Of a stretch of 64,000 bases of DNA, positions 1-64,000 are shown piece after piece. The notes under the pieces were generated by a model. That model saw nothing but the letters and a program-made list of their open reading frames with translations, did no database searches and had not been told where the DNA came from. The stretch's first letter is position 1; the number at the start of each line of letters is the position of its first letter. The DNA comes from Peptococcaceae bacterium BICA1-7 (GTDB taxonomy: Bacteria > Bacillota > Desulfotomaculia > Desulfotomaculales > Desulfocucumaceae), in assembly GCA_000802095.1 (NCBI GenBank), contig JUEB01000026.1, forward strand, positions 310,001 through 374,000. The letters are read 5' to 3'. A program made the translations under genes and the position numbers.

Positions 1-517
1 TCGCTACCCTCAGCAGCATTTTTTTCAGATCAGTCATCTGCTGACTTGTCCCTATGATATCGCTGTCAGTGAATTTTACTGTATATAATCCAGTTGCCCC
101 TGTCCTTTTTCTGCCCCGTGTAACAGAGAGCCCTTCGCCACCTCCGGGTCCGCCTATTATAAAATTTACTCTGGCCAGGGCTCCCGCCACTTTACCCAGA
201 TTCCTTACTGGTATATAGTCAACAAGGGCGCTGTCGGCTCCGATTGTCTCAATCCTGCCCAGTTCAGGCTCACCGGAGCTGATAACCTCGGCTATCCTGC
301 GAAAGCAGCGGCAGCTGCGAATTAATGGCAGACCAATAAAGTCAGCCGGCCTCCTGTTAAGAGCTGTGGACAGAGACGGGCTTATCTGGACCACCAGCCC
401 TTCCCTGTCAACCACCACCACCCCATCGGACAGGCTGTCCAATAAACTATTCCATAAATTTTCGGCTGTCAGTGAGGGATCTTTTTTAACTTCCCTGGAT
501 TCATCGGGGCAAAGCAA
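1..517 (-). CDS. Sigma-54-dependent activator, N-terminal part (cut by window edge)
   Basis: Reading the minus strand from a TTG at 517 gives about 172 codons open to the window edge. The first ~110 residues look like a PAS sensor domain (SLSDGVVVVDREGLVVQISP, then a conserved FIGLPL-type stretch). The end reads FTDSDIIGTSQQMTDLKKML, the usual entry into the AAA+ domain of NtrC-type activators. An in-frame TAA lies directly before the TTG, and GGCGGTGA sits about 5 bases upstream as ribosome binding site, so TTG 517 is the best start. The ATPase and DNA-binding parts lie outside the window. It follows the acyl-CoA ligase gene on the same strand, which may be its target, but no -24/-12 promoter was recognised there. 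Family call is firm; ligand is unknown. Confidence 0.85.
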   Translation of the reverse strand, partial: MLCPDESREVKKDPSLTAENLWNSLLDSLSDGVVVVDREGLVVQISPSLSTALNRRPADFIGLPLIRSCRCFRRIAEVISSGEPELGRIETIGADSALVDYIPVRNLGKVAGALARVNFIIGGPGGGEGLSVTRGRKRTGATGLYTVKFTDSDIIGTSQQMTDLKKMLLRVA

Positions 518-565
518 TTATATCACCGCCGGATTCTTTGTTTTTGACTTAAGGGTAATCCATAT

Positions 566-866
566 GGTCAGAAGACTGCTAAAAGGTATTATTTTCTGTC
601 AGGAGACAGCTTACGGGTATTGCTTTCTGCCGGGAGACAGTAGAGTTGGCTAAGCATTCCTTATACGACTTAAACTGATATTTTAAAACTACTGTTTTCT
701 GTCTCCTGACCTGTTGTTCATTCTTTTAAGCAGTCTCCTGACCCGGATTCTATAGCTTATTAGCAGTCTCCTGTCTCCCGACCTGATGGTTCATGCTCTT
801 TAGCGGTCTCCCGACCTTGGGAATATCTTATGAGCAGTCTCCTGACCGCAGGAAATACTCATAAGC
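566..866. repeat. Intergenic repeat element, copy 1 (GGTCAGGAGAC type)
   Basis: The left part carries GGTCAGAAGACTGCT and TGTCAGGAGACAGC units in plus orientation; the right part carries at least five units of the form AGCAGTCTCCTGACC in the opposite orientation, spaced about 33-40 bases. The whole is therefore a degenerate inverted array. The same unit occurs at 6454-6714 and 11862-12054. No open reading frame of its own was seen; the plus-strand frame through 366-653 is judged chance. Confidence 0.8.
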
Positions 867-913
867 CATCAGGGGGTTATCAAATGCTTCGAACCAAAAT
901 AGTGTGTACCATA
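851..913 (+). pseudogene. Duplicated 5' end of pyk (leader plus ~10 codons)
   Basis: From 851 to about 913 the plus strand repeats, with about eight mismatches, the leader and start of pyk (minus strand 6450-6388). The shared part includes GGTTATC, then ATGCTTCGAACCAAAATAGT, coding M-L-R-T-K-I-V-C-T-I before a stop two codons later. It keeps the same position next to a GGTCAGGAGAC repeat as at the true pyk. It is a translationally dead fragment, best explained by recombination or template switching between two repeat copies. Confidence 0.8.
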
Positions 914-930
914 TGTTTGTAATGCTTTTT

Positions 931-966
931 CACAAATAAATCTGGCGGTCCATTTAAGACCGCCAG
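931..966 (-). terminator. Terminator after the acyl-CoA ligase gene
   Basis: A perfect 9-bp stem CTGGCGGTC / GACCGCCAG (942-950 with 958-966) with a 7-base loop is followed on the minus strand by ATTTATTTGTG. It lies 15 bases past the stop codon of the ligase gene. Confidence 0.75.
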
Positions 967-980
967 TAACCTATTAAGCA

Positions 981-2585
981 TTAGTTAACCTTCTTATCGA
1001 AGCCCTTCCATTCTTTTTCCCTCAGGCGGTACTTCATTATCTTACCGGTGGAGGTTTTGGGCAGCTCCCCGAATTCAATGTGTTTTGGCACCTTGAACCT
1101 GGCTATTCTTTCCCGGCAGAATTCAATAATCTCACCGGCGGTGGTGCCTGCCCCCTGCTTCAGCACAACAAAGGCCTTGGGCACTTCCCCCCATTTGGGA
1201 TCCGGAACAGCCACCACTGCCACCTCAACAACATCCGGGTGCTGATAGATTACATTTTCCACTTCCACTGTGGATATGTTTTCCCCTCCGCTTATAATAA
1301 TATCCTTCATTCTGTCCTTTATTTCAATGTAGCCGTCAGGGTGTTTTACCGCCAGGTCTCCGCTGTGGAACCAGCCCCCCCGGAAAGCCTCATCTGATTC
1401 CTTGGGCTGCTTGTAGTACCCCAGCATCACATTGTTGCCACGCATAACAATCTCACCCATGGATGCCCCGTCAGCCGGCATCTCGTCCATACTAGACGAG
1501 TCTACCACGGTAACAAATTCAGAGCTTACATACGCAACGCCTTGACGTGCCTTTATAGCAGCCTTCTCATCGGCCCCCAGCCCGTCCCACTCCTTCTGCC
1601 ACTGGCAGATGGTGTGGGGCCCGTACACCTCGGTAAGTCCGTAAACCTGGGTCACAACAGCTCCTATGGACTCCATGTTCTTGATCACGGTAGGGGCTGG
1701 AGGAGCCCCGGCGGTAATCACATTTAGTATTCTCTTCATGTTGCAGTCCCTGGCCCCGGGATAATTGGCCATGGCTATCAATACCGTGGGCGCTGCGCAC
1801 AGGTGTGTAATCTCCTCCAGTTCAACAAGGCGGTATATTTCTTCCGGAACCACTTTTCGCAGGCATACATTGACGCCGCCAATGCCTACCACTGCCCAGG
1901 TAAAACACCACCCGTTGCAGTGAAACATGGGCAGAGTCCAAAGGTAAACCGAGTCAGGAGTCATGCCGTGCTCCATAATTTCACCCACGGCATTGAGATA
2001 AGCACCCCTGTGGGAGTACATAACTCCCTTGGGCAGACCGGTGGTGCCGCTGGTATAGTTTATGGTAATATTTTCTAATTCATCTTCCAGCATAACAGGG
2101 AAAGGCTCGGGTGAACCGGTAAGCAGAAACTCTTCGTATTCAGCTCCTTTGAGCGGACTTTCCTTAATCTCGTCGCAAATGCTTACCACAGTGTGTATGT
2201 TTGGAATTTCATTTTCTATCTGCTTGACTATGCCGGCAAACTCCGTGTCCACAAACAGCACTTTGGTATCGGAGTGGTTAAGTATATAAGCTATTTCCCT
2301 GGCCGACAGGCGGATGTTTATGCTCACCAATACACCGCCGGTCATGGGAACACCGAAGTGCGCCTCCAGCATGGGTGGAATATTGGGACATAAAAAGGCC
2401 ACCTTGTCTCCTTTCCCGACACCAATACTGCTAAGGGCGCTGGCCAGCCGGTTAACTCTCGCATAAAACTCACCGTAGGTATACTTTTTTTCATTGTAGA
2501 CCACGGCAGTCTTATTCCTGAATACCTCAGCATTCCTCCTTAGAAAACTGATCGGAGACAGTGGCTCGTAATTAACGCTTCTCAT
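981..2585 (-). CDS. AMP-forming acyl-CoA ligase (AAE-type)
   Basis: 534 residues, normal for the ANL superfamily. It activates a carboxylic acid to its acyl-AMP and then acyl-CoA. Visible motifs: YTSGTTGLPKGVMYSH (phosphate-binding loop, ~175-190), YGLTEVYGP (A5), GWFHSGDLAVKHPDGY (A7), IKDRMKDIIISGGENIS (A8 hinge) and PKTSTGKIMKYRLR with the C-terminal catalytic lysine. The YGLTEVYGPHT...QWQKEWDGL stretch resembles the acyl-activating enzyme branch that uses short/medium-chain or aromatic acids; the substrate cannot be read from sequence. The start has a good ribosome site (ATAAGGAGTG). Likely cytosolic. In a syntroph or sulfate reducer it may feed fatty or aromatic acids into beta-oxidation (inference). 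Confidence 0.9.
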   Translation of the reverse strand: MRSVNYEPLSPISFLRRNAEVFRNKTAVVYNEKKYTYGEFYARVNRLASALSSIGVGKGDKVAFLCPNIPPMLEAHFGVPMTGGVLVSINIRLSAREIAYILNHSDTKVLFVDTEFAGIVKQIENEIPNIHTVVSICDEIKESPLKGAEYEEFLLTGSPEPFPVMLEDELENITINYTSGTTGLPKGVMYSHRGAYLNAVGEIMEHGMTPDSVYLWTLPMFHCNGWCFTWAVVGIGGVNVCLRKVVPEEIYRLVELEEITHLCAAPTVLIAMANYPGARDCNMKRILNVITAGAPPAPTVIKNMESIGAVVTQVYGLTEVYGPHTICQWQKEWDGLGADEKAAIKARQGVAYVSSEFVTVVDSSSMDEMPADGASMGEIVMRGNNVMLGYYKQPKESDEAFRGGWFHSGDLAVKHPDGYIEIKDRMKDIIISGGENISTVEVENVIYQHPDVVEVAVVAVPDPKWGEVPKAFVVLKQGAGTTAGEIIEFCRERIARFKVPKHIEFGELPKTSTGKIMKYRLREKEWKGFDKKVN

Positions 2586-2699
2586 TTTCGCTCACTCCTT
2601 ATGTAAATTCAGTCAAAATGAAATATTCTTAATATTCAATACTGACAAAAAATATTCCTTCCTTGTATCTGATAAATTACTTATATAATTTTTTACATT

Positions 2700-2816
2700 T
2701 CATGAATTACCGACCTTCTTGGAGTTGATGAAGATACTTCCAATGTCGTCCACCGCGTCCACAATATATATTTCAGGCTCTTCCTTAAGCCATATTTCCT
2801 TGTTGCCGGGACAAAG
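2700..2816 (-). other. Short coding remnant, unidentified
   Basis: A 38-codon stretch on the minus strand reads ...KEIWLKEEPEIYIVDAVDDI... up to IFINSKKVGNS and a stop. It has protein-like composition but no start codon with a ribosome site and an in-frame stop upstream. It may be the tail of a decayed gene. The rest of the 2586-2872 gap is A+T-rich and shows nothing else recognisable except the ribosome site of the ligase gene. Confidence 0.3.
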
Positions 2817-2872
2817 TATCTATAAGCTGATCTATTATCTCTGAAGGTGTTTATCATTTATTAGTTGTTGGC

Positions 2873-3811
2873 TCAGCAGCTGTCACATATTGTGTAAAAC
2901 CATTGCTCAGTTCCGGTGTTCTTCTGTTTTAGAGAATGACTACCGAAATAATAGCTTTTGCCACCCTCTCTAAAGCCCATCCCCTTTACCAGGCTGTGAA
3001 AAAGACCTCCCTGGGGGACTTTCAGCTTGATGGGAGCTGCTAATTCTTTTTTCAGATAACCAATAAGATATCTAAAGCAGACAGTTTCCGAGGCTGTTAT
3101 GTCTGCAATTTCCCACAGCTCTTCCCCACCGCAGATTTTTCTGCAGGTTACAGCGCAGCCCACCGGGCCGCCACCTTTAAAAACCAAAAAAATTCTGTAG
3201 TCCTGACCCGGCTCCTCCCCGAATCTCCACCTCATATATCCGGCATCCCTTATTGCCACCGCACATTTACTGAAAATACCCCGGGCCAGGTCTTTCCATA
3301 AAATGTCATGCTCCAGGCCTATCTCATCTGTTTCCCGTATTTGATACTCTCCCCCGGCGCTGTCTTTAGCGCCGCTGTTCCAGCAGAACATCGGGCGGGC
3401 AGCGGTTATATAATCCCACTGCAATCTTTTTTTAAAGCCTTGCACACTGTGTTCTGTCGGGAATCCATAAATAATCTCAATTCCCTGCTCAGCCGCTCTC
3501 CTGTAAAGGGTCTTCCCCAATTCACTGAAAATACCCCTGTACCTGTAGTCAGGATGGGTTACTGCTATATCAGAGAGGCCGCCCTTTAAATATCTGCCGC
3601 CGCTGTATAGCCTAAGTGGAATTATCCCATAAAAACCCACCAGCCTGACTCCGTCCCAGGAGGTTTGGATCAATGACTTTCCCAGTGTGCCAGTCTCATT
3701 TTTCCACTGCCACCGGTCCAGAGACATATTCTCCGGGTTGACATAGTTGTATAGCTCCAGGCATTTATCCCTGTCTTTGTTTTCATACGGCCTGTTCATT
3801 AAGCCTTCCAT
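2873..3811 (-). CDS. GNAT-family N-acetyltransferase
   Basis: 312 residues. The stretch GLSDIAVTHPDYRYRGIF (about residues 81-98) is the acetyl-CoA pyrophosphate-binding motif A of the GNAT fold (V-x-P-x-x-R-x-x-G). The remaining ~200 residues resemble two-lobed, Eis-like GNAT proteins rather than the short single-domain type. Acceptor unknown. The nearest upstream gene on this strand (DedA) is 90 bases away and could share a transcript. No membrane segment or signal peptide. Confidence 0.75.
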   Translation of the reverse strand: MEGLMNRPYENKDRDKCLELYNYVNPENMSLDRWQWKNETGTLGKSLIQTSWDGVRLVGFYGIIPLRLYSGGRYLKGGLSDIAVTHPDYRYRGIFSELGKTLYRRAAEQGIEIIYGFPTEHSVQGFKKRLQWDYITAARPMFCWNSGAKDSAGGEYQIRETDEIGLEHDILWKDLARGIFSKCAVAIRDAGYMRWRFGEEPGQDYRIFLVFKGGGPVGCAVTCRKICGGEELWEIADITASETVCFRYLIGYLKKELAAPIKLKVPQGGLFHSLVKGMGFREGGKSYYFGSHSLKQKNTGTEQWFYTICDSC

Positions 3812-3901
3812 TCCCGGCAGCTCCTTTTTAACTCCAGCATATGTTTTAAGCCGGCAATTTGTTTTTGGAGGAAGCCTGGGATTAATATCGGCAGGGCTCT
3901 A

Positions 3902-4495
3902 TCAGCCTTTTATTCTATTCCTGATGATTATTCCGGCCAGTATGTAAATCACTATTGAGGCTGCCGCCAGGTAAGGAATATAGCTCTCAGCCTGTTTCCA
4001 GATTGCCTGCCAGGTCCGGGAAAAATAATATCCCAGCCCAATATTAAATAGTGACCAGCCTGAGGCAAATATACTGTTATACAGAATAAAGCGGGCCGGG
4101 CTAAGCCTGCTCATCCCGGCCAGATAAGGGGTTATATTCCCCGCCGTGGGCACAAACCTGCCCACCAGTATAAAGGCGGCAGAGGACTGCTCCAGCCATT
4201 CTCTGGCTCTTTCCATCTTTTCATGGTTTAGCCTGAAAATTTTTTCAAATCTGTACAGGAAAGGCTCACCAATAACTTTTCCTATATAGTAAGCCACCAC
4301 TGCTCCTGTGTTTAGTCCGGCCACCGCCATTAAAAATGCCTGCGCCAGACTAATCCTGCCATCGTTAATAAGAATACCTGCCAGTATCAGCATTACCCCG
4401 CCGGGAAAAGGAACACCCAGCGACTCAATTACCGTTCCCAGAAAAATCCCGCCAATCCCCATGTCCACCAGAAACCGGCCCGCAGTTTCCATCAC
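3902..4495 (-). CDS. DedA-family membrane protein
   Basis: 197 residues with four to five hydrophobic segments and the DedA/SNARE-associated signatures: GTVIESLGVPFPGG near the N terminus, GRFVPTAGNITPYLAGMSRL in the middle (the G-R-F-x-P...G motif with the conserved arginine) and a C-terminal membrane anchor. The family is linked to undecaprenyl-phosphate or phospholipid flipping and membrane homeostasis. The start at ATG 4495 gives the expected length. It stands alone with its own short spacing to the GNAT gene. Confidence 0.85.
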   Translation of the reverse strand: MMETAGRFLVDMGIGGIFLGTVIESLGVPFPGGVMLILAGILINDGRISLAQAFLMAVAGLNTGAVVAYYIGKVIGEPFLYRFEKIFRLNHEKMERAREWLEQSSAAFILVGRFVPTAGNITPYLAGMSRLSPARFILYNSIFASGWSLFNIGLGYYFSRTWQAIWKQAESYIPYLAAASIVIYILAGIIIRNRIKG

Positions 4496-4539
4496 TTACA
4501 GCCTCACCCCGCCTGCTTATCTTATCCAGCAGTCCCCTC

Positions 4540-4600
4540 ATTAATTCGAATGGGGGGACTGCCCATACAGAGGATAGCTGACCGCTGACGGCTGATTGCT
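4540..4600. repeat. Short intergenic repeat-like stretch
   Basis: Between dedA and the pyk terminator lies a run of near-direct units (AGCTGACCGCTGACGGCTGA, then TTGCTGAAAGCT). Tandem GCTGAC/GCTGAAAG runs of this kind are common dispersed repeats in many bacterial genomes. No gene is visible here. Confidence 0.45.
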
Positions 4601-4605
4601 GAAAG

Positions 4606-4642
4606 CTATCAATAAATAATAAAGCCCGGCCTCATGCCGGGT
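4606..4642 (-). terminator. pyk terminator
   Basis: CCCGGC-CTCAT-GCCGGG (4624-4640) forms a GC-rich hairpin. On the minus strand it is followed by CTTTATTATTTATTG, a usable U-rich tail, 25 bases past the pyk stop codon. Confidence 0.85.
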
Positions 4643-4665
4643 CTTTAGCTATATTCTTTTTAAAG

Positions 4666-6417
4666 CTACAATACCTTCGCTGTTCCTTTGTAAACAAGGC
4701 CTCTTTGCCCGTCCACCGTTATAATTTCTCCATCTGTCAGCAAGCTGGTGGCTTCTTCCACTCCCACTATAACCGGTATACCGAACTCCAGCCCCACTAT
4801 GGCAGCGTGGGAGGTGAGACCTCCAAACTCTGTAATAAGGGCCCCTGCCCTTTCAATTACAGGTATGTAATCCCTGTCTGTTGACCTGGTGACCAGCACA
4901 TCTCCCTGCAAAACTTTCTGCATAGCCTCGGCCGCACTGCTACAGATCCTTGTGCTCCCTGTTACCGCCAGGTTTCCTATACCGGTTCCCCGCGCCAGAA
5001 TCTCTCCCACAGTGTGCACCTTGATCAGGTTGGTGGTGCCATGGACACCCACCGGAACACCCGCTGTGATGACCACCAGATCTCCTGGATTTATCATGCC
5101 GGCCTTTAAAGAGGCCTCAATGGCCTCTGATATCATACTGTCGGTGTTGTCCGTGCGGTTTACCAGTATGGGCTGCACACCCCATACCAGAGCCATTTTC
5201 CTTAAAACCTTTTCCTCCGGGGTAACCGCCACCACAGGTGACCTGGGCCTGTATTTGCTCATCATCCTGGAGGTGTGGCCTGTTTCGGTGGATGTTATAA
5301 TGGCAGCCGCGCCAAGATCCTCGGATATGGTGCAGGTGGCGTGACTGATGGCGTCGGTCACGGTACAGGCCTGAGATCTGCTTCTGCGCATGGTTATTTC
5401 TTCATAGTTAGGTGAGGTTTCAGCTTTTATGGCTATTTTCACCATGGTCTGTATTGTTTCCAGCGGGTATTTCCCGGCAGCTGTTTCCCCGGACAGCATT
5501 ATGGCGTCAGTTCCGTCAAAAATAGCGTTAGCCACATCAGACGCCTCCGCCCTGGTGGGCCTTGGATTATTTATCATGGACTCCAGCATCTGGGTGGCAG
5601 TTATAACGGGTATGCCTGCCCTGTTGCATTTCTCAATTATTTTTTTCTGCACCAGAGGGACCTCTTCAACAGGTATTTCAACACCCAGGTCACCCCTGGC
5701 CACCATTATCCCATCAGATACCTTTATTATCTCATCAAGGTTATTTAGTCCCTCGCGGCTTTCAATCTTGGCTATTATATTAAGGTTTGCCCCGGATTCC
5801 TCGACTATCTGCCTTATTCCCAGCACATCGTTGGCTTTTCTAATAAAAGAGGCAGCTATAAAATCGAAGTCATTTTTTATGGCGAATAGTATGTCATCCA
5901 CATCCCGGTCGGTTACTGCCGGCAAATTGACAACTATGCCAGGCAGGTTGACGCCTTTTTGAGAGGTCAGCTTACCCCCGTTTATTATTTCACAATCCAC
6001 TGTTTTCCTGGTTTTATCAATAACCCTGAGCTCAATAAGGCCGTCGGCTATCAGTATCCTGTCCCCGGGACAGACATCCCTTGGCATCCCCTTATAATTA
6101 ACAGGCAGCATAGACTCACTGCCCTTCTCATCATTCACGGTTAGAGTAACCCTTTTCCCGGCCTCCAGCAGCACAGGCTCTTTTTCCATATAGCCCAGCC
6201 TTATTTCAGGCCCCTTGGTGTCCAGCATGATGGCAATATTCCTGCCGGTTTTGGATGCGGCCTCCCTGATGGACTCCACCCTGCGCAGATGTTCTTCATG
6301 GGTGCCGTGGGAAAAATTAAGCCTGGCTACATTCATGCCTGCCAGCATCATTTTCATCAGCACAGGGACCTTTTCAGAAGAAGGTCCTATAGTGCACACT
6401 ATTTTGGTTCGAAGCAT
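4666..6417 (-). CDS. pyk: Pyruvate kinase with C-terminal PEP-utilising domain
   Basis: 583 residues. Converts PEP and ADP to pyruvate and ATP in glycolysis. The N-terminal ~470 residues are a complete pyruvate kinase: TKIVCTIGPSSE, MNVARLNFSHGTHE, MLDTKGPEIRLG, AKIESREGLNNLDEI, MVARGDLGVEIP and the TATQMLESMI lysine/threonine region. The last ~100 residues form the swivelling phosphohistidine domain of PEP-utilising enzymes, with ITEFGGLTSHAAIVGLEFGIPV carrying the histidine. This extra domain is typical of Bacillus/Clostridium pyruvate kinases. A good ribosome site (CCAGGAGG) precedes ATG 6417. It lies downstream of pfkA but is separated from it by a repeat element; a copy of its first codons lies at 884-913. 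Confidence 0.97.
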   Translation of the reverse strand: MLRTKIVCTIGPSSEKVPVLMKMMLAGMNVARLNFSHGTHEEHLRRVESIREAASKTGRNIAIMLDTKGPEIRLGYMEKEPVLLEAGKRVTLTVNDEKGSESMLPVNYKGMPRDVCPGDRILIADGLIELRVIDKTRKTVDCEIINGGKLTSQKGVNLPGIVVNLPAVTDRDVDDILFAIKNDFDFIAASFIRKANDVLGIRQIVEESGANLNIIAKIESREGLNNLDEIIKVSDGIMVARGDLGVEIPVEEVPLVQKKIIEKCNRAGIPVITATQMLESMINNPRPTRAEASDVANAIFDGTDAIMLSGETAAGKYPLETIQTMVKIAIKAETSPNYEEITMRRSRSQACTVTDAISHATCTISEDLGAAAIITSTETGHTSRMMSKYRPRSPVVAVTPEEKVLRKMALVWGVQPILVNRTDNTDSMISEAIEASLKAGMINPGDLVVITAGVPVGVHGTTNLIKVHTVGEILARGTGIGNLAVTGSTRICSSAAEAMQKVLQGDVLVTRSTDRDYIPVIERAGALITEFGGLTSHAAIVGLEFGIPVIVGVEEATSLLTDGEIITVDGQRGLVYKGTAKVL

Positions 6418-6453
6418 CCGATAACCTCCTGGTTGCTCATGAGTATTTCCAAT

Positions 6454-6714
6454 GGTCGGGAGACAGGAGACGGGAGACTGCTAAAAAGTATGAACACTGG
6501 GTCGGGAGACTGCTTAAAAGTATGAACACAAGGTCGGTAGACTTCTTAAAAGCTTGAACATCAGGTCCGGAGACGGGAGACTGGAGTTTTTATGCTATAA
6601 TCTTTGGTATGTTTCAAAATGAAGGCATATAAGGAATGCCTGAACCAATCTCCTGTCTCCCGACAGAAAGGAATACCCGCAAGCAGTCTCCTGACCGCGG
6701 GTAATACCCCTAAG
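6454..6714. repeat. Intergenic repeat element, copy 2 (GGTCGGGAGAC type)
   Basis: From 6454 four units beginning GGTCGGGAGAC or GGTCGGTAGAC and continuing TGCTTAAAAGTATGAAC repeat with an exact 32-base period in the middle. From 6640 to 6700 the units are in the opposite orientation (CTCCTGTCTCCCGAC, CAGTCTCCTGACC). Between the arms lies ATAAGGAATGCCTGAACCA, a motif also found at the ends of other elements (52341, 44173). The element fills the whole pfkA-pyk gap and runs up to the pfkA stop codon. Confidence 0.85.
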
Positions 6715-7677
6715 CTATATCGACAGTACTCCCGCCAGCTGGTACATATCCATATCCAAATGTTTCCTGCCGGTGGTGACTTTTTCAAGGTTCCCGGCAA
6801 CTATTTCCCCCTTCACCATCCCGGCCATACTGCAGTATTCACCGGATATGAGCAGATCCACGGCCTTGGCTCCCAGCCTGCTGGCCAGTATCCTGTCGAA
6901 GGCGGTGGGGGTTCCGCCTCTCTGCAGGTGTCCCAGTATAGTTACCTTGGTGTCAAAGCCCGTTTTTTCCTTTATCAGCCGGCCTACCTCAATACCGCTG
7001 GCAGCTCCCTCGGCCACTATAATAATGCTGTGCAGCTTACCCCTGCGGTAGCCTCTGATGAGCTTGTCGCATATCTCTTCAACCCTTACCGGCTGCTCCG
7101 GTATCATAATTGTCTCAGCGCCGCCGGCCAGACCTGAAGCCAGGGCGATACAGCCTGACTCCCTCCCCATTACCTCAATAATAAAAGTTCTCTCGTGGGA
7201 GGTGGCGGTGTCTCTTATTTTGTTAACCGCATCCACCACATTGTTGACGGCGGTATCATAGCCTATGGAATAGTCAGTGCCGGGCACATCATTATCTATA
7301 GTGCCGGGAATACCCACCACCGGCAGATTATACTCCCGGTAGAATTCCATCCCACCCTTGAAAGAGCCGTCTCCTCCAATAACCACAAGCCCCTGGAGGT
7401 TAAACCTCTTTACATTTTCAAAGGCTATGGCCCTCCCACGTGGATCCCTGAATTCCTCTGACCTGGCTGTCTGTAAGATGGTGCCTCCCCGGTGGATTAT
7501 ATCAGCCACCGATCCCAGGTTCATAGGCCCCATCTCGGCCTCTATGAATCCCTTATAACCGTGTTTTATGCCGATCACTTCCATGCCGTGGTAAATAGCC
7601 TTACGCACCACCGCTCTTATGGCGGCGTTCATTCCGGGAGAATCCCCGCCGCTTGTAAGCACTCCTATCCTCTGCAC
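6715..7677 (-). CDS. pfkA: 6-phosphofructokinase (ATP-type)
   Basis: 320 residues, the usual bacterial PfkA length. Phosphorylates fructose-6-phosphate to the 1,6-bisphosphate. Visible: GVLTSGGDSPGMNAAIR (ATP site), GGDGSFKG with glycine at the position that distinguishes ATP from PPi enzymes, GIPGTIDNDVPGTDYSIGYD (catalytic aspartates), RDTATSHERTFIIEVMGR (substrate binding) and LGHLQRGG. The order dnaE-pfkA-pyk is conserved in many clostridia. The last codons run into a repeat element. Confidence 0.97.
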   Translation of the reverse strand: MQRIGVLTSGGDSPGMNAAIRAVVRKAIYHGMEVIGIKHGYKGFIEAEMGPMNLGSVADIIHRGGTILQTARSEEFRDPRGRAIAFENVKRFNLQGLVVIGGDGSFKGGMEFYREYNLPVVGIPGTIDNDVPGTDYSIGYDTAVNNVVDAVNKIRDTATSHERTFIIEVMGRESGCIALASGLAGGAETIMIPEQPVRVEEICDKLIRGYRRGKLHSIIIVAEGAASGIEVGRLIKEKTGFDTKVTILGHLQRGGTPTAFDRILASRLGAKAVDLLISGEYCSMAGMVKGEIVAGNLEKVTTGRKHLDMDMYQLAGVLSI

Positions 7678-7749
7678 AAACTGACCTCCTCGGTTTTATG
7701 TCGGTGCTCAGTTAGTATTTGCATTAATGCCGCAGTTGATAAAACCTTT

Positions 7750-7974
7750 TTAGGTATGGGTCAGTGATCCATGTTTGCCGGTAAGCTTGTATACTGTCAT
7801 AGTCTCCATAGCCTCTTCGGCCTCTGATTCGGGAACGAGAATTTCAACCGGCCCGCATTCATTATGGGACAGTCCCACAGACTTTAGCTTGACCAGAAAT
7901 CCTTCGCCGGAGAGTAAATTTTTAATTCTCCCGGCCTCCTTCATATGAGGTGCAATGTATACCACGGTCCACAA
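7750..7974 (-). CDS. Small conserved-type protein, unknown function
   Basis: 74 residues from a TTG at 7974, chosen because GGGAGGGGG lies about 8 bases upstream and the protein then begins M-W-T-V-V-Y-I-A. A longer frame begins at 8001 but would place the ribosome site inside the gene. The sequence (VVYIAPHMKEAGRIKNLL, later VEILVPESEAEEAMETM) has the alternating beta-alpha-beta pattern of small signal-transducing DUF2007-like proteins: an N-terminal strand, a helix with charged residues and a final EA-rich helix. No catalytic motif. It lies between dnaE/mtrB and pfkA and is probably co-transcribed with pfkA. Confidence 0.6.
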   Translation of the reverse strand: MWTVVYIAPHMKEAGRIKNLLSGEGFLVKLKSVGLSHNECGPVEILVPESEAEEAMETMTVYKLTGKHGSLTHT

Positions 7975-8099
7975 GGTACTTCCCCCTCCCGAACGGTACA
8001 AACACGAATTAGTCTTTTCTACTCTAAGGCTGCGTATTCCTTTATAAAGCGCAAAAAAAATAGCCAGAGTTTCAACTGCCCTCTGGATTTTATTATATA

Positions 8100-8327
8100 C
8101 TAATCATCGCTTCTTATTTTTCCGTTCTTTGTCAAAACCTCTACCCGTCCTCTTATTTTAATGGCTGAAGTATGCTCAGTAAACTGGGCAACCATTATTT
8201 CACCCTTGTCCAGCTTTTCAGAATGGTGAAATTTTGTATCTCTCCCCCGGGTCAGTCCTATTATTGTTACACCGTTTTCCAGAGCTTTGACCACTATATA
8301 CTCTCCGCCGATAGGATGATCGGACAT
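8100..8327 (-). CDS. mtrB: trp RNA-binding attenuation protein (TRAP)
   Basis: 75 residues, the length of Bacillus subtilis TRAP, and closely alike over nearly its whole length: [34 protein letters not shown] and [15 protein letters not shown]. In TRAP the TKFHHSEKL and [11 protein letters not shown] regions line the tryptophan pocket, and the KIRG edge contacts G/UAG triplets in RNA. An 11-mer ring that, loaded with tryptophan, binds trp leader RNA and causes termination. Start ATG 8327 is set by AAGGAGTGA; the open frame continues upstream to 8438 without homology. No trp genes are in the window, so its targets lie elsewhere. It follows dnaE by 79 bases. Confidence 0.93.
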
Positions 8328-8406
8328 TAAATCACTCCTTGCCTTATTCCAGTTATATCGCCATGATAGCACAGAATTCCAATTATTTGCAAGGATTACA
8401 GACCTG

Positions 8407-11400
8407 CTACAATCCTTTAACCTTAACATTTGAGTCACCCAGAAGCTTTTTCATTTCCCCAGGCAAAGGCCCTGAAAGGTCAACCCAGTTTTCCCTGGGT
8501 ATGCTTTTAAGCTTTTTTTCTTTTTCGAAATACAGGTATACCCTTGAGTCACCCGGGTAAGACTTGAGCAGTATCTTTATGCTGTCCAGTATCTCCGGAG
8601 TGGTATCATCCACCTTAAGATAAAGGTCTCCAATCATCTTTTTGGCCAGGGGTGACAGCTCTTCGGCCAGTATTTTTGCCTCCTCGCCGGAAGTGCTTAA
8701 CCGGCCCTTTACCAGTACCACCGCATCATTTTCTATAAGACTGTGGCACTCCTTATAGACCCTGGGGAAAAATACCACCTCAATGCTGGCAGTCAGGTCT
8801 TCCAGCATGCCGAAGGCCATGGGATCGCCCTTTTTGGTAGTAATTTTTTTAAAAGAAGCGATCATCCCCCCGCAAGTCACCGGGGTATCCTCTTTTATTT
8901 CCTTTAAATCCGCCAGGGTCCTACCGACCTCCTCTAGTGACTGCCGGTAATCCATAAGGGGATGGCCGCTTAAGTAGAATCCTATGGCCTCCTTTTCCAG
9001 AACCAGGGATTCAGCCCTGGAATACTCCTTTATGTCCGGCATTTCCAGGCTTAAGGTATTCTTTACCTCTTCGCCCCAGAAATCCAGCAGGGAAAGCTGC
9101 CCGTTGGCCCTGTCCTTCTGTGTTTGCTGGGCCAGGCTTAGGCCCGAGTCGACCGAGGCCATCAACTGGGCCCGGTGATGCCCTAAAGAGTCCAAAGCCC
9201 CTGCTTTAATGAGGTTTTCCATAACTCTTCTGTTAACCACCCTGGTATCCAGCCGGCTGCATAAATCAGCAAAATTACGGAATGCCCCGTCCTTTTCCCT
9301 GGAGTTGATTATGGCCTCAACTGCTCCCAGCCCCACATTCTTTATGGCGGCCAGGCCGAACCTTATTTTATCGCCCTCTACGGAAAAGCTCTGCCGGCTG
9401 CAGTTAACGTCCGGAGGAAGCACCTCAATGCCATTTCTCCTGCAGTCATCAATAAATATAACCACCTTGTCTGTGTTGTCCCTGACCGATGTAAGCAGTG
9501 CGGTCATAAACTCCACCGGATAATTTGCCTTTAGATATGCTGTCTGGTAGGTCACCAGCGCGTAGGCCGCCGAGTGGCTTTTATTGAAGCCGTAACCTGC
9601 GAAAAATTCCATAAGATCGAATATCTGCCCCGCTATATCAGCATCCACATTATTATTTACCGCGCCTTCAACAAACTGCGCCCTCTTGCCGGCAATAATC
9701 TCCGGCTTTTTCTTGCCCATGGCCCGGCGCAGCATGTCGGCCTCGCCAAGGGTGAACCCGGCCAGGTCTGAGGCTATGCGCATTACCTGCTCCTGGTAAA
9801 GAATAACACCGTAGGTATCCTTCAGTATGGGCTCAAGCCTCGGGTGCAGGTAGGTTACCTTTTTCTGCCCGTGTTTGTTTAGAATAAAGTCATTGACCAT
9901 GCCACTACCCAGGGGGCCAGGCCTGTAAAGCGCCACCAGAGCCACTATATCCTCAAAAACACCGGGCTTGAGCTCCCTCAGTATGGACTTCATGCCGCTG
10001 CTCTCAAGCTGGAACACCCCGGTGGTATCTCCCCGGCATAGAAGATCGTAAGATTTTGGGTCCTCAAGGGATATTTCGGCTATATCAACCTTTATGCCCC
10101 TGTTCTCTTCCAGCATTTTCACCGCATCGTCTATAACGGTCAGAGTGCGCAGCCCCAGCAGGTCCATCTTTAATAGTCCCAGCTCCTCCACCTGGTCCTT
10201 GGCGAACTGGGTGGTCAGCGGGCCTTCCGATGCCTTGTAAAGCGGCAGGTAGTGGGTCAGGGGCTCTTTTGTAATCACCACGCCGGCAGCATGGGTGGAG
10301 GCGTGCCTGGGCATGCCCTCCAAAAGCCCGGCCATATCGATCAGCTTTCTTATCTGCTGGTTTCCGTCATACAGATCTTTCAGGTCCGCAGAGTCATTAA
10401 GGGCCTTTTCGATGGTTATGTGCAGCTCGGCAGGCACCAGCTTGGCCACCCGGTCCACCTCACTGTAAGGGATGCTTAAGGTTCTTCCCACATCCCTGAT
10501 GGCTGCCCGGGCGGCCATCGTTCCGAAGGTGGCTATCTGGGCCACCCGGTCGGCCCCATATTTCCGGCCCACATAGTTTATTACCTCACCCCGCCGCTCA
10601 AAACAAAAGTCCATATCTATATCCGGCATGGACACCCGCTCCGGGTTGAGAAACCTTTCAAAAAGCAGGCCGTACCTTAACGGATCTATGTCGGTTATGC
10701 CTAGGGTGTAGGCCACCAGGCTGCCCGCCGCCGATCCACGCCCCGGTCCTACCGGAATATTATTATCTCTTCCGTACTGTATCATGTCCCAGACAATAAG
10801 AAAGTACCCCGAGTAGCCCATCTGCTTGATTACTTTAAGCTCAAAGTCCATTCTCTTCTGCACTGTTTCCGATATGTCGCTATAGCGCCTTTCTAGTCCC
10901 TTAAGGCATAGTTTTTCCAGGTAAGTGTCCACTGTGTAGCCCTCAGGCACTGTGTACACAGGCAGCACAAGTTCACCGAAGGTCATCTCCACATTGCACC
11001 TTTCGGCGATGGCCAGGGTAACATCCATGGCCTCCCTAACTTCCCCGAAAATAAGTTCCATCTCTTCCCTGCTTTTCAGAAAAAGCTCCTGGGACTGGAA
11101 TTTCATCCGGGAGGGGTCGTCTACTGTTTTGCCGGTCTGTATGCAGAGAAGCACATCCTGCATTTCTGCGTGCTCTTTGTCAACATAGTGTATGTCATTG
11201 GTGGTAACCAGCGGGATGCCTGTTTCCCTGCTTATTTTAATAAGCTCCCGGTTGGCGATACGCTGTTCCTCGAAGCCGTGGTCCTGCAGTTCCAGGTAAT
11301 AGTTGCCGGCCCCGAATATATCCCGGTATTCCATGGCGGCCTGCAGCGCCTTTTCGGGATTGCCGGCCAGCACCCTTGAGGCCACCTCCCCGGCTATGCA

Positions 11401-11808
11401 GCCGGAGAGGGCAATAAGCCCCCTGCTGTGTGCCGCCAGGGCCTCCTTATCCACCCTGGGCTTGTAGTAAAAACCCTCGGTGTAGCCCACAGAAACAAGC
11501 TTCAGCAGGTTTCTGTAGCCCTCTTCATTTTCAGCCAGAAGCACCAGGTGGAATGGACTGTCGTCCACCCTTGGCGATTTATCGGCCATAGTCCTGGGGG
11601 CCACGTATACCTCACAGCCCAGCACCGGCTTGATACCCTCTTTTAAGCAGGCCTTGTAAAAATCCACCACCCCGAACATTACTCCATGATCGGTGATAGC
11701 TAGGGCAGGCATTCCCAAACGGGCAGCCTTTTTAACGGCATGCTTGATCCGGGCCGCCCCGTCAAGCAGCGAATACTCGGTATGCACATGCAGGTGTACA
11801 AAAGACAA
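8407..11808 (-). CDS. dnaE: DNA polymerase III subunit alpha (DnaE)
   Basis: 1133 residues from TTG 11808. Replicative polymerase of the C family. Domain order: PHP domain ([19 protein letters not shown]), polymerase palm and fingers with [14 protein letters not shown] and the catalytic PDIDMDF motif (~residues 400-407), [20 protein letters not shown], then helix-hairpin-helix and an OB fold ([20 protein letters not shown]). The PolC-specific exonuclease insertion is absent, so this is the DnaE, not PolC, type. A TTG at 11817 directly abuts AGAGG, leaving no spacing; TTG 11808 has 9 bases and is preferred. Confidence 0.96.
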
Positions 11809-11861
11809 TACAATCAACCTCTTCTTGTGACTAATTCTGATATAAATTACTGTCGGTATAT

Positions 11862-12054
11862 GCTTATACTGATATTCTAATTATGTCAGGAGACAGCTAA
11901 TGCTGAATTTCTTAAAGGTCCGGAGACATCTAATTATGTAATCCTTACAGGTCTGGAGACAGGAGGTCCAGGCATTTCTGATAAGGGGTTTTGTATACAA
12001 CTCCTGTCTCCCGGCAGGAAGTAATGCCTATGAGCAGTCTCCTGACCGGAAGTA
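11862..12054. repeat. Intergenic repeat element, copy 3 (GGTCNGGAGAC type)
   Basis: Begins with GCTTATACTGATATTCTAAT, the end motif seen at other copies, then TGTCAGGAGACAGC, GGTCCGGAGACATC and GGTCTGGAGACAGG units in plus orientation. After about 12000 the units are reversed (CTCCTGTCTCCCGGCAGG, GCAGTCTCCTGACCGG). The right end continues into the stop codon of the next gene: its last codons ACT AAG GGG TAA belong to the repeat pattern. Confidence 0.8.
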
Positions 12055-12699
12055 TTACCCCTTAGTCAACTTATGTATATGTATTTCATAGTAAGGAAAG
12101 CTGGGGTCAGGGATGTAAACAGGTATTACATCATGTTCCTCCAGGCTTCCGGTTTTATCGCACCAGTCCTTTATAAATTGAAAGGCGGGTCTTCTGCCCG
12201 GATGTGACAACAGAATTCCCTTTCCGTAAGAGCACTCTTTAAATATGCTCTCCAGGCAGCTGTGAAATTTGTTGTCATAAAGTATATCAGAACCCACAAT
12301 CCAGTCGAATTGCTCACTTAATGAAAAATTCCTCCAGTCCCCCAGGTAGCCGGATACCCCGGTCAGCCCGTTTAAAGCGGCATTCCGGCAGGCAATTTCC
12401 AGGGCGTCGGGCTGAAAATCCGAGAAGGTAATGCCCGCTCCCTTAAGACCGCACACCACTCCGGCCAGCCCCAGACCGCAGCCCAGCTCCAGAACCCTTT
12501 GGCCGTTAAAGTCCATCCTCTCCCATATATACCTGGACAGACCCCTGCAGGCCGGCCATATTTCAGCCCAAAGGGGGACCTTGTCCTCGTCGGTGATATC
12601 AGTGATCAGGGACTCCACATTTTCCACCACCAGAAAAGGCACATCCAGCCCTGGTAATGTTATTCTGGTCTCTTTTGTCCCTACTGCCAATAAACTCAC
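12055..12699 (-). CDS. Class I SAM-dependent methyltransferase (lysine-methyltransferase-like)
   Basis: 214 residues. VLELGCGLGLAGVVCGLKGA is motif I of SAM-dependent methyltransferases, ITFSDFQPDALEIACRNAAL is motif II with the ribose-binding acidic residue, and DWIVGSDILYDNKF is the post-motif typical of the METTL21/ETFB-lysine methyltransferase family (PF10294). It probably methylates a protein lysine; the substrate cannot be named. The extreme C terminus (last two or three codons) appears to be supplied by the repeat element at 11862-12054. It stands downstream of ybaK on the same strand. Confidence 0.75.
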   Translation of the reverse strand: MSLLAVGTKETRITLPGLDVPFLVVENVESLITDITDEDKVPLWAEIWPACRGLSRYIWERMDFNGQRVLELGCGLGLAGVVCGLKGAGITFSDFQPDALEIACRNAALNGLTGVSGYLGDWRNFSLSEQFDWIVGSDILYDNKFHSCLESIFKECSYGKGILLSHPGRRPAFQFIKDWCDKTGSLEEHDVIPVYIPDPSFPYYEIHIHKLTKG

Positions 12700-12795
12700 A
12701 CCTTCTATGCCTATATATGATATAGGGCTGTCTTTATATTTCTTCCAAAGTCCTTTCTTTCCTCTTCCTGACTACAGGCTTTTGCATCAACATTA

Positions 12796-13278
12796 TTATT
12801 CCTGTATCTCCCCGGAAAGATCTGCCCACTCTCCCCCGGTTATTATTTGCAGCTGATCCATATCCACCGGGAGGGCGGACCTGGCAGTTCCAGCGGCGGC
12901 ATACACCACCGGGAACCTTTTCATGGACAGGTCTAGAAAAATATGCATTCTTTCCGGCAGGGCCAGAGGACAGACACCTCCCACACTATAGCCTGTAATT
13001 CTTTTAACTGTTTCCGGATCGGCCATCCTTACCTTTGCCGACCCGGTCAGCCTTTTAAGCCGGCCGCCCTTTATTTTAACATCCCCTGAGGCCACTACCA
13101 TAACCGGGCTGCCATCGGCCATAAAAAGAAGAGTCTTGGCAATCTGCCCAACCTCTACACCCAGGGCCGCAGCAGCCAGTTCCGAAGTGCCGGTATTGTC
13201 TTCCAACTCCATAACCTTAAGACCCAGCCCAAACCCGTCTATATATTTTTGAACCCTTGCTATTTCAGTGATTGTCAT
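12796..13278 (-). CDS. YbaK/EbsC-type aminoacyl-tRNA deacylase
   Basis: 160 residues, the usual length of the YbaK/ProX family that hydrolyses mischarged tRNA (for example Cys- or Ala-tRNA-Pro). Features: IAKTLLFMADGSPVMVVASGD with the conserved lysine (~45), ADPETVKRITGYSVGGVCPLAL with the G-x-x-P substrate loop, and IFLDLSMKRFPVVYAAAGT. Start ATG 13278; its ribosome site AGGGGG is part of the 3' arm of the upstream terminator, so that hairpin may also mask translation start. Which mischarged pair it edits cannot be read. Confidence 0.85.
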   Translation of the reverse strand: MTITEIARVQKYIDGFGLGLKVMELEDNTGTSELAAAALGVEVGQIAKTLLFMADGSPVMVVASGDVKIKGGRLKRLTGSAKVRMADPETVKRITGYSVGGVCPLALPERMHIFLDLSMKRFPVVYAAAGTARSALPVDMDQLQIITGGEWADLSGEIQE

Positions 13279-13315
13279 AAAAAAATCCCCCTTTGCTTAT
13301 ACTACAGGGGGATTT
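13279..13315 (-). terminator. Terminator overlapping the ybaK ribosome site
   Basis: A 10-bp stem AAATCCCCCT / AGGGGGATTT (13306-13315 with 13283-13292) with a 13-base loop is followed on the minus strand by a T run that ends exactly at the ybaK ATG. It ends the sigma-54 activator transcript and its 3' arm is the only Shine-Dalgarno-like sequence for ybaK. Confidence 0.85.
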
Positions 13316-13358
13316 TACCCTATTCAACAACTAAATTCAACATTTTTTATATTTGTCT

Positions 13359-15089
13359 TTAAACTCCAATTCCGTACTGCTTCATTTTTTTATACAGCCA
13401 GGCCCTTGAAATTCCCAGCGATCTGGCTGCCTGCATTTTATTCCCCCCGGTGGACTTGAGGGTTTCTATAATGGCTTCTTTTTCCACCTGGTCCAGCAAG
13501 GCCGGCAAACCCTTGTCGATATTTCTTCTGGGGCCCTTGCCCAGCTTCTGCATATACTGGGGAAGGTGGGAAAGGCAGATAACCTCCCCGTCCACCATAT
13601 TAAAGGCCCTCTCTATTATATTTTCAAGCTCCCTTACATTTCCCGGCCAGCTGTAATAGTAGAAAAGATCCCGGACATCCTTTTCCACGTCCCTCACATT
13701 AAGCCCAAACTCGATGTTAAATTTATTTATAAAGTGCATGGTCAGCTCAACGGTATCTTCCATCCTTTCCTTTAGCGGGGGAATATGAATGGAAACCACG
13801 TTTAGTCTGTAATACAGGTCCTGGCGAAATCTTCCCTCTGCTATAAGATCCTCCAGAGGCCTGTTGGAGGCGGCCACCACTCTAACATCAACCTGTCTGG
13901 GCCTGTTTTCCCCCAGTCTTTCTATTTCCTTTTCCTGGAGCACTCTCAAAAGCTTGGACTGCATGGCAAAGGGCATATCTCCTATTTCGTCCAGGAAAAT
14001 GGTGCCCTTGTCGGCCTGCTCAAACTTTCCAGTCTGCCCGCCCTTCCTGGCGCCGGTAAAGGCTCCCTCCCGGTAGCCGAACAGCTCTGATTCCAGAAGA
14101 TTTTCGGGCACCGCCGCACAGTTGACCTTGACGAACTGCTTAAACCGCCTGGGTGATCCGGTGTGGAGAGCATGGGCTAAAAGCTCCTTGCCGGTTCCGC
14201 TCTCACCTCTAATCAAAACCGTTGAGGGACTCTGGGCCACCCTTCTTATGGTTTCTTTTAATTTAATCATTACCGGGCTGCTGCCGATCAGGTTGTCTAC
14301 AGTATAGCGGGCTCCCTGAACCCTTTCCAGCTCGCTCTTATAGTAGTCCAGCTCCTTGTTCAGAAAGTTTATCTTCTCGGCCAGGGCCACCAGCTGCCCA
14401 ACATCCTTGAATATAACCTTGCACACCGATCCCATGATAATGCCGTCTTTTCGTATAGGGTAACGCATCACCACGGTTTCTCTGCCATTTATGCGTATTA
14501 TTTCTCCATGGTGAGGCTTGCCTGTTCTTGGCACCACATGCAGCCTGGGCTCTTTAACTATCTCAGTGACATGCCTGCCTACCGCGGTAATCGTTGAGGG
14601 AATGTCCAGCAGCTCTGCAAACTCACTGTTAATCATAATAATAGTACCTTCATTGTTTACCGCCATGTACCCGTCGTTGCCGCTGTCAAAAATAGTCTGC
14701 AACGTTCCCTTAAGCTCCTTGACAACCTCCAGTTCCTCCGCCAGGTGCTGAAGCTCTGTAATTTCCTGGGCAACACCGATGGCGCCCACTATATTGGTTC
14801 CTTTCATTATGGGGGTTCGGTTAACCACGTAAAGATAGCTGCCCACCATGAACTTTCTGCCTATGTGGGACTTGCCGGTCTTTAGCACCTTCATAAGTCC
14901 CGTTCCCGGAATAACATCATTTATGAAGCGCCCCATGGCCTTGTCCGCCTTAATTCCAAAAACCTTTTCGGTGGCCGAGTTGAATATTATAATCCTACCC
15001 TGGTAATCAATTCCTATCACTATATTGTGTATGGAATGGAGAGCCGATAGCTCGTCAATCAGAAAGCCGTCCAGTTTCTTAATGCCCAA
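13359..15089 (-). CDS. Sigma-54-dependent transcriptional activator with two PAS domains
   Basis: 576 residues. Residues ~10-115 and ~125-230 look like PAS sensors (IVIGIDYQGRIIIFNSATEK; GYMAVNNEGTIIMINSEFAE). The AAA+ domain (~265-505) has IGSSPVMIKLKETIRRVAQS, Walker A GESGTGKELLAHALH, the sigma-54 contact loop GAFTGA, Walker B GTIFLDEIGDM and the arginine-finger region FRQDLYYRLNVV. The C terminus is a Fis-type helix-turn-helix (GGNKMQAARSLGISRAWLYK). Without a receiver domain it is likely to sense a small molecule in the cytosol. Start TTG 15089 behind AGGAGGTGG. Its target is not evident; the MoxR/CoxE-like genes directly upstream are candidates. Confidence 0.93.
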   Translation of the reverse strand: MGIKKLDGFLIDELSALHSIHNIVIGIDYQGRIIIFNSATEKVFGIKADKAMGRFINDVIPGTGLMKVLKTGKSHIGRKFMVGSYLYVVNRTPIMKGTNIVGAIGVAQEITELQHLAEELEVVKELKGTLQTIFDSGNDGYMAVNNEGTIIMINSEFAELLDIPSTITAVGRHVTEIVKEPRLHVVPRTGKPHHGEIIRINGRETVVMRYPIRKDGIIMGSVCKVIFKDVGQLVALAEKINFLNKELDYYKSELERVQGARYTVDNLIGSSPVMIKLKETIRRVAQSPSTVLIRGESGTGKELLAHALHTGSPRRFKQFVKVNCAAVPENLLESELFGYREGAFTGARKGGQTGKFEQADKGTIFLDEIGDMPFAMQSKLLRVLQEKEIERLGENRPRQVDVRVVAASNRPLEDLIAEGRFRQDLYYRLNVVSIHIPPLKERMEDTVELTMHFINKFNIEFGLNVRDVEKDVRDLFYYYSWPGNVRELENIIERAFNMVDGEVICLSHLPQYMQKLGKGPRRNIDKGLPALLDQVEKEAIIETLKSTGGNKMQAARSLGISRAWLYKKMKQYGIGV

Positions 15090-15156
15090 GTAAAACCACC
15101 TCCTCCGGCGCAGGGATTAATGTTTATTTCATCCGGCACCATAAGTATTGTCCCAA

Positions 15157-16653
15157 TCATACTCTGCCCAGCACATGCCGGCGAACCGCCTTTTCCAACT
15201 GGGAAAGGGTATTGCACGGATACATGGCGGCTGTTTTTCTAAAGGCCCCAATCTGCGGCTGCTTTTCCCACTCAGACAAAGGCAGCGTGTTAAGCCAGAT
15301 TAGCTCACCGCACTTACGCCTTAAGTTCTCCAGTTGCCTGGCCGCCTCCACCGGGGCAATGGTCTTGGTATCGCTCACCACAAACACTATTGTCTCCCTG
15401 TTAACCTTATCACCGTAAAGCTGTTTGAAGCTTTTCAGCGATTGATAGAGGTTTGTGGACTTTCCCCACTGTTTGCTGGAGTTTACTATTTCTGTCATGC
15501 TGCCTGTGAAATTTTTATTCTGCCGGAAAAAAGGGGTAATCCTTTCCAGATTTTCGGAAAATATAAAGCTTTCAATCTCTTTTACAGCGCTGCCCAGCCC
15601 ATAAATGAACTGCAGCACAAACCGGGCATAGCGCGCCATGGAGGCTGATACATCACAAATAAGCAGAAAGTTTGGCCTTTTTTTTCTCCTGGATCTGAAT
15701 TTCAGTTCCAGCGGTATGCCCCCGTACTTTATATTTCTTCTGACAGTTCTTCTTATGTCAACGGCCACCGGCCGGGAACTTCTCTTGTATCTCCTGCTCA
15801 TCCCCAGAGCCAGTTGGGAGGAAATATGATTTATAATTGCCGTGACCCTGGGCAAATCTCCATCAGCAAGGCTTTCCATATCCTGATGCATTATACGGTC
15901 TCCGGGGGTGTGGTATAACTCGGCCGCCACTCCCTGGATGACCTCATCCATTTCCTCATCCCCGGTAAGCTCTGCCTCAGGAGCTATTCGGGGGCCCTCT
16001 TTTTCATTAAGGTTTTTCATCATATAATAGCGCCAGTAGTTAAGGGAAGACTGCAGCACCCGGTTGATCAGCTCTCCGGGATTATTTACCGGATTGGCCT
16101 TCATTCTTTCCAGAATTTCCTTCATTCTTTCCTTCTCCTCTTCCGGGAGAAGTGAATAAGTTTCCAGCTGCATATCTGTCAGGATAATCTTTTCGGGCAA
16201 CTCCTCCTGCCAGTCCTCCATTACCCCCATTAAATCCTGCTGGGCCCCGGAGATGAGCTTTTCCCTTTCCTCACGCATTTCCCTGCGCAACCTCTGCCTT
16301 TTTAATTTTTCCTCAGGGGTGGTAAAGAAAAGGTCAAAGGCCTGATTAAATATTCCTGCCTCCCTGTTGCTCTTGGCCAGGCAGGATCGTAAGGCCCCCC
16401 GGAACTGGCCTCTGGATAAAAGGTCAACCCTGGCCAGGGCTGCCATGGCATCCATTGTCTCGGCCAGGCTGACGCGCACCCCCAAATGTCTGAGCACATG
16501 TACAAACCTGGTTACGTTATACTCCAGGGTGTCAATGCCCGACCCCTCCACCTCGGCCACTATGCCGGTCATATGGTCAATTTCCAAATTAAATACACCC
16601 CGGGTTTTATTTTTTATGGCCTTCATGTCCGTGCTTACAGCCGGGACAGTCAC
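15157..16653 (-). CDS. CoxE-like von Willebrand factor A domain protein
   Basis: 498 residues. The C-terminal ~220 residues are a VWA domain: FLLICDVSASMARYARFVLQ holds the metal-site D-x-S-x-S, KSTNLYQSLKSF supplies the threonine and VFVVSDTKT the later aspartate. The N-terminal half is charged and helical with no known motif. Proteins of this kind work with a MoxR-type ATPase to mature or remodel metalloenzymes (CoxD/CoxE in CO dehydrogenase maturation is the best-known case). The partner gene overlaps by 47 bases upstream. Start GTG 16653 behind GGAGGAAGGGG; an ATG at 16626 is the alternative. Confidence 0.85.
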   Translation of the reverse strand: MTVPAVSTDMKAIKNKTRGVFNLEIDHMTGIVAEVEGSGIDTLEYNVTRFVHVLRHLGVRVSLAETMDAMAALARVDLLSRGQFRGALRSCLAKSNREAGIFNQAFDLFFTTPEEKLKRQRLRREMREEREKLISGAQQDLMGVMEDWQEELPEKIILTDMQLETYSLLPEEEKERMKEILERMKANPVNNPGELINRVLQSSLNYWRYYMMKNLNEKEGPRIAPEAELTGDEEMDEVIQGVAAELYHTPGDRIMHQDMESLADGDLPRVTAIINHISSQLALGMSRRYKRSSRPVAVDIRRTVRRNIKYGGIPLELKFRSRRKKRPNFLLICDVSASMARYARFVLQFIYGLGSAVKEIESFIFSENLERITPFFRQNKNFTGSMTEIVNSSKQWGKSTNLYQSLKSFKQLYGDKVNRETIVFVVSDTKTIAPVEAARQLENLRRKCGELIWLNTLPLSEWEKQPQIGAFRKTAAMYPCNTLSQLEKAVRRHVLGRV

Positions 16654-17554
16654 GGTCCCCTTCCTCCAGGCCAGTGGAGTTAAGTTTGTGCATCAGCTGG
16701 TGTAAAACATTACCGTTCATCAGCTGCATTCTGTCATCCCTGTTCTTTAAGAGGGTATTCACTGTCCGGGATATGCTGTCTGCGCCAAGGAATTCCGCAT
16801 CCAGGGCCATCAGCGCCCTGGCCCAGTCAATAGACTCGGCTATGGAGGGCTGCTTGCGCAAATCAAGATTAGCCCTGATAAAGTTTACAGCCGCCGCCAC
16901 CTCCCGGCGCAGCCTTTCACCGGCCTCGGGCACCTTTATCTGCAGTATTCTTACTTCCTTTTCAATATCCGGATAATCGATATAAAGATATACACAGCGC
17001 CTTTTAAGGCCGTCGGACAAATCTCTGTCCCCATTGCTGGTCAGCACCACAATGGGTATCTTCCTGGCAGTCAGTGTTCCCAGCTCAGGGATGGACACCT
17101 GGAAGTCTGACAGCAGCTCGAAAAGGAAAGCTTCAAAGGGCTCGTCAACCTTATCCACCTCATCAATCAGGAGAACTACCGTCTTCTCAGTCCTTATTGC
17201 CTTCAGCAAAGGCCTTTCCAGTAGGTATTCCTCGTCAAAAAGGTCTTTTTCTATATCATCCCTGTCGCAGGCATCTTTCATTATCTGAATCTTGAGCAGC
17301 TGTTTCTGGTAATTCCACTCGTAAAGGGCTTTATTCTCATCAAGGCCCTCGTAGCACTGAAGCCTTATAACCTCTGTGTCAAAAACCCTACCCAGAACCT
17401 TGGCTATTTCAGTTTTGCCAACCCCTGGGGCCCCCTCAACCAGCAGCGGCTTCTGCAGTGTCAGGGCCAGGTATACTGTAACCGCCAGGTCATCCTCGCT
17501 TATATAGCCCTCACGCTCCATAGACTTTTTCAAATCAATCAGGCTTAAATTCAT
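16607..17554 (-). CDS. MoxR-family AAA+ ATPase
   Basis: 315 residues. VEGAPGVGKTEIAKVLGRVF is Walker A, VVLLIDEVDKVDEPFEAFLF Walker B, VLTSNGDRDLSDGLKRRCVY the sensor-1/arginine-finger region; these are typical for MoxR/CoxD-like chaperone ATPases. It should act with the overlapping VWA protein to insert cofactors into, or remodel, an enzyme complex. The target enzyme is not in the window. Start ATG 17554 behind GAGGGGAAC. Confidence 0.9.
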   Translation of the reverse strand: MNLSLIDLKKSMEREGYISEDDLAVTVYLALTLQKPLLVEGAPGVGKTEIAKVLGRVFDTEVIRLQCYEGLDENKALYEWNYQKQLLKIQIMKDACDRDDIEKDLFDEEYLLERPLLKAIRTEKTVVLLIDEVDKVDEPFEAFLFELLSDFQVSIPELGTLTARKIPIVVLTSNGDRDLSDGLKRRCVYLYIDYPDIEKEVRILQIKVPEAGERLRREVAAAVNFIRANLDLRKQPSIAESIDWARALMALDAEFLGADSISRTVNTLLKNRDDRMQLMNGNVLHQLMHKLNSTGLEEGDRDCPGCKHGHEGHKK

Positions 17555-17643
17555 ATTAATGTTCCCCTCGCAGTGTCAATGTTTATATACATATATTCTA
17601 TCATGAACGGTAAGATCCTTTATTTTAGTCAAAATGCAGCATA

Positions 17644-18102
17644 TCAGCTCATGCCCTTAAAGTCCAACTGCCTCATGGCCTCATACACCACCAGGGCCAC
17701 CGAATTGGACAGATTTAATGATCTGGTGCTGTCAAGCATTGGAATTCTAAGCATATATTCCTCATTTCCCTTAAGAATTGTTTGCGCAAGACCTGCAGTC
17801 TCTCTGCCGAATACTATGAAGTCGTCCTCACTGAACCTGGTCTCGCTATAAAATTTTTTTCCCTTTGTGGAAAGGAAAAAAAATCTTCCCCCGGGATAGT
17901 CCATACGCAGCTGTTCAAAGCTGTCGTGCACATATACCCTCAGCAGGTGCCAGTAATCAAGCCCTGCCCTTTTTAGCTGCCGGTCATCTATGGAAAAACC
18001 CAGGGGGCGCACCAGGTGCAGCTCAGCACCGGTCACCGCGCAAGTCCTGGCCACATTGCCGGTATTGGCCGGAATTTCCGGCTCCACCAGAACCACTCTC
18101 AT
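17644..18102 (-). CDS. trmL: tRNA (cytidine/uridine-34 2'-O)-methyltransferase
   Basis: 152 residues, the compact SPOUT type. Motif 1 VVLVEPEIPANTGNVARTCA, motif 2 DFIVFGRETAGL and motif 3 MLDSTRSLNLSNSVALVVYE (the S-x-N-L-x-x-A knot) are all present. It methylates the ribose at tRNA wobble position 34. The start at ATG 18102 is set by AAAAGGAGTGC; the longer frame to 18192 has no homology and enters the repeat region. Confidence 0.93.
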   Translation of the reverse strand: MRVVLVEPEIPANTGNVARTCAVTGAELHLVRPLGFSIDDRQLKRAGLDYWHLLRVYVHDSFEQLRMDYPGGRFFFLSTKGKKFYSETRFSEDDFIVFGRETAGLAQTILKGNEEYMLRIPMLDSTRSLNLSNSVALVVYEAMRQLDFKGMS

Positions 18103-18120
18103 AATTATTGCACTCCTTTT

Positions 18121-18375
18121 ACTCATAAGTACTACTTTGCGGACGGAGGAGCTCATATGCATTCCCAGTTGGCCGGAGGGGCTCAAAGGCATTTCCTATC
18201 GGTCGGAGGTGCTTTTCTGTAATACCTCCTGTCGGAGACAGGAGAAAACGGGTATTATCCTTTGTCTCCAACCATTCGGAAATGCATCTTGTCTCCTCCG
18301 GCCAATCGGAAATACATCTCCGGCCCCTCCGACCATTCGGAAATGCGCCTCGGCCCCTCCGACAGAATAAGAATT
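18121..18375. repeat. Intergenic repeat element, copy 4: inverted array of ~30-base units
   Basis: Left side: three units of the form CGGAGG(G/A)G...GCATTTCC in plus orientation at 18140-18230. Right side: three units of reverse orientation (CATTCGGAAATGCATC..., CAATCGGAAATACATC..., CATTCGGAAATGCGCC...) at 18272-18362, each about 31 bases. The centre (18233-18271) holds GGAGACAGGA...TCCTTTGTCTCC, related to the GGTCAGGAGAC units elsewhere. The right end AGAATAAGAATTTCAGTATA matches the ends of the other elements and includes the nth stop codon. Confidence 0.8.
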
Positions 18376-19017
18376 TCAGTATAAGCCCTTGGAAGGGCAC
18401 AGCTCAGCCAGGGAGCATTCCCCGCAAAGAGGGCTGCGGGCCCTGCAAACCCTGCGGCCGTGAAATATCAGGCAGTGGTGCATGACTCCCATCAGATCAG
18501 CCGAAATAAGGGCCGTCAAATCTTTTTCCACCGCCTCAGGTGTTTTCCCGGCAGACAGGCCAAGCCGGTGAGACACTCTGAATACATGGGTGTCCACCGG
18601 CATCACCGGAGCGCTAAAGGCAACGTTTAACACCACATTGGCAGTTTTTCTCCCTACTCCCGGAAGAGACTCCAGCTCATCCCGGGTTTTAGGAACCTCT
18701 GAGTGGTGGTTTTCCACCAGCAGCCTGCTGGCCTTAACAATATTTTTACTTTTATTTCTGTAAAGTCCCACTCCTTTTATCTCCCTGGCAAGCTCCTCTT
18801 CCTTAAGGCCGGCAAAATCTTCCGGAGAACTGTATATTTGAAACAATTTTTCTGTGACTTTATTAACCTGCCGGTCTGTGCACTGAGCAGAGAGCATTAC
18901 CGCCACCAGCAGCTGAAATGTGCTGCCAAAGCGCAGATCTGTGCTGGCGCCTGGATAAAGCCCGGATAGCAGCTCTATGATCCTTCTTTTTTGGGCCTTT
19001 GACAGGCGGCTGGTCAT
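18376..19017 (-). CDS. nth: Endonuclease III
   Basis: 213 residues. Base-excision repair glycosylase/AP lyase for oxidised pyrimidines. The helix-hairpin-helix LESLPGVGRKTANVVLNVAF contains the catalytic lysine and PVDTHVFRVSHRLGL the catalytic aspartate. The C terminus has the 4Fe-4S loop C-x6-C-x2-C-x5-C (CRARSPLCGECSLAELC). The stop codon TGA lies within the repeat-element end motif GCTTATACTGAAATTCT. Its start overlaps the CoA-binding protein gene by four bases, so the two are coupled. Confidence 0.96.
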   Translation of the reverse strand: MTSRLSKAQKRRIIELLSGLYPGASTDLRFGSTFQLLVAVMLSAQCTDRQVNKVTEKLFQIYSSPEDFAGLKEEELAREIKGVGLYRNKSKNIVKASRLLVENHHSEVPKTRDELESLPGVGRKTANVVLNVAFSAPVMPVDTHVFRVSHRLGLSAGKTPEAVEKDLTALISADLMGVMHHCLIFHGRRVCRARSPLCGECSLAELCPSKGLY

Positions 19018-19445
19018 GAAACTGTTTCTCCCAGGAGCCTGCGGTGCTCTACTTTTATACAGAGATCCATAACCATGATCACCCCCTGGTCTACTGCCGC
19101 TGAGGCAGCGCCCTCATCGATCACACCAAGCTGCGCCCATATACAAAGCGGCTTTATCTCCAGGGCCTCCTCCACCACTCCAGGCAGGTGGCTGCTCCTA
19201 CGAAACACATTTACTATATCTACCCTAAAGGGTATCGAGACAAGGTCTTTATATACTTTCTGTCCCAGTATCAGGTCCTCTGAAGGATTTACCGGCAGCA
19301 CCTGGTATCCTTGCCTTATAAGATATTCCGCCACCCGGTAGCTATCCCTCTCACTGTTTTTTGAAAGCCCGACCACGGCAATGTTTTTTGACCTTTTCAG
19401 CACGGACTTAATCTCGCTGTCAGCGGGGTTTTTAAACACAGTCAT
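19014..19445 (-). CDS. CoA-binding (YccU-like) protein
   Basis: 143 residues, the length of the small stand-alone CoA-binding Rossmann proteins. KNIAVVGLSKNSERDSYRVAEYLIRQGY and VLPVNPSEDLILGQKVYKDL match the family's nucleotide-binding turns, and IKPLCIWAQLGVIDEGAASA is the conserved C-terminal part. The role is poorly defined in the family (CoA or CoA-disulfide binding). The stop overlaps the nth start. Confidence 0.88.
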   Translation of the reverse strand: MTVFKNPADSEIKSVLKRSKNIAVVGLSKNSERDSYRVAEYLIRQGYQVLPVNPSEDLILGQKVYKDLVSIPFRVDIVNVFRRSSHLPGVVEEALEIKPLCIWAQLGVIDEGAASAAVDQGVIMVMDLCIKVEHRRLLGETVS

Positions 19446-19711
19446 TCTCCTCTCCTTTGTTTACAAAAAAATATTATCACCCTAAAGATGTTTTTTAAAG
19501 AACAAACCATGTATTTTATCTTTATCGGAAAGGAATAATATTTTTTGTTGTAAATTTTGTAAAGCAAATGTACAAAGCCCTATTAAGTCATATTTATCAA
19601 ATCTCCCGGTGATTATAATACCTGTTCCGATGGTAATAATAAAGAAATGATTGACGTTATAGTTCCGCTTGTATGGCGGTACAAACAAATATCACCAAGG
19701 AGGAGTGCCTC

Positions 19712-20428
19712 TTGACTTTATTTCTGCCCGTACTGATCGGGTCCGTCATTGTTCTGCTGTTAGCCCTGGTACTGTTTTACAGGCCGGCCTTTAAAACTGT
19801 AAAGGCTAGAAAGCCCGAGATATTGGCGGATACTCCCACCTTCGCTGAAGAATACTCAGTTGAGCTGGCTGAGCCGGTAAGGCCCAAAATATTAGATCCT
19901 GTGCCGGAACTACCCAGGTCTTACGGGATGGACCGACTGGTGCTTATGGTCAGGGACCCATACTGGCTGTATGCCTACTGGGAAATAACGGCCACCAAAA
20001 TGGATGAAATATCCTCCCAATTCAGCCCCGGGCTGTGGGAGTCCTCCAGGACAGTTTTAAGGGTTTATGACGTTACCGGCATAGATTTTAACGGAAATAA
20101 CGCCCTCTGTTCCTTTGACTGCAGCCTGGGCAGTAATACCGATGAGTGGTACATAAGCGTTCCGTCTGCCAACCGCACTTACTGTGTTGACATCGGAAGG
20201 GTACTGCCTGACGGTAGCTTTATAACAATATTGCGATCGAACCCGGTAACCACACCCAGAGATAGCCTGTCGGACAGGTTTGATGAAGAGTGGATGTGGA
20301 TTGAGGGCCTTTACTTTAGACAGCAAATGGGAGTTAGCTCTCCTCTTATTATCGAAGAGCTGGCTGAAAGAATGGGCAGACTACCCATCGGAATAAGCTC
20401 ACCCGGCTTTTACAACCCGCATGAATAA
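19712..20428 (+). CDS. DUF4912 domain protein with N-terminal membrane segment
   Basis: 238 residues from TTG 19712 (AAGGAGG 8 bases upstream). An N-terminal hydrophobic helix (FLPVLIGSVIVLLLALVLFY) anchors it; residues ~75-215 form a DUF4912 domain: DRLVLMVRDPYWLYAYWEIT, VLRVYDVTGIDF, EWYISVPSANRTYCVDIG. This domain is often found beside GH57 and sugar-nucleotide genes, as here, and is thought to be carbohydrate related; its biochemical role is unproven. A frame extending to 19673 exists but lacks a ribosome site. The next gene begins 28 bases later. Confidence 0.8.
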   Translation: MTLFLPVLIGSVIVLLLALVLFYRPAFKTVKARKPEILADTPTFAEEYSVELAEPVRPKILDPVPELPRSYGMDRLVLMVRDPYWLYAYWEITATKMDEISSQFSPGLWESSRTVLRVYDVTGIDFNGNNALCSFDCSLGSNTDEWYISVPSANRTYCVDIGRVLPDGSFITILRSNPVTTPRDSLSDRFDEEWMWIEGLYFRQQMGVSSPLIIEELAERMGRLPIGISSPGFYNPHE

Positions 20429-20456
20429 ATAAAATAGTACTTTTAGGAGGTCAAAT

Positions 20457-22040
20457 ATGCACACCGGCTACCTATGCCTTATACTGCATGCCCACCTTCC
20501 TTATGTGAGGCATCCCGAGCATGAGAATTTCCTCGAGGAAAGGTGGCTTTACGAGGCCATAACAGAGACCTATATTCCGCTAATAAATGCCTTTGAGCGC
20601 CTGACGGGTGAAAACATTCCTTTCAGGCTTACCATGAGCCTTTCACCCACTCTCATATCAATGCTTACCGACGGGCTTCTCCAGGAGCGATATATAAAGC
20701 ATATAGACAAACTGACTGAGCTTTCCGACAGAGAGTTGGATCGTACCCGCAACACTGCCTTCTACTCTTCAGCGCAGATGTACCAGAATCTTTTCCGTAG
20801 CTGCCGGGATACATTTTACCGATATGACAAAAATCTTGTTCAGGCCTTTAAAAAATTTCAGGATGCAGGCCGCCTGGAAATTATCACCTGTGGAGCCACT
20901 CATGGATTTCTGCCTCTAATGATGAATAAAAATGCCGTCCGGGCCCAGGTAAATACCGCCATCGAACTGCATACCAGGCACCTGGGCAGAAGGCCCGAAG
21001 GAATATGGCTGCCCGAGTGCGCCTATACCCCGGGAATAGATGCAATTCTGAAGGAAAGCGGCATAAAATTCTTTATTATGGACACCCACGGCATACTCTT
21101 CGCATCTCACAGGCCCAGGTACGGTGTATATGCGCCTATATTCTGCCCATCGGGGGTAGCCGCCTTTGGGAGGGACACAGAGTCTTCAAAACAGGTCTGG
21201 AGCTCTAACGAGGGTTATCCCGGCGACTATCAGTACAGGGAATTTTACCGGGACATCGGGCATGACCTGGACTTTGATTACATAAAGCCCTATATCCATC
21301 CGGATGGGATAAGGATTCATACAGGCATAAAATATTTTAGAATCACCGGGCGAACTGAACAAAAGGAGCCCTATGACCCGGTAGCCGCTATGGAAAAAGC
21401 GGCTACCCACGCCGGCAATTTTATGTTCAACAGAGAGGTTCAGGCCGATTATTTAAGCGGCCTCATGGACCGCCCGCCTATTATAGTGGCGCCCTATGAT
21501 GCCGAGCTTTTTGGCCACTGGTGGTTTGAGGGCCCGCAGTGGCTGGAGTTCCTTATTAAAAAAGTCCACTTTGATCAGGAAAAAATAGCTATGATTACCC
21601 CCGGGGACTACCTTAAGCTGCACGGCTACAACCAGGTGGCCACGCCCTGCGCCTCCAGTTGGGGCCATAAGGGTTACAACGAGGTCTGGCTGTGCGGTAA
21701 TAACGACTGGATATACAGGCATCTGCATGCAGCCTCGGACAGGATGGAATGGCTGGCCGGCCAGTTTTACAATGCAGATGGACGCCGGGTAAGGGCATTA
21801 AATCAGGCTGCCAGAGAGCTGCTGCTGGCACAGAGCAGTGACTGGGCCTTCATTATGAGCACCGGAACGATGACCGAATATGCCATTAGAAGGACCAAGA
21901 CACATCTTGACAATTTTATCCGCCTTTTTGACCAAATAAAGGAAGACCGAATAGATGAGGGAACCCTTCATTATCTTGAGTACAAAAACAATATTTTCCC
22001 GGATATTGACTTCAGGAGTTTTGGCGGAAAAATAGCGTAA
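20457..22040 (+). CDS. GH57 1,4-alpha-glucan branching enzyme
   Basis: 527 residues, typical of GH57 branching enzymes with their C-terminal DUF1957 helical domain. LILHAHLPYVRHPEHENFLEER is the N-terminal family signature; WLPEC (E187) holds the likely nucleophile and APYDAELFGHWWFEGP (D348) the likely acid/base; WGHKGYNEVWL is also conserved. It forms alpha-1,6 branches in glycogen-like polymer. Strong ribosome site TTAGGAGG. It pairs with DUF4912 upstream and converges on the sugar-nucleotide gene and the GT4 gene, forming an alpha-glucan cluster. Confidence 0.92.
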   Translation: MHTGYLCLILHAHLPYVRHPEHENFLEERWLYEAITETYIPLINAFERLTGENIPFRLTMSLSPTLISMLTDGLLQERYIKHIDKLTELSDRELDRTRNTAFYSSAQMYQNLFRSCRDTFYRYDKNLVQAFKKFQDAGRLEIITCGATHGFLPLMMNKNAVRAQVNTAIELHTRHLGRRPEGIWLPECAYTPGIDAILKESGIKFFIMDTHGILFASHRPRYGVYAPIFCPSGVAAFGRDTESSKQVWSSNEGYPGDYQYREFYRDIGHDLDFDYIKPYIHPDGIRIHTGIKYFRITGRTEQKEPYDPVAAMEKAATHAGNFMFNREVQADYLSGLMDRPPIIVAPYDAELFGHWWFEGPQWLEFLIKKVHFDQEKIAMITPGDYLKLHGYNQVATPCASSWGHKGYNEVWLCGNNDWIYRHLHAASDRMEWLAGQFYNADGRRVRALNQAARELLLAQSSDWAFIMSTGTMTEYAIRRTKTHLDNFIRLFDQIKEDRIDEGTLHYLEYKNNIFPDIDFRSFGGKIA

Positions 22041-22060
22041 GCAAAAAAAGCGGCCAATTA

Positions 22061-22114
22061 CAGAATTCTGAGTTCTGAGTTCTGTATTCCGACCGCATAG
22101 AAAAGCAGTATAAG
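22061..22114 (+). repeat. Intergenic repeat element, copy 5 (ATTCTGAATTCTG type)
   Basis: AGAATTCTGAGTTCTGAGTT, then TGTATTCCGACCGCATAG and AAAAGCAGTATAAG. The ATTCTGA(A/G)TTCTG core followed by TTCCGACC and an AGTATAAG end recurs at 24721, 44171, 50161 and 52336, and inverted at 49930. Confidence 0.8.
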
Positions 22115-22116
22115 TA

Positions 22117-22142
22117 AAGAGGCGGTTTTTAAACCGCCTCTT
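22117..22142. terminator. Bidirectional terminator between the branching enzyme and GMP/PMM genes
   Basis: A perfect 12-bp stem AAGAGGCGGTTT / AAACCGCCTCTT with a two-base loop. It lies after the converging stop codons and contains the TAA of the minus-strand gene at its edge. Confidence 0.85.
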
Positions 22143-24606
22143 AATTCATCATATTGCTTATTTTATCAACATAAAAGTCTGCCAGTGACTCGGCTATTTC
22201 CATAGTAGCCCCCTCACTGAATATGCGGCAGACCGGCTCTTCGGGGTCCGGAAGGACCAGTGCCCAGCCGTCTTTGTGAAATACCTTCACCCCGTCTAGG
22301 AGCTCCATTTCCCTTTCAGGCTCTTCTATTAATTTTCTTATTACAGTTCCCTTGGTCTCCCAGGGAACTGGAACCACCTTTTTATTCATATAAAAGGCCG
22401 GTATCTCGTCCACCAGATCTCCCAGACCAATACCCCGGCTGCGGGTGAAGGCCAGTATGCTTAAAAGTGACCCCAGGGCATCAAAGTGCAGCATAAATTG
22501 AGAATAAGACCCTTCCCCTTCAACACTGCCTTCCAGCGAAATAACCCGTTCAATAAAGTCCTGTACCCCTGTCTTTGTCCTGATTACCTTGCCACCGTAT
22601 ATTTGGGCCATTTTCTCTATGGTGTCGGGAGCAGTAACCGGCACAACCACCGGGCCTCCCTTTGTTTTAAAGACAATCAGGGCCGACAGGGCGGTAAGCA
22701 TGTCATCGCTGATAACCCTTCCCCTTTCATCAAGCAGTATCAGGCTGTCCCCGTTATGATCAAGAACGGCTCCGCCATCTGCCCCTCCCTGGACTACGGC
22801 CTCTGCCAGTTGGGGAAGCATCTCTCTGTATGCCTGCCAGCTCCTTGCCCTGCCCTTAAAATCAAAGTCTATGTTTTCGTGCGCTATCCCGGCAGAGTCA
22901 AGGGCAGGCCCTATGAACCTGTCAAGGTTTTTTCTGTCATAGGCGGTTATGATCTTTATTCCTTCCAATGCTTTATCCGGCCCCTTAACAGCCATTAGAA
23001 GTGAGCTGACATACTGGGCAGCCGTACCCCGGACATTCTCCAAAGGCATTACCCTGTCAGACGCCGCCCTTTTAAAATCTTCCCTGAACATTATATTCTC
23101 GACCTTGCGCTCTACTCCCCTGGAAATATTGCCGCCGCTCTTATTGATAAACACCATGGTAACCAGGTCTGTCCTGCGGGGGCACACCTTTACATGTACT
23201 CCTCCGTCCAGCTCCAGAGACTTAACTGCAAAGCGGTGCATTGGTGTTATTCCATCTCCCAGATCGGCCACCACGGCGCCAACAGACTGCATACCGCTTA
23301 TTACCGCCCTTTTGATCATCTGGGAGGCCGGATAGCTGTCAGAGCCGGCCGCCAGCCTTCCGCCCCGGCCCTGCACAGTGGCAAAGGACGCCGCTATCCT
23401 GGCGGCAAATTCCGGAGTAGTCTCAATATTGGCCAGCCCGGTGATTCCGTCAAGTCCGAATATCTTTTTGGGATAGCGGGTTCCCCATACTATACTGCTC
23501 TGTACGGTGGTGCCGGCCTCTATTACCTTGTGCGGCCAGACCTTTACATCAGGCTTTATAATACAGTTTTCCTTTATTACGGTATCGCTCCCTATAACAG
23601 CCCCCTCGTATATCCCGGATCCGTTCTGCACCTGTACCCGGGATCCCATAATGGCCCCCCGCAGCGCGGCGCCACTTCCTATATAGGCTCCGCTCCAGGC
23701 AATGCTGCGCTTTATTGTAGCTCTTTCACCCACGATGGAGTTGCTCCCCAGCACTGTAAATGAATCGATCCTGGCCTCTGCGCCTATTTTGCAATTTTCG
23801 CCGATAAAGGCCGGGCCCTTTATTATTGCTGAGTCGTCTATCTCCACCCCCGGGCTGGTGTACACACCTTCCTTCCACAAGGCCGGTATATTTATTTTTA
23901 CTTTCTCTGAAAGTGTGTCCAGATGAGCCTGAAGATACTGCTGAAGATTTCCTATATCACACCAGTATCCTTCCAGCACCACTCCGTTTATAGATTTTCC
24001 CTCTTTTAATAAAAGTGGAAAGAGGTCCTTGCTGAAATCAAAAATCTGTCCCTCTTCTATATAATCAAGAACCTGGGGTTCCAGCACATATATGCCGGTG
24101 TTCACAGTGTCACTAAAAACCTCACCCCACGAGGGCTTCTCTAAAAACTGGGTTATAGCCCCCTTCCTGTCGGTGATGACTACCCCGTACTCCAGGGGAG
24201 TGTCCACCCTTGTCAGCACCAGCGTAGCTACCGAGCCTTTTTCCCCGTGAAACTGGGTGGCCCTGGAAAGATCAAAATCAGTCAGGGCGTCCCCGCTTAT
24301 CACTATAAAGGTATCATCCAGAAAAGTGGCGGCGTTTTTAACGCTTCCAGCAGTTCCCAGGGGTGTCTCCTCAACATAATATCTCATGTTTACCCCGAAC
24401 TCCGACCCATTGCCAAAATAATCCCGTATGCTTTCCGGCATGTACTGCAGTGTCACGCCTATATCGGTGATGCCGTGTTTTTTTAAAAGCTCTACTATGT
24501 AAGCCATCATTGGCCTGTTCATAACAGGCACCATGGGCTTGGGGCGGTTGCAGGTAAGGGGCCTGAGCCTTGATCCCTCTCCACCGGCCATTATAATAGC
24601 TTTCAT
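22141..24606 (-). CDS. Sugar-1-phosphate nucleotidyltransferase / phosphomannomutase-like fusion
   Basis: 821 residues. Residues 1-235 are a nucleotidyltransferase ([34 protein letters not shown]). Residues ~245-375 are a left-handed beta-helix of hexapeptide repeats. Residues ~385-821 have the fold signature of phosphomannomutase. In that last part the catalytic T-x-S-H-N-P is replaced by VKVCPRRT (472-479), the metal loop DGDGDR by DHNGDS (616-621) and the G-E-x-S-G-H loop by GEGSYS, so mutase activity is doubtful. Annotated homologues are called mannose-1-phosphate guanylyltransferase/phosphomannomutase; GDP-mannose or ADP-/GDP-glucose supply for glucan synthesis is possible. It follows the GT4 gene region on the same strand as a separate unit. 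Confidence 0.88.
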
Positions 24607-24720
24607 ATTTTTACATACTCCCTTCTATTTAATAGGGGCTGCTGCCCCTCGGGACTATAGCGTCCTCACCCCGCAAAGGCAAGGGGGAAAGAGGATGAAA
24701 CTACAAGGATTGCTCAACTC

Positions 24721-24780
24721 ATTCTGAATTCTGAATTCTGGGTTCTGGATTCCGACCAATAAGAATTTCAGTATTAGCAC
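24721..24780 (+). repeat. Intergenic repeat element, copy 6 (ATTCTGAATTCTG type)
   Basis: ATTCTGAATTCTGAATTCTG, then GGTTCTGGATTCCGACCAAT and AAGAATTTCAGTATTAGC. It abuts the 3' end of the GT4 gene at 24783. The preceding stretch 24607-24720 holds the ribosome site of the GMP/PMM gene and nothing else recognisable. Confidence 0.8.
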
Positions 24781-24782
24781 AT

Positions 24783-26054
24783 TTACGACGTTCTGGCAAA
24801 CAGTCTGGATACCCTGTCAAACAGGCCGCTGTCACGACCGGGGGAATCATACCAGGAAGCGCCCCTGCTATCATTTACCACATCAATATAGGTATCTCTG
24901 GTCTGCCTGGCAATCTCCAGCCAGTTGTATTGACTGCGGACCTTTTCGTATGCTTTTTGCTTCATATTCTCCGCCATGGTCCTGTCATTTAGCATCCATA
25001 TAACCATATCCGCCAGTGACTGGCTGTTGCCTGTATAGGCCATCAGCCCGTCCACACGATGCTGCACAATCTCACTGAGCCCTCCGGTGTCTGAAATAAT
25101 CACCGGGGCCCGGGCGGCCATGGCCTCCAGCGCCACAATTCCAAAAGGCTCATACAGGCTGGGAATCACTGCCGCATCCGCCCAGCTGTAGAGTGAGTTG
25201 CGCAGGCTGTCATTTACATACCCGGTAAAATATATCCTGTTGGCCACCCCGGTAGCAGCTGCCTGACTTCTCAAGCTGCTCTCATGGGGACCCTTCCCGG
25301 CAATTACAAATTTTGTGGAGGGACGGTATTTAAGTATGTGGGGAATGGCGTCTATCAGAACCTGAACGCCCTTCTCCCTGACCAGCCGACCCACATAAAG
25401 AACCAGTTGCTCATCCGGCGAGGCATAGTCACTACGGCTGAATTTGTTGTTTTTTATTCTGAAGCCCTCGATGTCCACCCCGTTGGGAATTATACTTAAC
25501 TTATCCTCCGGCACCTGGAACACATACTTAAGCTCGCCGTTCATATACTTGCTGCAGCAGATCACTTTCCAGGACTCGTAAATGCTCCACCACTCCACAT
25601 CACTTATATGTCTTTGCATATTGTTGTGCAGGCCGTAGTTCCTTCCATACTCGGTGGCGTGAATAGTGGTCACCAGCGGAACCCTGAAGGCATGCTTGAT
25701 GGCCCTGGAGGCAAAGGCCACCAGCCAGTCATGGCCATGTACAATGTGGAAGGCTCCCATATCGTTCATTACCGCCATGGCCTTCTCCAGCATGGCTATA
25801 TTAAGCTGGGTAACCCAGTGTACAAAGTCCAGGGAAGAGACGTTGTATGGGTATACCCTGTATATTCTCACCCCGTTTACAGTTTCAAACTCAGAAGCAT
25901 CTTTGCTGCCTATGGTGACCAGGTGCACCTCTTCGCCTATTTCAGCCAGCGCCCTGGTAAGGTCATAGACATGCTGGGCAAGTCCCCCCACGCTCTTGGG
26001 CGGATATTCCCAGGAGAGCATTAAAATCCTCAATTTACTCTTCCTCCCTGCCAA
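24783..26054 (-). CDS. GT4-family glycosyltransferase (glycogen-synthase-like)
   Basis: 423 residues. The N terminus RILMLSWEYPPKSVGGLAQH has the conserved K/G-x-G-G-L nucleotide-sugar loop of glycogen/starch synthase-like GT4 enzymes; YVGRLVREKGVQVLIDAI and VIPSLYEPFGIVALEAMAAR carry the E-x7-E donor site. It should transfer glucose (or mannose) from a nucleotide sugar. With the branching enzyme and nucleotidyltransferase nearby a role in alpha-glucan synthesis is likely, but the donor is not determined. A hairpin with a T run lies 27 bases upstream of its start. Confidence 0.88.
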   Translation of the reverse strand: MAGRKSKLRILMLSWEYPPKSVGGLAQHVYDLTRALAEIGEEVHLVTIGSKDASEFETVNGVRIYRVYPYNVSSLDFVHWVTQLNIAMLEKAMAVMNDMGAFHIVHGHDWLVAFASRAIKHAFRVPLVTTIHATEYGRNYGLHNNMQRHISDVEWWSIYESWKVICCSKYMNGELKYVFQVPEDKLSIIPNGVDIEGFRIKNNKFSRSDYASPDEQLVLYVGRLVREKGVQVLIDAIPHILKYRPSTKFVIAGKGPHESSLRSQAAATGVANRIYFTGYVNDSLRNSLYSWADAAVIPSLYEPFGIVALEAMAARAPVIISDTGGLSEIVQHRVDGLMAYTGNSQSLADMVIWMLNDRTMAENMKQKAYEKVRSQYNWLEIARQTRDTYIDVVNDSRGASWYDSPGRDSGLFDRVSRLFARTS

Positions 26055-26080
26055 TGAAATTTGTTCCTTTTTATTCCCTA

Positions 26081-26103
26081 TTAAAAAACCGCCGTACCGG
26101 CGG
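26081..26103 (-). terminator. Hairpin with T run just upstream of the GT4 gene
   Basis: CCGCCG-GTA-CGGCGG followed by TTTTTTAATAG on the minus strand. It is a textbook intrinsic terminator placed in the leader of the GT4 gene. Either it ends a short upstream transcript or it is an attenuator. A 15-codon frame (IAELIQQFLEQNE, minus strand ~26175-26130) with GAGGATAA before it lies just upstream; no usual start codon is present. Confidence 0.75.
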
Positions 26104-26245
26104 AGCCGCCATACTGATATCTCTTTTTCAGCAGATTATCCTTTACTCATTCTGCTCCAGGAATTGTTGTATCAATTCGGCAATATTTATTATCCTCGAA
26201 AATTCCCTTTTTTATGCAATTTTTACCTGATAAAATGCTTGGTGA

Positions 26246-26273
26246 AATAGAAAAGCCGCCTACATTGGCGGCT
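26246..26273 (-). terminator. Terminator of the cobalt/cobD operon
   Basis: AGCCGCC-AATGTA-GGCGGCT (26267-26273 with 26254-26260) is followed by TTTCTATTT on the minus strand. It lies about 90 bases past the cobD stop codon. Confidence 0.85.
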
Positions 26274-26364
26274 GCTCCCTGACACAGTAAATTACTTTAT
26301 GTTAACTTAATTATTCCCTGGGCTAAATTAAAAAAATACATATGGAACCTAAAATGATTCCTTT

Positions 26365-27441
26365 TTATCCTGAAACAACCTCTCCAAGAGCCCTTAACAG
26401 CCTGTCATTTTCCTCTCTGAGCCTCACCGCCACCCGTATACAGGGTGATTCCAGGCCTTTAAAGTTTGAGCAGTTCCTTACCAGTATACCTCTCCTGCCC
26501 ATTTTCTCCACCAGTTCTCCAGTGGTCATGCCGGTGCCGGTGATATCCACCAGCAGAAAATTGGCCTCCGAGGGGTAGGGCTCAAGTCCGGGCAGACAAG
26601 ATAGGGCGGAAAACAAATAGCTTCTTTCCTCACGTATCGCTTCAAGGGTGTCGGACATGTGCCTGACGTCCCTTAAGGCCGCCTCCCCGGCGGCAATGGC
26701 CAGAGCGTTAACACTCCACGGGTCCTTGGACTTCTTCAGAAGTCCTATGGTTTCTTGTGAGGACACGGCGGCGCCCAGCCTCAGACCCGGTATACCAAAA
26801 AATTTGGTCATTGAGTATAGAATCACCAGCCCAGGCGTTCCACCGGCCATATTCATAAGACTTTTTTCAGAGCGGCCCTCCACAAAATCAATAAAGGCCT
26901 CATCCACTATTACAGTTGAGCCGGATTTCTTTGAAGCTTCAAGGACCGGCAGCAGAGATTCCCGGCTAAAAGCCCGCCCGGTGGGATTATTGGGATTGCA
27001 TATAAACACCGCGTCGTATCCGTCCATCTGCGCGGCCAATTCACCGGGGCTGTGCCTATAGCCCGCGAAGGTTACGGCTCCTCCGGAGGCCTCCACGGCT
27101 GCGGCATATTCACTGAAGGTGGGTGCTGCCACCAGGGCCCTTTTTATATTAAGGGTCCGGGGAAGGGCATAAATAAGCTCCGCCCCGCCATTGCCCAGCA
27201 GCAGGTTTTCCCTTTCCACACCCAGGTGGCCCGCCAGAAGCGCGGGCAGGTTACCGCAGTCCGGGTCTGGGTAGTGTTTTATTTTCCACAGCTCTTCCTC
27301 TATGGCCCCGTATACTTTGGGGGAAGGCCCCAGTGGGTTTATACTGGCGCTGAAGTCAACAATCTCTTTCTCGTAAAGTCCATATTTTTGGGCGGCCCTG
27401 GCAATATTACCGCCGTGCTCATATTTATCAAGAGGTCTCAC
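26365..27441 (-). CDS. cobD: L-threonine-O-3-phosphate decarboxylase-like aminotransferase
   Basis: 358 residues, fold type I PLP enzyme. It starts with YEHGGNIARAAQKYGL and DFSASINPLGPSPKVY, the hallmark of CobD/CobC proteins as opposed to HisC. PLP contacts: CNPNNPTGRAFS, IVDEAFIDF and YSMTKFFGIPGLRLG with the PLP lysine. It makes (R)-1-amino-2-propanol phosphate for the lower-ligand arm of cobalamin. GTG start behind GGAG. It is the last gene of the cbiMNQO operon, which is under a cobalamin riboswitch, supporting CobD rather than histidine synthesis (a true hisC lies at 60873). Confidence 0.9.
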   Translation of the reverse strand: MRPLDKYEHGGNIARAAQKYGLYEKEIVDFSASINPLGPSPKVYGAIEEELWKIKHYPDPDCGNLPALLAGHLGVERENLLLGNGGAELIYALPRTLNIKRALVAAPTFSEYAAAVEASGGAVTFAGYRHSPGELAAQMDGYDAVFICNPNNPTGRAFSRESLLPVLEASKKSGSTVIVDEAFIDFVEGRSEKSLMNMAGGTPGLVILYSMTKFFGIPGLRLGAAVSSQETIGLLKKSKDPWSVNALAIAAGEAALRDVRHMSDTLEAIREERSYLFSALSCLPGLEPYPSEANFLLVDITGTGMTTGELVEKMGRRGILVRNCSNFKGLESPCIRVAVRLREENDRLLRALGEVVSG

Positions 27442-27465
27442 ATTGGTCTCCTTTCGAAAGCCTGT

Positions 27466-28338
27466 CTACTTTATTATTTTCAGCACTGTACGGCTTTTGC
27501 GCTCACCGGCCGGTATACAGCTCAAAAGATCTTCTCTGGTTCTGGGCGCAGGGAGGTCTCCAAAAACCAGCCCCTTATTCACCAGCTCATCAAATACATC
27601 TATTATCCAGGGCCTCACCAGGCTGTTACCGGCAAGAAACTCCCTGTCCCTGAATATATCTTCGGGCTTGCCCTGACCTGAAACAGCACCGCCATTTATT
27701 ACAAATATATAGTCAGCCCAGGTATAGGCCAGATCCACATCATGGGTTGAAAGCATTACTGTTTTTCCTTTTTTGCTCAGCCGGTCCAAAAGTCCGGCCA
27801 CATGGACGGACAGCCGTGGATCGAGGCAGGCAGTGGGCTCATCAAATATAATTACCTCCGGGTCCATGGCCAGTATATCAGCTATGGAAACCCTCTTTTT
27901 CTGCCCGTAGCTCAGAAAATGAGTGGGCCTGCCGCCCAGCTGATCAATCTCGGTGTCTTTCATGGCCTGGTTTACCCTGGCCAGCACTTCATCCCGGGAA
28001 AGTCCCATATTAATGGGTCCAAAGGATATTTCCTGGATAACGCTGGCCGAAAAAAGCTGCGCATCCGGATCCTGAAAAACTATGCCCACATTCCTGCGTA
28101 ATTCCTCAATACACTTACGGTTGTGCTTAACATCCTTTCCATCGAATCTGATTTGCCCTCCCGATGGCTTTAATATCCCGTTAAAATGCAGGAACAAAGT
28201 GGTTTTGCCTGCTCCGTTAGATCCCAGAATAGCTATCTTTTTTCCCTTTTCTATGGACATGGACAGGTTATTTAAAGCCATTGTCCCGTCAGGGTATTTA
28301 TAATTCAGGTTTATAGCCTCAATTATAAATTCGGCCAA
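27466..28338 (-). CDS. cbiO: Cobalt ECF transporter ATPase
   Basis: 290 residues. Walker A LGSNGAGKTTLFLHFNG, Q-loop IVFQDPDAQLFSASV, signature LSYGQKKRVSIAD, Walker B EVIIFDEPTACLDP and the switch histidine LSTHDVDLAY. The S of LSGGQ is Y-shifted to LSYGQ, common in ECF ATPases. It powers cobalt uptake with CbiMNQ. Overlaps cbiQ by 20 bases. Confidence 0.96.
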   Translation of the reverse strand: MAEFIIEAINLNYKYPDGTMALNNLSMSIEKGKKIAILGSNGAGKTTLFLHFNGILKPSGGQIRFDGKDVKHNRKCIEELRRNVGIVFQDPDAQLFSASVIQEISFGPINMGLSRDEVLARVNQAMKDTEIDQLGGRPTHFLSYGQKKRVSIADILAMDPEVIIFDEPTACLDPRLSVHVAGLLDRLSKKGKTVMLSTHDVDLAYTWADYIFVINGGAVSGQGKPEDIFRDREFLAGNSLVRPWIIDVFDELVNKGLVFGDLPAPRTREDLLSCIPAGERKSRTVLKIIK

Positions 28339-29119
28339 TCAGGCCACCTCCGCTCATTTCAGCCAGACTCAGCAATACCAGCAGCACATCTATTGCCAAA
28401 ATAGCCAGAATATTTTTTCCTGAAACAATATATTTGGTCTCCAACACCCTTAACTCACCTGTATACCCCCTCGACGACAGGGCGGTAAAAAGTATTTCAG
28501 ACCGCCTGTATGAGCTGATCAGCAGATTTCCCACCAAAGCTCCCAGGGAACTGTAGCCTGTTTTGAGATTTCTGTACCCCAGTCTTGAAGATTGGGAAGT
28601 ATATATGCTTTCAGCAGTTTCAACAAGAACAAAAATAAAACGGTATATAAGTCCCATCAGCTCTATAAAAAGAGATGGAACCTTTAGTTTTCTGAGTATC
28701 GAAATAATTTCCACCATTGGTGTGGTCAAAGATAAAAAGTAAAGGCAAGAGATGGCCCCCAAAGATCTGCAAAAAAGTAGAACTGCTAAGTATAAATTGC
28801 TGGGGCTAACACCAATGTAGAATTTCCCCAGGGCAATACCCCAGAGATAGCCCTCTCCCTGACCGGAGATGGAGACAGCTACAGCGCCCACAGCTAGAAT
28901 AAGGAATAAGGCCGGGACTGTAATCAGCTTAATATATACCCGCAGCGGTATTCCTGCACGGATTACCGCTGCGGCCATAAGTGCAATTGCAGCCAGCATA
29001 ACCGCCAGTGACTGAGAAATCAGACAGATGATCATTGTAATAATGGCAAAGGCCATCTTCTCACCGGGATGAACTTTTAAAAGACGATTAGTATAGGCGT
29101 ATTGGTCGATTTGAAACAT
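28319..29119 (-). CDS. cbiQ: Cobalt ECF transporter transmembrane subunit
   Basis: 266 residues with about six hydrophobic segments and the EcfT/CbiQ coupling motifs: SRLGYRNLKTGYSSLGALVG and ILFTALSSRGYTGELRVL (the A-x-x-x-R-G coupling helices). N-terminal DQYAYTNRLLKVHPGEKMAF is the usual CbiQ start. Couples CbiO to CbiM. Confidence 0.95.
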   Translation of the reverse strand: MFQIDQYAYTNRLLKVHPGEKMAFAIITMIICLISQSLAVMLAAIALMAAAVIRAGIPLRVYIKLITVPALFLILAVGAVAVSISGQGEGYLWGIALGKFYIGVSPSNLYLAVLLFCRSLGAISCLYFLSLTTPMVEIISILRKLKVPSLFIELMGLIYRFIFVLVETAESIYTSQSSRLGYRNLKTGYSSLGALVGNLLISSYRRSEILFTALSSRGYTGELRVLETKYIVSGKNILAILAIDVLLVLLSLAEMSGGGLIGRIYN

Positions 29120-29122
29120 TCT

Positions 29123-29428
29123 CTATGCTTTCTCCCGCTCTTTTTTCTTTCCCCGCTGGTAACCAAAATAGTATCCTATAAAGCCACTTCCAGCCGCCGC
29201 CTGTAAAGCAAACAGAAGGCTTTCCACCTCTGTGCTGGGCGGTTCCCACAAGGGGCTGTACCAGGGCTCATAGCCGGGACTTACCTCGGTAATTACCTTT
29301 TCCGCCTCCCCGTCAGCCCCCGCAAATTCTGCATCTCCCTTTATAATCAGAGGAGCAATAGCCAGGGCAATAACCAGCAGGGCTAACAGCAGGTTTATTA
29401 ACGTCTTTCTTTTTAGAGGTCCGATCAT
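29123..29428 (-). CDS. cbiN: Cobalt ECF transporter small subunit
   Basis: 101 residues. Two membrane segments ([39 protein letters not shown]) flank an extracytoplasmic loop with [20 protein letters not shown], the CbiN signature. CbiN helps load Co2+ into CbiM. Start overlaps the cbiM stop by ATGA. Confidence 0.95.
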
Positions 29429-30174
29429 GACAGTCCCTCCTTCCTGAGGATTGAAAGCTCTTGTAGTTCCTGCCCGCTATGAGCGGTAAGGAAGTTAAAT
29501 ACAAGCACTGTCAGCAGGCCCTCGCTGACTGCCAGCGGTATCTGGGTTACCGCAAAAATACCTGCGAACTTTACCAAAGAAGCCATTACCCCGCCTACTG
29601 CTTCCGGGTAGGCAAGGGCCAACTGCACTGATGTGGTCACATAGGTCAGCAAATCTCCCAGCGCTGCTGCCAGAAACACACTAACCTCGCGCGGCGCTCC
29701 TGATCTCTGTAATAATCTGTAGATTCCATACACCGCAAGGGGGCCCACCACCGCCATGGAGAAGGTATTTGCCCCCAGAGTAGTTAGTCCGCCATGAGCC
29801 AGCAATAGCGCCTGAAAAATAAGCACTATACACCCTAAAACACTCATTGCTAAAGGTCCAAAAAGGATGGTTCCCAGGCCGACTCCTGTCATGTGGGAGC
29901 AACTGCCTGTAACCGAGGGAATTTTTAAGGCCGAAAGCACAAAGGCAAAGGCCCCGACAAGCCCCAGAAGCATCTTCAGGCTAGGCTTTTCCTGCACTGT
30001 CCTTTGTATTGACCTCATACCCAGGAATAAGAAGGGCAGCATCAGAGCTGTCCATAATCCACTCCAGCCAAAGGGAAGATATCCTTCCATAATATGCATG
30101 GCATAAGCATTTTCAGGAATAATAAGGGATACTGCTATAAAACAGGTAAGCATTAAGACTATGTATCTTTTCAT
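29425..30174 (-). CDS. cbiM: Cobalt ECF transporter substrate-binding subunit
   Basis: 249 residues from ATG 30174 (AAGGAGAA upstream). A signal peptide ([16 protein letters not shown]...ENAYA) precedes MHIMEGYLP; the mature Met-His N terminus is the Co2+-chelating end of Cbi[20 protein letters not shown] is also conserved. The frame can be read up to 30270, but that part has no ribosome site. First gene of the riboswitch-controlled operon. Confidence 0.95.
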
Positions 30175-30430
30175 TGCTATTCTATTCTCCTTCCAAAAAT
30201 ATTTATATAGAATACCTCGCGCGCGGTAAAATAATGGAATAAATAAAAAGACAGCCTTCATCAACCGCAATCCTGATAAGGATTGCGATTAAATAAGGCC
30301 GGCCGGGCTTTTCGGGTCATCATAATCCCAAGTATTCCTTCTCACTTTGGGATCACTCACCGGTCTATCAATTACTGCTGCCAGTTTCCGTTTAAGCTGC
30401 ACCCCTCGGGATCCAGCACCCCTGCATATA

Positions 30431-30469
30431 AAAATTAAAAACCCCGCACCCATTGTAGGGGCAGGGGTT
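30431..30469 (-). terminator. Terminator of the cobalamin riboswitch expression platform (candidate)
   Basis: AACCCC...GGGGTT arms (30464-30469 with 30440-30445) with a second CCCC/GGG block inside, followed by TTTTTAATTTTTA on the minus strand. It lies between the aptamer and cbiM, as expected for B12-dependent termination. Confidence 0.65.
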
Positions 30470-30540
30470 AAAACCGGCTTACTCAAAAAAATGCCTGGCC
30501 TTAAGCTTCCCATCCTTCGTGGGTGCATTCTAAAAAGCCC

Positions 30541-30710
30541 AGAACAAGCAGGTTTCCTGGCTCGAGGTCATCACCCCACCCTGCGCCTTCCCGGTTAATT
30601 ATCCGGTGGCCTTATGCAGGAGGGCTCACTCTTACAGTGGCGGGACCGCGCCGGATTCAAACCGGCTTCCCTTTTAAATTCCGCCCCAAGGGCAGAATCA
30701 CTTGTCCTGT
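30541..30710 (-). promoter_or_regulatory. Cobalamin (B12) riboswitch aptamer
   Basis: Minus-strand RNA with P1 GGACAAG / CTTGTTC at the ends (30701-30707, 30542-30548), GGGAAGCCGGTTTGAATCCG and CGCGGTCCCGCCACTGTAAG (the B12 box region) and GAGCCAGGAAACCTGC (the conserved J6/3-loop 5 sequence). It controls cbiMNQO-cobD; B12 binding should lower expression. Confidence 0.95.
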
Positions 30711-30721
30711 ATTTCTGATAT

Positions 30722-30750
30722 ATTTTATCACCGGGGCCATAATAAGTCAA
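30722..30750 (-). promoter_or_regulatory. Sigma-A type promoter of the riboswitch operon
   Basis: On the minus strand TTGACT (30745-30750), a 17-base spacer and TAAAAT (30722-30727). A start near 30715 would place the aptamer at the very 5' end of the transcript. Confidence 0.8.
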
Positions 30751-30779
30751 ACCATACTGTCTATAATTATCCGGTAGAT

Positions 30780-31891
30780 CTACACAGAAAACCTTTCAGC
30801 CAGCTTATCCAGATCTTTTATCAGACTGTTGAAATTATGGCATGAAGAATTTACCTCTTCCATGGCTGCAGACTGTTCCTCGGTAGCCGCCGCCACATTA
30901 TCCACTGCCAGGGTTACCTCGTCGGCCGCTGACGCAACTGCACCCATCCCACTTGATAGGGTTTCCACGGCTGAAATATTCTTTCAAATCTCTCCTCCAC
31001 ATCCCTGACCGCTTCGAATCCAGCCCTGGCCTGGTCGATTCCCTCATTAACCCCCCGGACCGCCAGGTCTGTTTTTTGCCCTATTATATCAATAAGCCCC
31101 TGTATTTCTCTGGTGGCCCCGGTTGACTGCTCGGCCAGCATACGCACTTCCTGGGCCACCACCGCAAACCTGCGTCCCTGGTCGCCGGCTCTGGCCGCCT
31201 CAATGGCTGCGTTTAGGGCTAAGAGATTTGTCTGGTCGGCAATCTGTGTAATAAGACTGGTAATCTGCGAAATCCTATGGGTGGCTTCGCTCAAATGACT
31301 TATTACCTCACCATTCTGAAGCGAGACTCTCTTTATGACTTCCATCTGCCTGGCAATGTTGCCTATTCCCTCAGCACCCTCACTGGCATATCCCATTGCC
31401 TCTGCAGAGACCCCGGCTATTTGCTTTGTTCTTTCAGCCACCTGCTGCATGGTGGCCGAAACCCCATTTATATTGGCCGCCGTCTCCACCGACCCGGATG
31501 AGGTCTGATCGGCGCACTGTATAACAGTATCACAGGTCTTCTTTATTCTATCGTTCATTTCCCTGAGACTGTAGACCATCCCTCCAATAAGCAAGCCAAA
31601 ACCTTTTCTTAAGTCATCGGCGGTCTTTATTTCATTTGTTCCCTCAATGCCGCTTTTTGATATCAGCCTGTCCAGATCGTCAATGGCTATTTTCATTGAC
31701 GCTATCATCTGCCGGTAGTTTTTGGCGGCAATAGCGCCACCCATCAAAGCACAGAAAAATGCGCCCGCCAGCATCATAGTCAGAAGGCTGTCTATCTTAT
31801 AAAGAAAATAACATAAAACAAAGCCTACCGGTGTCGATATAATTACAGTTCTCAATATGTAGCGGGATAAACTCAGTTTCCTTATATTCAA
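30780..31891 (-). pseudogene. Methyl-accepting chemotaxis protein, frameshifted near the C terminus
   Basis: The first frame (31891 to ~30980) gives two N-terminal membrane segments ([39 protein letters not shown]) and the MCP signalling hairpin [20 protein letters not shown] with [12 protein letters not shown]. After VEERFERI the frame breaks; the next frame continues [20 protein letters not shown] and ends EERFSV-like at 30780. One missing A in GAAAGAATATTTC (30977-30985) restores [13 protein letters not shown]. Repaired length is about 371 residues. There is no periplasmic sensor domain. Loss may be real or a base-call error in a short A run. Confidence 0.85.
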
Positions 31892-32060
31892 AACTCAACC
31901 TCCCCGGTTTTTATCTGGTAAATATAAATTTCACTACTATTAAATATAATAATATACTTAAATTCCAATTCCGTTCAGTAAAAAGAAAAGAGGGTCATAA
32001 GGGCACGGTTTAATAGGGAAACTTGTTGAACCATACCTCAAACCGATACGGAAAAGCAAG
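31892..32060. other. Gap at the left edge of the accessory island
   Basis: A+T-rich stretch upstream of the chemotaxis gene and beyond the end of the drmB gene. It probably contains the left junction of the island. I saw no tRNA, integrase or convincing direct repeat matching the right side near 43430-43527. Confidence 0.4.
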
Positions 32061-32100
32061 AGAGATGCATTGTCCCTCAAGGGATAGTGCATCTCTTTTA
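32061..32100. terminator. Long hairpin after drmB
   Basis: AGAGATGCATTGTCCC / GGGATAGTGCATCTCT with a TCAA loop, 16 paired positions with three wobbles, 30 bases past the drmB stop. The T run is weak on either strand (CTCTTTTA on plus, CTTGCTTTT on minus). Confidence 0.65.
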
Positions 32101-32126
32101 CAATGATCCAGTTATCATTTACTGCT

Positions 32127-33974
32127 TTACAGCAGTTCGTTATAAAAACCGATTCCTTTATCTTCATACATACCAACAATAAGTCCTCTATCGAGGAAGC
32201 CGTTGCGTTCTTCACAACACGTTTCCGGTAATAGCGCACAAGCATGGCAAGCTGCAAGATTGAGTGATTCACGTCCTTGCCCATGACTGAGGATGCACAC
32301 AGGGTCATTTGAGCAAGTTTGAGCGTTCACAACTGCTTTCCTGAAAATGCGTGGGAATGCATCCGGTCTGCCTTGTCTCACAAGCCCGCCCAATGTTCCT
32401 TCAGAGTCACCGCTTGCTGTATAGATGAATATTCCGGTCATCTGTTTTCCATCGGTTTCCTCGGCACAATAAATACGCTCACTCAGCGAGGCTATGCTGT
32501 ATCCGCATTCAAAGCTGAGTTGCTTAATTAGCAGATGGGACAGTGTATGAAGCATAACGAACTTTGGTGTTATGCTTCGAGGATGGTTCTGCCCCATAAA
32601 CGAAACGGCATAATTATCGCTTATTCGTTTCGCTCTCTCCATCACCGACGGATTGTTCAAAATCCACTCATCAATATCACTTTGCTCAAACTCAATAAAA
32701 ATCCCTTCCCCTCGAACTTCATAAGCCGGATACCACCGAGTATCTGTTTCTTTGATGTGGACGAACCCGGCATCGTTTTTGCTCATAACCGGATTTATAC
32801 GAGAAAACCCGATAAGCGCATTTACAACTCTGACTTTATCAATAAGCGAAACAGACTTAATGTAGGGAAGTTTATAGTCATCACGAGGCATACCTTCGCG
32901 AGAGAAATCTCCTATAACTCCAGACGGAGCAGATACCTCGCCGCTGAGTGCCTCATACTCTTCGGCGCGATATTTTACACTTGTAACATCGATCTCAACA
33001 TTACCCTCATCAAGCCATTTGCGGCTGAGGACACGTTCGATGTCAGATTTAGCGGCTCCAATTTCTAATGCGATTTTTTCAACCCACTTCGGCAAACGCT
33101 TCTTTATGGTGTCGATTCTATCATCAGGATCTTCATCCTCAATAACTGTTATACAGTCAGCGAACGCCTTGCTCTTTTCTATTCTTGCATTCAGTTTATC
33201 GGCATACGGCGGGATTACCAGGGAACTGTATACCACCGGAAAATAAACCGATGACGAACCGCGCTGGACTGTCCGCGGATAACAGGTGCACCTTTCCTTT
33301 GTATGTTTGTGAGGGTGACCGCCTTCACATCGGAAGTCACTTGCATCGGTTTCCTTATCAAGTTTTTCAAATCGATCTTTGTCAAAAGCACCTTTTAGAG
33401 TCGTTGAAGCTCCGCAGGAACAGGAAATGCTTAAACCTTCCAAACCTTCTGTGCCGGACGCACCCGTCTTAAATTTCAACGAGGGGTAACCGCAAATCGG
33501 TTTCTTACTTTGCTTGTGTACCCATTTTACCCAAGGAAAATCATTGATATGCCCGTGTTCGCATACGGTAACGATACGAGCGACGACTAAGTCCTGATGG
33601 CAATCCAAGCACTGCATATGTTTCACCATATGCTCATCAGATTCAAGAGTTTTCGCCTTTACCTTTTTCTTATATTCAGAAATCCATAGTGCTATTGGCT
33701 GAAACTTACGACATTTGGGGCAAAAATACCATTCGGGGAATCTGGCGTAGGATATATCCGCAGGTACGGCAAAATAGTCTACTCCGAGAGCTTTCGCAAA
33801 ACGGTCATCGTAGATTTTCACCGTATCGTTCCAATACTCCGGTGCGGCTGTTATAAGTGTCTGATCAGGAAAATCGACCATCGCTCCGACACCGTACTGT
33901 AAAACCGCCTGTGCTGCCCTAACGGAATGTGTCACTCGGTTAAGGTCTACTTTTTCCTTGACTTGTTCAGCCAT
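32127..33974 (-). CDS. drmB: DISARM protein DrmB (DUF1998)
   Basis: 615 residues. N terminus AAQAVLQYGVGAMVDFPDQT matches DrmB's opening. Cysteine pairs FCPKCRKF (~86) and CLDCHQDL, then CEHGHINDFPWVKW and CSCGASTTLKG suggest zinc sites; the C-terminal DUF1998 cluster is CSNDPVC...H...CHACALLPETCC with a following GFLDRG. DrmB partners with the DrmA helicase in sensing and loading phage DNA in DISARM. Start ATG 33974 behind GGGAGGG, four bases after the drmA stop; an upstream ATG at 33998 would overlap drmA. Last gene of the operon: no drmC follows. Base composition is A+T-richer than host genes. Confidence 0.9.
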   Translation of the reverse strand: MAEQVKEKVDLNRVTHSVRAAQAVLQYGVGAMVDFPDQTLITAAPEYWNDTVKIYDDRFAKALGVDYFAVPADISYARFPEWYFCPKCRKFQPIALWISEYKKKVKAKTLESDEHMVKHMQCLDCHQDLVVARIVTVCEHGHINDFPWVKWVHKQSKKPICGYPSLKFKTGASGTEGLEGLSISCSCGASTTLKGAFDKDRFEKLDKETDASDFRCEGGHPHKHTKERCTCYPRTVQRGSSSVYFPVVYSSLVIPPYADKLNARIEKSKAFADCITVIEDEDPDDRIDTIKKRLPKWVEKIALEIGAAKSDIERVLSRKWLDEGNVEIDVTSVKYRAEEYEALSGEVSAPSGVIGDFSREGMPRDDYKLPYIKSVSLIDKVRVVNALIGFSRINPVMSKNDAGFVHIKETDTRWYPAYEVRGEGIFIEFEQSDIDEWILNNPSVMERAKRISDNYAVSFMGQNHPRSITPKFVMLHTLSHLLIKQLSFECGYSIASLSERIYCAEETDGKQMTGIFIYTASGDSEGTLGGLVRQGRPDAFPRIFRKAVVNAQTCSNDPVCILSHGQGRESLNLAACHACALLPETCCEERNGFLDRGLIVGMYEDKGIGFYNELL

Positions 33975-33978
33975 TGAC

Positions 33979-36900
33979 TCATCCCTCCCAAACAACAATT
34001 TTACCTTTGACCTGCGTGTCTACGTTTCTCATAGAAGTCAAGGTTTCTATTGCGAAATCCTGCCCGGCGGAGTTGTATTGCTTAAGCAACCGTTTTGCTC
34101 CGGCGGTGGGCGGACTGACCATATACCTGCGTCCGAAATGGAACGGCACTTTGGGATCCCCGGATTCGTTACATTCGTCCGCGATTTTCTGCCACTCGTC
34201 GAAGAATGCTTCAATCTCGAACTTAACATCCTCAATATCGTCTTTCATTCCGTTAGCGGCACGTACATTAATGCTTCGGATTCGCTCGATGATGAAAGCT
34301 TCAATATCGGCAATAATATCAGCGAAATATTCCTTGTCAAAGTTTGCAGCGTCCTTATCTTCACTCAATCCCGCTCGTTGCCTTAGAATGGCGGTAAGAA
34401 CGGCATGTAGAGCTCTTTCGCGTGCAGGCTTTGAAAACGGAGTTGCCCCGGTCGGCTCGACAAATCGATAGAACGATTCATGGTAAGCTCTGAAGCGTTC
34501 GTAATGAGAGCGGTCACGGCTTTTCGTTGCATCATATTGTACAAAGGCCACGCCGGGAAATGAGCGACCGATGCGGCTTGAGGCCTGAATATACTCGCTT
34601 GTCAGTTTCGGTTGTCCGACCATCAGCATAACATTTAGCCGGGCAACATCAATGCCGACGGATATCATATTCGTTGCCAAAAGGACGTTGGACGCATATC
34701 GTTTTGCGGAAATGTTCTCATGGGAGTATTCCAGTTTTTCCAATTTGTCCAATGTTTCGTTAAGTTCAGTGGTTGTGACACGGCTCGTGAGCTCATCGGC
34801 TCCGACAATAAGTCGGCGCGATGTGAACATCCTATTTGCCGTTCGTATAATGAAGTCTTTGACGTCATCATCGACAAGTGTAGATGCTTTGCCGAGATCT
34901 TTCAGGCTGTTAAAATACACCGTCAATGTCCATAGTTTGTCTTTTATCACATCAGGTAAAACCATCATATATGTTCTTTGCAACAACGCCGCCATAGCTC
35001 GGATTTCAGTCATTGCCTTTGTTTTTCCGGATGGCATTATTCCTACATATCTGCGACCGAATACTCCGTTCTCATATGAAACTTCAGCTTCACACGCAAA
35101 GAAAGAATCTTCGGAATTCAATCCTGGCGCAGGGAATTGTACGACTTCACGGTTGTAAAGCACCGAACACTGTTCTTTGGCTCGGCGTATTGTTGCAGTC
35201 GAAGCGATTATCTTAGGTTTTGTTCCTTTTTGCCCGCAAATGGCATCAACGGCTGTTTCATACAATCCGACGATTGTTCCGAGAGCTCCGGAAATCAGAT
35301 GAAGCTCGTCTTGGATTATCAATTCAGGGGTGCGATTGTCGCTTCCTACTGCAAAGAACGAGCCAATCCGACCGTCCCAAGGCAGCATAGCAAATTTATC
35401 GACTGTTCCGAAAAGTAACGTCGGCGGATTACGATAAAGTTCTTCATCAATAATTTGAATAGGTAACTGCGTGGTGAAATCGCAATCTTCTTGCGGACAG
35501 AACATATAAAAGTGCTTGTCCCGCATATTGTATCCCCACTTGCCGACAAGTTTCTTATCTCTGTCGTCTTTAACGAGTTTCGTTCCGCACCAAGGGCATT
35601 TTAATACTTGAAATTTATTGTGCCGGTCTTTTTCGTTTCTTACGTAATAGTGCTCCTTTACGTTTAGGAGCTTATTCAAGTGATATTTGGCATCATCGTT
35701 CCTGTTCGGAATATGCGTATCACCTATCCACAAGCCGATGGTTATCGCTTCTTTACCCAACGGGTATGACGGATAAATATGCCGTTTTGCCTCGCAATCT
35801 TTGCGGATAAACTCACAGGCACAAATTAACGTGGCCGCACGGGTGAATTGTTGCGCCGCAAGCAAACGGAGGGTATAACGCATAATCACAGCGGTACCGC
35901 CGGCTTCAGCCGAATGGGTCAGCCGACGATAAAAAATCGTAAAAGCGGTTAAGCCGAGATAAGCCTCGGTCTTGCCGCCGCCGGTCGGAAACCATATCAG
36001 GTCAACAATGTCGCGTTCCGGCGATTCGTCATCAACAATTGAGTTGATATCCATCAACAAAAAGGCTATTTGAAACGGTCGCCATCGGCAATCGCCGTCA
36101 TCGGCTTTTCTATAATCCATATTGCGTAACAATTCCGCTATTTGTTCGTCTTCCGGATAACGATCAATATTAGCGGTACCGGACTGCATCCCGAGGTGTA
36201 CCCTCTGCATAAACATCGATCTGTTGGCAAGTAAAAAAGCTGAGTATGCATTGTCATTTCTTTTTAATGTTTCGATGCCGGCATACATTCGGTCATAGGC
36301 TCGTTTGCACTCCGCAATGTTCTTGGATGCTGCCGATTGATATCGCGCATCAAGCACTTTCGCGGTTTTTTCCAGTCCGTCAACCCAAGCTTTGTAGAGG
36401 TTAACAAGGCTTTTTAACAATGATATCTTTTGGCCTTTTTCCGTGCCGTCTAAATCAGATAGGTATTTCATTGACAACTTTTCCGCCGAAACCATATCAT
36501 TTTCAGGCAAGTCGAAACTCATAGGCGGAACTTCGGCTTCCGGAAAGAAATCACTCCAAATTTTCCCGATGCCATCGTTATTGATATCCCAATCAACGGA
36601 AACGCCAAGCCCTGTGCCGTATATTTTCTTATCCCGATATAACAGCTCAAGTGAGCGTTCCTCATCGTCCATTGTTTCCGGGTCAGAGTTAGGATTGCTT
36701 TCGACAAATACAAATCCGTTATTTGCAGACGAAATCTCAATAATCGGTTGAAAAATACAATGGTGTGCTTTGGCGGGAACTTCTTCAATGTCATTGACGA
36801 GCATAACGGTCAGCGACCAAAGTTCATCAGAGATTTTCGTCCGAAGCGCAGTAACTTTAGCTGTTGTATCGTCAATTTCTCTGTTGCCGTCAATGTAATC

Positions 36901-37650
36901 CCCCTGCGAAAAGTCGAGCTTGAACTCCGCCGTGTGCGGTACTCGGACAAAGCCGTTCCTACAAAAGTCGGCAAAGCGGTATAGAATTTTTTTGACTACA
37001 AAAAACTCGTTCTCAGGAATGGTATCCCTTTCAAGGATTTCCCTGATTTCCTTTGCATTTGTTGAAGAAAGAAGTCGGATTGCCATCAGTTCTTTGTCAT
37101 AGACTATTTTATGTGATAATTCCGACGGCACAGAATAACTTTCAGGGTCATCGGGTACAAACGGAATTATGCAGTCGGGAATCTTTGCATTTCTGTACGT
37201 TGAGAAAGATACGGTACCACGTACTGTATCGGCATTTCCTCTGATAATAAATGTAATGCCCATAGAAGACGGCATATATTGTGCGGACAGACCAATCTCC
37301 TCATCCAAGTTCTCATCAGCTGTTTCGTCGAATTCATAGTTGCGCGTATCTGATGTAGGCGTTTCGATTACCACCTCATCTGCCGGCACATCTTCTACGC
37401 TTTCGATATCGGATTCTTCACCGCTTTCACTGATTATCGGCACAGTTTCATCGCTGTCCTGATTGACATGATTGCCTTGCGGGTAGAGTATACCGACCGA
37501 ATAACGGCTGGTAGGGCTACTTGAAATAAGTTCATGCTCGATATCAGGCACGGCAAATTCCGAACCCGGTCCGAGAAGTTCAGACTTAATCAGCTTAATA
37601 TATTCTTCACGAGCGACAATCATTTGCTCTCGAATATCGTTATTTTTCAT
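33979..37650 (-). CDS. drmA: DISARM helicase DrmA
   Basis: 1223 residues, SF2 helicase. The N-terminal ~540 residues start with a typical IKSELLGPGSE...SRYSVGILYPQG segment followed by an acidic stretch (SESGEESDIESVEDVPADE). Helicase motifs: IWFPTGGGKTEAYLGL (Walker A, ~555), IIQDELHLISGALG (Walker B, DELH, ~782), IIASTATIRRA (motif III), NMISVGIDVARLNVML (V) and YIQASSRIGRS (VI, ~1027). CPWCGTKL and a later C-x-C pair may bind zinc. It should translocate on incoming DNA with DrmB. Start overlaps the drmE stop (ATGA). Confidence 0.92.
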   Translation of the reverse strand: MKNNDIREQMIVAREEYIKLIKSELLGPGSEFAVPDIEHELISSSPTSRYSVGILYPQGNHVNQDSDETVPIISESGEESDIESVEDVPADEVVIETPTSDTRNYEFDETADENLDEEIGLSAQYMPSSMGITFIIRGNADTVRGTVSFSTYRNAKIPDCIIPFVPDDPESYSVPSELSHKIVYDKELMAIRLLSSTNAKEIREILERDTIPENEFFVVKKILYRFADFCRNGFVRVPHTAEFKLDFSQGDYIDGNREIDDTTAKVTALRTKISDELWSLTVMLVNDIEEVPAKAHHCIFQPIIEISSANNGFVFVESNPNSDPETMDDEERSLELLYRDKKIYGTGLGVSVDWDINNDGIGKIWSDFFPEAEVPPMSFDLPENDMVSAEKLSMKYLSDLDGTEKGQKISLLKSLVNLYKAWVDGLEKTAKVLDARYQSAASKNIAECKRAYDRMYAGIETLKRNDNAYSAFLLANRSMFMQRVHLGMQSGTANIDRYPEDEQIAELLRNMDYRKADDGDCRWRPFQIAFLLMDINSIVDDESPERDIVDLIWFPTGGGKTEAYLGLTAFTIFYRRLTHSAEAGGTAVIMRYTLRLLAAQQFTRAATLICACEFIRKDCEAKRHIYPSYPLGKEAITIGLWIGDTHIPNRNDDAKYHLNKLLNVKEHYYVRNEKDRHNKFQVLKCPWCGTKLVKDDRDKKLVGKWGYNMRDKHFYMFCPQEDCDFTTQLPIQIIDEELYRNPPTLLFGTVDKFAMLPWDGRIGSFFAVGSDNRTPELIIQDELHLISGALGTIVGLYETAVDAICGQKGTKPKIIASTATIRRAKEQCSVLYNREVVQFPAPGLNSEDSFFACEAEVSYENGVFGRRYVGIMPSGKTKAMTEIRAMAALLQRTYMMVLPDVIKDKLWTLTVYFNSLKDLGKASTLVDDDVKDFIIRTANRMFTSRRLIVGADELTSRVTTTELNETLDKLEKLEYSHENISAKRYASNVLLATNMISVGIDVARLNVMLMVGQPKLTSEYIQASSRIGRSFPGVAFVQYDATKSRDRSHYERFRAYHESFYRFVEPTGATPFSKPARERALHAVLTAILRQRAGLSEDKDAANFDKEYFADIIADIEAFIIERIRSINVRAANGMKDDIEDVKFEIEAFFDEWQKIADECNESGDPKVPFHFGRRYMVSPPTAGAKRLLKQYNSAGQDFAIETLTSMRNVDTQVKGKIVVWEG

Positions 37651-40277
37651 TCAATTACCTCCCAATATGTTATGGGTTTATTTATTAAGTTTATAGGAAC
37701 AGTCACGGTTTCTTCAAGAAGTGAGATTCCGTCCAACTCCAACGTTTCCGATAAACTTTCCACGTTGTCGTACACAACTTCCAGCACACCGCCTTTGGGC
37801 GGTTTATGACCGCTGAGTTTATCCGTAATTGCTTTGCCGATGAGCTCCAATATCTCTTTGCGTTGGTGCCTAACGATACGACACGCTTCAAAATAACTGT
37901 GTGTATCACAGAGAAGATAAGAATCCTGAGTAAGTACAGCTATTTGCTGTAGTGTAATTTCATCTCTCGGACCCACAATATGACTCTCTTCAATGAGCCA
38001 CTGCCTCACAGAAACCTCTTGAAGAGAACTTCCGAGTTTTTGAAGTTCTCTTGAAATGTCTCTATATGAAAACCCGTGATTATGCTTATATTCTCTTAAA
38101 GCCTCTTTCCAATAAACTGATTTTTCAGTGGCATCCAAAACCTCTGCACTTAAGCGTCCTGCGGTCTGCAGACTCTCGTATATATAATCCACCATATTTC
38201 GAGTGTAGTCATCGCGTTTAGTGAATACAAGCTGATCCCCGGCCGAAAGGTCATCTACATCGGTTTCGATTACCGTGCCCTTTATGGAATCGAAAACAAC
38301 TGCGTTGTAGTATTTTGAGAACAATATTTGCTCCCCGCTCACAAATCGTCCTATGGCATATACTTCGGATGTCAGGGTATTTCCAGCGGAACCTGAAACC
38401 CTGGCCACATATTTTCCGATATCGAACGAACTTATTTTACCGATATATTGCTCCAAATCCACTACTTCCTCGGTAAACGCATCCATGTCTTCATCCCCGG
38501 CAATTCCGTCTCTCGAATCTACATCATCAAGCGTATCATCATCAATAACGCCAAGTCTGGAGTTCAGCCTATTCTCAAAGATTACTGCTTTACGCTTTTT
38601 GTGCTTGAACCAGTGCATTTCGCATTCGTAGAGCAAAACAGTAATATCCGCCGCAGCTCGGCATTTCAGTGGGTCGAACCGTTTGCCACTGAAATCCCCG
38701 ACAACTATAACCTCGTCATAACGGTCGGAGTTGTCAAAACGATTTGCGGTGACTATAGTGACATCTTTCCTGTTAAGTGTTTCGTCCGTACCGAGAATAT
38801 CAATGTAGTATGCTTTCGGTACGATAACAGCGATTTTTTGCCCGACAGAAGAATCCAGATGTCGATTAAGTGCATCATGCTTCGGACATCCGACAAAACC
38901 GGATTGATACAGGCATTCTAAGACATCAATGATATATGCACATTGATATTTCACAGACTCTGAATTGTCCGCCAAGTTCCAAAGCTCACGAATCCTCAGT
39001 GCCGGAGAGGATATCCCCGTAATCAGTTTTCCGCCTTTCACGGCTTTTTCCAATACTTCAATCGGAAATACCGCTGTTGTAAACAGATTAAGAAGCGAAT
39101 GTGAGGTAATTAAAAAACTGTTTTTGGCGGCATCGTTCCATTCGGATTTTTTTATTATGTATAGTGCTTCTCTGGCTTTGCGTAAATCTTCCCACGAGCA
39201 ACCGCCGTCAACAAATATGGTTGTAACAGAGTTATTAACGATATTTTCAATTTGTCGGTCAAGTTCAACGGTCAAAGCGTTTGTTTCCTGCGGTGGCAAG
39301 GAATTTTGCAGCAGGAATTCCTTAGTACAGGCAAACACTGAAGCATCTTCTTGCGATTCAATAATACCTTCCGCACATTCGGAATCGATTCCGGCTGCAA
39401 TATGGGCAAACTTAATAGACTTTCTTCCAAGCAAGTCTATTAACTCAGAACCGCCTTTTGCCGCGGCATCGGCGCCGGTAATAATTAATCCAACAGTCTT
39501 GTTCCCACGCTTATCAAGCACCAAATCGCGAGCAGTCGAAACCTTGCCCGTTATTTTTAATACCGGCTCGGTTTTAGCGGGATTGCTACCGTACAGATAT
39601 TCTTCACCGCTGTCGGAAAAGTACGATGCCGTGACTATATCAAGCAGTCCTATGTTTTTACCGTTCCCGTAAACAATACGTATCCCTTTGGATAAGCGGT
39701 CAAACGTACCTCGTTCGGCGACGATAACAGTCGAAACACCCGTGATACTCGGAACTTCAGATGCGGCAACTCCCAATATGTGAGAAATAAAGTCGGCTCT
39801 ATTGGTATCCTTTCGTTTGATTCCCCTACCATCAGTCACATCAGAAGCGCCGAAGTAAGGTCTGATAAGGCTTTTATTAGTGTCGAACAGAACCCATATA
39901 GTGGTTTTCCCGTTTTTGCCGCGCCCATCCTGCTCTAATACCAAGTATTGCTTTCCGTCTCTAAATTCCGAACCGCACCAACGATAACGTTCGTTCCTGT
40001 ATAGAACCATATTACCTACATTCAGTGAAGCAATGATTGATTCGGCATCAGTCTCATCTAACGATACACACGCTAATGCCGCTGTAATAAAGGAAACGAT
40101 GTCAAAGCACACCGAACCGGTATGTAACGCCACGCTGACGGAGTGACCATCATTGGAAATCGAGGACGTAAAAAAGTCAGCATACTTCTTTATAATCCGC
40201 TCTTTGGATATGAGCGAATTTTCAAAGTAGATGTCGCACCTGTCAGTCAGACGGAACAGTACCTGTTCGTTCGTCAC
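37647..40277 (-). CDS. drmE: DrmE-like protein of class-2 DISARM
   Basis: 876 residues, called DrmE from its size and place between a C5-methyltransferase and drmA; sequence motifs alone would not name it. Visible: alternating hydrophobic strands and acidic ends of an ATPase-like core (TVGLIITGADAAAKGG, TTIFVDGGCSWEDLRKA, SFLITSHSLLNLF, KLITGISSPALRI, DEVIVVGDFSGKRFDPLK), suggesting a degenerate SF1-like helicase fold without a clear Walker A. An acidic segment DDDTLDDVDSRDGIAGDEDM sits near residue 590. The C-terminal ~170 residues (SYRDISRELQKLGSSLQEVSVRQ) look helical and possibly DNA binding. Overlaps both neighbours by 4 bases, so expression is tightly coupled. Confidence 0.7.
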   Translation of the reverse strand: MTNEQVLFRLTDRCDIYFENSLISKERIIKKYADFFTSSISNDGHSVSVALHTGSVCFDIVSFITAALACVSLDETDAESIIASLNVGNMVLYRNERYRWCGSEFRDGKQYLVLEQDGRGKNGKTTIWVLFDTNKSLIRPYFGASDVTDGRGIKRKDTNRADFISHILGVAASEVPSITGVSTVIVAERGTFDRLSKGIRIVYGNGKNIGLLDIVTASYFSDSGEEYLYGSNPAKTEPVLKITGKVSTARDLVLDKRGNKTVGLIITGADAAAKGGSELIDLLGRKSIKFAHIAAGIDSECAEGIIESQEDASVFACTKEFLLQNSLPPQETNALTVELDRQIENIVNNSVTTIFVDGGCSWEDLRKAREALYIIKKSEWNDAAKNSFLITSHSLLNLFTTAVFPIEVLEKAVKGGKLITGISSPALRIRELWNLADNSESVKYQCAYIIDVLECLYQSGFVGCPKHDALNRHLDSSVGQKIAVIVPKAYYIDILGTDETLNRKDVTIVTANRFDNSDRYDEVIVVGDFSGKRFDPLKCRAAADITVLLYECEMHWFKHKKRKAVIFENRLNSRLGVIDDDTLDDVDSRDGIAGDEDMDAFTEEVVDLEQYIGKISSFDIGKYVARVSGSAGNTLTSEVYAIGRFVSGEQILFSKYYNAVVFDSIKGTVIETDVDDLSAGDQLVFTKRDDYTRNMVDYIYESLQTAGRLSAEVLDATEKSVYWKEALREYKHNHGFSYRDISRELQKLGSSLQEVSVRQWLIEESHIVGPRDEITLQQIAVLTQDSYLLCDTHSYFEACRIVRHQRKEILELIGKAITDKLSGHKPPKGGVLEVVYDNVESLSETLELDGISLLEETVTVPINLINKPITYWEVIE

Positions 40278-41839
40278 GGCATAATTACCTCCGCAGTTTT
40301 ATCCGGTTCGCAGAGCGTTTCAAGGCAGGAACGCATAAAGCGAGCCATCTCTTCTATGGCGGGTATAGTCACCGAGTTGCCGAATTGCTTATATTTTTGG
40401 ACATCGGGTACCCCGTCCGGGAATGAAAACCCTTCGACTCCTTCTTCATCTAAAAAAGCATAATTGATAAAACCTTGAAGTTTCCCCCATTCGGTCGGTG
40501 TCATTACTCTTATGCCTTTATCGTTAAGCGGTGTCTTTTTGCCTCTAATTTCAATTCCTGCAATATCGTCACGCGGGTCGTATATCAAATTGCGCTCTCT
40601 GCCGGAGCCGCCTGTTGCCAGTAAGGTGTTGGCCACGGGCGAATCTATGCCTTCTTCGTTTACAATTCTGTATCCGAAACCATACCCTTTTCCTTCTTGC
40701 CTTTCTCGGTGTTTTATCAATGTTTCGAGGTATCCCGAAGCCATGTAATATCTCGGCTCAACATCATGTTCAAGTACATCATTGAGGTTGTTGTAAAGCG
40801 AGCGTTCACGTCCCTTCGGCAATTCCGAAGGTAGTGCCAGCAATCTCTCCATTCTGAATCGTTCCCTGTCAAAACCGATTATATATGTTCTGGGACGGTT
40901 CTGAGGTACACCGAAGTTTCTGGAATTCCTCACGAAATCTTTCGGATTATATGTAAGTGTGCCGGTTCCCGTGGCAGAAACGCCGATAACTTTGTATTTC
41001 AACTCGATTTCCAGAGTTTCGATTATTTTTCTGAATGTCTTTCCGTTGTCACGTGTAACTAAGTGGTCAACATTTTCCAAGAAGAATGCGCTCGGTCGGG
41101 TGCGTTTGATAATCTCGGCAATATGGAAAAAGATTTTTCCCTTCTCTTCATTTTCAAATCCTTCTCCGAGACCGACACTACTGAACGTCTGGCAAGGAAA
41201 CCCGGCAAATAAAATATCATATACGGTATTATCAACGACTTGTTTGAACGCTTCCGACATTAAGTCATTATGCGGATTCTCTCCGAACAGATGCTCATAG
41301 GTCATGCAAGCGTATTTGTCAATTTCGGCAGATAACACGTTTGTAAAACCGCCGATACGCTCAAACCCACGACGGATACCGCCTATACCGGCACAAAGGT
41401 CTATTGTTCTAAACGGCATTTGCGGGTATATTCGCAACAGATTCTCTACTTCATCGGCGCATTCGGCGATGTCATTCTCGATTCGCTTTCCCCAAAAACG
41501 CAGAACCGTCCATCCATCGGATTGCAGTTTATCGGTGACTTCCTTATCCCGCACGATGTTCTTTTCAATTTTAGGAATCCAGAAATCGTGATTGCTTTTG
41601 ATTTCGCTTTTTGCATGTTCCCAATCGTATCCATGCCAGAATTCACTGTCACAGAATACAGCGACTTTCCGCGCCGCGAAAACGAAGTCGGGTTTTCCGA
41701 AAACGGATTTGTCGTTCCTCGTATAGGTTGTTAAACCGCGACGGTCAAATTCAGCACAGAGTGCGTTCTCAAGAGACGAGTCTCTGTTGCGCACGCGGCT
41801 CATATTGTAGCTGATTTGCTCTTTTGTTTTTCGAGCCAC
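40274..41839 (-). CDS. Fused Vsr-type endonuclease / C5-cytosine methyltransferase (DrmMII-like)
   Basis: 521 residues in one open frame. Residues ~1-135 are Vsr-like: ISYNMSRVRNRDSSLENAL, GKPDFVFAARKVAVFCDSEF with D51, FWHGYDW, DFWIPKIEKNIVRDKEV and GWTVLRFWG. The T-H of E. coli Vsr is C-D here and the zinc ligands are missing, as in many Firmicutes relatives. Residues ~143-521 are a complete C5-methyltransferase: DLCAGIGGIRRGFE (I), FAGFPCQTFSSVG with catalytic C216 (IV), FFLENVDHL (VI), QNRPRTYIIGF (VIII) and QFGNSVTIPAIEEMA (X). In class-2 DISARM this enzyme marks host DNA. GTG start behind GTGAGG. Confidence 0.9.
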   Translation of the reverse strand: MARKTKEQISYNMSRVRNRDSSLENALCAEFDRRGLTTYTRNDKSVFGKPDFVFAARKVAVFCDSEFWHGYDWEHAKSEIKSNHDFWIPKIEKNIVRDKEVTDKLQSDGWTVLRFWGKRIENDIAECADEVENLLRIYPQMPFRTIDLCAGIGGIRRGFERIGGFTNVLSAEIDKYACMTYEHLFGENPHNDLMSEAFKQVVDNTVYDILFAGFPCQTFSSVGLGEGFENEEKGKIFFHIAEIIKRTRPSAFFLENVDHLVTRDNGKTFRKIIETLEIELKYKVIGVSATGTGTLTYNPKDFVRNSRNFGVPQNRPRTYIIGFDRERFRMERLLALPSELPKGRERSLYNNLNDVLEHDVEPRYYMASGYLETLIKHRERQEGKGYGFGYRIVNEEGIDSPVANTLLATGGSGRERNLIYDPRDDIAGIEIRGKKTPLNDKGIRVMTPTEWGKLQGFINYAFLDEEGVEGFSFPDGVPDVQKYKQFGNSVTIPAIEEMARFMRSCLETLCEPDKTAEVIMP

Positions 41840-41850
41840 AGCGCATTACC

Positions 41851-42012
41851 TCACTTTCTATAAATCTGCGGACTTACCTGTTCCCCAGCGGAGAGCGGGT
41901 TGTCATTCTGCTTGTTCGCTATCCAACGACCGTTTTTTGCCGTACCGATGCGCTCCACTAAGCCCGCTTTTTCATTTATCAGGAATAATTTCCATAATGT
42001 CGCCGATGTCAC
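41851..42012 (-). CDS. Possible 53-residue protein or gene remnant between regulator and methyltransferase
   Basis: Reading from GTG 42012 in another frame than the regulator gives 53 codons ending 11 bases before the methyltransferase start; the downstream part reads INEKAGLVERIGTAKNGRWI and looks like the wing of a winged-helix domain. The first ~14 codons overlap the 3' end of the XRE gene. No clear ribosome site. It may be a truncated tail left by a rearrangement or a small regulator; unproven. Confidence 0.3.
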   Translation of the reverse strand: MTSATLWKLFLINEKAGLVERIGTAKNGRWIANKQNDNPLSAGEQVSPQIYRK

Positions 42013-42178
42013 AGTTCAACGCAGAGCAAATTTTCATGAGCACTGTCGTTGTAACAGGTTCATCATGCCCAAGCTTTGTTATTAAGCTGGCACTGATATT
42101 TGCGGCAGCTTGTAAATCCTTTTTCTTCATTTTTTTATCTATTAGTAGCTTCCACAATTTGTTGTAGCTTACAGCCAC
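41972..42178 (-). CDS. XRE-family helix-turn-helix regulator of the DISARM operon
   Basis: 68 residues. NKLWKLLIDKKMKKKDLQAA, then ISASLITKLGHDEPVTTTVL and MKICSALNCDIGDIMEI is a complete Cro/C1-type HTH of the short YozG-like kind. GTG start behind GAGGTGAA. First gene of the minus-strand operon and divergent from the conjugative-element genes, it probably represses its own promoter and the defence genes (inference). Confidence 0.9.
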   Translation of the reverse strand: MAVSYNKLWKLLIDKKMKKKDLQAAANISASLITKLGHDEPVTTTVLMKICSALNCDIGDIMEIIPDK

Positions 42179-42207
42179 GGTTATTCACCTCAACATAAGT
42201 TTGTTTG

Positions 42208-42216
42208 ATTATATCA
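42208..42216 (-). promoter_or_regulatory. Extended -10 promoter element of the DISARM operon
   Basis: TGATATAAT on the minus strand, an extended -10 with no clear -35, about 30 bases upstream of the XRE gene start. It would also drive the defence genes unless there is an internal promoter. Confidence 0.6.
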
Positions 42217-42340
42217 CACATATCGCTCAAATGAACGCATTTTCACATAATTAAACTAAAATTGCTGTTTTTGTATAATAAAAAGATAGCTATCTCCGTA
42301 TGATTGTGGTATCGTGTGTTGCTGAGAGGAGGCGGTACGC

Positions 42341-42655
42341 ATGAACAATATTCTCATAGCATTATAGGACCACTTCTACCGTCAGCCGGAAAACACGCCA
42401 CAGGAAGAAAGAATCAAAGCAAACCACCAGTTATTGCGTCAGCGTCTTAGCAGCCGAAATCGCAAGCTGGTGCTGCGGATCATTGATGACAAAGACCTGA
42501 TCTGCTCGGATGTTTCGTTAGACAGCTTCATTTACGGCTTCCGGCTGGCGTGGCAGATTGCATATCAAATACAAACTTACGACGGGTGTTCGGATTGCAG
42601 CCAAAGAGCTGAGCCAAATACCCGTCAGTTATTTTACAAGGAGGAATTGAAATGA
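42341..42655 (+). pseudogene. DUF6809-like small protein with amber stop at codon 9
   Basis: From ATG 42341 behind a strong GAGAGGAGG, the frame reads MNNILIAL, then TAG, then DHFYRQPENTPQEERIKANH and KLVLRIIDDKDLICSDVSLD, SFIYGFRLAWQIAYQI, continuing open to 42655. This resembles the DUF6809 proteins of Firmicutes conjugative elements, where a tyrosine (LYDHFY) is expected at codon 9. A single substitution would explain it. A downstream TTG at 42434 could give a truncated product. The stop overlaps the next ATG. Confidence 0.75.
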
Positions 42656-43341
42656 AGAAGCAAATTATCGCTGGAATAGCCATTATCGCCTGTGTCGCGT
42701 TGTGTGCCGCTGTGTGGCCTCGGAGCGCTGAGGTCGAGGATTTACCCGTCGAGCCGATAAAAACCGCCGTAACCTCCGAAATTGAGGCAAACCCAAAAGA
42801 AGCACCGCCAATTATTCTCTCTGCTGATGATTCAGAGGTTGTCGCAGAAAGCGAATCACCGAAAACTGAGGCAATAGCGGCAGAAGAAAAAACCGAACCG
42901 ATGCCACCCACTGAGCCTGTATCAGAAACAGCGTCAATACCATCGGCAACTCCCAAAACGTCAGCACAACCTTCATCCAATTCCAAGTCAGGCGACAGAG
43001 CCATCATCGACGGTAAACCGCATATGTGGATACCCGGATTCGGGTGGATTGAAGATGAAGGCGGCGGGAGTATCGGCATAGTCGTTGACGGCAAAGGCGA
43101 TATCAATAAGCAGGTCGGCGTCATGGGTGGAGGCAGCACGACAGTCGGAAATCCCGGCGACGAGCTTACCGGGCATAAGGTTGGCATAATGGGCGGGGAC
43201 AGCGGCGGTACTGTCGCCGAGGATATGTATGAGAACGGACATAAAATAGGGATTATGGGTGGCAGCAAATCGCCAGCGAAAGAAACAACTCCTCCGGAAT
43301 CAGTACAACTGGAGCCAGTCGATGGCGAAATTCTCATATAG
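42652..43341 (+). CDS. DUF6550-like secreted/anchored protein of conjugative-element type
   Basis: 229 residues. An N-terminal hydrophobic helix (IIAGIAIIACVALCAAVW) is followed by ~100 residues rich in E, P, S, T and A, then MWIPGFGWIEDEGGGS, the hallmark of DUF6550 proteins. The C terminus has three copies of a K-V-G-I-M-G-G-type motif (QVGVMGG, KVGIMGG, KIGIMGG) about 25 residues apart. Function unknown; these proteins travel with Firmicutes integrative conjugative elements. Strong ribosome site AAGGAGGAATTG. Confidence 0.75.
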   Translation: MKKQIIAGIAIIACVALCAAVWPRSAEVEDLPVEPIKTAVTSEIEANPKEAPPIILSADDSEVVAESESPKTEAIAAEEKTEPMPPTEPVSETASIPSATPKTSAQPSSNSKSGDRAIIDGKPHMWIPGFGWIEDEGGGSIGIVVDGKGDINKQVGVMGGGSTTVGNPGDELTGHKVGIMGGDSGGTVAEDMYENGHKIGIMGGSKSPAKETTPPESVQLEPVDGEILI

Positions 43342-43417
43342 TGATATCGGCGTCGTCGGAGCATTTGCAGAAGAAGCCGAGAAAATAGCCGAACAACGGC
43401 AGAGGCAGACAGCTTAA
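43322..43417 (+). CDS. 31-residue ORF overlapping the DUF6550-like gene
   Basis: ATG 43322 lies inside the end of the previous gene and encodes MAKFSYSDIGVVGAFAEEAE and a short charged tail EKIAEQRQRQTA. Composition is protein-like and translation could be coupled. It may be the intact start of a larger mobile-element gene that was cut at the island edge. Confidence 0.45.
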   Translation: MAKFSYSDIGVVGAFAEEAEKIAEQRQRQTA

Positions 43418-43432
43418 TCTGCTGTCTGCCTC
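43402..43432. terminator. 12-bp perfect hairpin at the right island edge
   Basis: GAGGCAGACAGC / GCTGTCTGCCTC with a 7-base loop. It begins within the last codons of the 31-residue ORF. No T run follows on either strand, so terminator function is only likely; it could be a recombination or protein-binding site. Confidence 0.5.
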
Positions 43433-43527
43433 ACCCAATATCCACGGTTCATAAAATGTCCCTATGGAAATGCGCCTAATGAACCCCCTCTTCGCTCTGC
43501 CTGATACTACAAAGTTGCTTTTAGTAT

Positions 43528-43899
43528 CTAATGCCTCTGTCCGTTATGTATTTCAAAGCTCCAGTTCAGACCATAATTATTGTCCCAGTTTTGGGCGTTA
43601 TCCCTGAAACAAAAATTAAATCTTTTTAAATCCGGAATCTCAAGAGTTTTTACCCAGCCCCAGCCTGTCCTGGACATCTTCATATCAGAAACATCATTCC
43701 ATACCCTGGAGTCTCCATAGCCAACGTGCAGGTACACCTGCTGGGCGCCTCCCCGGGCAAGAAGGCCGTAATAAAGCACTGTTATCTCTTCCCCCGCGGT
43801 TATGGGTGTAGGGTCTACCACCACTCCCTGGGGATAATCAGCCTCATACATAGCCCTGAGCCTGGCCTGATGCTCACCGAAGTTGGACGGGTGAGCCAT
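43528..43899 (-). CDS. Stand-alone starch-binding module (CBM25-like)
   Basis: 123 residues. VVVDPTPITAGEEITVLYYG, GGAQQVYLHVGYGDSRVWND, MSRTGWGWVKTLEIPDL and FNFCFRDNAQNWDNNYGLNW are the pattern of a family-25 carbohydrate-binding module, with aromatic residues for alpha-glucan binding. No signal peptide or catalytic domain, so a cytosolic glycogen-associated protein is likely, fitting the glucan cluster at 19.7-26 kb. Start ATG behind GGAGGGAGGTGG. Confidence 0.8.
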   Translation of the reverse strand: MAHPSNFGEHQARLRAMYEADYPQGVVVDPTPITAGEEITVLYYGLLARGGAQQVYLHVGYGDSRVWNDVSDMKMSRTGWGWVKTLEIPDLKRFNFCFRDNAQNWDNNYGLNWSFEIHNGQRH

Positions 43900-44110
43900 A
43901 TTTTTCCACCTCCCTCCAGCATTTATTATTGCTATTATTTTTTAATGCCTTTTATTTTATTCAGCGGAATGGGGACACACCTGCTGAAGATTGGGTATTC
44001 CTTTGTGGACAGGAATGTCCCCGATCGGGGTGGCTTTATCGGAAATGACACTGTCTGGGATATAACCCATGTTCTAGCTTTCGGGATCGGAGGAATGTCC
44101 CCGATATGTA
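43900..44110. repeat. Gap with GGAATGTCCCC-type repeats
   Basis: The 15-base sequence AGGAATGTCCCCGAT occurs at 44011-44025 and again at 44091-44105, exactly 80 bases apart; nearby are GGGGACACACC and TGGACAGGAATGTCCCC (a palindrome). Such GGGGACA/TGTCCCC motifs are typical of REP-like dispersed repeats. No convincing gene is seen in this gap. Confidence 0.6.
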
Positions 44111-44113
44111 ACA

Positions 44114-44138
44114 AAACACCGCCTCGCAGGCGGTGTTT
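44114..44138. terminator. Terminator after the isocitrate dehydrogenase-type gene
   Basis: Perfect 11-bp stem AAACACCGCCT / AGGCGGTGTTT with a CGC loop, about 105 bases past the stop codon of the gene at 44245; short T runs on both sides. Confidence 0.75.
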
Positions 44139-44170
44139 AACTGTAACATTCGGCGAAATTTATTATCATA

Positions 44171-44244
44171 TGAGGAATGCCCAAACAATTCTGGCTTCTG
44201 AATTCTGAATTCTGGATTCCGACAGTTTTTTCACTCAGTATCAG
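44171..44244 (+). repeat. Intergenic repeat element, copy 7 (ATTCTGAATTCTG type)
   Basis: ATGAGGAATGCCCAAACAAT, then TCTGAATTCTGAATTCTGGA, TTCCGACAG and ACTCAGTATCAGCT. The left motif GGAATGCCCAAAC and the right motif CAGTATNAGC match the other copies. It ends at the stop codon of the isocitrate dehydrogenase-type gene. Confidence 0.8.
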
Positions 44245-45246
44245 CTATTCCAGCTTACTAATAATGGCATCTGCCATCTGGCTGGTAGAAGAACTTCCGC
44301 CCAGGTCGTAGGTGACGCTTTTTCCCTCTTCCAGCACTGCTGTCACAGCTCTGGAAACACGGCCCGCCGCCTCCATTTCCCCCAGATGCTGCAGCATCAT
44401 CACTCCTGATAAAATTATAGCCAGGGGGTTTACCCGGTTCAGGCCGGCATGCTTGGGGGCGCTGCCGTGCACAGGTTCGAAAACAGCGGCCTCCGTTCCT
44501 ATATTGGCCCCGGGGGCTACTCCCAGGCCTCCCACAAGTCCTGCGCAGAGATCACTTACTATATCACCATACAGGTTGGGCAGCACCAGAACATCGTAAT
44601 TCTCCGGTGACTGTACCAGCTTCATGCACATGGCGTCAACGATCATATCCTCAAATTCTATACCCGGAAAATCCTGGGCCACCCTGCGGGCGCATTCCAG
44701 GAAAAGACCATCCGAAAGCTTCATAATATTGGCCTTGTGCACTGCAGTGACTTTTTTTCGCCCCTCTTTTACAGCCAGCTCAAAGGCATGGCGCGCTATT
44801 CTTTCCGAGGCCTCCCTGGTAATAATCTTTATGCTTTCAGCTGCGTCCCGGCCTACCCTGTGCTCAATTCCGGCATACAGGTCCTCTGTGTTCTCCCTTA
44901 CTATGATAAGGTCAACATCCTTATATCTTGTTGTTATCCCCGGCATTGTTCTGGCAGGCCGGACATTGGCGTAAAGATTAAGCTCCTGTCTTAAGGTAAC
45001 GTTTACGCTCCTAAAGCCTTTACCTACAGGGGTTGTCAGCGGCCCCTTCAGGGCCGTGCCGTTCTTTTTAACAGAGTCCAGCACATATTCCGGAAGGGGC
45101 GTTCCATATTTTTCTATGACTGCCTCTCCGGCCTCAACCACATCCCATTGTATTTTTACACCGGTGGCCTCAATTACTCTCCTGGCCGCCTCGCTTATTT
45201 CAGGACCTATCCCGTCCCCGGGAATAAGGGTAATGCTGTACGACAT
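44245..45246 (-). CDS. NAD-type isocitrate (or homoisocitrate) dehydrogenase
   Basis: 333 residues, beta-decarboxylating dehydrogenase family. [34 protein letters not shown] with the substrate serine/arginines, [16 protein letters not shown], and [15 protein letters not shown]-type metal site. The [10 protein letters not shown] segment is the NAD-IDH type seen in eukaryotic IDH3 and anaerobes, rather than LeuB. It lies 48 bases after a NifV-type synthase gene, so the pair could make 2-oxoglutarate from citrate or act on homoisocitrate. No aconitase gene is in the window. Confidence 0.85.
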
Positions 45247-45293
45247 ACCTAAAATATCCTCCCACGCCGTCTGTTCATCTTTTTTGTAATAGT

Positions 45294-46430
45294 TTATACA
45301 CGCGGCTTTCCGAAATAGTCCTCGTAAAGATACACCAGTTCCTTGTCAAAGAGGGGGCGCTTTAATGATACACAGTAGGCCCTCACCTTGGCCAGCAGTT
45401 CCTGGGCCTTGTGATCGCTTAAGGGAATGCCGTACTCGGCAAACTTTGACTTAAGCGAGGCTGTCCCTGAGTGCTTGCCTATCATAATCTGTCTCTCCAG
45501 GCCCACCTCTTCAGGGGTAAAGGCCTCGTATGTTTTGGGGTTTTTAAGGGCGCCGTCGGCATGTATGCCGGACTCGTGGGCAAACATGTTTGATCCTACA
45601 ATTGCCTTCCAGGTGGGCAGCTCTCTTCCGGAGGCCCGTGAAACGTACTCGGCCACCTCACGGAACATCTCGGTCTTAAATCCAAGATCAACTCCATACA
45701 GATGCTTTAAAGACATAACCACTTCTTCAAGGGCTGAGTTCCCGGCTCTCTCGCCAAGGCCAATAACAGTCACCCCGATATAGTTTGCCCCGGCCTTTAC
45801 ACCGGCCAGCGCGTTGGCCGTGGCCATGCCGAAGTCGTTGTGGGTATGCATTTCTATCTCAATATCCACATCTCTTCTTATTCTTTCTATATGTTCCATG
45901 GTCATGAAGGGGTCCATAATGCCCACGGTATCGCAGTAGCGCAGCCTGTCAGCGCCGGCCTGTTTCACAGCCCTGGCATATTCGACCAGAAAATCCATAT
46001 CGCTGCGGGAGGCGTCCTCGGCGTTGGCCGATACATAAAGACCTTCTTTTTTGGCAAACTCAACTGCCCTGACAACATTTTCCAATACCCACTCCCTGGT
46101 TTGCTGAAGCTTGTATTTGATGTGAATATCGGATGTGGATATGGAAATAGCCACAGCATCAACACCGCACTCTATGGAGGACTCAATGTCTTTGATCACA
46201 GGACGGTTCCAGCCCATTATGCTGGCCTTAAGCCCTGCTTTGCAAATGGCCTTTATGGCCTCCTTCTCGTCCCCCCCCATAGTGGGTATGCCAGCCTCAA
46301 TCTGGTGCACCCCCAGCTCATCCAGAAACTTGGCAATCCTCACCTTTTCCCTGTTTGCAAAAACTACTCCGGCGGTCTGCTCACCATCCCGCAAAGTAGT
46401 ATCAACAATCATAAGTTTCCTGTCTTTCAT
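45294..46430 (-). CDS. Homocitrate synthase family (NifV-type); Re-citrate synthase possible
   Basis: 378 residues, DRE-TIM metallolyase family. [20 protein letters not shown] (catalytic arginine), [33 protein letters not shown] (metal-binding HxH) and [16 protein letters not shown] are all present; [12 protein letters not shown] lies in the C-terminal part. Length and GVVFANREK match NifV homocitrate synthases. No nif genes are in the window. Related anaerobe enzymes work as Re-citrate synthases, and the neighbouring IDH-type gene fits that role as well; sequence reading cannot decide. Confidence 0.85.
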
Positions 46431-46464
46431 GCTGAAGGTTCACCCTTTCCATATAAATTTATAA

Positions 46465-46497
46465 TTCAAAAAAAGAAACGGCTAAAAGGAAAGCCGT
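46465..46497 (-). terminator. Terminator between gatB and the NifV-type gene
   Basis: ACGGCT-TTCCTTTT-AGCCGT (46492-46497 with 46478-46483) followed by TTTCTTTTTTTGAATT on the minus strand. It lies 170 bases after gatB and 35 bases before the NifV-type start, so it either ends the gat transcript or attenuates the next gene. The rest of 46498-46669 is A+T-rich, with a TTGGTATAAT that may be a promoter -10. Confidence 0.7.
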
Positions 46498-46669
46498 AAA
46501 AGACCTGAAACTATAATATCAGAAAACCAATTAACTGAAAAGAAAATAATTGGCTAAAACAAATGAATACAGGATCCTGTATATAGTTCTAATTATATAG
46601 AATAATATATCAGCCACATTATACCAATTCACCTGATCAGTTATTGCATTGTTTTAGGCCGTTATATAA

Positions 46670-48109
46670 TTATTTAATCCTTTCCTTCAGCATCTTATTA
46701 ACCATATCAGGATTGGCCTTGCCTCTGGTAACCTTCATAACCTGGCCCACAAGAAATCCCAGGGCCTTGTCCTTGCCGGCCCGGAAATCATCCACAACCT
46801 TGGGGTTGGCAGCCAGAACTTCATCCACCACAGCAGCTATCTCTCCCTGATCGGAAATCTGCACAAGTCCTTTTTCCTTTACTATTTCCTCAGGATCATG
46901 GCCGGTTTGGAACATATCTTCAAAGACCGCCTTGGCAATCTTGCCGCTGATGGTCCCCTGATCCATTAATCTGAGCATTTCAGCCAATTGGGCGGGCCTT
47001 ATGCGGCACTGGGTGATATCCATGCCGCCTGCATTTAAGAGCCTCGACAGATCACCCATGACCCAGTTGCCCACGGCCTTGGCATTGGAGTATCCCTTCA
47101 GGCAGTCCTCAAAATAGTCGGCCAGCTCCTTGGTGGAGGTAATCACCGCGGCGTCGTATTCAGGCAGCCCATAATCACTTATATAGCGCGCCTTTCTCTG
47201 ATCCGGAAGCTCAGGCAGTGACTCTTTTATACTGTCCACCCACTGCCGGTCAATAACCATGGGAACCAGGTCAGGGTCAGGGAAATACCTGTAGTCGTGG
47301 GCCTGCTCCTTGCTCCTCATGGACATTGTTATGCCTTTGGCCTCGTCCCAGGATCTGGTCTCCTGAACTATGCGGCCCCCCTCTTCCAGCACCTCTGTCT
47401 GCCTTTCTATCTCATAGTGCAGGGCTCTTTGCAGAGCCTTAAAGGAGTTCATATTTTTAATTTCGGTCTTTACCCCCAGCTTATCCGAGCCCACCGGCCT
47501 TATGGATATATTGGCGTCGCACCGGAGCGATCCTTCCTCCATTTTGCAGTCCGACACCCCGGTATATTGTATAATAGCCTTCATTTTTTCAAGATAGGCC
47601 CTGGCCTCCTCCGGAGTCCTCATGTCCGGTTCCGAAACTATTTCCACCAGGGGAACCCCGGTGCGGTTATAGTCTACAAGCGAAAAGGGGGTACTGGATA
47701 TATTGCCCTGATGTACAAGCTTGCCGGCGTCTTCCTCCATGTGCACCCTGGTGATGCCTACCCTCTTTTCATTTTCCCCAACACTTATGTCCAGATGGCC
47801 GTGCTCGGCTATAGGCAGGTCGTACTGTGAAATCTGGTAGTTTTTGGGGAGATCCGGGTAGTAATAGTTTTTGCGATCAAACTTTGAAAACTCCGCTATT
47901 CCGCAGTTTAGGGCCAGACCAACCTTTATGGCGTATTCCAGCACCTTTTTGTTAAGCACCGGCAGCACACCGGGCAGCCCCAGGCATACCGGGCAGACAT
48001 GGGTATTGGGGTCGCCTCCGAACCCGGTGCCGGACGGGCAGAATATTTTGGTATTGGTCTTTAGCTCCACGTGAACTTCCAGACCTATGACAGTTTCATA
48101 CTGGGCCAA
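46670..48109 (-). CDS. gatB: Asp/Glu-tRNA amidotransferase subunit B
   Basis: 479 residues. [40 protein letters not shown] and [19 protein letters not shown] are the kinase domain of GatB; the C-terminal YqeY-like domain ([34 protein letters not shown]) binds tRNA. Makes Gln-tRNA and/or Asn-tRNA with GatA and GatC. Third gene of gatCAB, 40 bases after gatA. Confidence 0.97.
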
Positions 48110-48149
48110 TTGCCATTTACCTCCTTATTGAGATGTGAGACGTGAGAGG

Positions 48150-49610
48150 TTAGATTAATGAGGGGAATTTGCCCCGGTGTCCGGCGCTTCCCTCGAAGGC
48201 GTGGGCCACCCTGATCAGATTTCCCTCAGCGAATGGCCTCCCCATTATCTGCATACCCACCGGAAGTCCTCCTGAGAAGCCCGCCGGCACTGATATCCCT
48301 GGTATTCCCGCCAGGTTCACCGATATAGTGGTGATATCGGAAAGATACATCTGCAGCGGGTCATCAGTCTTCTCACCCTTACGGAAGGCCGTGCCGGGGG
48401 AGGTTGGGCATACCAGCACGTCAAATCTGTCAAAGGCCCGGTCAAAGTCCTGCTTGATCAGGGTCCTGGCCTTAAGGGCCTTCAAATAATAGGCATCGTA
48501 ATAGCCTGCGGACAGAGCGTAGGTGCCCAGCATTATACGCCTCTTAACCTCGGTTCCGAATCCCCTGCTGCGGCTTTTCATGTACATATCTACAATATCC
48601 TGGGCCTCTTCATCCCTCAGACCGTACTTTACACCGTCATAGCGGGCCAGGTTTGAGCTGGCCTCAGCCGTGGCAATAAGGTAATAAACAGGTATGGCAT
48701 AGCGGCTGTGGGGCAAGGTGGCCTCCTCTATATCAGCCCCCAGTGAGGAAAGCACCTGCAGTGCCTTCTCAATAACAGCCCGCACTCCCGGATCAATTCC
48801 CTCCCCCATATATTCCCTGGGCACTCCAACCTTAAGACCCTTTATGTCACTGTTCAGAAAAGCCGTGTAGTCTGTCTTTTCTCCAGGGGCCGAGGTGGAG
48901 TCCAGTGGATCATGTCCTGTAATTATGTTAAGCAATTGGGCGCAGTCGTCAACATCCCTGGCAAAGGGGCCAATCTGGTCCAGTGAGGAAGCAAAGGCCA
49001 CCAGGCCGTACCTGGAAACTGCCCCGTAGGTTGGCTTCATGCCCACCACCCCGCAAAGTGAGGCCGGCTGCCTGATCGACCCGCCGGTGTCTGATCCCAG
49101 TGCCAGCACGGTCTCACCTGCCGCCACCGACACAGCGGACCCCCCGCTGGACCCACCGGGAACCCTTTCGGTGTCCCAGGGGTTTGAGGTAGGCTGAAAC
49201 CCTGAATTTTCAGTGGATGACCCCATGGCGAACTCATCCATGTTTGTTTTCCCGATGATCACCATACCGGCTGACTTTATCTTTTCCACCACGGTGGCGC
49301 TGTACGGGGGCACAAAATTAAACAGTATTTTCGAGGCGCAGGTGGTTCTTATCCCCTCTACGCACATATTATCCTTTAGGGCTATGGGTATCCCGGCCAG
49401 GGGAGGCAGTTCCTCACCGGCGGCAATCCTTTTGTCCACTTCATCGGCCTGTTTTAAGGCCATTTCTTCGGTCACAGTTATAAATGCCTTGAGCCTGTCC
49501 TCCACGCTTACTATCCTGTCAAGGAAGGCCCTGCATAATTCCCTGGCGCTAATTTCCCCGGCAGCCAGCTTTGCATGCAACTCATGGGCGGTCATATAAA
49601 AAAGGTCCAA
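48150..49610 (-). CDS. gatA: Asp/Glu-tRNA amidotransferase subunit A
   Basis: 486 residues, amidase signature family. [13 protein letters not shown] has the catalytic lysine, [14 protein letters not shown] the two serines of the Ser-cisSer-Lys triad, [19 protein letters not shown] the conserved loop. Supplies ammonia for GatB. TTG start at 49610 behind GGAGGG; an internal ATG at 49595 is the other choice. Confidence 0.97.
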
Positions 49611-49630
49611 AACTATCCCTCCGTATCCAG

Positions 49631-49912
49631 TTAAACAATCCGGGGCACCTTAAAAAAATTGCCGTCCCGCTCTGGAGCATTTTGCATGGCCTTTTCCAGA
49701 GGCAGGTGTTCTCCCACCCTGTCCTCCCGGTACACATTTTTAAGGGGCAGAACATGGGCAGTAGGGGGTACATCTCCGGTATCCAGCTCGTCCAGCATTT
49801 TTGCATACTCCAGTATTTTGCTGAGCTGGTCGCCATACAGCTTCTTTTCCTCCAGGGACAGATCCAGCCTGGACAGAAGGGCTACATGTTCCACTTCGGC
49901 AATGGTAAGCAT
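49631..49912 (-). CDS. gatC: Asp/Glu-tRNA amidotransferase subunit C
   Basis: 93 residues. [40 protein letters not shown] and [20 protein letters not shown] are typical GatC; it wraps around GatA and GatB. The inner ATG 49912 is chosen because AAGG then has normal spacing; an ATG three codons upstream is too close to it. Confidence 0.95.
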
Positions 49913-49929
49913 TTCACACATCCTTTTTT

Positions 49930-50000
49930 ACTTATACTGAGTGCACTCCCGGTCGGAATCCAGAATCCAGAATTCAGAATCCAGAATAATTCGGGTATTC
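49930..50000 (-). repeat. Intergenic repeat element, copy 8 (inverted orientation)
   Basis: CTTATACTGAGTGCACTCCC, GGTCGGAATCCAGAATCCAG, AATTCAGAATCCAGAATAAT and CGGGTATTCCTCT: the same order of motifs as the other copies but on the opposite strand, lying directly upstream of gatC. 50001-50160 holds no recognisable gene. Confidence 0.8.
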
Positions 50001-50160
50001 CTCTCCTGCCCCCTGACTAATGATCCCGGCCGATAAAAAGTTCTCGCTAAGTTTTTGTCTCCACTTGACAGGAATTATCACCCATAATCCCTTTATTATA
50101 ACAAAATGAACAATTGCCAGCAATACAGGACAGTTTTTAAACCGCTAATAGCACCGTCAT

Positions 50161-50217
50161 AGAAAGACTTCTGGATTCTGAATTCTGAATTCCGACAGTT
50201 AAGAATGGCAGTATAAG
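50161..50217 (+). repeat. Intergenic repeat element, copy 9 (ATTCTGAATTCTG type)
   Basis: CTTCTGGATTCTGAATTCTG, AATTCCGACAGTTAAG and AATGGCAGTATAAGC; it abuts the ligA stop codon. Confidence 0.8.
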
Positions 50218-52412
<2,195 letters not shown>

Positions 52413-52415
52413 TTA

Positions 52416-54632
52416 TTATACTTTTTCCAGGGGAGCATACCTGGCCATGAGGGTTTTTGTCCCAAAGCCGGGAAATTCAATCTTTATTTCAGCCGACTCT
52501 CCACTGCCCTTAACACTCAGCACAGTCCCCACACCCCATTTGCTGTGCCTTACCGCTTCTCCTTCATCAAAATTCTGAACAGGCCTGCTCTCCTTGCCTT
52601 TCCACATACTGGCCCCGGTGGTAATAAGGGGATGTCCTGACCCTGGCATGGATTGGGGCTTTGCCGCCTGCCTGCCCGCAGCCCCATCCTCGGTGTCCAT
52701 GGGGTCCTCCGGCACGGTAAGGTGCCTTGGTATTTCTTCCAGAAAACGGGAAGGAGCATTGAATTTGGTGCTGCCATATAAGGTTCTCTGCCAGCACCTG
52801 GTCAGATAGATTATTTGCTTGGCCCTGGTAATGCCCACATAGGCCAGACGCCTCTCCTCGTACATTTCCGACGGCTGATCCAGAGATCTGGAATGGGGGA
52901 ACACTCCCTCCTCCATGCCTATCAGGAACACCACCGGAAACTCTAGCCCCTTGGCGCTGTGCAGTGTTATAAGGGCCACCTGGTCGGACTCCTCCCTGAA
53001 GCTGTCCACATCGGCCACCAGGGCAATACCTCCCAGAAACTCGGTAAGTGTGCCCTCCTCGGCGGTGCGGTCGAACTCCCCGGTAACAGTAAGAAATTCC
53101 TTTATATTTTCCTGTCTGGTGGCCGACTCCACAGTTTTTTCGGCCTCCAACTCGGCCCAGTAGCCGGTCCGGTCTAGAAGATCCTGCACCAGCTCAGTAA
53201 CAGTTACCGTTCCCGAGGCAGCCAGAAAGGATAGTTCAGTAAGGCTCTTTCCCAGCGCAGCACAGGCATTTTTAGCCTTTCCGGGCAGACCTGGTATGGC
53301 CGGTGACTGAACCAGCGCATCAAGGCTGGTAAGTGAGCGCTCCTCAGCATAGGCTATTATTTTGGCAAGGGAGGCCTCACCCACTCCCCTTCTGGGAACA
53401 TTTATAATTCTTGCCAGGCTCACCCTGTCCAGAGGGTTGTCCAGAAGCCTTAAATATCCTATTAAATCCCTTATTTCCTTGCGGTCATAAAACCTCAGTC
53501 CGCCGACCACTCCATAGGGTATTCCCCTTCGCATAAGGCTTTCCTCCAGGGCCCTGGACATGGCATGGGTTCTGTAAAACACCGCCATATCACCAAACTT
53601 TATCCCCTTCCGGGAATGAAGCCTCTCAATCCTTCCGGCCACAAAATCAGCCTCGTAGCGCTCGGTGTCACCGGTGTAAATGACCACCGGCAGGCCCTGG
53701 CCCGCAGCAGTCCATAATTTTTTTTCCTTGCGGTCCGGATTGTTTTTAATTACCTGGTTGGCCGCATCAAGAATAGTCTGGGTAGACCTGTAATTCTGCT
53801 CCAGAGTGATTACCCTGGCCTCGGGGTAATCCTTTTCGAAGGCCAGTATGTTGCCGATATCAGCCCCCCGCCAGCTATATATGCCCTGATCCGGGTCACC
53901 CACGGCGCAAATATTTCTGTGCTCTCCGGCCAGCATATTTACCAGGAGGTATTGGGCGTGGTTGGTATCCTGGTACTCGTCCACCATTATGTACTGAAAT
54001 TTTTCCCGGTAGTATTTCAGCACCTGGGGGCTTTCTTTAAACAAATTAACAGTAACCATCAATATATCGTCAAAATCCAGGGCGTTGTTGTTTATCAGCC
54101 TCTCCTGGTAAAGGCTGTATACCCTGGACACTGTCTTGGCGTAGTAGTCATAGGCCTGCCCCTCAAATTCTTCAGGCCCCACCAGCTTATTTTTGGCCTG
54201 AGAAATGGATGCGCTTATAGACCTGGGAGTAAATCTTTTTTCATCTATCTCAAGCTCTTTAAGGCAGTTTTTAATAACCGTCTGCTGATCTCCGTCATCA
54301 TAGACGGTGAAGTTCTTTGTATAGCGGGAAAAGGCTGCCTGTCTCCTCAGTATCCTCATACAGGCTGAATGGAATGTAGACACCCACAGCTCCCTGGCTC
54401 CATCGGGGACCATTACTGCCACTCTTTCCTTCATCTCCCGGGCAGCCTTGTTGGTAAAGGTGATGGCCAGAATACGGCCCGGGGGCACTCCCCTGCTAAT
54501 AATAAGATTGGCCACCCTGGTGGTGAGCACCCTTGTTTTTCCGGACCCGGCCCCGGCAAGGACCAGAAGGGGACCTTCTAGGTGCAGCACTGCCTCACGC
54601 TGGGATTCATTTAAATTACCAAGTAAATCCAT
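52416..54632 (-). CDS. pcrA: UvrD/PcrA-type ATP-dependent DNA helicase
   Basis: 738 residues, SF1A helicase. Motif Ia/I LVLAGAGSGKTRVLTTRVAN, II YIMVDEYQDTNHAQYLLVN, III GDPDQGIYSWRGAD, IV LEQNYRSTQTIL, V ITLHSAKGLEFPVVFLIGME, VI ERRLAYVGITRAKQIIYLTR. The C-terminal ~60 residues (EGEAVRHSKWGVGTVLSVKG) are the tudor-like RNA-polymerase-binding domain of Firmicutes PcrA. Unwinds DNA in repair and resolves replication-transcription conflicts. Confidence 0.96.
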   Translation of the reverse strand: MDLLGNLNESQREAVLHLEGPLLVLAGAGSGKTRVLTTRVANLIISRGVPPGRILAITFTNKAAREMKERVAVMVPDGARELWVSTFHSACMRILRRQAAFSRYTKNFTVYDDGDQQTVIKNCLKELEIDEKRFTPRSISASISQAKNKLVGPEEFEGQAYDYYAKTVSRVYSLYQERLINNNALDFDDILMVTVNLFKESPQVLKYYREKFQYIMVDEYQDTNHAQYLLVNMLAGEHRNICAVGDPDQGIYSWRGADIGNILAFEKDYPEARVITLEQNYRSTQTILDAANQVIKNNPDRKEKKLWTAAGQGLPVVIYTGDTERYEADFVAGRIERLHSRKGIKFGDMAVFYRTHAMSRALEESLMRRGIPYGVVGGLRFYDRKEIRDLIGYLRLLDNPLDRVSLARIINVPRRGVGEASLAKIIAYAEERSLTSLDALVQSPAIPGLPGKAKNACAALGKSLTELSFLAASGTVTVTELVQDLLDRTGYWAELEAEKTVESATRQENIKEFLTVTGEFDRTAEEGTLTEFLGGIALVADVDSFREESDQVALITLHSAKGLEFPVVFLIGMEEGVFPHSRSLDQPSEMYEERRLAYVGITRAKQIIYLTRCWQRTLYGSTKFNAPSRFLEEIPRHLTVPEDPMDTEDGAAGRQAAKPQSMPGSGHPLITTGASMWKGKESRPVQNFDEGEAVRHSKWGVGTVLSVKGSGESAEIKIEFPGFGTKTLMARYAPLEKV

Positions 54633-54792
54633 TTCATACTCTCCTGAATAATTTTCTTTACTGCTATTTCCGCTTTGATATTATACCTGCTATTCCACAT
54701 TAACCCTGATCAGGATTTTATCTCAAAGCAGATTATATCACATCCTATTTTTAATTTAAAAGTTCTACCGGATGCCGGCAGATTTTACAAGT

Positions 54793-54826
54793 CAAAAAAA
54801 CCGGGGGCGGCTTTTACCACCCCCGG
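54793..54826 (-). terminator. Terminator of the flavoprotein gene
   Basis: CCGGGGG / CCCCCGG stem (54820-54826 with 54801-54807), then TTTTTTTGAC on the minus strand, 22 bases past the stop codon. The stretch 54633-54792 shows no gene. Confidence 0.85.
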
Positions 54827-54847
54827 CTGGATATATCTCTTACTTCT

Positions 54848-56251
54848 TTATATGCATAAATCAGCTATCCTGTCGGGATTAAGTATAAGGTTGGGATCCA
54901 GTGCCTTCTTTATTGATTTCATTACCGAGCTTGCTGAAGGATTGGAATAGTTTTCATGGCACTGCGCCCACTTTGCCGCAGTGCCCAGTTCTCCCGAAAA
55001 ACTTCCTCCCAGACGGCAAATAATTTTATAAATCTCATCAAACACATCTATTTTAAGTTTTTCCCATTCCTCATCGTCTCTGTCCTCTTTAAGAATAGTG
55101 CATTGTATATTCCCGTTACCGGCAGGGCCGCAGCTGATTATCCGGCAGCTGTGCCGGGTCCCGATAGCCTTTATTTCCTCCAGCGCCCTGGAAATACTGG
55201 ACATTGGCACAACTATGTCTCCCCTGCAGCACACCGGACTTAAATCACTTATGGCCTCGGCATAGCACTTCCTTACCTTCCACAAACCCTCCCTGGCAGT
55301 CAGGCTGTTCGCCACAAATGCATCCATGGCGCCATTCTCCAGGCACAGCCCGCCGATCATCTCATATTCCTCCTCCAACTGGGACTTGCTTTTGGCTTCT
55401 ACGGTGCAGATAATATAAGCTGCTGCATCGCTGTGCGGAAGGCTCTGACTGAGGTATTTCCCGGTAGCCTTTATAGTTTCCTGATCCATAAAATCCAGGG
55501 TGGCAGGGGCTATACCGGCCGTCATAATCATGGGCACCACCCTGATGGCCTTTAGCATGTCGTCAAATGGAATAAGAAGATCAGCGCAGTGCCTTGGCGC
55601 AGGCATCAGCTTCAGCCATATCTTTGTGACAATACCCAGTGTTCCCTCTGATCCTGCTATCAGGCGCACCATGTCGTACATGGCTATATTTTTTACTGTT
55701 TTACCCCCGAAGGCAATAATTTCACCTGTGGGCATGACCACTTCCAGCCCGCAGATATGCCTGGAGGCGGCACTGTATATGAATGCCCCTTTGACTCCTG
55801 AGCTGGTTGCCGAAATATCTTCAATAAAAGAGCAGTAAGCCGAAAATGGGTCACCGGCATAGCGCAAATTGTTTTCCCTTGCTTTTTTTTGCACTTCTAC
55901 TATGGTAACGCCAGGCTCAATTACCATATACATGTTCCCGGGATCAATTTCCAGTATCCTGTTCATCCTTTCAGTGGATACCACTAATCCTCCCCGCACA
56001 GGCGCTGCCCCCCCGGCGGGGCCAGTGGGAGTCACAATAATTCTCTCCCTGTTTGCAATTTTAATAATCTCGGACACCTGCAGGGAGTTCTCCGCCTTCA
56101 CAATTACGTCCGGAATGGCTGTCCAGGTCTTTTCCTGTGTTTGTTTCCCGTAGAGCATTTCTATTTGGTCTAAACTGACAATTACATTGTCTTCACCAAC
56201 TATACCATTAAGCTGTTCGATAATGTAAGCACTGGCTTTCCTGTATTGCAT
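54848..56251 (-). CDS. GlcD-family FAD-linked oxidase with altered active-site motifs
   Basis: 467 residues from ATG 56251 (GGGAGGTC upstream; the frame continues to 56347 without homology). PTGPAGGAAPVRGGLVVSTE and FAGGKTVKNIAMYDMVRLIA with SEGTLGIVTKIWLKLMP are the PCMH-type FAD-binding domain; the C-terminal half is FAD-oxidase C. The usual G-H-A-G-D-G-N-L-H is CGPAGNGNIQ and G-E-H-G-I-G is GELGTA, so residues that bind the hydroxyacid in glycolate/D-lactate dehydrogenases are changed. Substrate therefore uncertain. The FadR-type regulator is encoded next to it on the same strand. Confidence 0.85.
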   Translation of the reverse strand: MQYRKASAYIIEQLNGIVGEDNVIVSLDQIEMLYGKQTQEKTWTAIPDVIVKAENSLQVSEIIKIANRERIIVTPTGPAGGAAPVRGGLVVSTERMNRILEIDPGNMYMVIEPGVTIVEVQKKARENNLRYAGDPFSAYCSFIEDISATSSGVKGAFIYSAASRHICGLEVVMPTGEIIAFGGKTVKNIAMYDMVRLIAGSEGTLGIVTKIWLKLMPAPRHCADLLIPFDDMLKAIRVVPMIMTAGIAPATLDFMDQETIKATGKYLSQSLPHSDAAAYIICTVEAKSKSQLEEEYEMIGGLCLENGAMDAFVANSLTAREGLWKVRKCYAEAISDLSPVCCRGDIVVPMSSISRALEEIKAIGTRHSCRIISCGPAGNGNIQCTILKEDRDDEEWEKLKIDVFDEIYKIICRLGGSFSGELGTAAKWAQCHENYSNPSASSVMKSIKKALDPNLILNPDRIADLCI

Positions 56252-56355
56252 CGGACCAGACCTCCCTGCTTTTTTCCGGCATTCCTTTATATCTTTTCTA
56301 AGCGACAGTTTTCGCCCATAATTCACACACCACCGCGCTATATTCACAGGTGACC

Positions 56356-56369
56356 TGGTGGCCTTACCA
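56356..56369. promoter_or_regulatory. Candidate operator for the FadR-type regulator
   Basis: TGGTGGCCTTACCA has the T-G-G-T...A-C-C-A half-sites of GntR/FCD operators, located in the 114-base gap between the regulator and the flavoprotein gene. A second candidate TTTGTATATACCCAA lies at 56395-56409. Confidence 0.4.
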
Positions 56370-56461
56370 CTATGTTAAAATAAAAAAATAACTTTGTATA
56401 TACCCAATATTAAATTATTTTGAATCTTTGATTATCTATATTTATTTTATAATATAATTTC

Positions 56462-57217
56462 TTATTTCCCTGCCCCGCCCTTATCCTTTTTGTACATGTC
56501 ATATACCCTTTCAAGCTCAGACTCGACCTTGAAAAGGTGGCTGTACATCAGCTCCCTGACCCTATTTTTATTACCTGAGTCAATGGCCCTATATATGTCC
56601 CTGTGTTCTTCAAAAAGCCTCTGCGATGTGCCGCTTGTCGAGGACATCCACAGCTTCCTGGTGGTGGAAAGAGTCTGTTTCATAGCTTGATGAATTGAAT
56701 TCATCATTCGTATAAGAAGGGGGTTTCCGGTGCTCTCGGCAATATAAAAATGAAACCTTAAATCAGCCTCCTCACCTGTATCACCCGTAATAAGGTCCTC
56801 TTCCATATGGTCAAGGGCATTTTTTATTTTTTCCAGGTCCTGGGGCTGGCGGCGTTCCGCAGCTATTCCAGCCGCCTCCACCTCCAGGGCCTTTCTTACT
56901 TCCAGTATGTTTTTAATCTTATCCTTATCCATTATGGCTATTATTGTAAGTGGCTCGATTACTGCATTGGAGTCGGCATTTTTAAGGAAAATACCCTCAC
57001 CGTGCTTTATCTCCAGAATTCCGGCCATATTTAGGGCTGACAGCGCCTCCCTTACCGATGCCCTGCTTACCTGAAGGCGCTCCGCCAGCTCTCTTTCGGT
57101 TAGAAGCCTGTCTCCAGGCCTCAGCTCTCCGGATAAGATAAGCTCTTTAACCTGATCGATTATATACTCCACGGCCTTTTTCATTTTGACAGGAGTAAAG
57201 TCCATAAAATCACTCAT
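56462..57217 (-). CDS. FadR-subfamily GntR regulator
   Basis: 251 residues. Winged helix at residues ~12-80 (LILSGELRPGDRLLTERELA, VSRASVREALSALNMAGILE) and an all-helical FCD ligand domain (EVRKALEVEAAGIAAERRQP; DLRFHFYIAESTGNPLLIRM with the D...H metal ligands). Such regulators sense hydroxy- or keto-acids and usually control the adjacent dehydrogenase, here the GlcD-like gene. An ATG four codons in (57205) is an alternative start. Confidence 0.9.
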   Translation of the reverse strand: MSDFMDFTPVKMKKAVEYIIDQVKELILSGELRPGDRLLTERELAERLQVSRASVREALSALNMAGILEIKHGEGIFLKNADSNAVIEPLTIIAIMDKDKIKNILEVRKALEVEAAGIAAERRQPQDLEKIKNALDHMEEDLITGDTGEEADLRFHFYIAESTGNPLLIRMMNSIHQAMKQTLSTTRKLWMSSTSGTSQRLFEEHRDIYRAIDSGNKNRVRELMYSHLFKVESELERVYDMYKKDKGGAGK

Positions 57218-57238
57218 CCCACCGATATATAAATTATT

Positions 57239-58015
57239 CTACTCTGTTCGGCGCTCCAATTCCCTGAAAATTTCCCCGATACCAACTCCCTCGCTGGCCA
57301 GCAGCACCATCAGATGGTATATTAAGTCCGAGGCCTCGTGTACAATTTCTTTTTCTTCCCCGTTTTTCCCGGCTATGATGACCTCTGCCGCCTCTTCACC
57401 CAGCTTCTTAAGTATTCCGTCCCTGCCTTTGTTGATCAGCTCTGCTGTATACGAACCTTCCGGGAGGCGACTCTTCCTGTCCATAATTGTATTAAAGACA
57501 CTGCTGATTATCTCTGCGCCCGGAACCTGTTTTTTCTCTTTTTCCCCGGCAGCTGCATTGACTTTTACAGTTCCGTCCCCGTCAGTTCCCTTTCTATCTT
57601 CAGAGGACTCACCGTATACTTTGGCAGGGTCAAAATGCCTGTCACCGATTACGCTAACGCTGCCATCTCCATCTATTCTGTAATGAAAGCAGCTGTAATA
57701 GCCCTCGTGACAGGCCGCCCCTTTCTGTGTAACTCTTATAAGCAGAGTATCCCTATCGCAGTCGTAATAAATATCATTTATTTTTTGAGTATTGCCTGAG
57801 GTTTCCCCCTTGTGCCAGAACTTCTTCCTGCTCCTGCTCCAGAACCAGGTTTCACCGCTGTCCAGTGTTTTTTCCACAGCTTCCCGGTTCATATAGGCCA
57901 TCATGAGCACCTCGCCGGTGACAGAGTCCTGCACTATGGCAGGGATGAGGCCGTCATCGTTATATTTTAAATTGTTTACGTCAAATGGCAATGTCAATAC
58001 CTCCGGGTTTTTCAA
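57239..58015 (-). CDS. hisIE: Bifunctional phosphoribosyl-AMP cyclohydrolase / phosphoribosyl-ATP pyrophosphatase
   Basis: 258 residues. HisI part (1-~115): [50 protein letters not shown] and [13 protein letters not shown] with zinc ligands. HisE part (~165-258): [20 protein letters not shown] and [34 protein letters not shown]. The linker (~120-165) is long, acidic and repetitive ([12 protein letters not shown]). Steps 2 and 3 of histidine synthesis. Its start overlaps the hisF stop by four bases. Confidence 0.95.
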
Positions 58016-58770
58016 ATCCTTACCGGAACTCCATTGTCGCGCAGATATTCCTTAACCGACCTGATGCTGTATTCACCAAAATGAAAGATGGATGCCGCCA
58101 GAGCAGCGTCAGCCTGGCCCCGGGTGAGGCCGTCCACTATGTGATCAATATTTCCCACCCCGCCCGAGGCTATTACCGGTATCCTCACAGCCCCGGATAT
58201 CTTACTGGTCAGCTCCAGGTCATAGCCATCCTTGGTGCCGTCCCTGTCCATACTGGTCAGCAATATTTCCCCGGCCCCCAGGGACTCCACTCTCCTGGAC
58301 CACTCCACGGCATCTATTCCGGTGGGAGTCCTTCCCCCGTGAATAAATACCTCCCAGCTGTCAGGCCCCGACTGCCTGGCATCAATGGCCACCACTATAC
58401 ACTGGCTGCCAAACCGGGCCGAGGCCCTGGCCACCAGTTCGGGGTCCCTGACCGCCGCCGTGTTTATAGAAACCTTGTCGGCCCCGGCTGAAAGCATGGC
58501 CCTTATATCCTCCAGGGTACTGATGCCTCCGCCCACGGTATAGGGGATAAATACCTCTCCGGCAGTTCTGTACACCATATCAAGAACAGTTTTTCTGCCT
58601 TCGGCCGAAGCTGTAATATCCAGAAAAACCAGTTCATCGGCCCCTTCACGGTCGTAAAAGGCAGCCAGCTCCACCGGGTCTCCGGCATCCCTCAAGTTAA
58701 CAAAATTAGTACCCTTTACTACCCGCCCCCCGGTTACATCCAGGCAGGGAATAATTCTCTTGGTCAGCAC
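58012..58770 (-). CDS. hisF: Imidazole glycerol phosphate synthase cyclase subunit
   Basis: 252 residues, TIM barrel. [20 protein letters not shown] has the catalytic aspartate (D11), [20 protein letters not shown] the phosphate region, [19 protein letters not shown] the second catalytic aspartate and [19 protein letters not shown] the phosphate loop. Acts with HisH. Confidence 0.97.
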
Positions 58771-59510
58771 GCATTTTCCTCCAGTGCCAGATCTGCCAGA
58801 GATAGGGCCTCCTCCAGGGCTACCCTGCCATCATACAGGGACTTGCCCACTATAACCCCCTCGACACCCATGCGTTCCATTTTCTTAATAGAACGCAGGT
58901 CATCCAGTGTGCTTATACCCCCCGAGGCAATAACGCCTATACCTGTATTCCTGGCCATTTCTCTAACCGCATCCACATTTGGACCCTGCAGCGTGCCGTC
59001 ACGCCATATGTCTGTGTATATGATCCTCTTGATCCCGGCTGTTTTCATCTCCAGGGCGAGGTCCAGGGCATTCTTTTCTGCGGTGACTCCCCAGCCCTCT
59101 ATGGCCACTTTGCCGTCCCTGGCATCTATGCCCACCGCCACAGCCTCACCATACTTTTTACAGGCCTCGGCCACCATGTCCGGGCTGTTTATGGCCACTG
59201 TCCCCAGTATTACCCTGTTTATGCCTATGGATAAAAGCTCTTCCACTGTTTTAAGGTCTCTTATGCCCCCACCCACCTGGATGGGTATGCTCACGGTCTC
59301 CCTTATTTTCTTTATAACGTCTATATTCTTGGGAGAACCGCTGAAGGCCCCATCAAGGTCCACAACGTGCAGCCAGCGGGCGCCTTTCTCCTGCCACAGC
59401 CCGGCCATGGCAGCCGGATCATCGGAATATACCGTTTCCCTGTCCAGACGGCCCTCCACCAGGCGCACACAACGTCCCGCACGAATATCAATAGCAGGAT
59501 ATATTAACAT
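58764..59510 (-). CDS. hisA: ProFAR isomerase
   Basis: 248 residues, TIM barrel. [20 protein letters not shown] with D8, [46 protein letters not shown] and [15 protein letters not shown] are conserved. The start overlaps the hisH stop by 7 bases and its end overlaps hisF. Confidence 0.97.
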
Positions 59511-60115
59511 TTCTCCACAATCCCCCCAAAATTACGCAGTATTCTCAAGCCAAGGGAGCTACTCTTCTCCGGGTGAAACTGTATGGCATATACATTTTTA
59601 TAACCCACGGCCGAGGTAAACTGCATCCCGTAATCGGTAACTCCGGCAATTATATCTTCCCGCCCTGAATCCACATAGTACGAGTGCACAAAATAAAAAT
59701 TAGACCCGTCAGGCACACCCTCCATTATGGGGTGTTCTCCTTTAAGCTTAACCTGGTTCCAGCCCATGTGGGGAACCTTTAATTGGTCCGGAAGCCTCCT
59801 GACAGTCCCCGGGAAAATGCCCAATCCCTCGCTGTGCCCCCACTCCTCACTGGCCTCGAATAAAACCTGAAGTCCCAGGCAGATGCCCAAAAAAGGCCGT
59901 TCCTCTTCTATAGCTCTTTTTACGGCCCCGTCCATACGGGTCTTTCTCAGATTGTCCATGGTGTCGGCAAAGGCGCCCACACCCGGCAGGACAACCCCGT
60001 CTGCACGGTCAACCTCTCCCGGGTCGGCGGTTATTTTTGCCCGCACGCCAACTTTTTCAAAACCTTTTTCTACACTGCGAAGGTTACCCATACCATAATC
60101 AATAATGGCGATCAA
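59504..60115 (-). CDS. hisH: Imidazole glycerol phosphate synthase glutaminase subunit
   Basis: 203 residues, class I glutamine amidotransferase. FLGICLGLQVLFEASEE holds the nucleophilic cysteine, YAIQFHPEKSSSLGLRILRN the histidine and glutamate. Supplies ammonia to HisF. A 79-base A-rich gap separates it from hisB. Confidence 0.96.
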   Translation of the reverse strand: MIAIIDYGMGNLRSVEKGFEKVGVRAKITADPGEVDRADGVVLPGVGAFADTMDNLRKTRMDGAVKRAIEEERPFLGICLGLQVLFEASEEWGHSEGLGIFPGTVRRLPDQLKVPHMGWNQVKLKGEHPIMEGVPDGSNFYFVHSYYVDSGREDIIAGVTDYGMQFTSAVGYKNVYAIQFHPEKSSSLGLRILRNFGGIVEKC

Positions 60116-60194
60116 ATTAAATGCCCTCCATAATATAAAAAAACAAAAAAATTAAACTTCTCCCCCATCCCGAAAAACAAAAAACAAAAGCACT

Positions 60195-60785
60195 TTACAA
60201 AACACCCTTGGTAGAAGGCACCTCCTCCCCCGCTCCATGGGCAACGGCCATTTTAAGAGCCCTGGCCAGGCCTTTAAATATTGCTTCTATAATATGGTGG
60301 GTATTTCTGCCCGCCAGCACCCTCACGTGAAGTGTAATACCGCCATTCATGGCCAGGGACCTTAAGAATTCCTCCACCAGCTCAGAGTCCATATTCCCCA
60401 CTCTGGAGGCCGGAAAGGTCGCTTCCAGGCCCAGGTAACCCCGGCCGCTCAGGTCAAGGGCCACCAAAACCAGGGCCTCATCCATGGGCAGTATTATATG
60501 GCCATACCGGGTTATCCCCTTTTTCTCTCCCAGGGACTCCTTCAAGGCCTTTCCCATACAAATAGCCACATCTTCAACGGTATGATGGGCATCCACCGCC
60601 AGGTCCCCCCGGGCCTCAAGCATTATATCAATGCCGGAGTGTTTTCCCAGAAGATCAAGCATGTGGTCAAAAAACCCAATGCCGGTGGATGCTTCCACTT
60701 TTCCCCGCCCGTCCAGGTTTATTGAAATATTTATTTCTGTTTCGCTGGTCTTTCTTATAAAATTTGACTTTCTCTCAAATCCCAA
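60195..60785 (-). CDS. hisB: Imidazoleglycerol-phosphate dehydratase
   Basis: 196 residues from TTG 60785 (GGATGGTG upstream); a longer frame to 60815 exists. TGIGFFDHMLDLLGKHSGID, LAVDAHHTVEDVAICMGKAL and AMNGGITLHVRVLAGRNTHH, HIIEAIFKGLARALKMAV are the Mn-binding IGPD motifs. Monofunctional (no HisB phosphatase domain). A gap of about 90 bases lies between it and hisC. Confidence 0.94.
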   Translation of the reverse strand: MGFERKSNFIRKTSETEINISINLDGRGKVEASTGIGFFDHMLDLLGKHSGIDIMLEARGDLAVDAHHTVEDVAICMGKALKESLGEKKGITRYGHIILPMDEALVLVALDLSGRGYLGLEATFPASRVGNMDSELVEEFLRSLAMNGGITLHVRVLAGRNTHHIIEAIFKGLARALKMAVAHGAGEEVPSTKGVL

Positions 60786-60872
60786 TTTATAAAACACCAT
60801 CCATAATAATCTCAATGTCTATTCTGATATTTATTCTTTATTTTCCACATTTGATTTATTTCCTGCATCAAA

Positions 60873-61955
60873 TTAAAATTTTGATTTATCTCCCAGCAAC
60901 TTCTGAAGTATTTCTGTAAATATATTGTTCTCTCTGGCGGTCCCCACTGAAACCCTCAGCATTTCTTCTCCCTCCGGGGTCTTTAAATACCTTACCATCA
61001 CCCCACCATCGAGAAGTCCCCGGTATACTTCCAGGGCCGGGGCAGCGGTCTTAAAGCAGATAAAATTTGTCACACTGGGGTATAGCCGCAGGCCTGGCAG
61101 TCCTTCCATCCTTTTGGCCAGTTGTTCCCTGTCAATAATTATAGACTTGATGCGCTCCTCAAAAAGTTCCCTGTACTTTAAAACCGACCTTGCCGCCAGT
61201 TGGGAAAAGGAGTTCACATTGAAAGGCTGCTTTATTCTCAGCAGCTCCCGCACAATTTCATGGTGCGCCAGCAGGTAACCCACCCTCATCCCGGCCAGGC
61301 CGAAGGCCTTGGAGAAGGTTCTCATCACCAGCAGGTTGGAGTGCCTGTCAATAATTGGCACACAGGACTGCCCCCCAAATTCCACATAGGCCTCATCCAC
61401 CACCACCAGGGCCTCCACAGATTCCGCTATGGCCTCAATATCCTTTATGTCTGTGGCATTGCCGGTGGGGTTATTGGGGCTGCACAGAATAATTATGCCG
61501 GGTTCCCTTCCGGCAGCATTAACCACTGCCTGCACATCTATTTCAAAGTTAGGGCCTCTGGGCACATTTACCGGCACAGCCCCGGCCACCCTGGCATGCA
61601 GTGCGTACATAGAGAAGGTGGGAGAGGCAATAAATACCTTTTTGCCGTGACCAAAGGCCAGCATTATATTAAGAATCAGCTCATCAGATCCATTCCCCAC
61701 CATTATGTTTTCAGGGTCAGCTCCGAAATACCCGGCTATATCTGATATAAGCTCCCTGGCCATGGGGTCAGGATAGCGCCCAAAAAACTGAGGCCCTATC
61801 TGAGAGCTAATAAAACTACCAACCTCAGCGGGAAAATCATGGGGATTTTCATTGGCATCCAGCCTTATAATGTCTGGCGCATAATAGGCGTCATAAGGCT
61901 CCATCCCCTTCAGGTCTTCCCTTGCCAGACCATCCAGGCAGCTGCATTCAATCAC
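60873..61955 (-). CDS. hisC: Histidinol-phosphate aminotransferase
   Basis: 360 residues from the second GTG (61955), which has AAGGAGG at 8 bases; the first GTG (61961) is only two bases away from it. IRLDANENPHDFPAEV, VGNGSDELILNIMLAF, LCSPNNPTGNATDI, VVVDEAYVEFGGQ and RTFSKAFGLAGMRVGYLLAH with the PLP lysine. Overlaps the hisD stop by eight bases. Confidence 0.95.
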   Translation of the reverse strand: MIECSCLDGLAREDLKGMEPYDAYYAPDIIRLDANENPHDFPAEVGSFISSQIGPQFFGRYPDPMARELISDIAGYFGADPENIMVGNGSDELILNIMLAFGHGKKVFIASPTFSMYALHARVAGAVPVNVPRGPNFEIDVQAVVNAAGREPGIIILCSPNNPTGNATDIKDIEAIAESVEALVVVDEAYVEFGGQSCVPIIDRHSNLLVMRTFSKAFGLAGMRVGYLLAHHEIVRELLRIKQPFNVNSFSQLAARSVLKYRELFEERIKSIIIDREQLAKRMEGLPGLRLYPSVTNFICFKTAAPALEVYRGLLDGGVMVRYLKTPEGEEMLRVSVGTARENNIFTEILQKLLGDKSKF

Positions 61956-63453
61956 CGGCACAACCTCCTTCGGTTCTGTTCCCTTTCGGGGCCGGAAAAT
62001 CTCCGGGGCTTCTTTCCGGAAATTCGGGCAGGCTTGAGAGATCCTGTAATTGATCCTGTCCCGCCTTTACCGGTCTATCTATCTCGCAGTCTATATCCTG
62101 AATAATATCAATTCTCTTGGCGCCCACCTCATCACCCTTATCAAACTTTGTTGCTGTGGGCCTTGGTATATTCTGTCTCATTCTTACTTCCACTGACCGT
62201 GAGTGGGCTCCCAGGCCCTCCACCTCTGCCAGCTTAATTATACCCGGGGCCTCTCTCTCCAGTGCCTTTCGGGTGTATGATATCACACTGGTGCGCCTGA
62301 CAAACTGATCGACCCCCAGCGGTGAAAAGAATCTGGCAGTACCGCCGGTAGGCAGCACATGATTTGGTCCCGCAACATAATCCCCCACCGGCTCAGGCGA
62401 GTAGTGTCCCAAAAAGACTGCTCCGGCAGCCTTGACCATGCCCAGCCAGGCAAAGGGGTCACTTACAGCCAGCTCCAGATGCTCCGGGGCAATGCTGTTG
62501 GCAAGTTCCAAAGCCTCCTCAATGTTTTCTGTGATCACTATGGCGCCGTAGTCAGATACAGATCTTACCGCTATTGCCGACCTTTCCAGCAGCTTAATTT
62601 GCCTGGACACCTCTTCCACCACCGCAAGGGCAAGGGTCCTGTCCGGGGTGATCAGCACCACTGCCGCCATTTCATCGTGCTCAGCCTGGGACAGAAGATC
62701 TGCGGCCACATAGACAGGGTTGGCGCTAGAGTCCGCCACCACCAGTATTTCACTGGGCCCGGCCAGCATGTCGATATCCACCGCCCCGTATACCAGCCGC
62801 TTGGCCATAGTGACGTACCTGTTTCCCGGGCCGGTTATCTTGTCAACCCTCTTTATCCTATCTGTGCCGAAAGCCAGGGCGGCTACTGCCTGGGCGCCGC
62901 CAACACGGTACACTTCCTTCACCCCGGCCTCATATGCTGCCGCCAGAGTATGTATATTAACACTCCCATCCTTCCCTGGAGGGGTAGTCATGGCTATTTC
63001 AGAGACTCCAGCCACTATGGCAGGGATAGCGTTCATCAGCACTGAAGACGGATAGCTGGCCTTTCCTCCAGGCACGTATATACCCACTCTTTCCAGAGGC
63101 CTGACCATCTGGCCCAGAAGCACACCTTCCCGTCCACAGTCAAACCATGAATTAATCTTTTGCTTTTCATGGTATTCTCTTATGTTATCCCGGGCCTTCC
63201 TGAGTGCACGCAGAAAATTAGGGTCTGCCTTTTTTACGGCCTCCTCCAGCTCTTCCTCTCCGACCTTTAAATCATCAGGCGCTAAAACGCAGCCATCCAG
63301 CCTGCCGGTAATACTACACAGGGCGTCATCTCCCCCGGCCCTTACCTGTTCAATGATAGCGGCCACCTGTTCCCTCAGGCTGTCGTCTCCCTCCCCGCCG
63401 GCCCTCTTTCTCAACATCTCCAGGACCTGAGCGGTGTCCATTATCCTGATCAT
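61948..63453 (-). CDS. hisD: Histidinol dehydrogenase with a long C-terminal tail
   Basis: 501 residues, about 70 more than usual. The normal protein (residues ~1-425) has PGGKASYPSSVLMNAIPAIV, VYRVGGAQAVAALAFGT, KRVDKITGPGNRYVTMAKRL, PSEILVVADSSANPVYVAAD, LSQAEHDEMAAVVLITPD and HVLPTGGTARFFSPLGVDQF (zinc and catalytic residues), ending at SVEVRMR. The tail is charged and proline-rich (EFPERSPGDFPAPKGNRTEG) without a known domain. First gene of the his operon. hisG and hisZ are not adjacent. Confidence 0.93.
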   Translation of the reverse strand: MIRIMDTAQVLEMLRKRAGGEGDDSLREQVAAIIEQVRAGGDDALCSITGRLDGCVLAPDDLKVGEEELEEAVKKADPNFLRALRKARDNIREYHEKQKINSWFDCGREGVLLGQMVRPLERVGIYVPGGKASYPSSVLMNAIPAIVAGVSEIAMTTPPGKDGSVNIHTLAAAYEAGVKEVYRVGGAQAVAALAFGTDRIKRVDKITGPGNRYVTMAKRLVYGAVDIDMLAGPSEILVVADSSANPVYVAADLLSQAEHDEMAAVVLITPDRTLALAVVEEVSRQIKLLERSAIAVRSVSDYGAIVITENIEEALELANSIAPEHLELAVSDPFAWLGMVKAAGAVFLGHYSPEPVGDYVAGPNHVLPTGGTARFFSPLGVDQFVRRTSVISYTRKALEREAPGIIKLAEVEGLGAHSRSVEVRMRQNIPRPTATKFDKGDEVGAKRIDIIQDIDCEIDRPVKAGQDQLQDLSSLPEFPERSPGDFPAPKGNRTEGGCAGD

Positions 63454-63531
63454 ATCCTAAAGCCCTTCTCTCCCGCCGCCGGAACAAAAAATATCCACCA
63501 TGGTGGCAAGACAGGGCGCCTCCCTTCTTTT

Positions 63532-63560
63532 TAGTAATTTACCTAGTTAAAGTATTACTA
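63532..63560. promoter_or_regulatory. Inverted repeat at the his promoter, likely operator
   Basis: TAGTAAT, 15 bases, ATTACTA. It begins just downstream of the -10 region, where a bound repressor would block the start of transcription. The YerC gene lies directly upstream of it on the same strand. Confidence 0.5.
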
Positions 63561-63567
63561 TGTTAAT

Positions 63568-63596
63568 ATGTTATAATTTGCTTTTATAATTGTCAA
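63568..63596 (-). promoter_or_regulatory. Promoter of the his operon
   Basis: Minus-strand TTGACA (63591-63596), 17-base spacer, TAACAT (63568-63573). The start would be near 63561. The leader up to hisD (about 105 bases) shows GAAGGGAGG but no T-box-like ANNGGTGGNACC sequence. Confidence 0.7.
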
Positions 63597-63657
63597 CCTT
63601 AATTGGTGTAATTATTATAATAACTTTCATCCAACCATAAATGATAAAGGAAACCCT

Positions 63658-63975
63658 TTACAGGTTCCCGTCCCTTCCTTCCTTTTCCCTGTTTCTCTCC
63701 AGTATAAGCTTATAGCCGTCCGCGCCGTAGTTAAGGGCTCTTTTCACCCTGCTGACGGTGGCTGTGCTGGCGCCTGTCCTGCTGACAATATCCCCGTAGG
63801 TCCGGTTTTCGTCAAGCATTCTGGCTACCTCAAAACGCTGGGCCATTGATTTTATCTCAGCTACTGTGCACAGGTCCTCAAAGAATTTGTAGCACTCATC
63901 TATGCTGTCGAGGCTCAGTATGGCTTCAAAAAGATTATCCAGCAGATGATCCTTCAGTTTGCCCCTATATTCCAT
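63658..63975 (-). CDS. YerC/YecD-type TrpR-family regulator
   Basis: 105 residues, the usual length for this family. LLDNLFEAILSLDSIDECYK, FFEDLCTVAEIKSMAQRFEV, ARMLDENRTYGDIVSRTGAS and TATVSRVKRALNYGADGYKL form the TrpR-like helix-turn-helix fold. In Firmicutes this family includes the proposed his repressor (HisR), recalled from comparative-genomics work. It stands immediately in front of hisD with the candidate operator between. Start ATG 63975 behind GGGAGG at the window edge. Confidence 0.92.
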   Translation of the reverse strand: MEYRGKLKDHLLDNLFEAILSLDSIDECYKFFEDLCTVAEIKSMAQRFEVARMLDENRTYGDIVSRTGASTATVSRVKRALNYGADGYKLILERNREKEGRDGNL

Positions 63976-64000
63976 AGAAATTGCCTCCCGGTTTTAGTAT

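Follow-up and report, generated by a model that had tools for sequence, protein, structure and literature searches.

In the DISARM defence systems, the DrmAB complex has been described as relying on a trigger loop and as having a preference for DNA with a 5'-overhang, and DrmC as being dispensable and often missing (PMC9142583). With regard to classification, PADLOC requires DrmC for DISARM class 2 (PMC9252829). Like the locus described here, ARMADA types I and II are YprA-family helicase systems with a Vsr-type nuclease, in which Vsr domains act as nucleases of helicases related to those of DISARM (PMC12458937). In ARMADA, however, it is the helicase that carries Vsr, and the methylase resembles PglX, whereas in this locus Vsr and a C5 methylase form one fusion protein. 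Among the Vsr proteins themselves, V.NgoAXIII cuts at T:G whatever the sequence context (PMC6116569), and in Caulobacter the loss of a methylase leads to a DNA damage response that is caused by a Vsr-like protein (PMC12907096).

Composition and family of the operon

The operon lies on the minus strand of a stretch of 64,000 nucleotides from Peptococcaceae bacterium BICA1-7 (contig JUEB01000026.1, positions 310,001 to 374,000), hereafter the window, to which coordinates without a locus name refer. The initial annotation, made from the sequence, had described five minus-strand open reading frames, and all five are present with the content it gave them: a small XRE regulator of 68 aa, encoded by the first gene (41972-42178; VanU-like, with Pfam HTH_26 at E 1.2e-22 in a profile search), a Vsr~C5-cytosine methyltransferase fusion of 521 aa with a GTG start (40274-41839), a DrmE-family protein of 876 aa (37647-40277), the SF2 helicase DrmA of 1223 aa (33979-37650) and the DUF1998/MZB protein DrmB (32127-33998), which has 623 aa if read from a TTG, or 615 aa if it starts at the ATG at 33974. 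Each of the four large proteins matches its family at an E-value below 1e-65, far beyond chance. Their genes are as compact and coupled as had been annotated, with 4-base overlaps between the methyltransferase and DrmE genes and between the DrmE and DrmA genes, and a DrmA/DrmB junction that is a 20-base overlap if DrmB begins at the TTG and a 4-base gap if it begins at the ATG. The coupling does not extend to the regulator, since 132 bases separate the XRE stop (41972) from the GTG of the fusion (41839), which has a good ribosome-binding site just 5' of the start codon.

The identity of DrmA and DrmB was checked by profile matches, which are decisive for both. DrmA matches chain A of the solved DISARM complex (7s9v_A) at E 5.7e-146 and the PADLOC DrmA model at E 8e-211, and scores 926.6 bits on the DISARM_DrmAS equivalog NF038325, narrowly below its cut-off of 950. 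DrmB, a separate gene that adjoins drmA, matches 7s9v_B at E 7.5e-71 and scores 440 bits on NF038324 (cut-off 240). A better match to a different helicase-DUF1998 system would have spoken against DISARM; Dpd and Druantia were considered and rejected, as DpdJ and DruE reach 25 and 9 bits, respectively, against 700 bits for DrmA. The core of DISARM also includes a DNA methyltransferase in the operon, and the C5 methylase (PF00145, E 6e-62) is such an enzyme. Taken as sequence evidence, these matches support the assignment of the locus to the DISARM family, as had been proposed.

DrmA retains its helicase motifs, namely a Walker A motif (PTGGGKT, residues 555-561), DELH (781-784), STAT (817) and QASSRIGR (1022). 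Its most acidic stretch comprises residues 59-118, with 22 acidic residues and one basic residue in 60-120, and a profile alignment places this stretch opposite the trigger loop of the homologous Serratia DrmA (PDB 7s9v), a correspondence limited to position and charge. A comparable acidic stretch is found at about the same position in eight of the nine relatives examined. Serratia DrmA, with 1325 aa, is longer than the DrmA of the window, whose operon differs by its genes for a C5 methylase and for a DrmE-family protein.

With regard to expression, the extended -10 element annotated at 42208 can indeed be read by inspection of the sequence (TGA-TATAAT, 42216-42208, minus strand), but its -35 is poor and it is not among the sites reported by a simple promoter scan, which are no commoner than in shuffled sequences. 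XRE homologues are located 5' of the operon in three relatives (L016, L034 and L047), and the promoter-like hexamers seen by eye 5' of these homologues lend some support to the putative promoter. An operator palindrome common to the XRE upstream regions was not found, AGATAGCTATCT being present only in the window.

Class assignment and the missing DrmC

The 876-aa protein belongs over its full length to the DrmE_fam family, with 780 bits on NF038316 (cut-off 80) and residues 16-869 aligned to positions 1-838 of the 838 in the model. On the class-2 DrmE equivalog, NF038323, it scores 21.8 bits (cut-off 250), and none of the PADLOC models gave a match of any kind for it. The methylase matches PADLOC DrmMII at E 8e-50, and type II methyltransferase models score higher. 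Furthermore, no drmC or PLD gene is found in the operon, and no standalone PLD gene that could serve as DrmC in the organism's own genome, where the sole PLDc_2 match falls within a 1065-aa frame on another contig. When the relatives were scanned for the HKD motif, it was detected only in L009, the positive control, and in none of the 39 DrmE_fam locus entries, some of which are short; these entries pool all sources, a few being one place fetched twice. L009 is a genuine class-2 locus from the same taxonomic order, whose DrmE scores 334 bits on NF038323 and whose genes are ordered as methylase, DrmE, DrmA, DrmB and a PLD protein, the latter having DrmC as its best match, below the cut-off of that model.

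The initial annotation had called the locus class-2 DISARM, a label of which the family stands and the class, in its strict sense, does not: judged by sequence models, a class-2 DrmE on NF038323, a DrmC and a DrmA above the NF038325 cut-off are all lacking. Like class 2, the locus does combine a C5 methylase with DrmA, DrmB and a member of the DrmE superfamily, its gene order being identical to that of L009, and an archaeal provirus with DrmE, DrmA, DrmB and a methyltransferase, for which DrmC is not listed, has been labelled class 2 (PMC11705971). These likenesses would fit a canonical class-2 system that merely lost drmC. We nevertheless regard such a loss as unlikely, given a DrmE for which the class-2 model (cut-off 250) yields 22 bits and that of the sister family 780, and given that the absence of HKD-motif PLD genes from all 39 entries, short loci included, makes the lack of DrmC look like an ancestral trait of the sampled lineage and not like a recent loss. 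A gene encoding a NERD domain and an SF1 helicase, which is present in many DrmE_fam loci and unseen in L009, points the same way. The best reading of these comparisons appears to be a DrmC-less DISARM variant with a methylase-repair fusion, which belongs to a lineage defined by NF038316-type DrmE.

The features by which the locus had been considered a variant were recognised only in part. Methylase-first order has to be rejected as such a feature because L009 shows it too, and the small XRE regulator, although present here and not in class 2, is common to some of the relatives. The features that do set the locus or its lineage apart are the fusion of Vsr to the methylase, the missing DrmC and, in relatives, the NERD-SF1 helicase. 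The gene for the latter encodes 560-600 aa and either separates DrmE from DrmA or follows DrmB; the window clade is devoid of it, and no account of it as a part of DISARM was found in the literature searched. Genes for a NERD nuclease with an SF1 helicase (for instance at L023 16045-17748, L042 8263-9996 and L007 6664-8400) are thus seen in DrmE_fam loci and also beside some DrmA genes without DrmE.

DrmE as a predicted pseudo-helicase

The DrmE protein of the window has no significant match in the PDB by sequence, and a tblastn search of plasmids and phages gave no match. AlphaFold models were obtained for the full-length protein (pLDDT 84, pTM 0.69) and for residues 1-585 (pLDDT 88, pTM 0.83), and they predict an SF2 helicase core with two RecA-like domains in residues 1-580, in addition to the C-terminal DrmE_C region. 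In VIA, all 50 matches listed for the 1-585 model are SF2 helicase cores, with FANCM and then RIG-I in the lead; the top match, to FANCM, has a Z of 12.9 over 387 residues with an rmsd of 5.5, and FANCM, RIG-I and Hef match the predicted model with Z values of 12-13 over 280-390 residues. Foldseek TM-scores for the DrmE models are only between 0.2 and 0.4. Walker A and DExH/D motifs are absent at the structural positions in all 27 DrmE sequences, the window protein reading HTGSVCF at the P-loop position, and a single aspartate at the place of Walker B is kept in only some relatives. A helicase-like fold without Walker motifs leads to the prediction that DrmE is ATPase-dead, and the models suggest that it is probably a pseudo-helicase with a FANCM/RIG-I-like core.

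An unusual form of the protein was observed in L084 (3098-8275), where DrmE constitutes the C-terminal half of a 1725-aa protein that contains a Walker A-like sequence, GADGTGKST, in its N-terminal part. Vsr is found nearby in this locus, and no C5 methylase was detected there.

The Vsr-methyltransferase fusion

The fusion consists of a Vsr-type PD-(D/E)XK nuclease at about residues 3-118 and a methyltransferase at about residues 141-508, and scores 116 bits on TIGR00632 (vsr; cut-off 98) and 231 bits on TIGR00675 (dcm; cut-off 101). The second half is a Dcm-like C5 methylase with 3me5 and 3lx6 as its best PDB matches and with Cys216 in an FPCQ motif; judging by the target-recognition match, its site might, as a guess, be Dcm-like (CCWGG/CCNGG). 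In the numbering of the fusion itself, the key residues of the Vsr half are M13, E24, D51, D64, F67, W68, H69 and D98; for comparison with other Vsr proteins, positions are given below in the numbering of E. coli Vsr. The numbered residues match those in PMC12907096. All of the catalytic (E25, D51, H69, D97) and wedge (M14, F67, W68) residues are present in the window. M14, F67 and W68 form the mismatch wedge in the E. coli Vsr structure. Across 34 DISARM-linked Vsr domains, M14, E25, D51, H69 and D97 are invariably kept, F67 is found in 33 (one has Y instead) and either W or F occupies position 68. The window protein thus resembles E. coli Dcm-Vsr and V.NgoAXIII-type Vsr in its active site, its wedge and its pairing with a Dcm-like methylase. 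Unlike the E. coli pair, however, it is a single polypeptide encoded in a DISARM operon, the zinc ligands are lost in the Vsr of its clade and H64 is replaced by D, a change that is also found in V.NgoAXIII and VsrA (PMC12907096).

The best reading of this arrangement would be a methylase that carries its own repair nuclease against 5-methylcytosine deamination. A C5 methylase lies within about 9.5 kb in 32 of the 33 Vsr-bearing loci compared to 21 of the 46 loci without Vsr (Fisher 5e-7, kinship ignored), a co-occurrence that speaks for a role in repairing the deamination products of the methylase itself; on the tree, the association is not significant, with too few independent pairs. Such repair does not seem to be essential for the system, because Vsr goes undetected in about a third of the DrmE_fam loci (11 of 36, some cut by contig ends), in which DrmE and DrmA persist.

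Alternatively, the Vsr half could be an effector nuclease in place of DrmC, with a methylase half that targets un- or hemi-modified sites and a Vsr nick in phage DNA that provides a single-stranded entry point for DrmAB. The lack of drmC in the window lineage and the intact Vsr active site are compatible with this role, for which the Caulobacter Vsr-like protein and the Vsr nucleases of ARMADA offer precedents. Notwithstanding, it appears quite unlikely. The conserved wedge residues (M, F, W/F) fit T:G recognition, the loci just mentioned keep DrmE and DrmA where Vsr is not detected, and a related pair of methyltransferase and Vsr occurs in a sampled genome (G253) that has no DrmE_fam among the matches listed. 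Moreover, in L018 (Oscillibacter valericigenes Sjm18-20; 6655-7332) the methylase is a 66-aa remnant, whereas Vsr, DrmE, DrmA and DrmB are open, and a Vsr without an intact methylase should be harmful if it cut unmethylated DNA. A distinctly doubtful elaboration would make the fusion a restriction-modification module in a single chain that stands in for DrmC, where the methylase would read the site, Vsr would nick improperly modified phage DNA to feed DrmAB, and DrmE would be an ATPase-dead, FANCM/RIG-I-like sensor of DNA structure. 

Small HNH proteins are encoded beside several DrmE_fam operons (L018 5957-6658, L047 819-1580, L008 700-1578 and L030 6490-7272) and represent another candidate nuclease in DrmC's place.

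Relatives and genomic context

Relatives were collected with a DrmA scan, which yielded 80 loci, after a DrmE alignment (A2) had been rejected as the query for insufficient conservation. The Vsr~MTase fusion is present in the window and in five clostridial relatives (L016, L017, L019, L034 and L036), which group in the DrmA tree with L018, where Vsr is a separate gene, and with L027, which is cut by a contig end; L034 was omitted from this tree on account of its broken DrmA. In five sister loci (L023, L025, L028, L035 and L047), Vsr and a methylase of the window type are adjacent genes. Methylase identity is 53-74% within the window clade and its nearest sisters and at most about 33% elsewhere, and the methylase, as far as these comparisons indicate, is exchanged freely among DrmE_fam loci. 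A full-length match to the window fusion was found in no other genome among the 398 sampled of the phylum. A fusion of reverse order is seen in L008/L029 (L008 10019-11464, after DrmB), with a methylase unrelated to that of the window and a C-terminal Vsr, in contrast to the N-terminal Vsr of the window clade. The existence of both orders with unrelated methylases suggests that Vsr and methylase were probably fused at least twice. In L023 (13692-16043) and several relatives, DrmB was also observed to be longer by about 150 aa at its C-terminus.

Decay does occur among these loci, as illustrated by the broken DrmE and DrmA frames of L034 and the methylase remnant of L018, and the window operon might likewise be a decaying or silent remnant devoid of function; with its frames all open and closely spaced and its catalytic motifs all kept, this is very improbable.

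The operon is part of a 12.8-kb segment (30753-43526), together with an MCP gene, XRE and a DUF6550 protein gene, which is absent from a congener whose corresponding locus (L114; genome G002, contig C114) aligns to window positions 49963-43527 and 30752-26362, only 49 bp separating the two flanks there. The segment has a GC content of 45.3%, compared to 49.6% for the remaining window. No convincing direct repeats were found at the segment ends, nor was a clear target duplication. A cobalamin riboswitch (RF00174, 30530-30720, minus strand, 119 bits), the only hit of an Rfam scan, is located upstream of cbi transport genes and directly adjoins the left edge of the segment. From these alignments, the segment was probably inserted here rather than lost from the congener, and the operon was probably acquired horizontally.

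Proposed mechanism and implications

What the sequence itself shows is a DrmA with an intact helicase, accompanied by DrmB, a member of the DrmE family and a C5 methyltransferase that bears an intact-looking Vsr at its N-terminus; any mechanism beyond the DISARM core we infer from these parts. Considered jointly, we find it fairly likely that the locus is an anti-phage DISARM operon without DrmC, probably acquired horizontally, in which a methylase with its own repair nuclease is combined with DrmAB translocation and a dead-helicase DrmE. The methyltransferase half would mark host DNA, and the Vsr half would nick the T:G mismatches left by deamination of the 5-methylcytosine that the methylase itself produces. 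DrmAB, which the acidic loop of DrmA would keep in check, would load on single-stranded or 5'-overhang phage DNA, translocate and block phage replication. DrmE would be a helicase-like subunit without ATPase activity that may be a scaffold or a DNA sensor. Since drmC is absent, DNA destruction, if any, would be left to host nucleases. The XRE protein probably represses a predicted single operon transcript.

The literature searched contains no account of the function of DrmE, for which the dead-helicase prediction is a first testable idea, nor of the cost of C5 methylation in DISARM. A DISARM lineage without detected DrmC is relevant to the question of how phage DNA is destroyed in this defence. 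Furthermore, the fusion would couple self-marking to the repair of the damage caused by the mark, which is a cost of defence by means of a C5 methylase.
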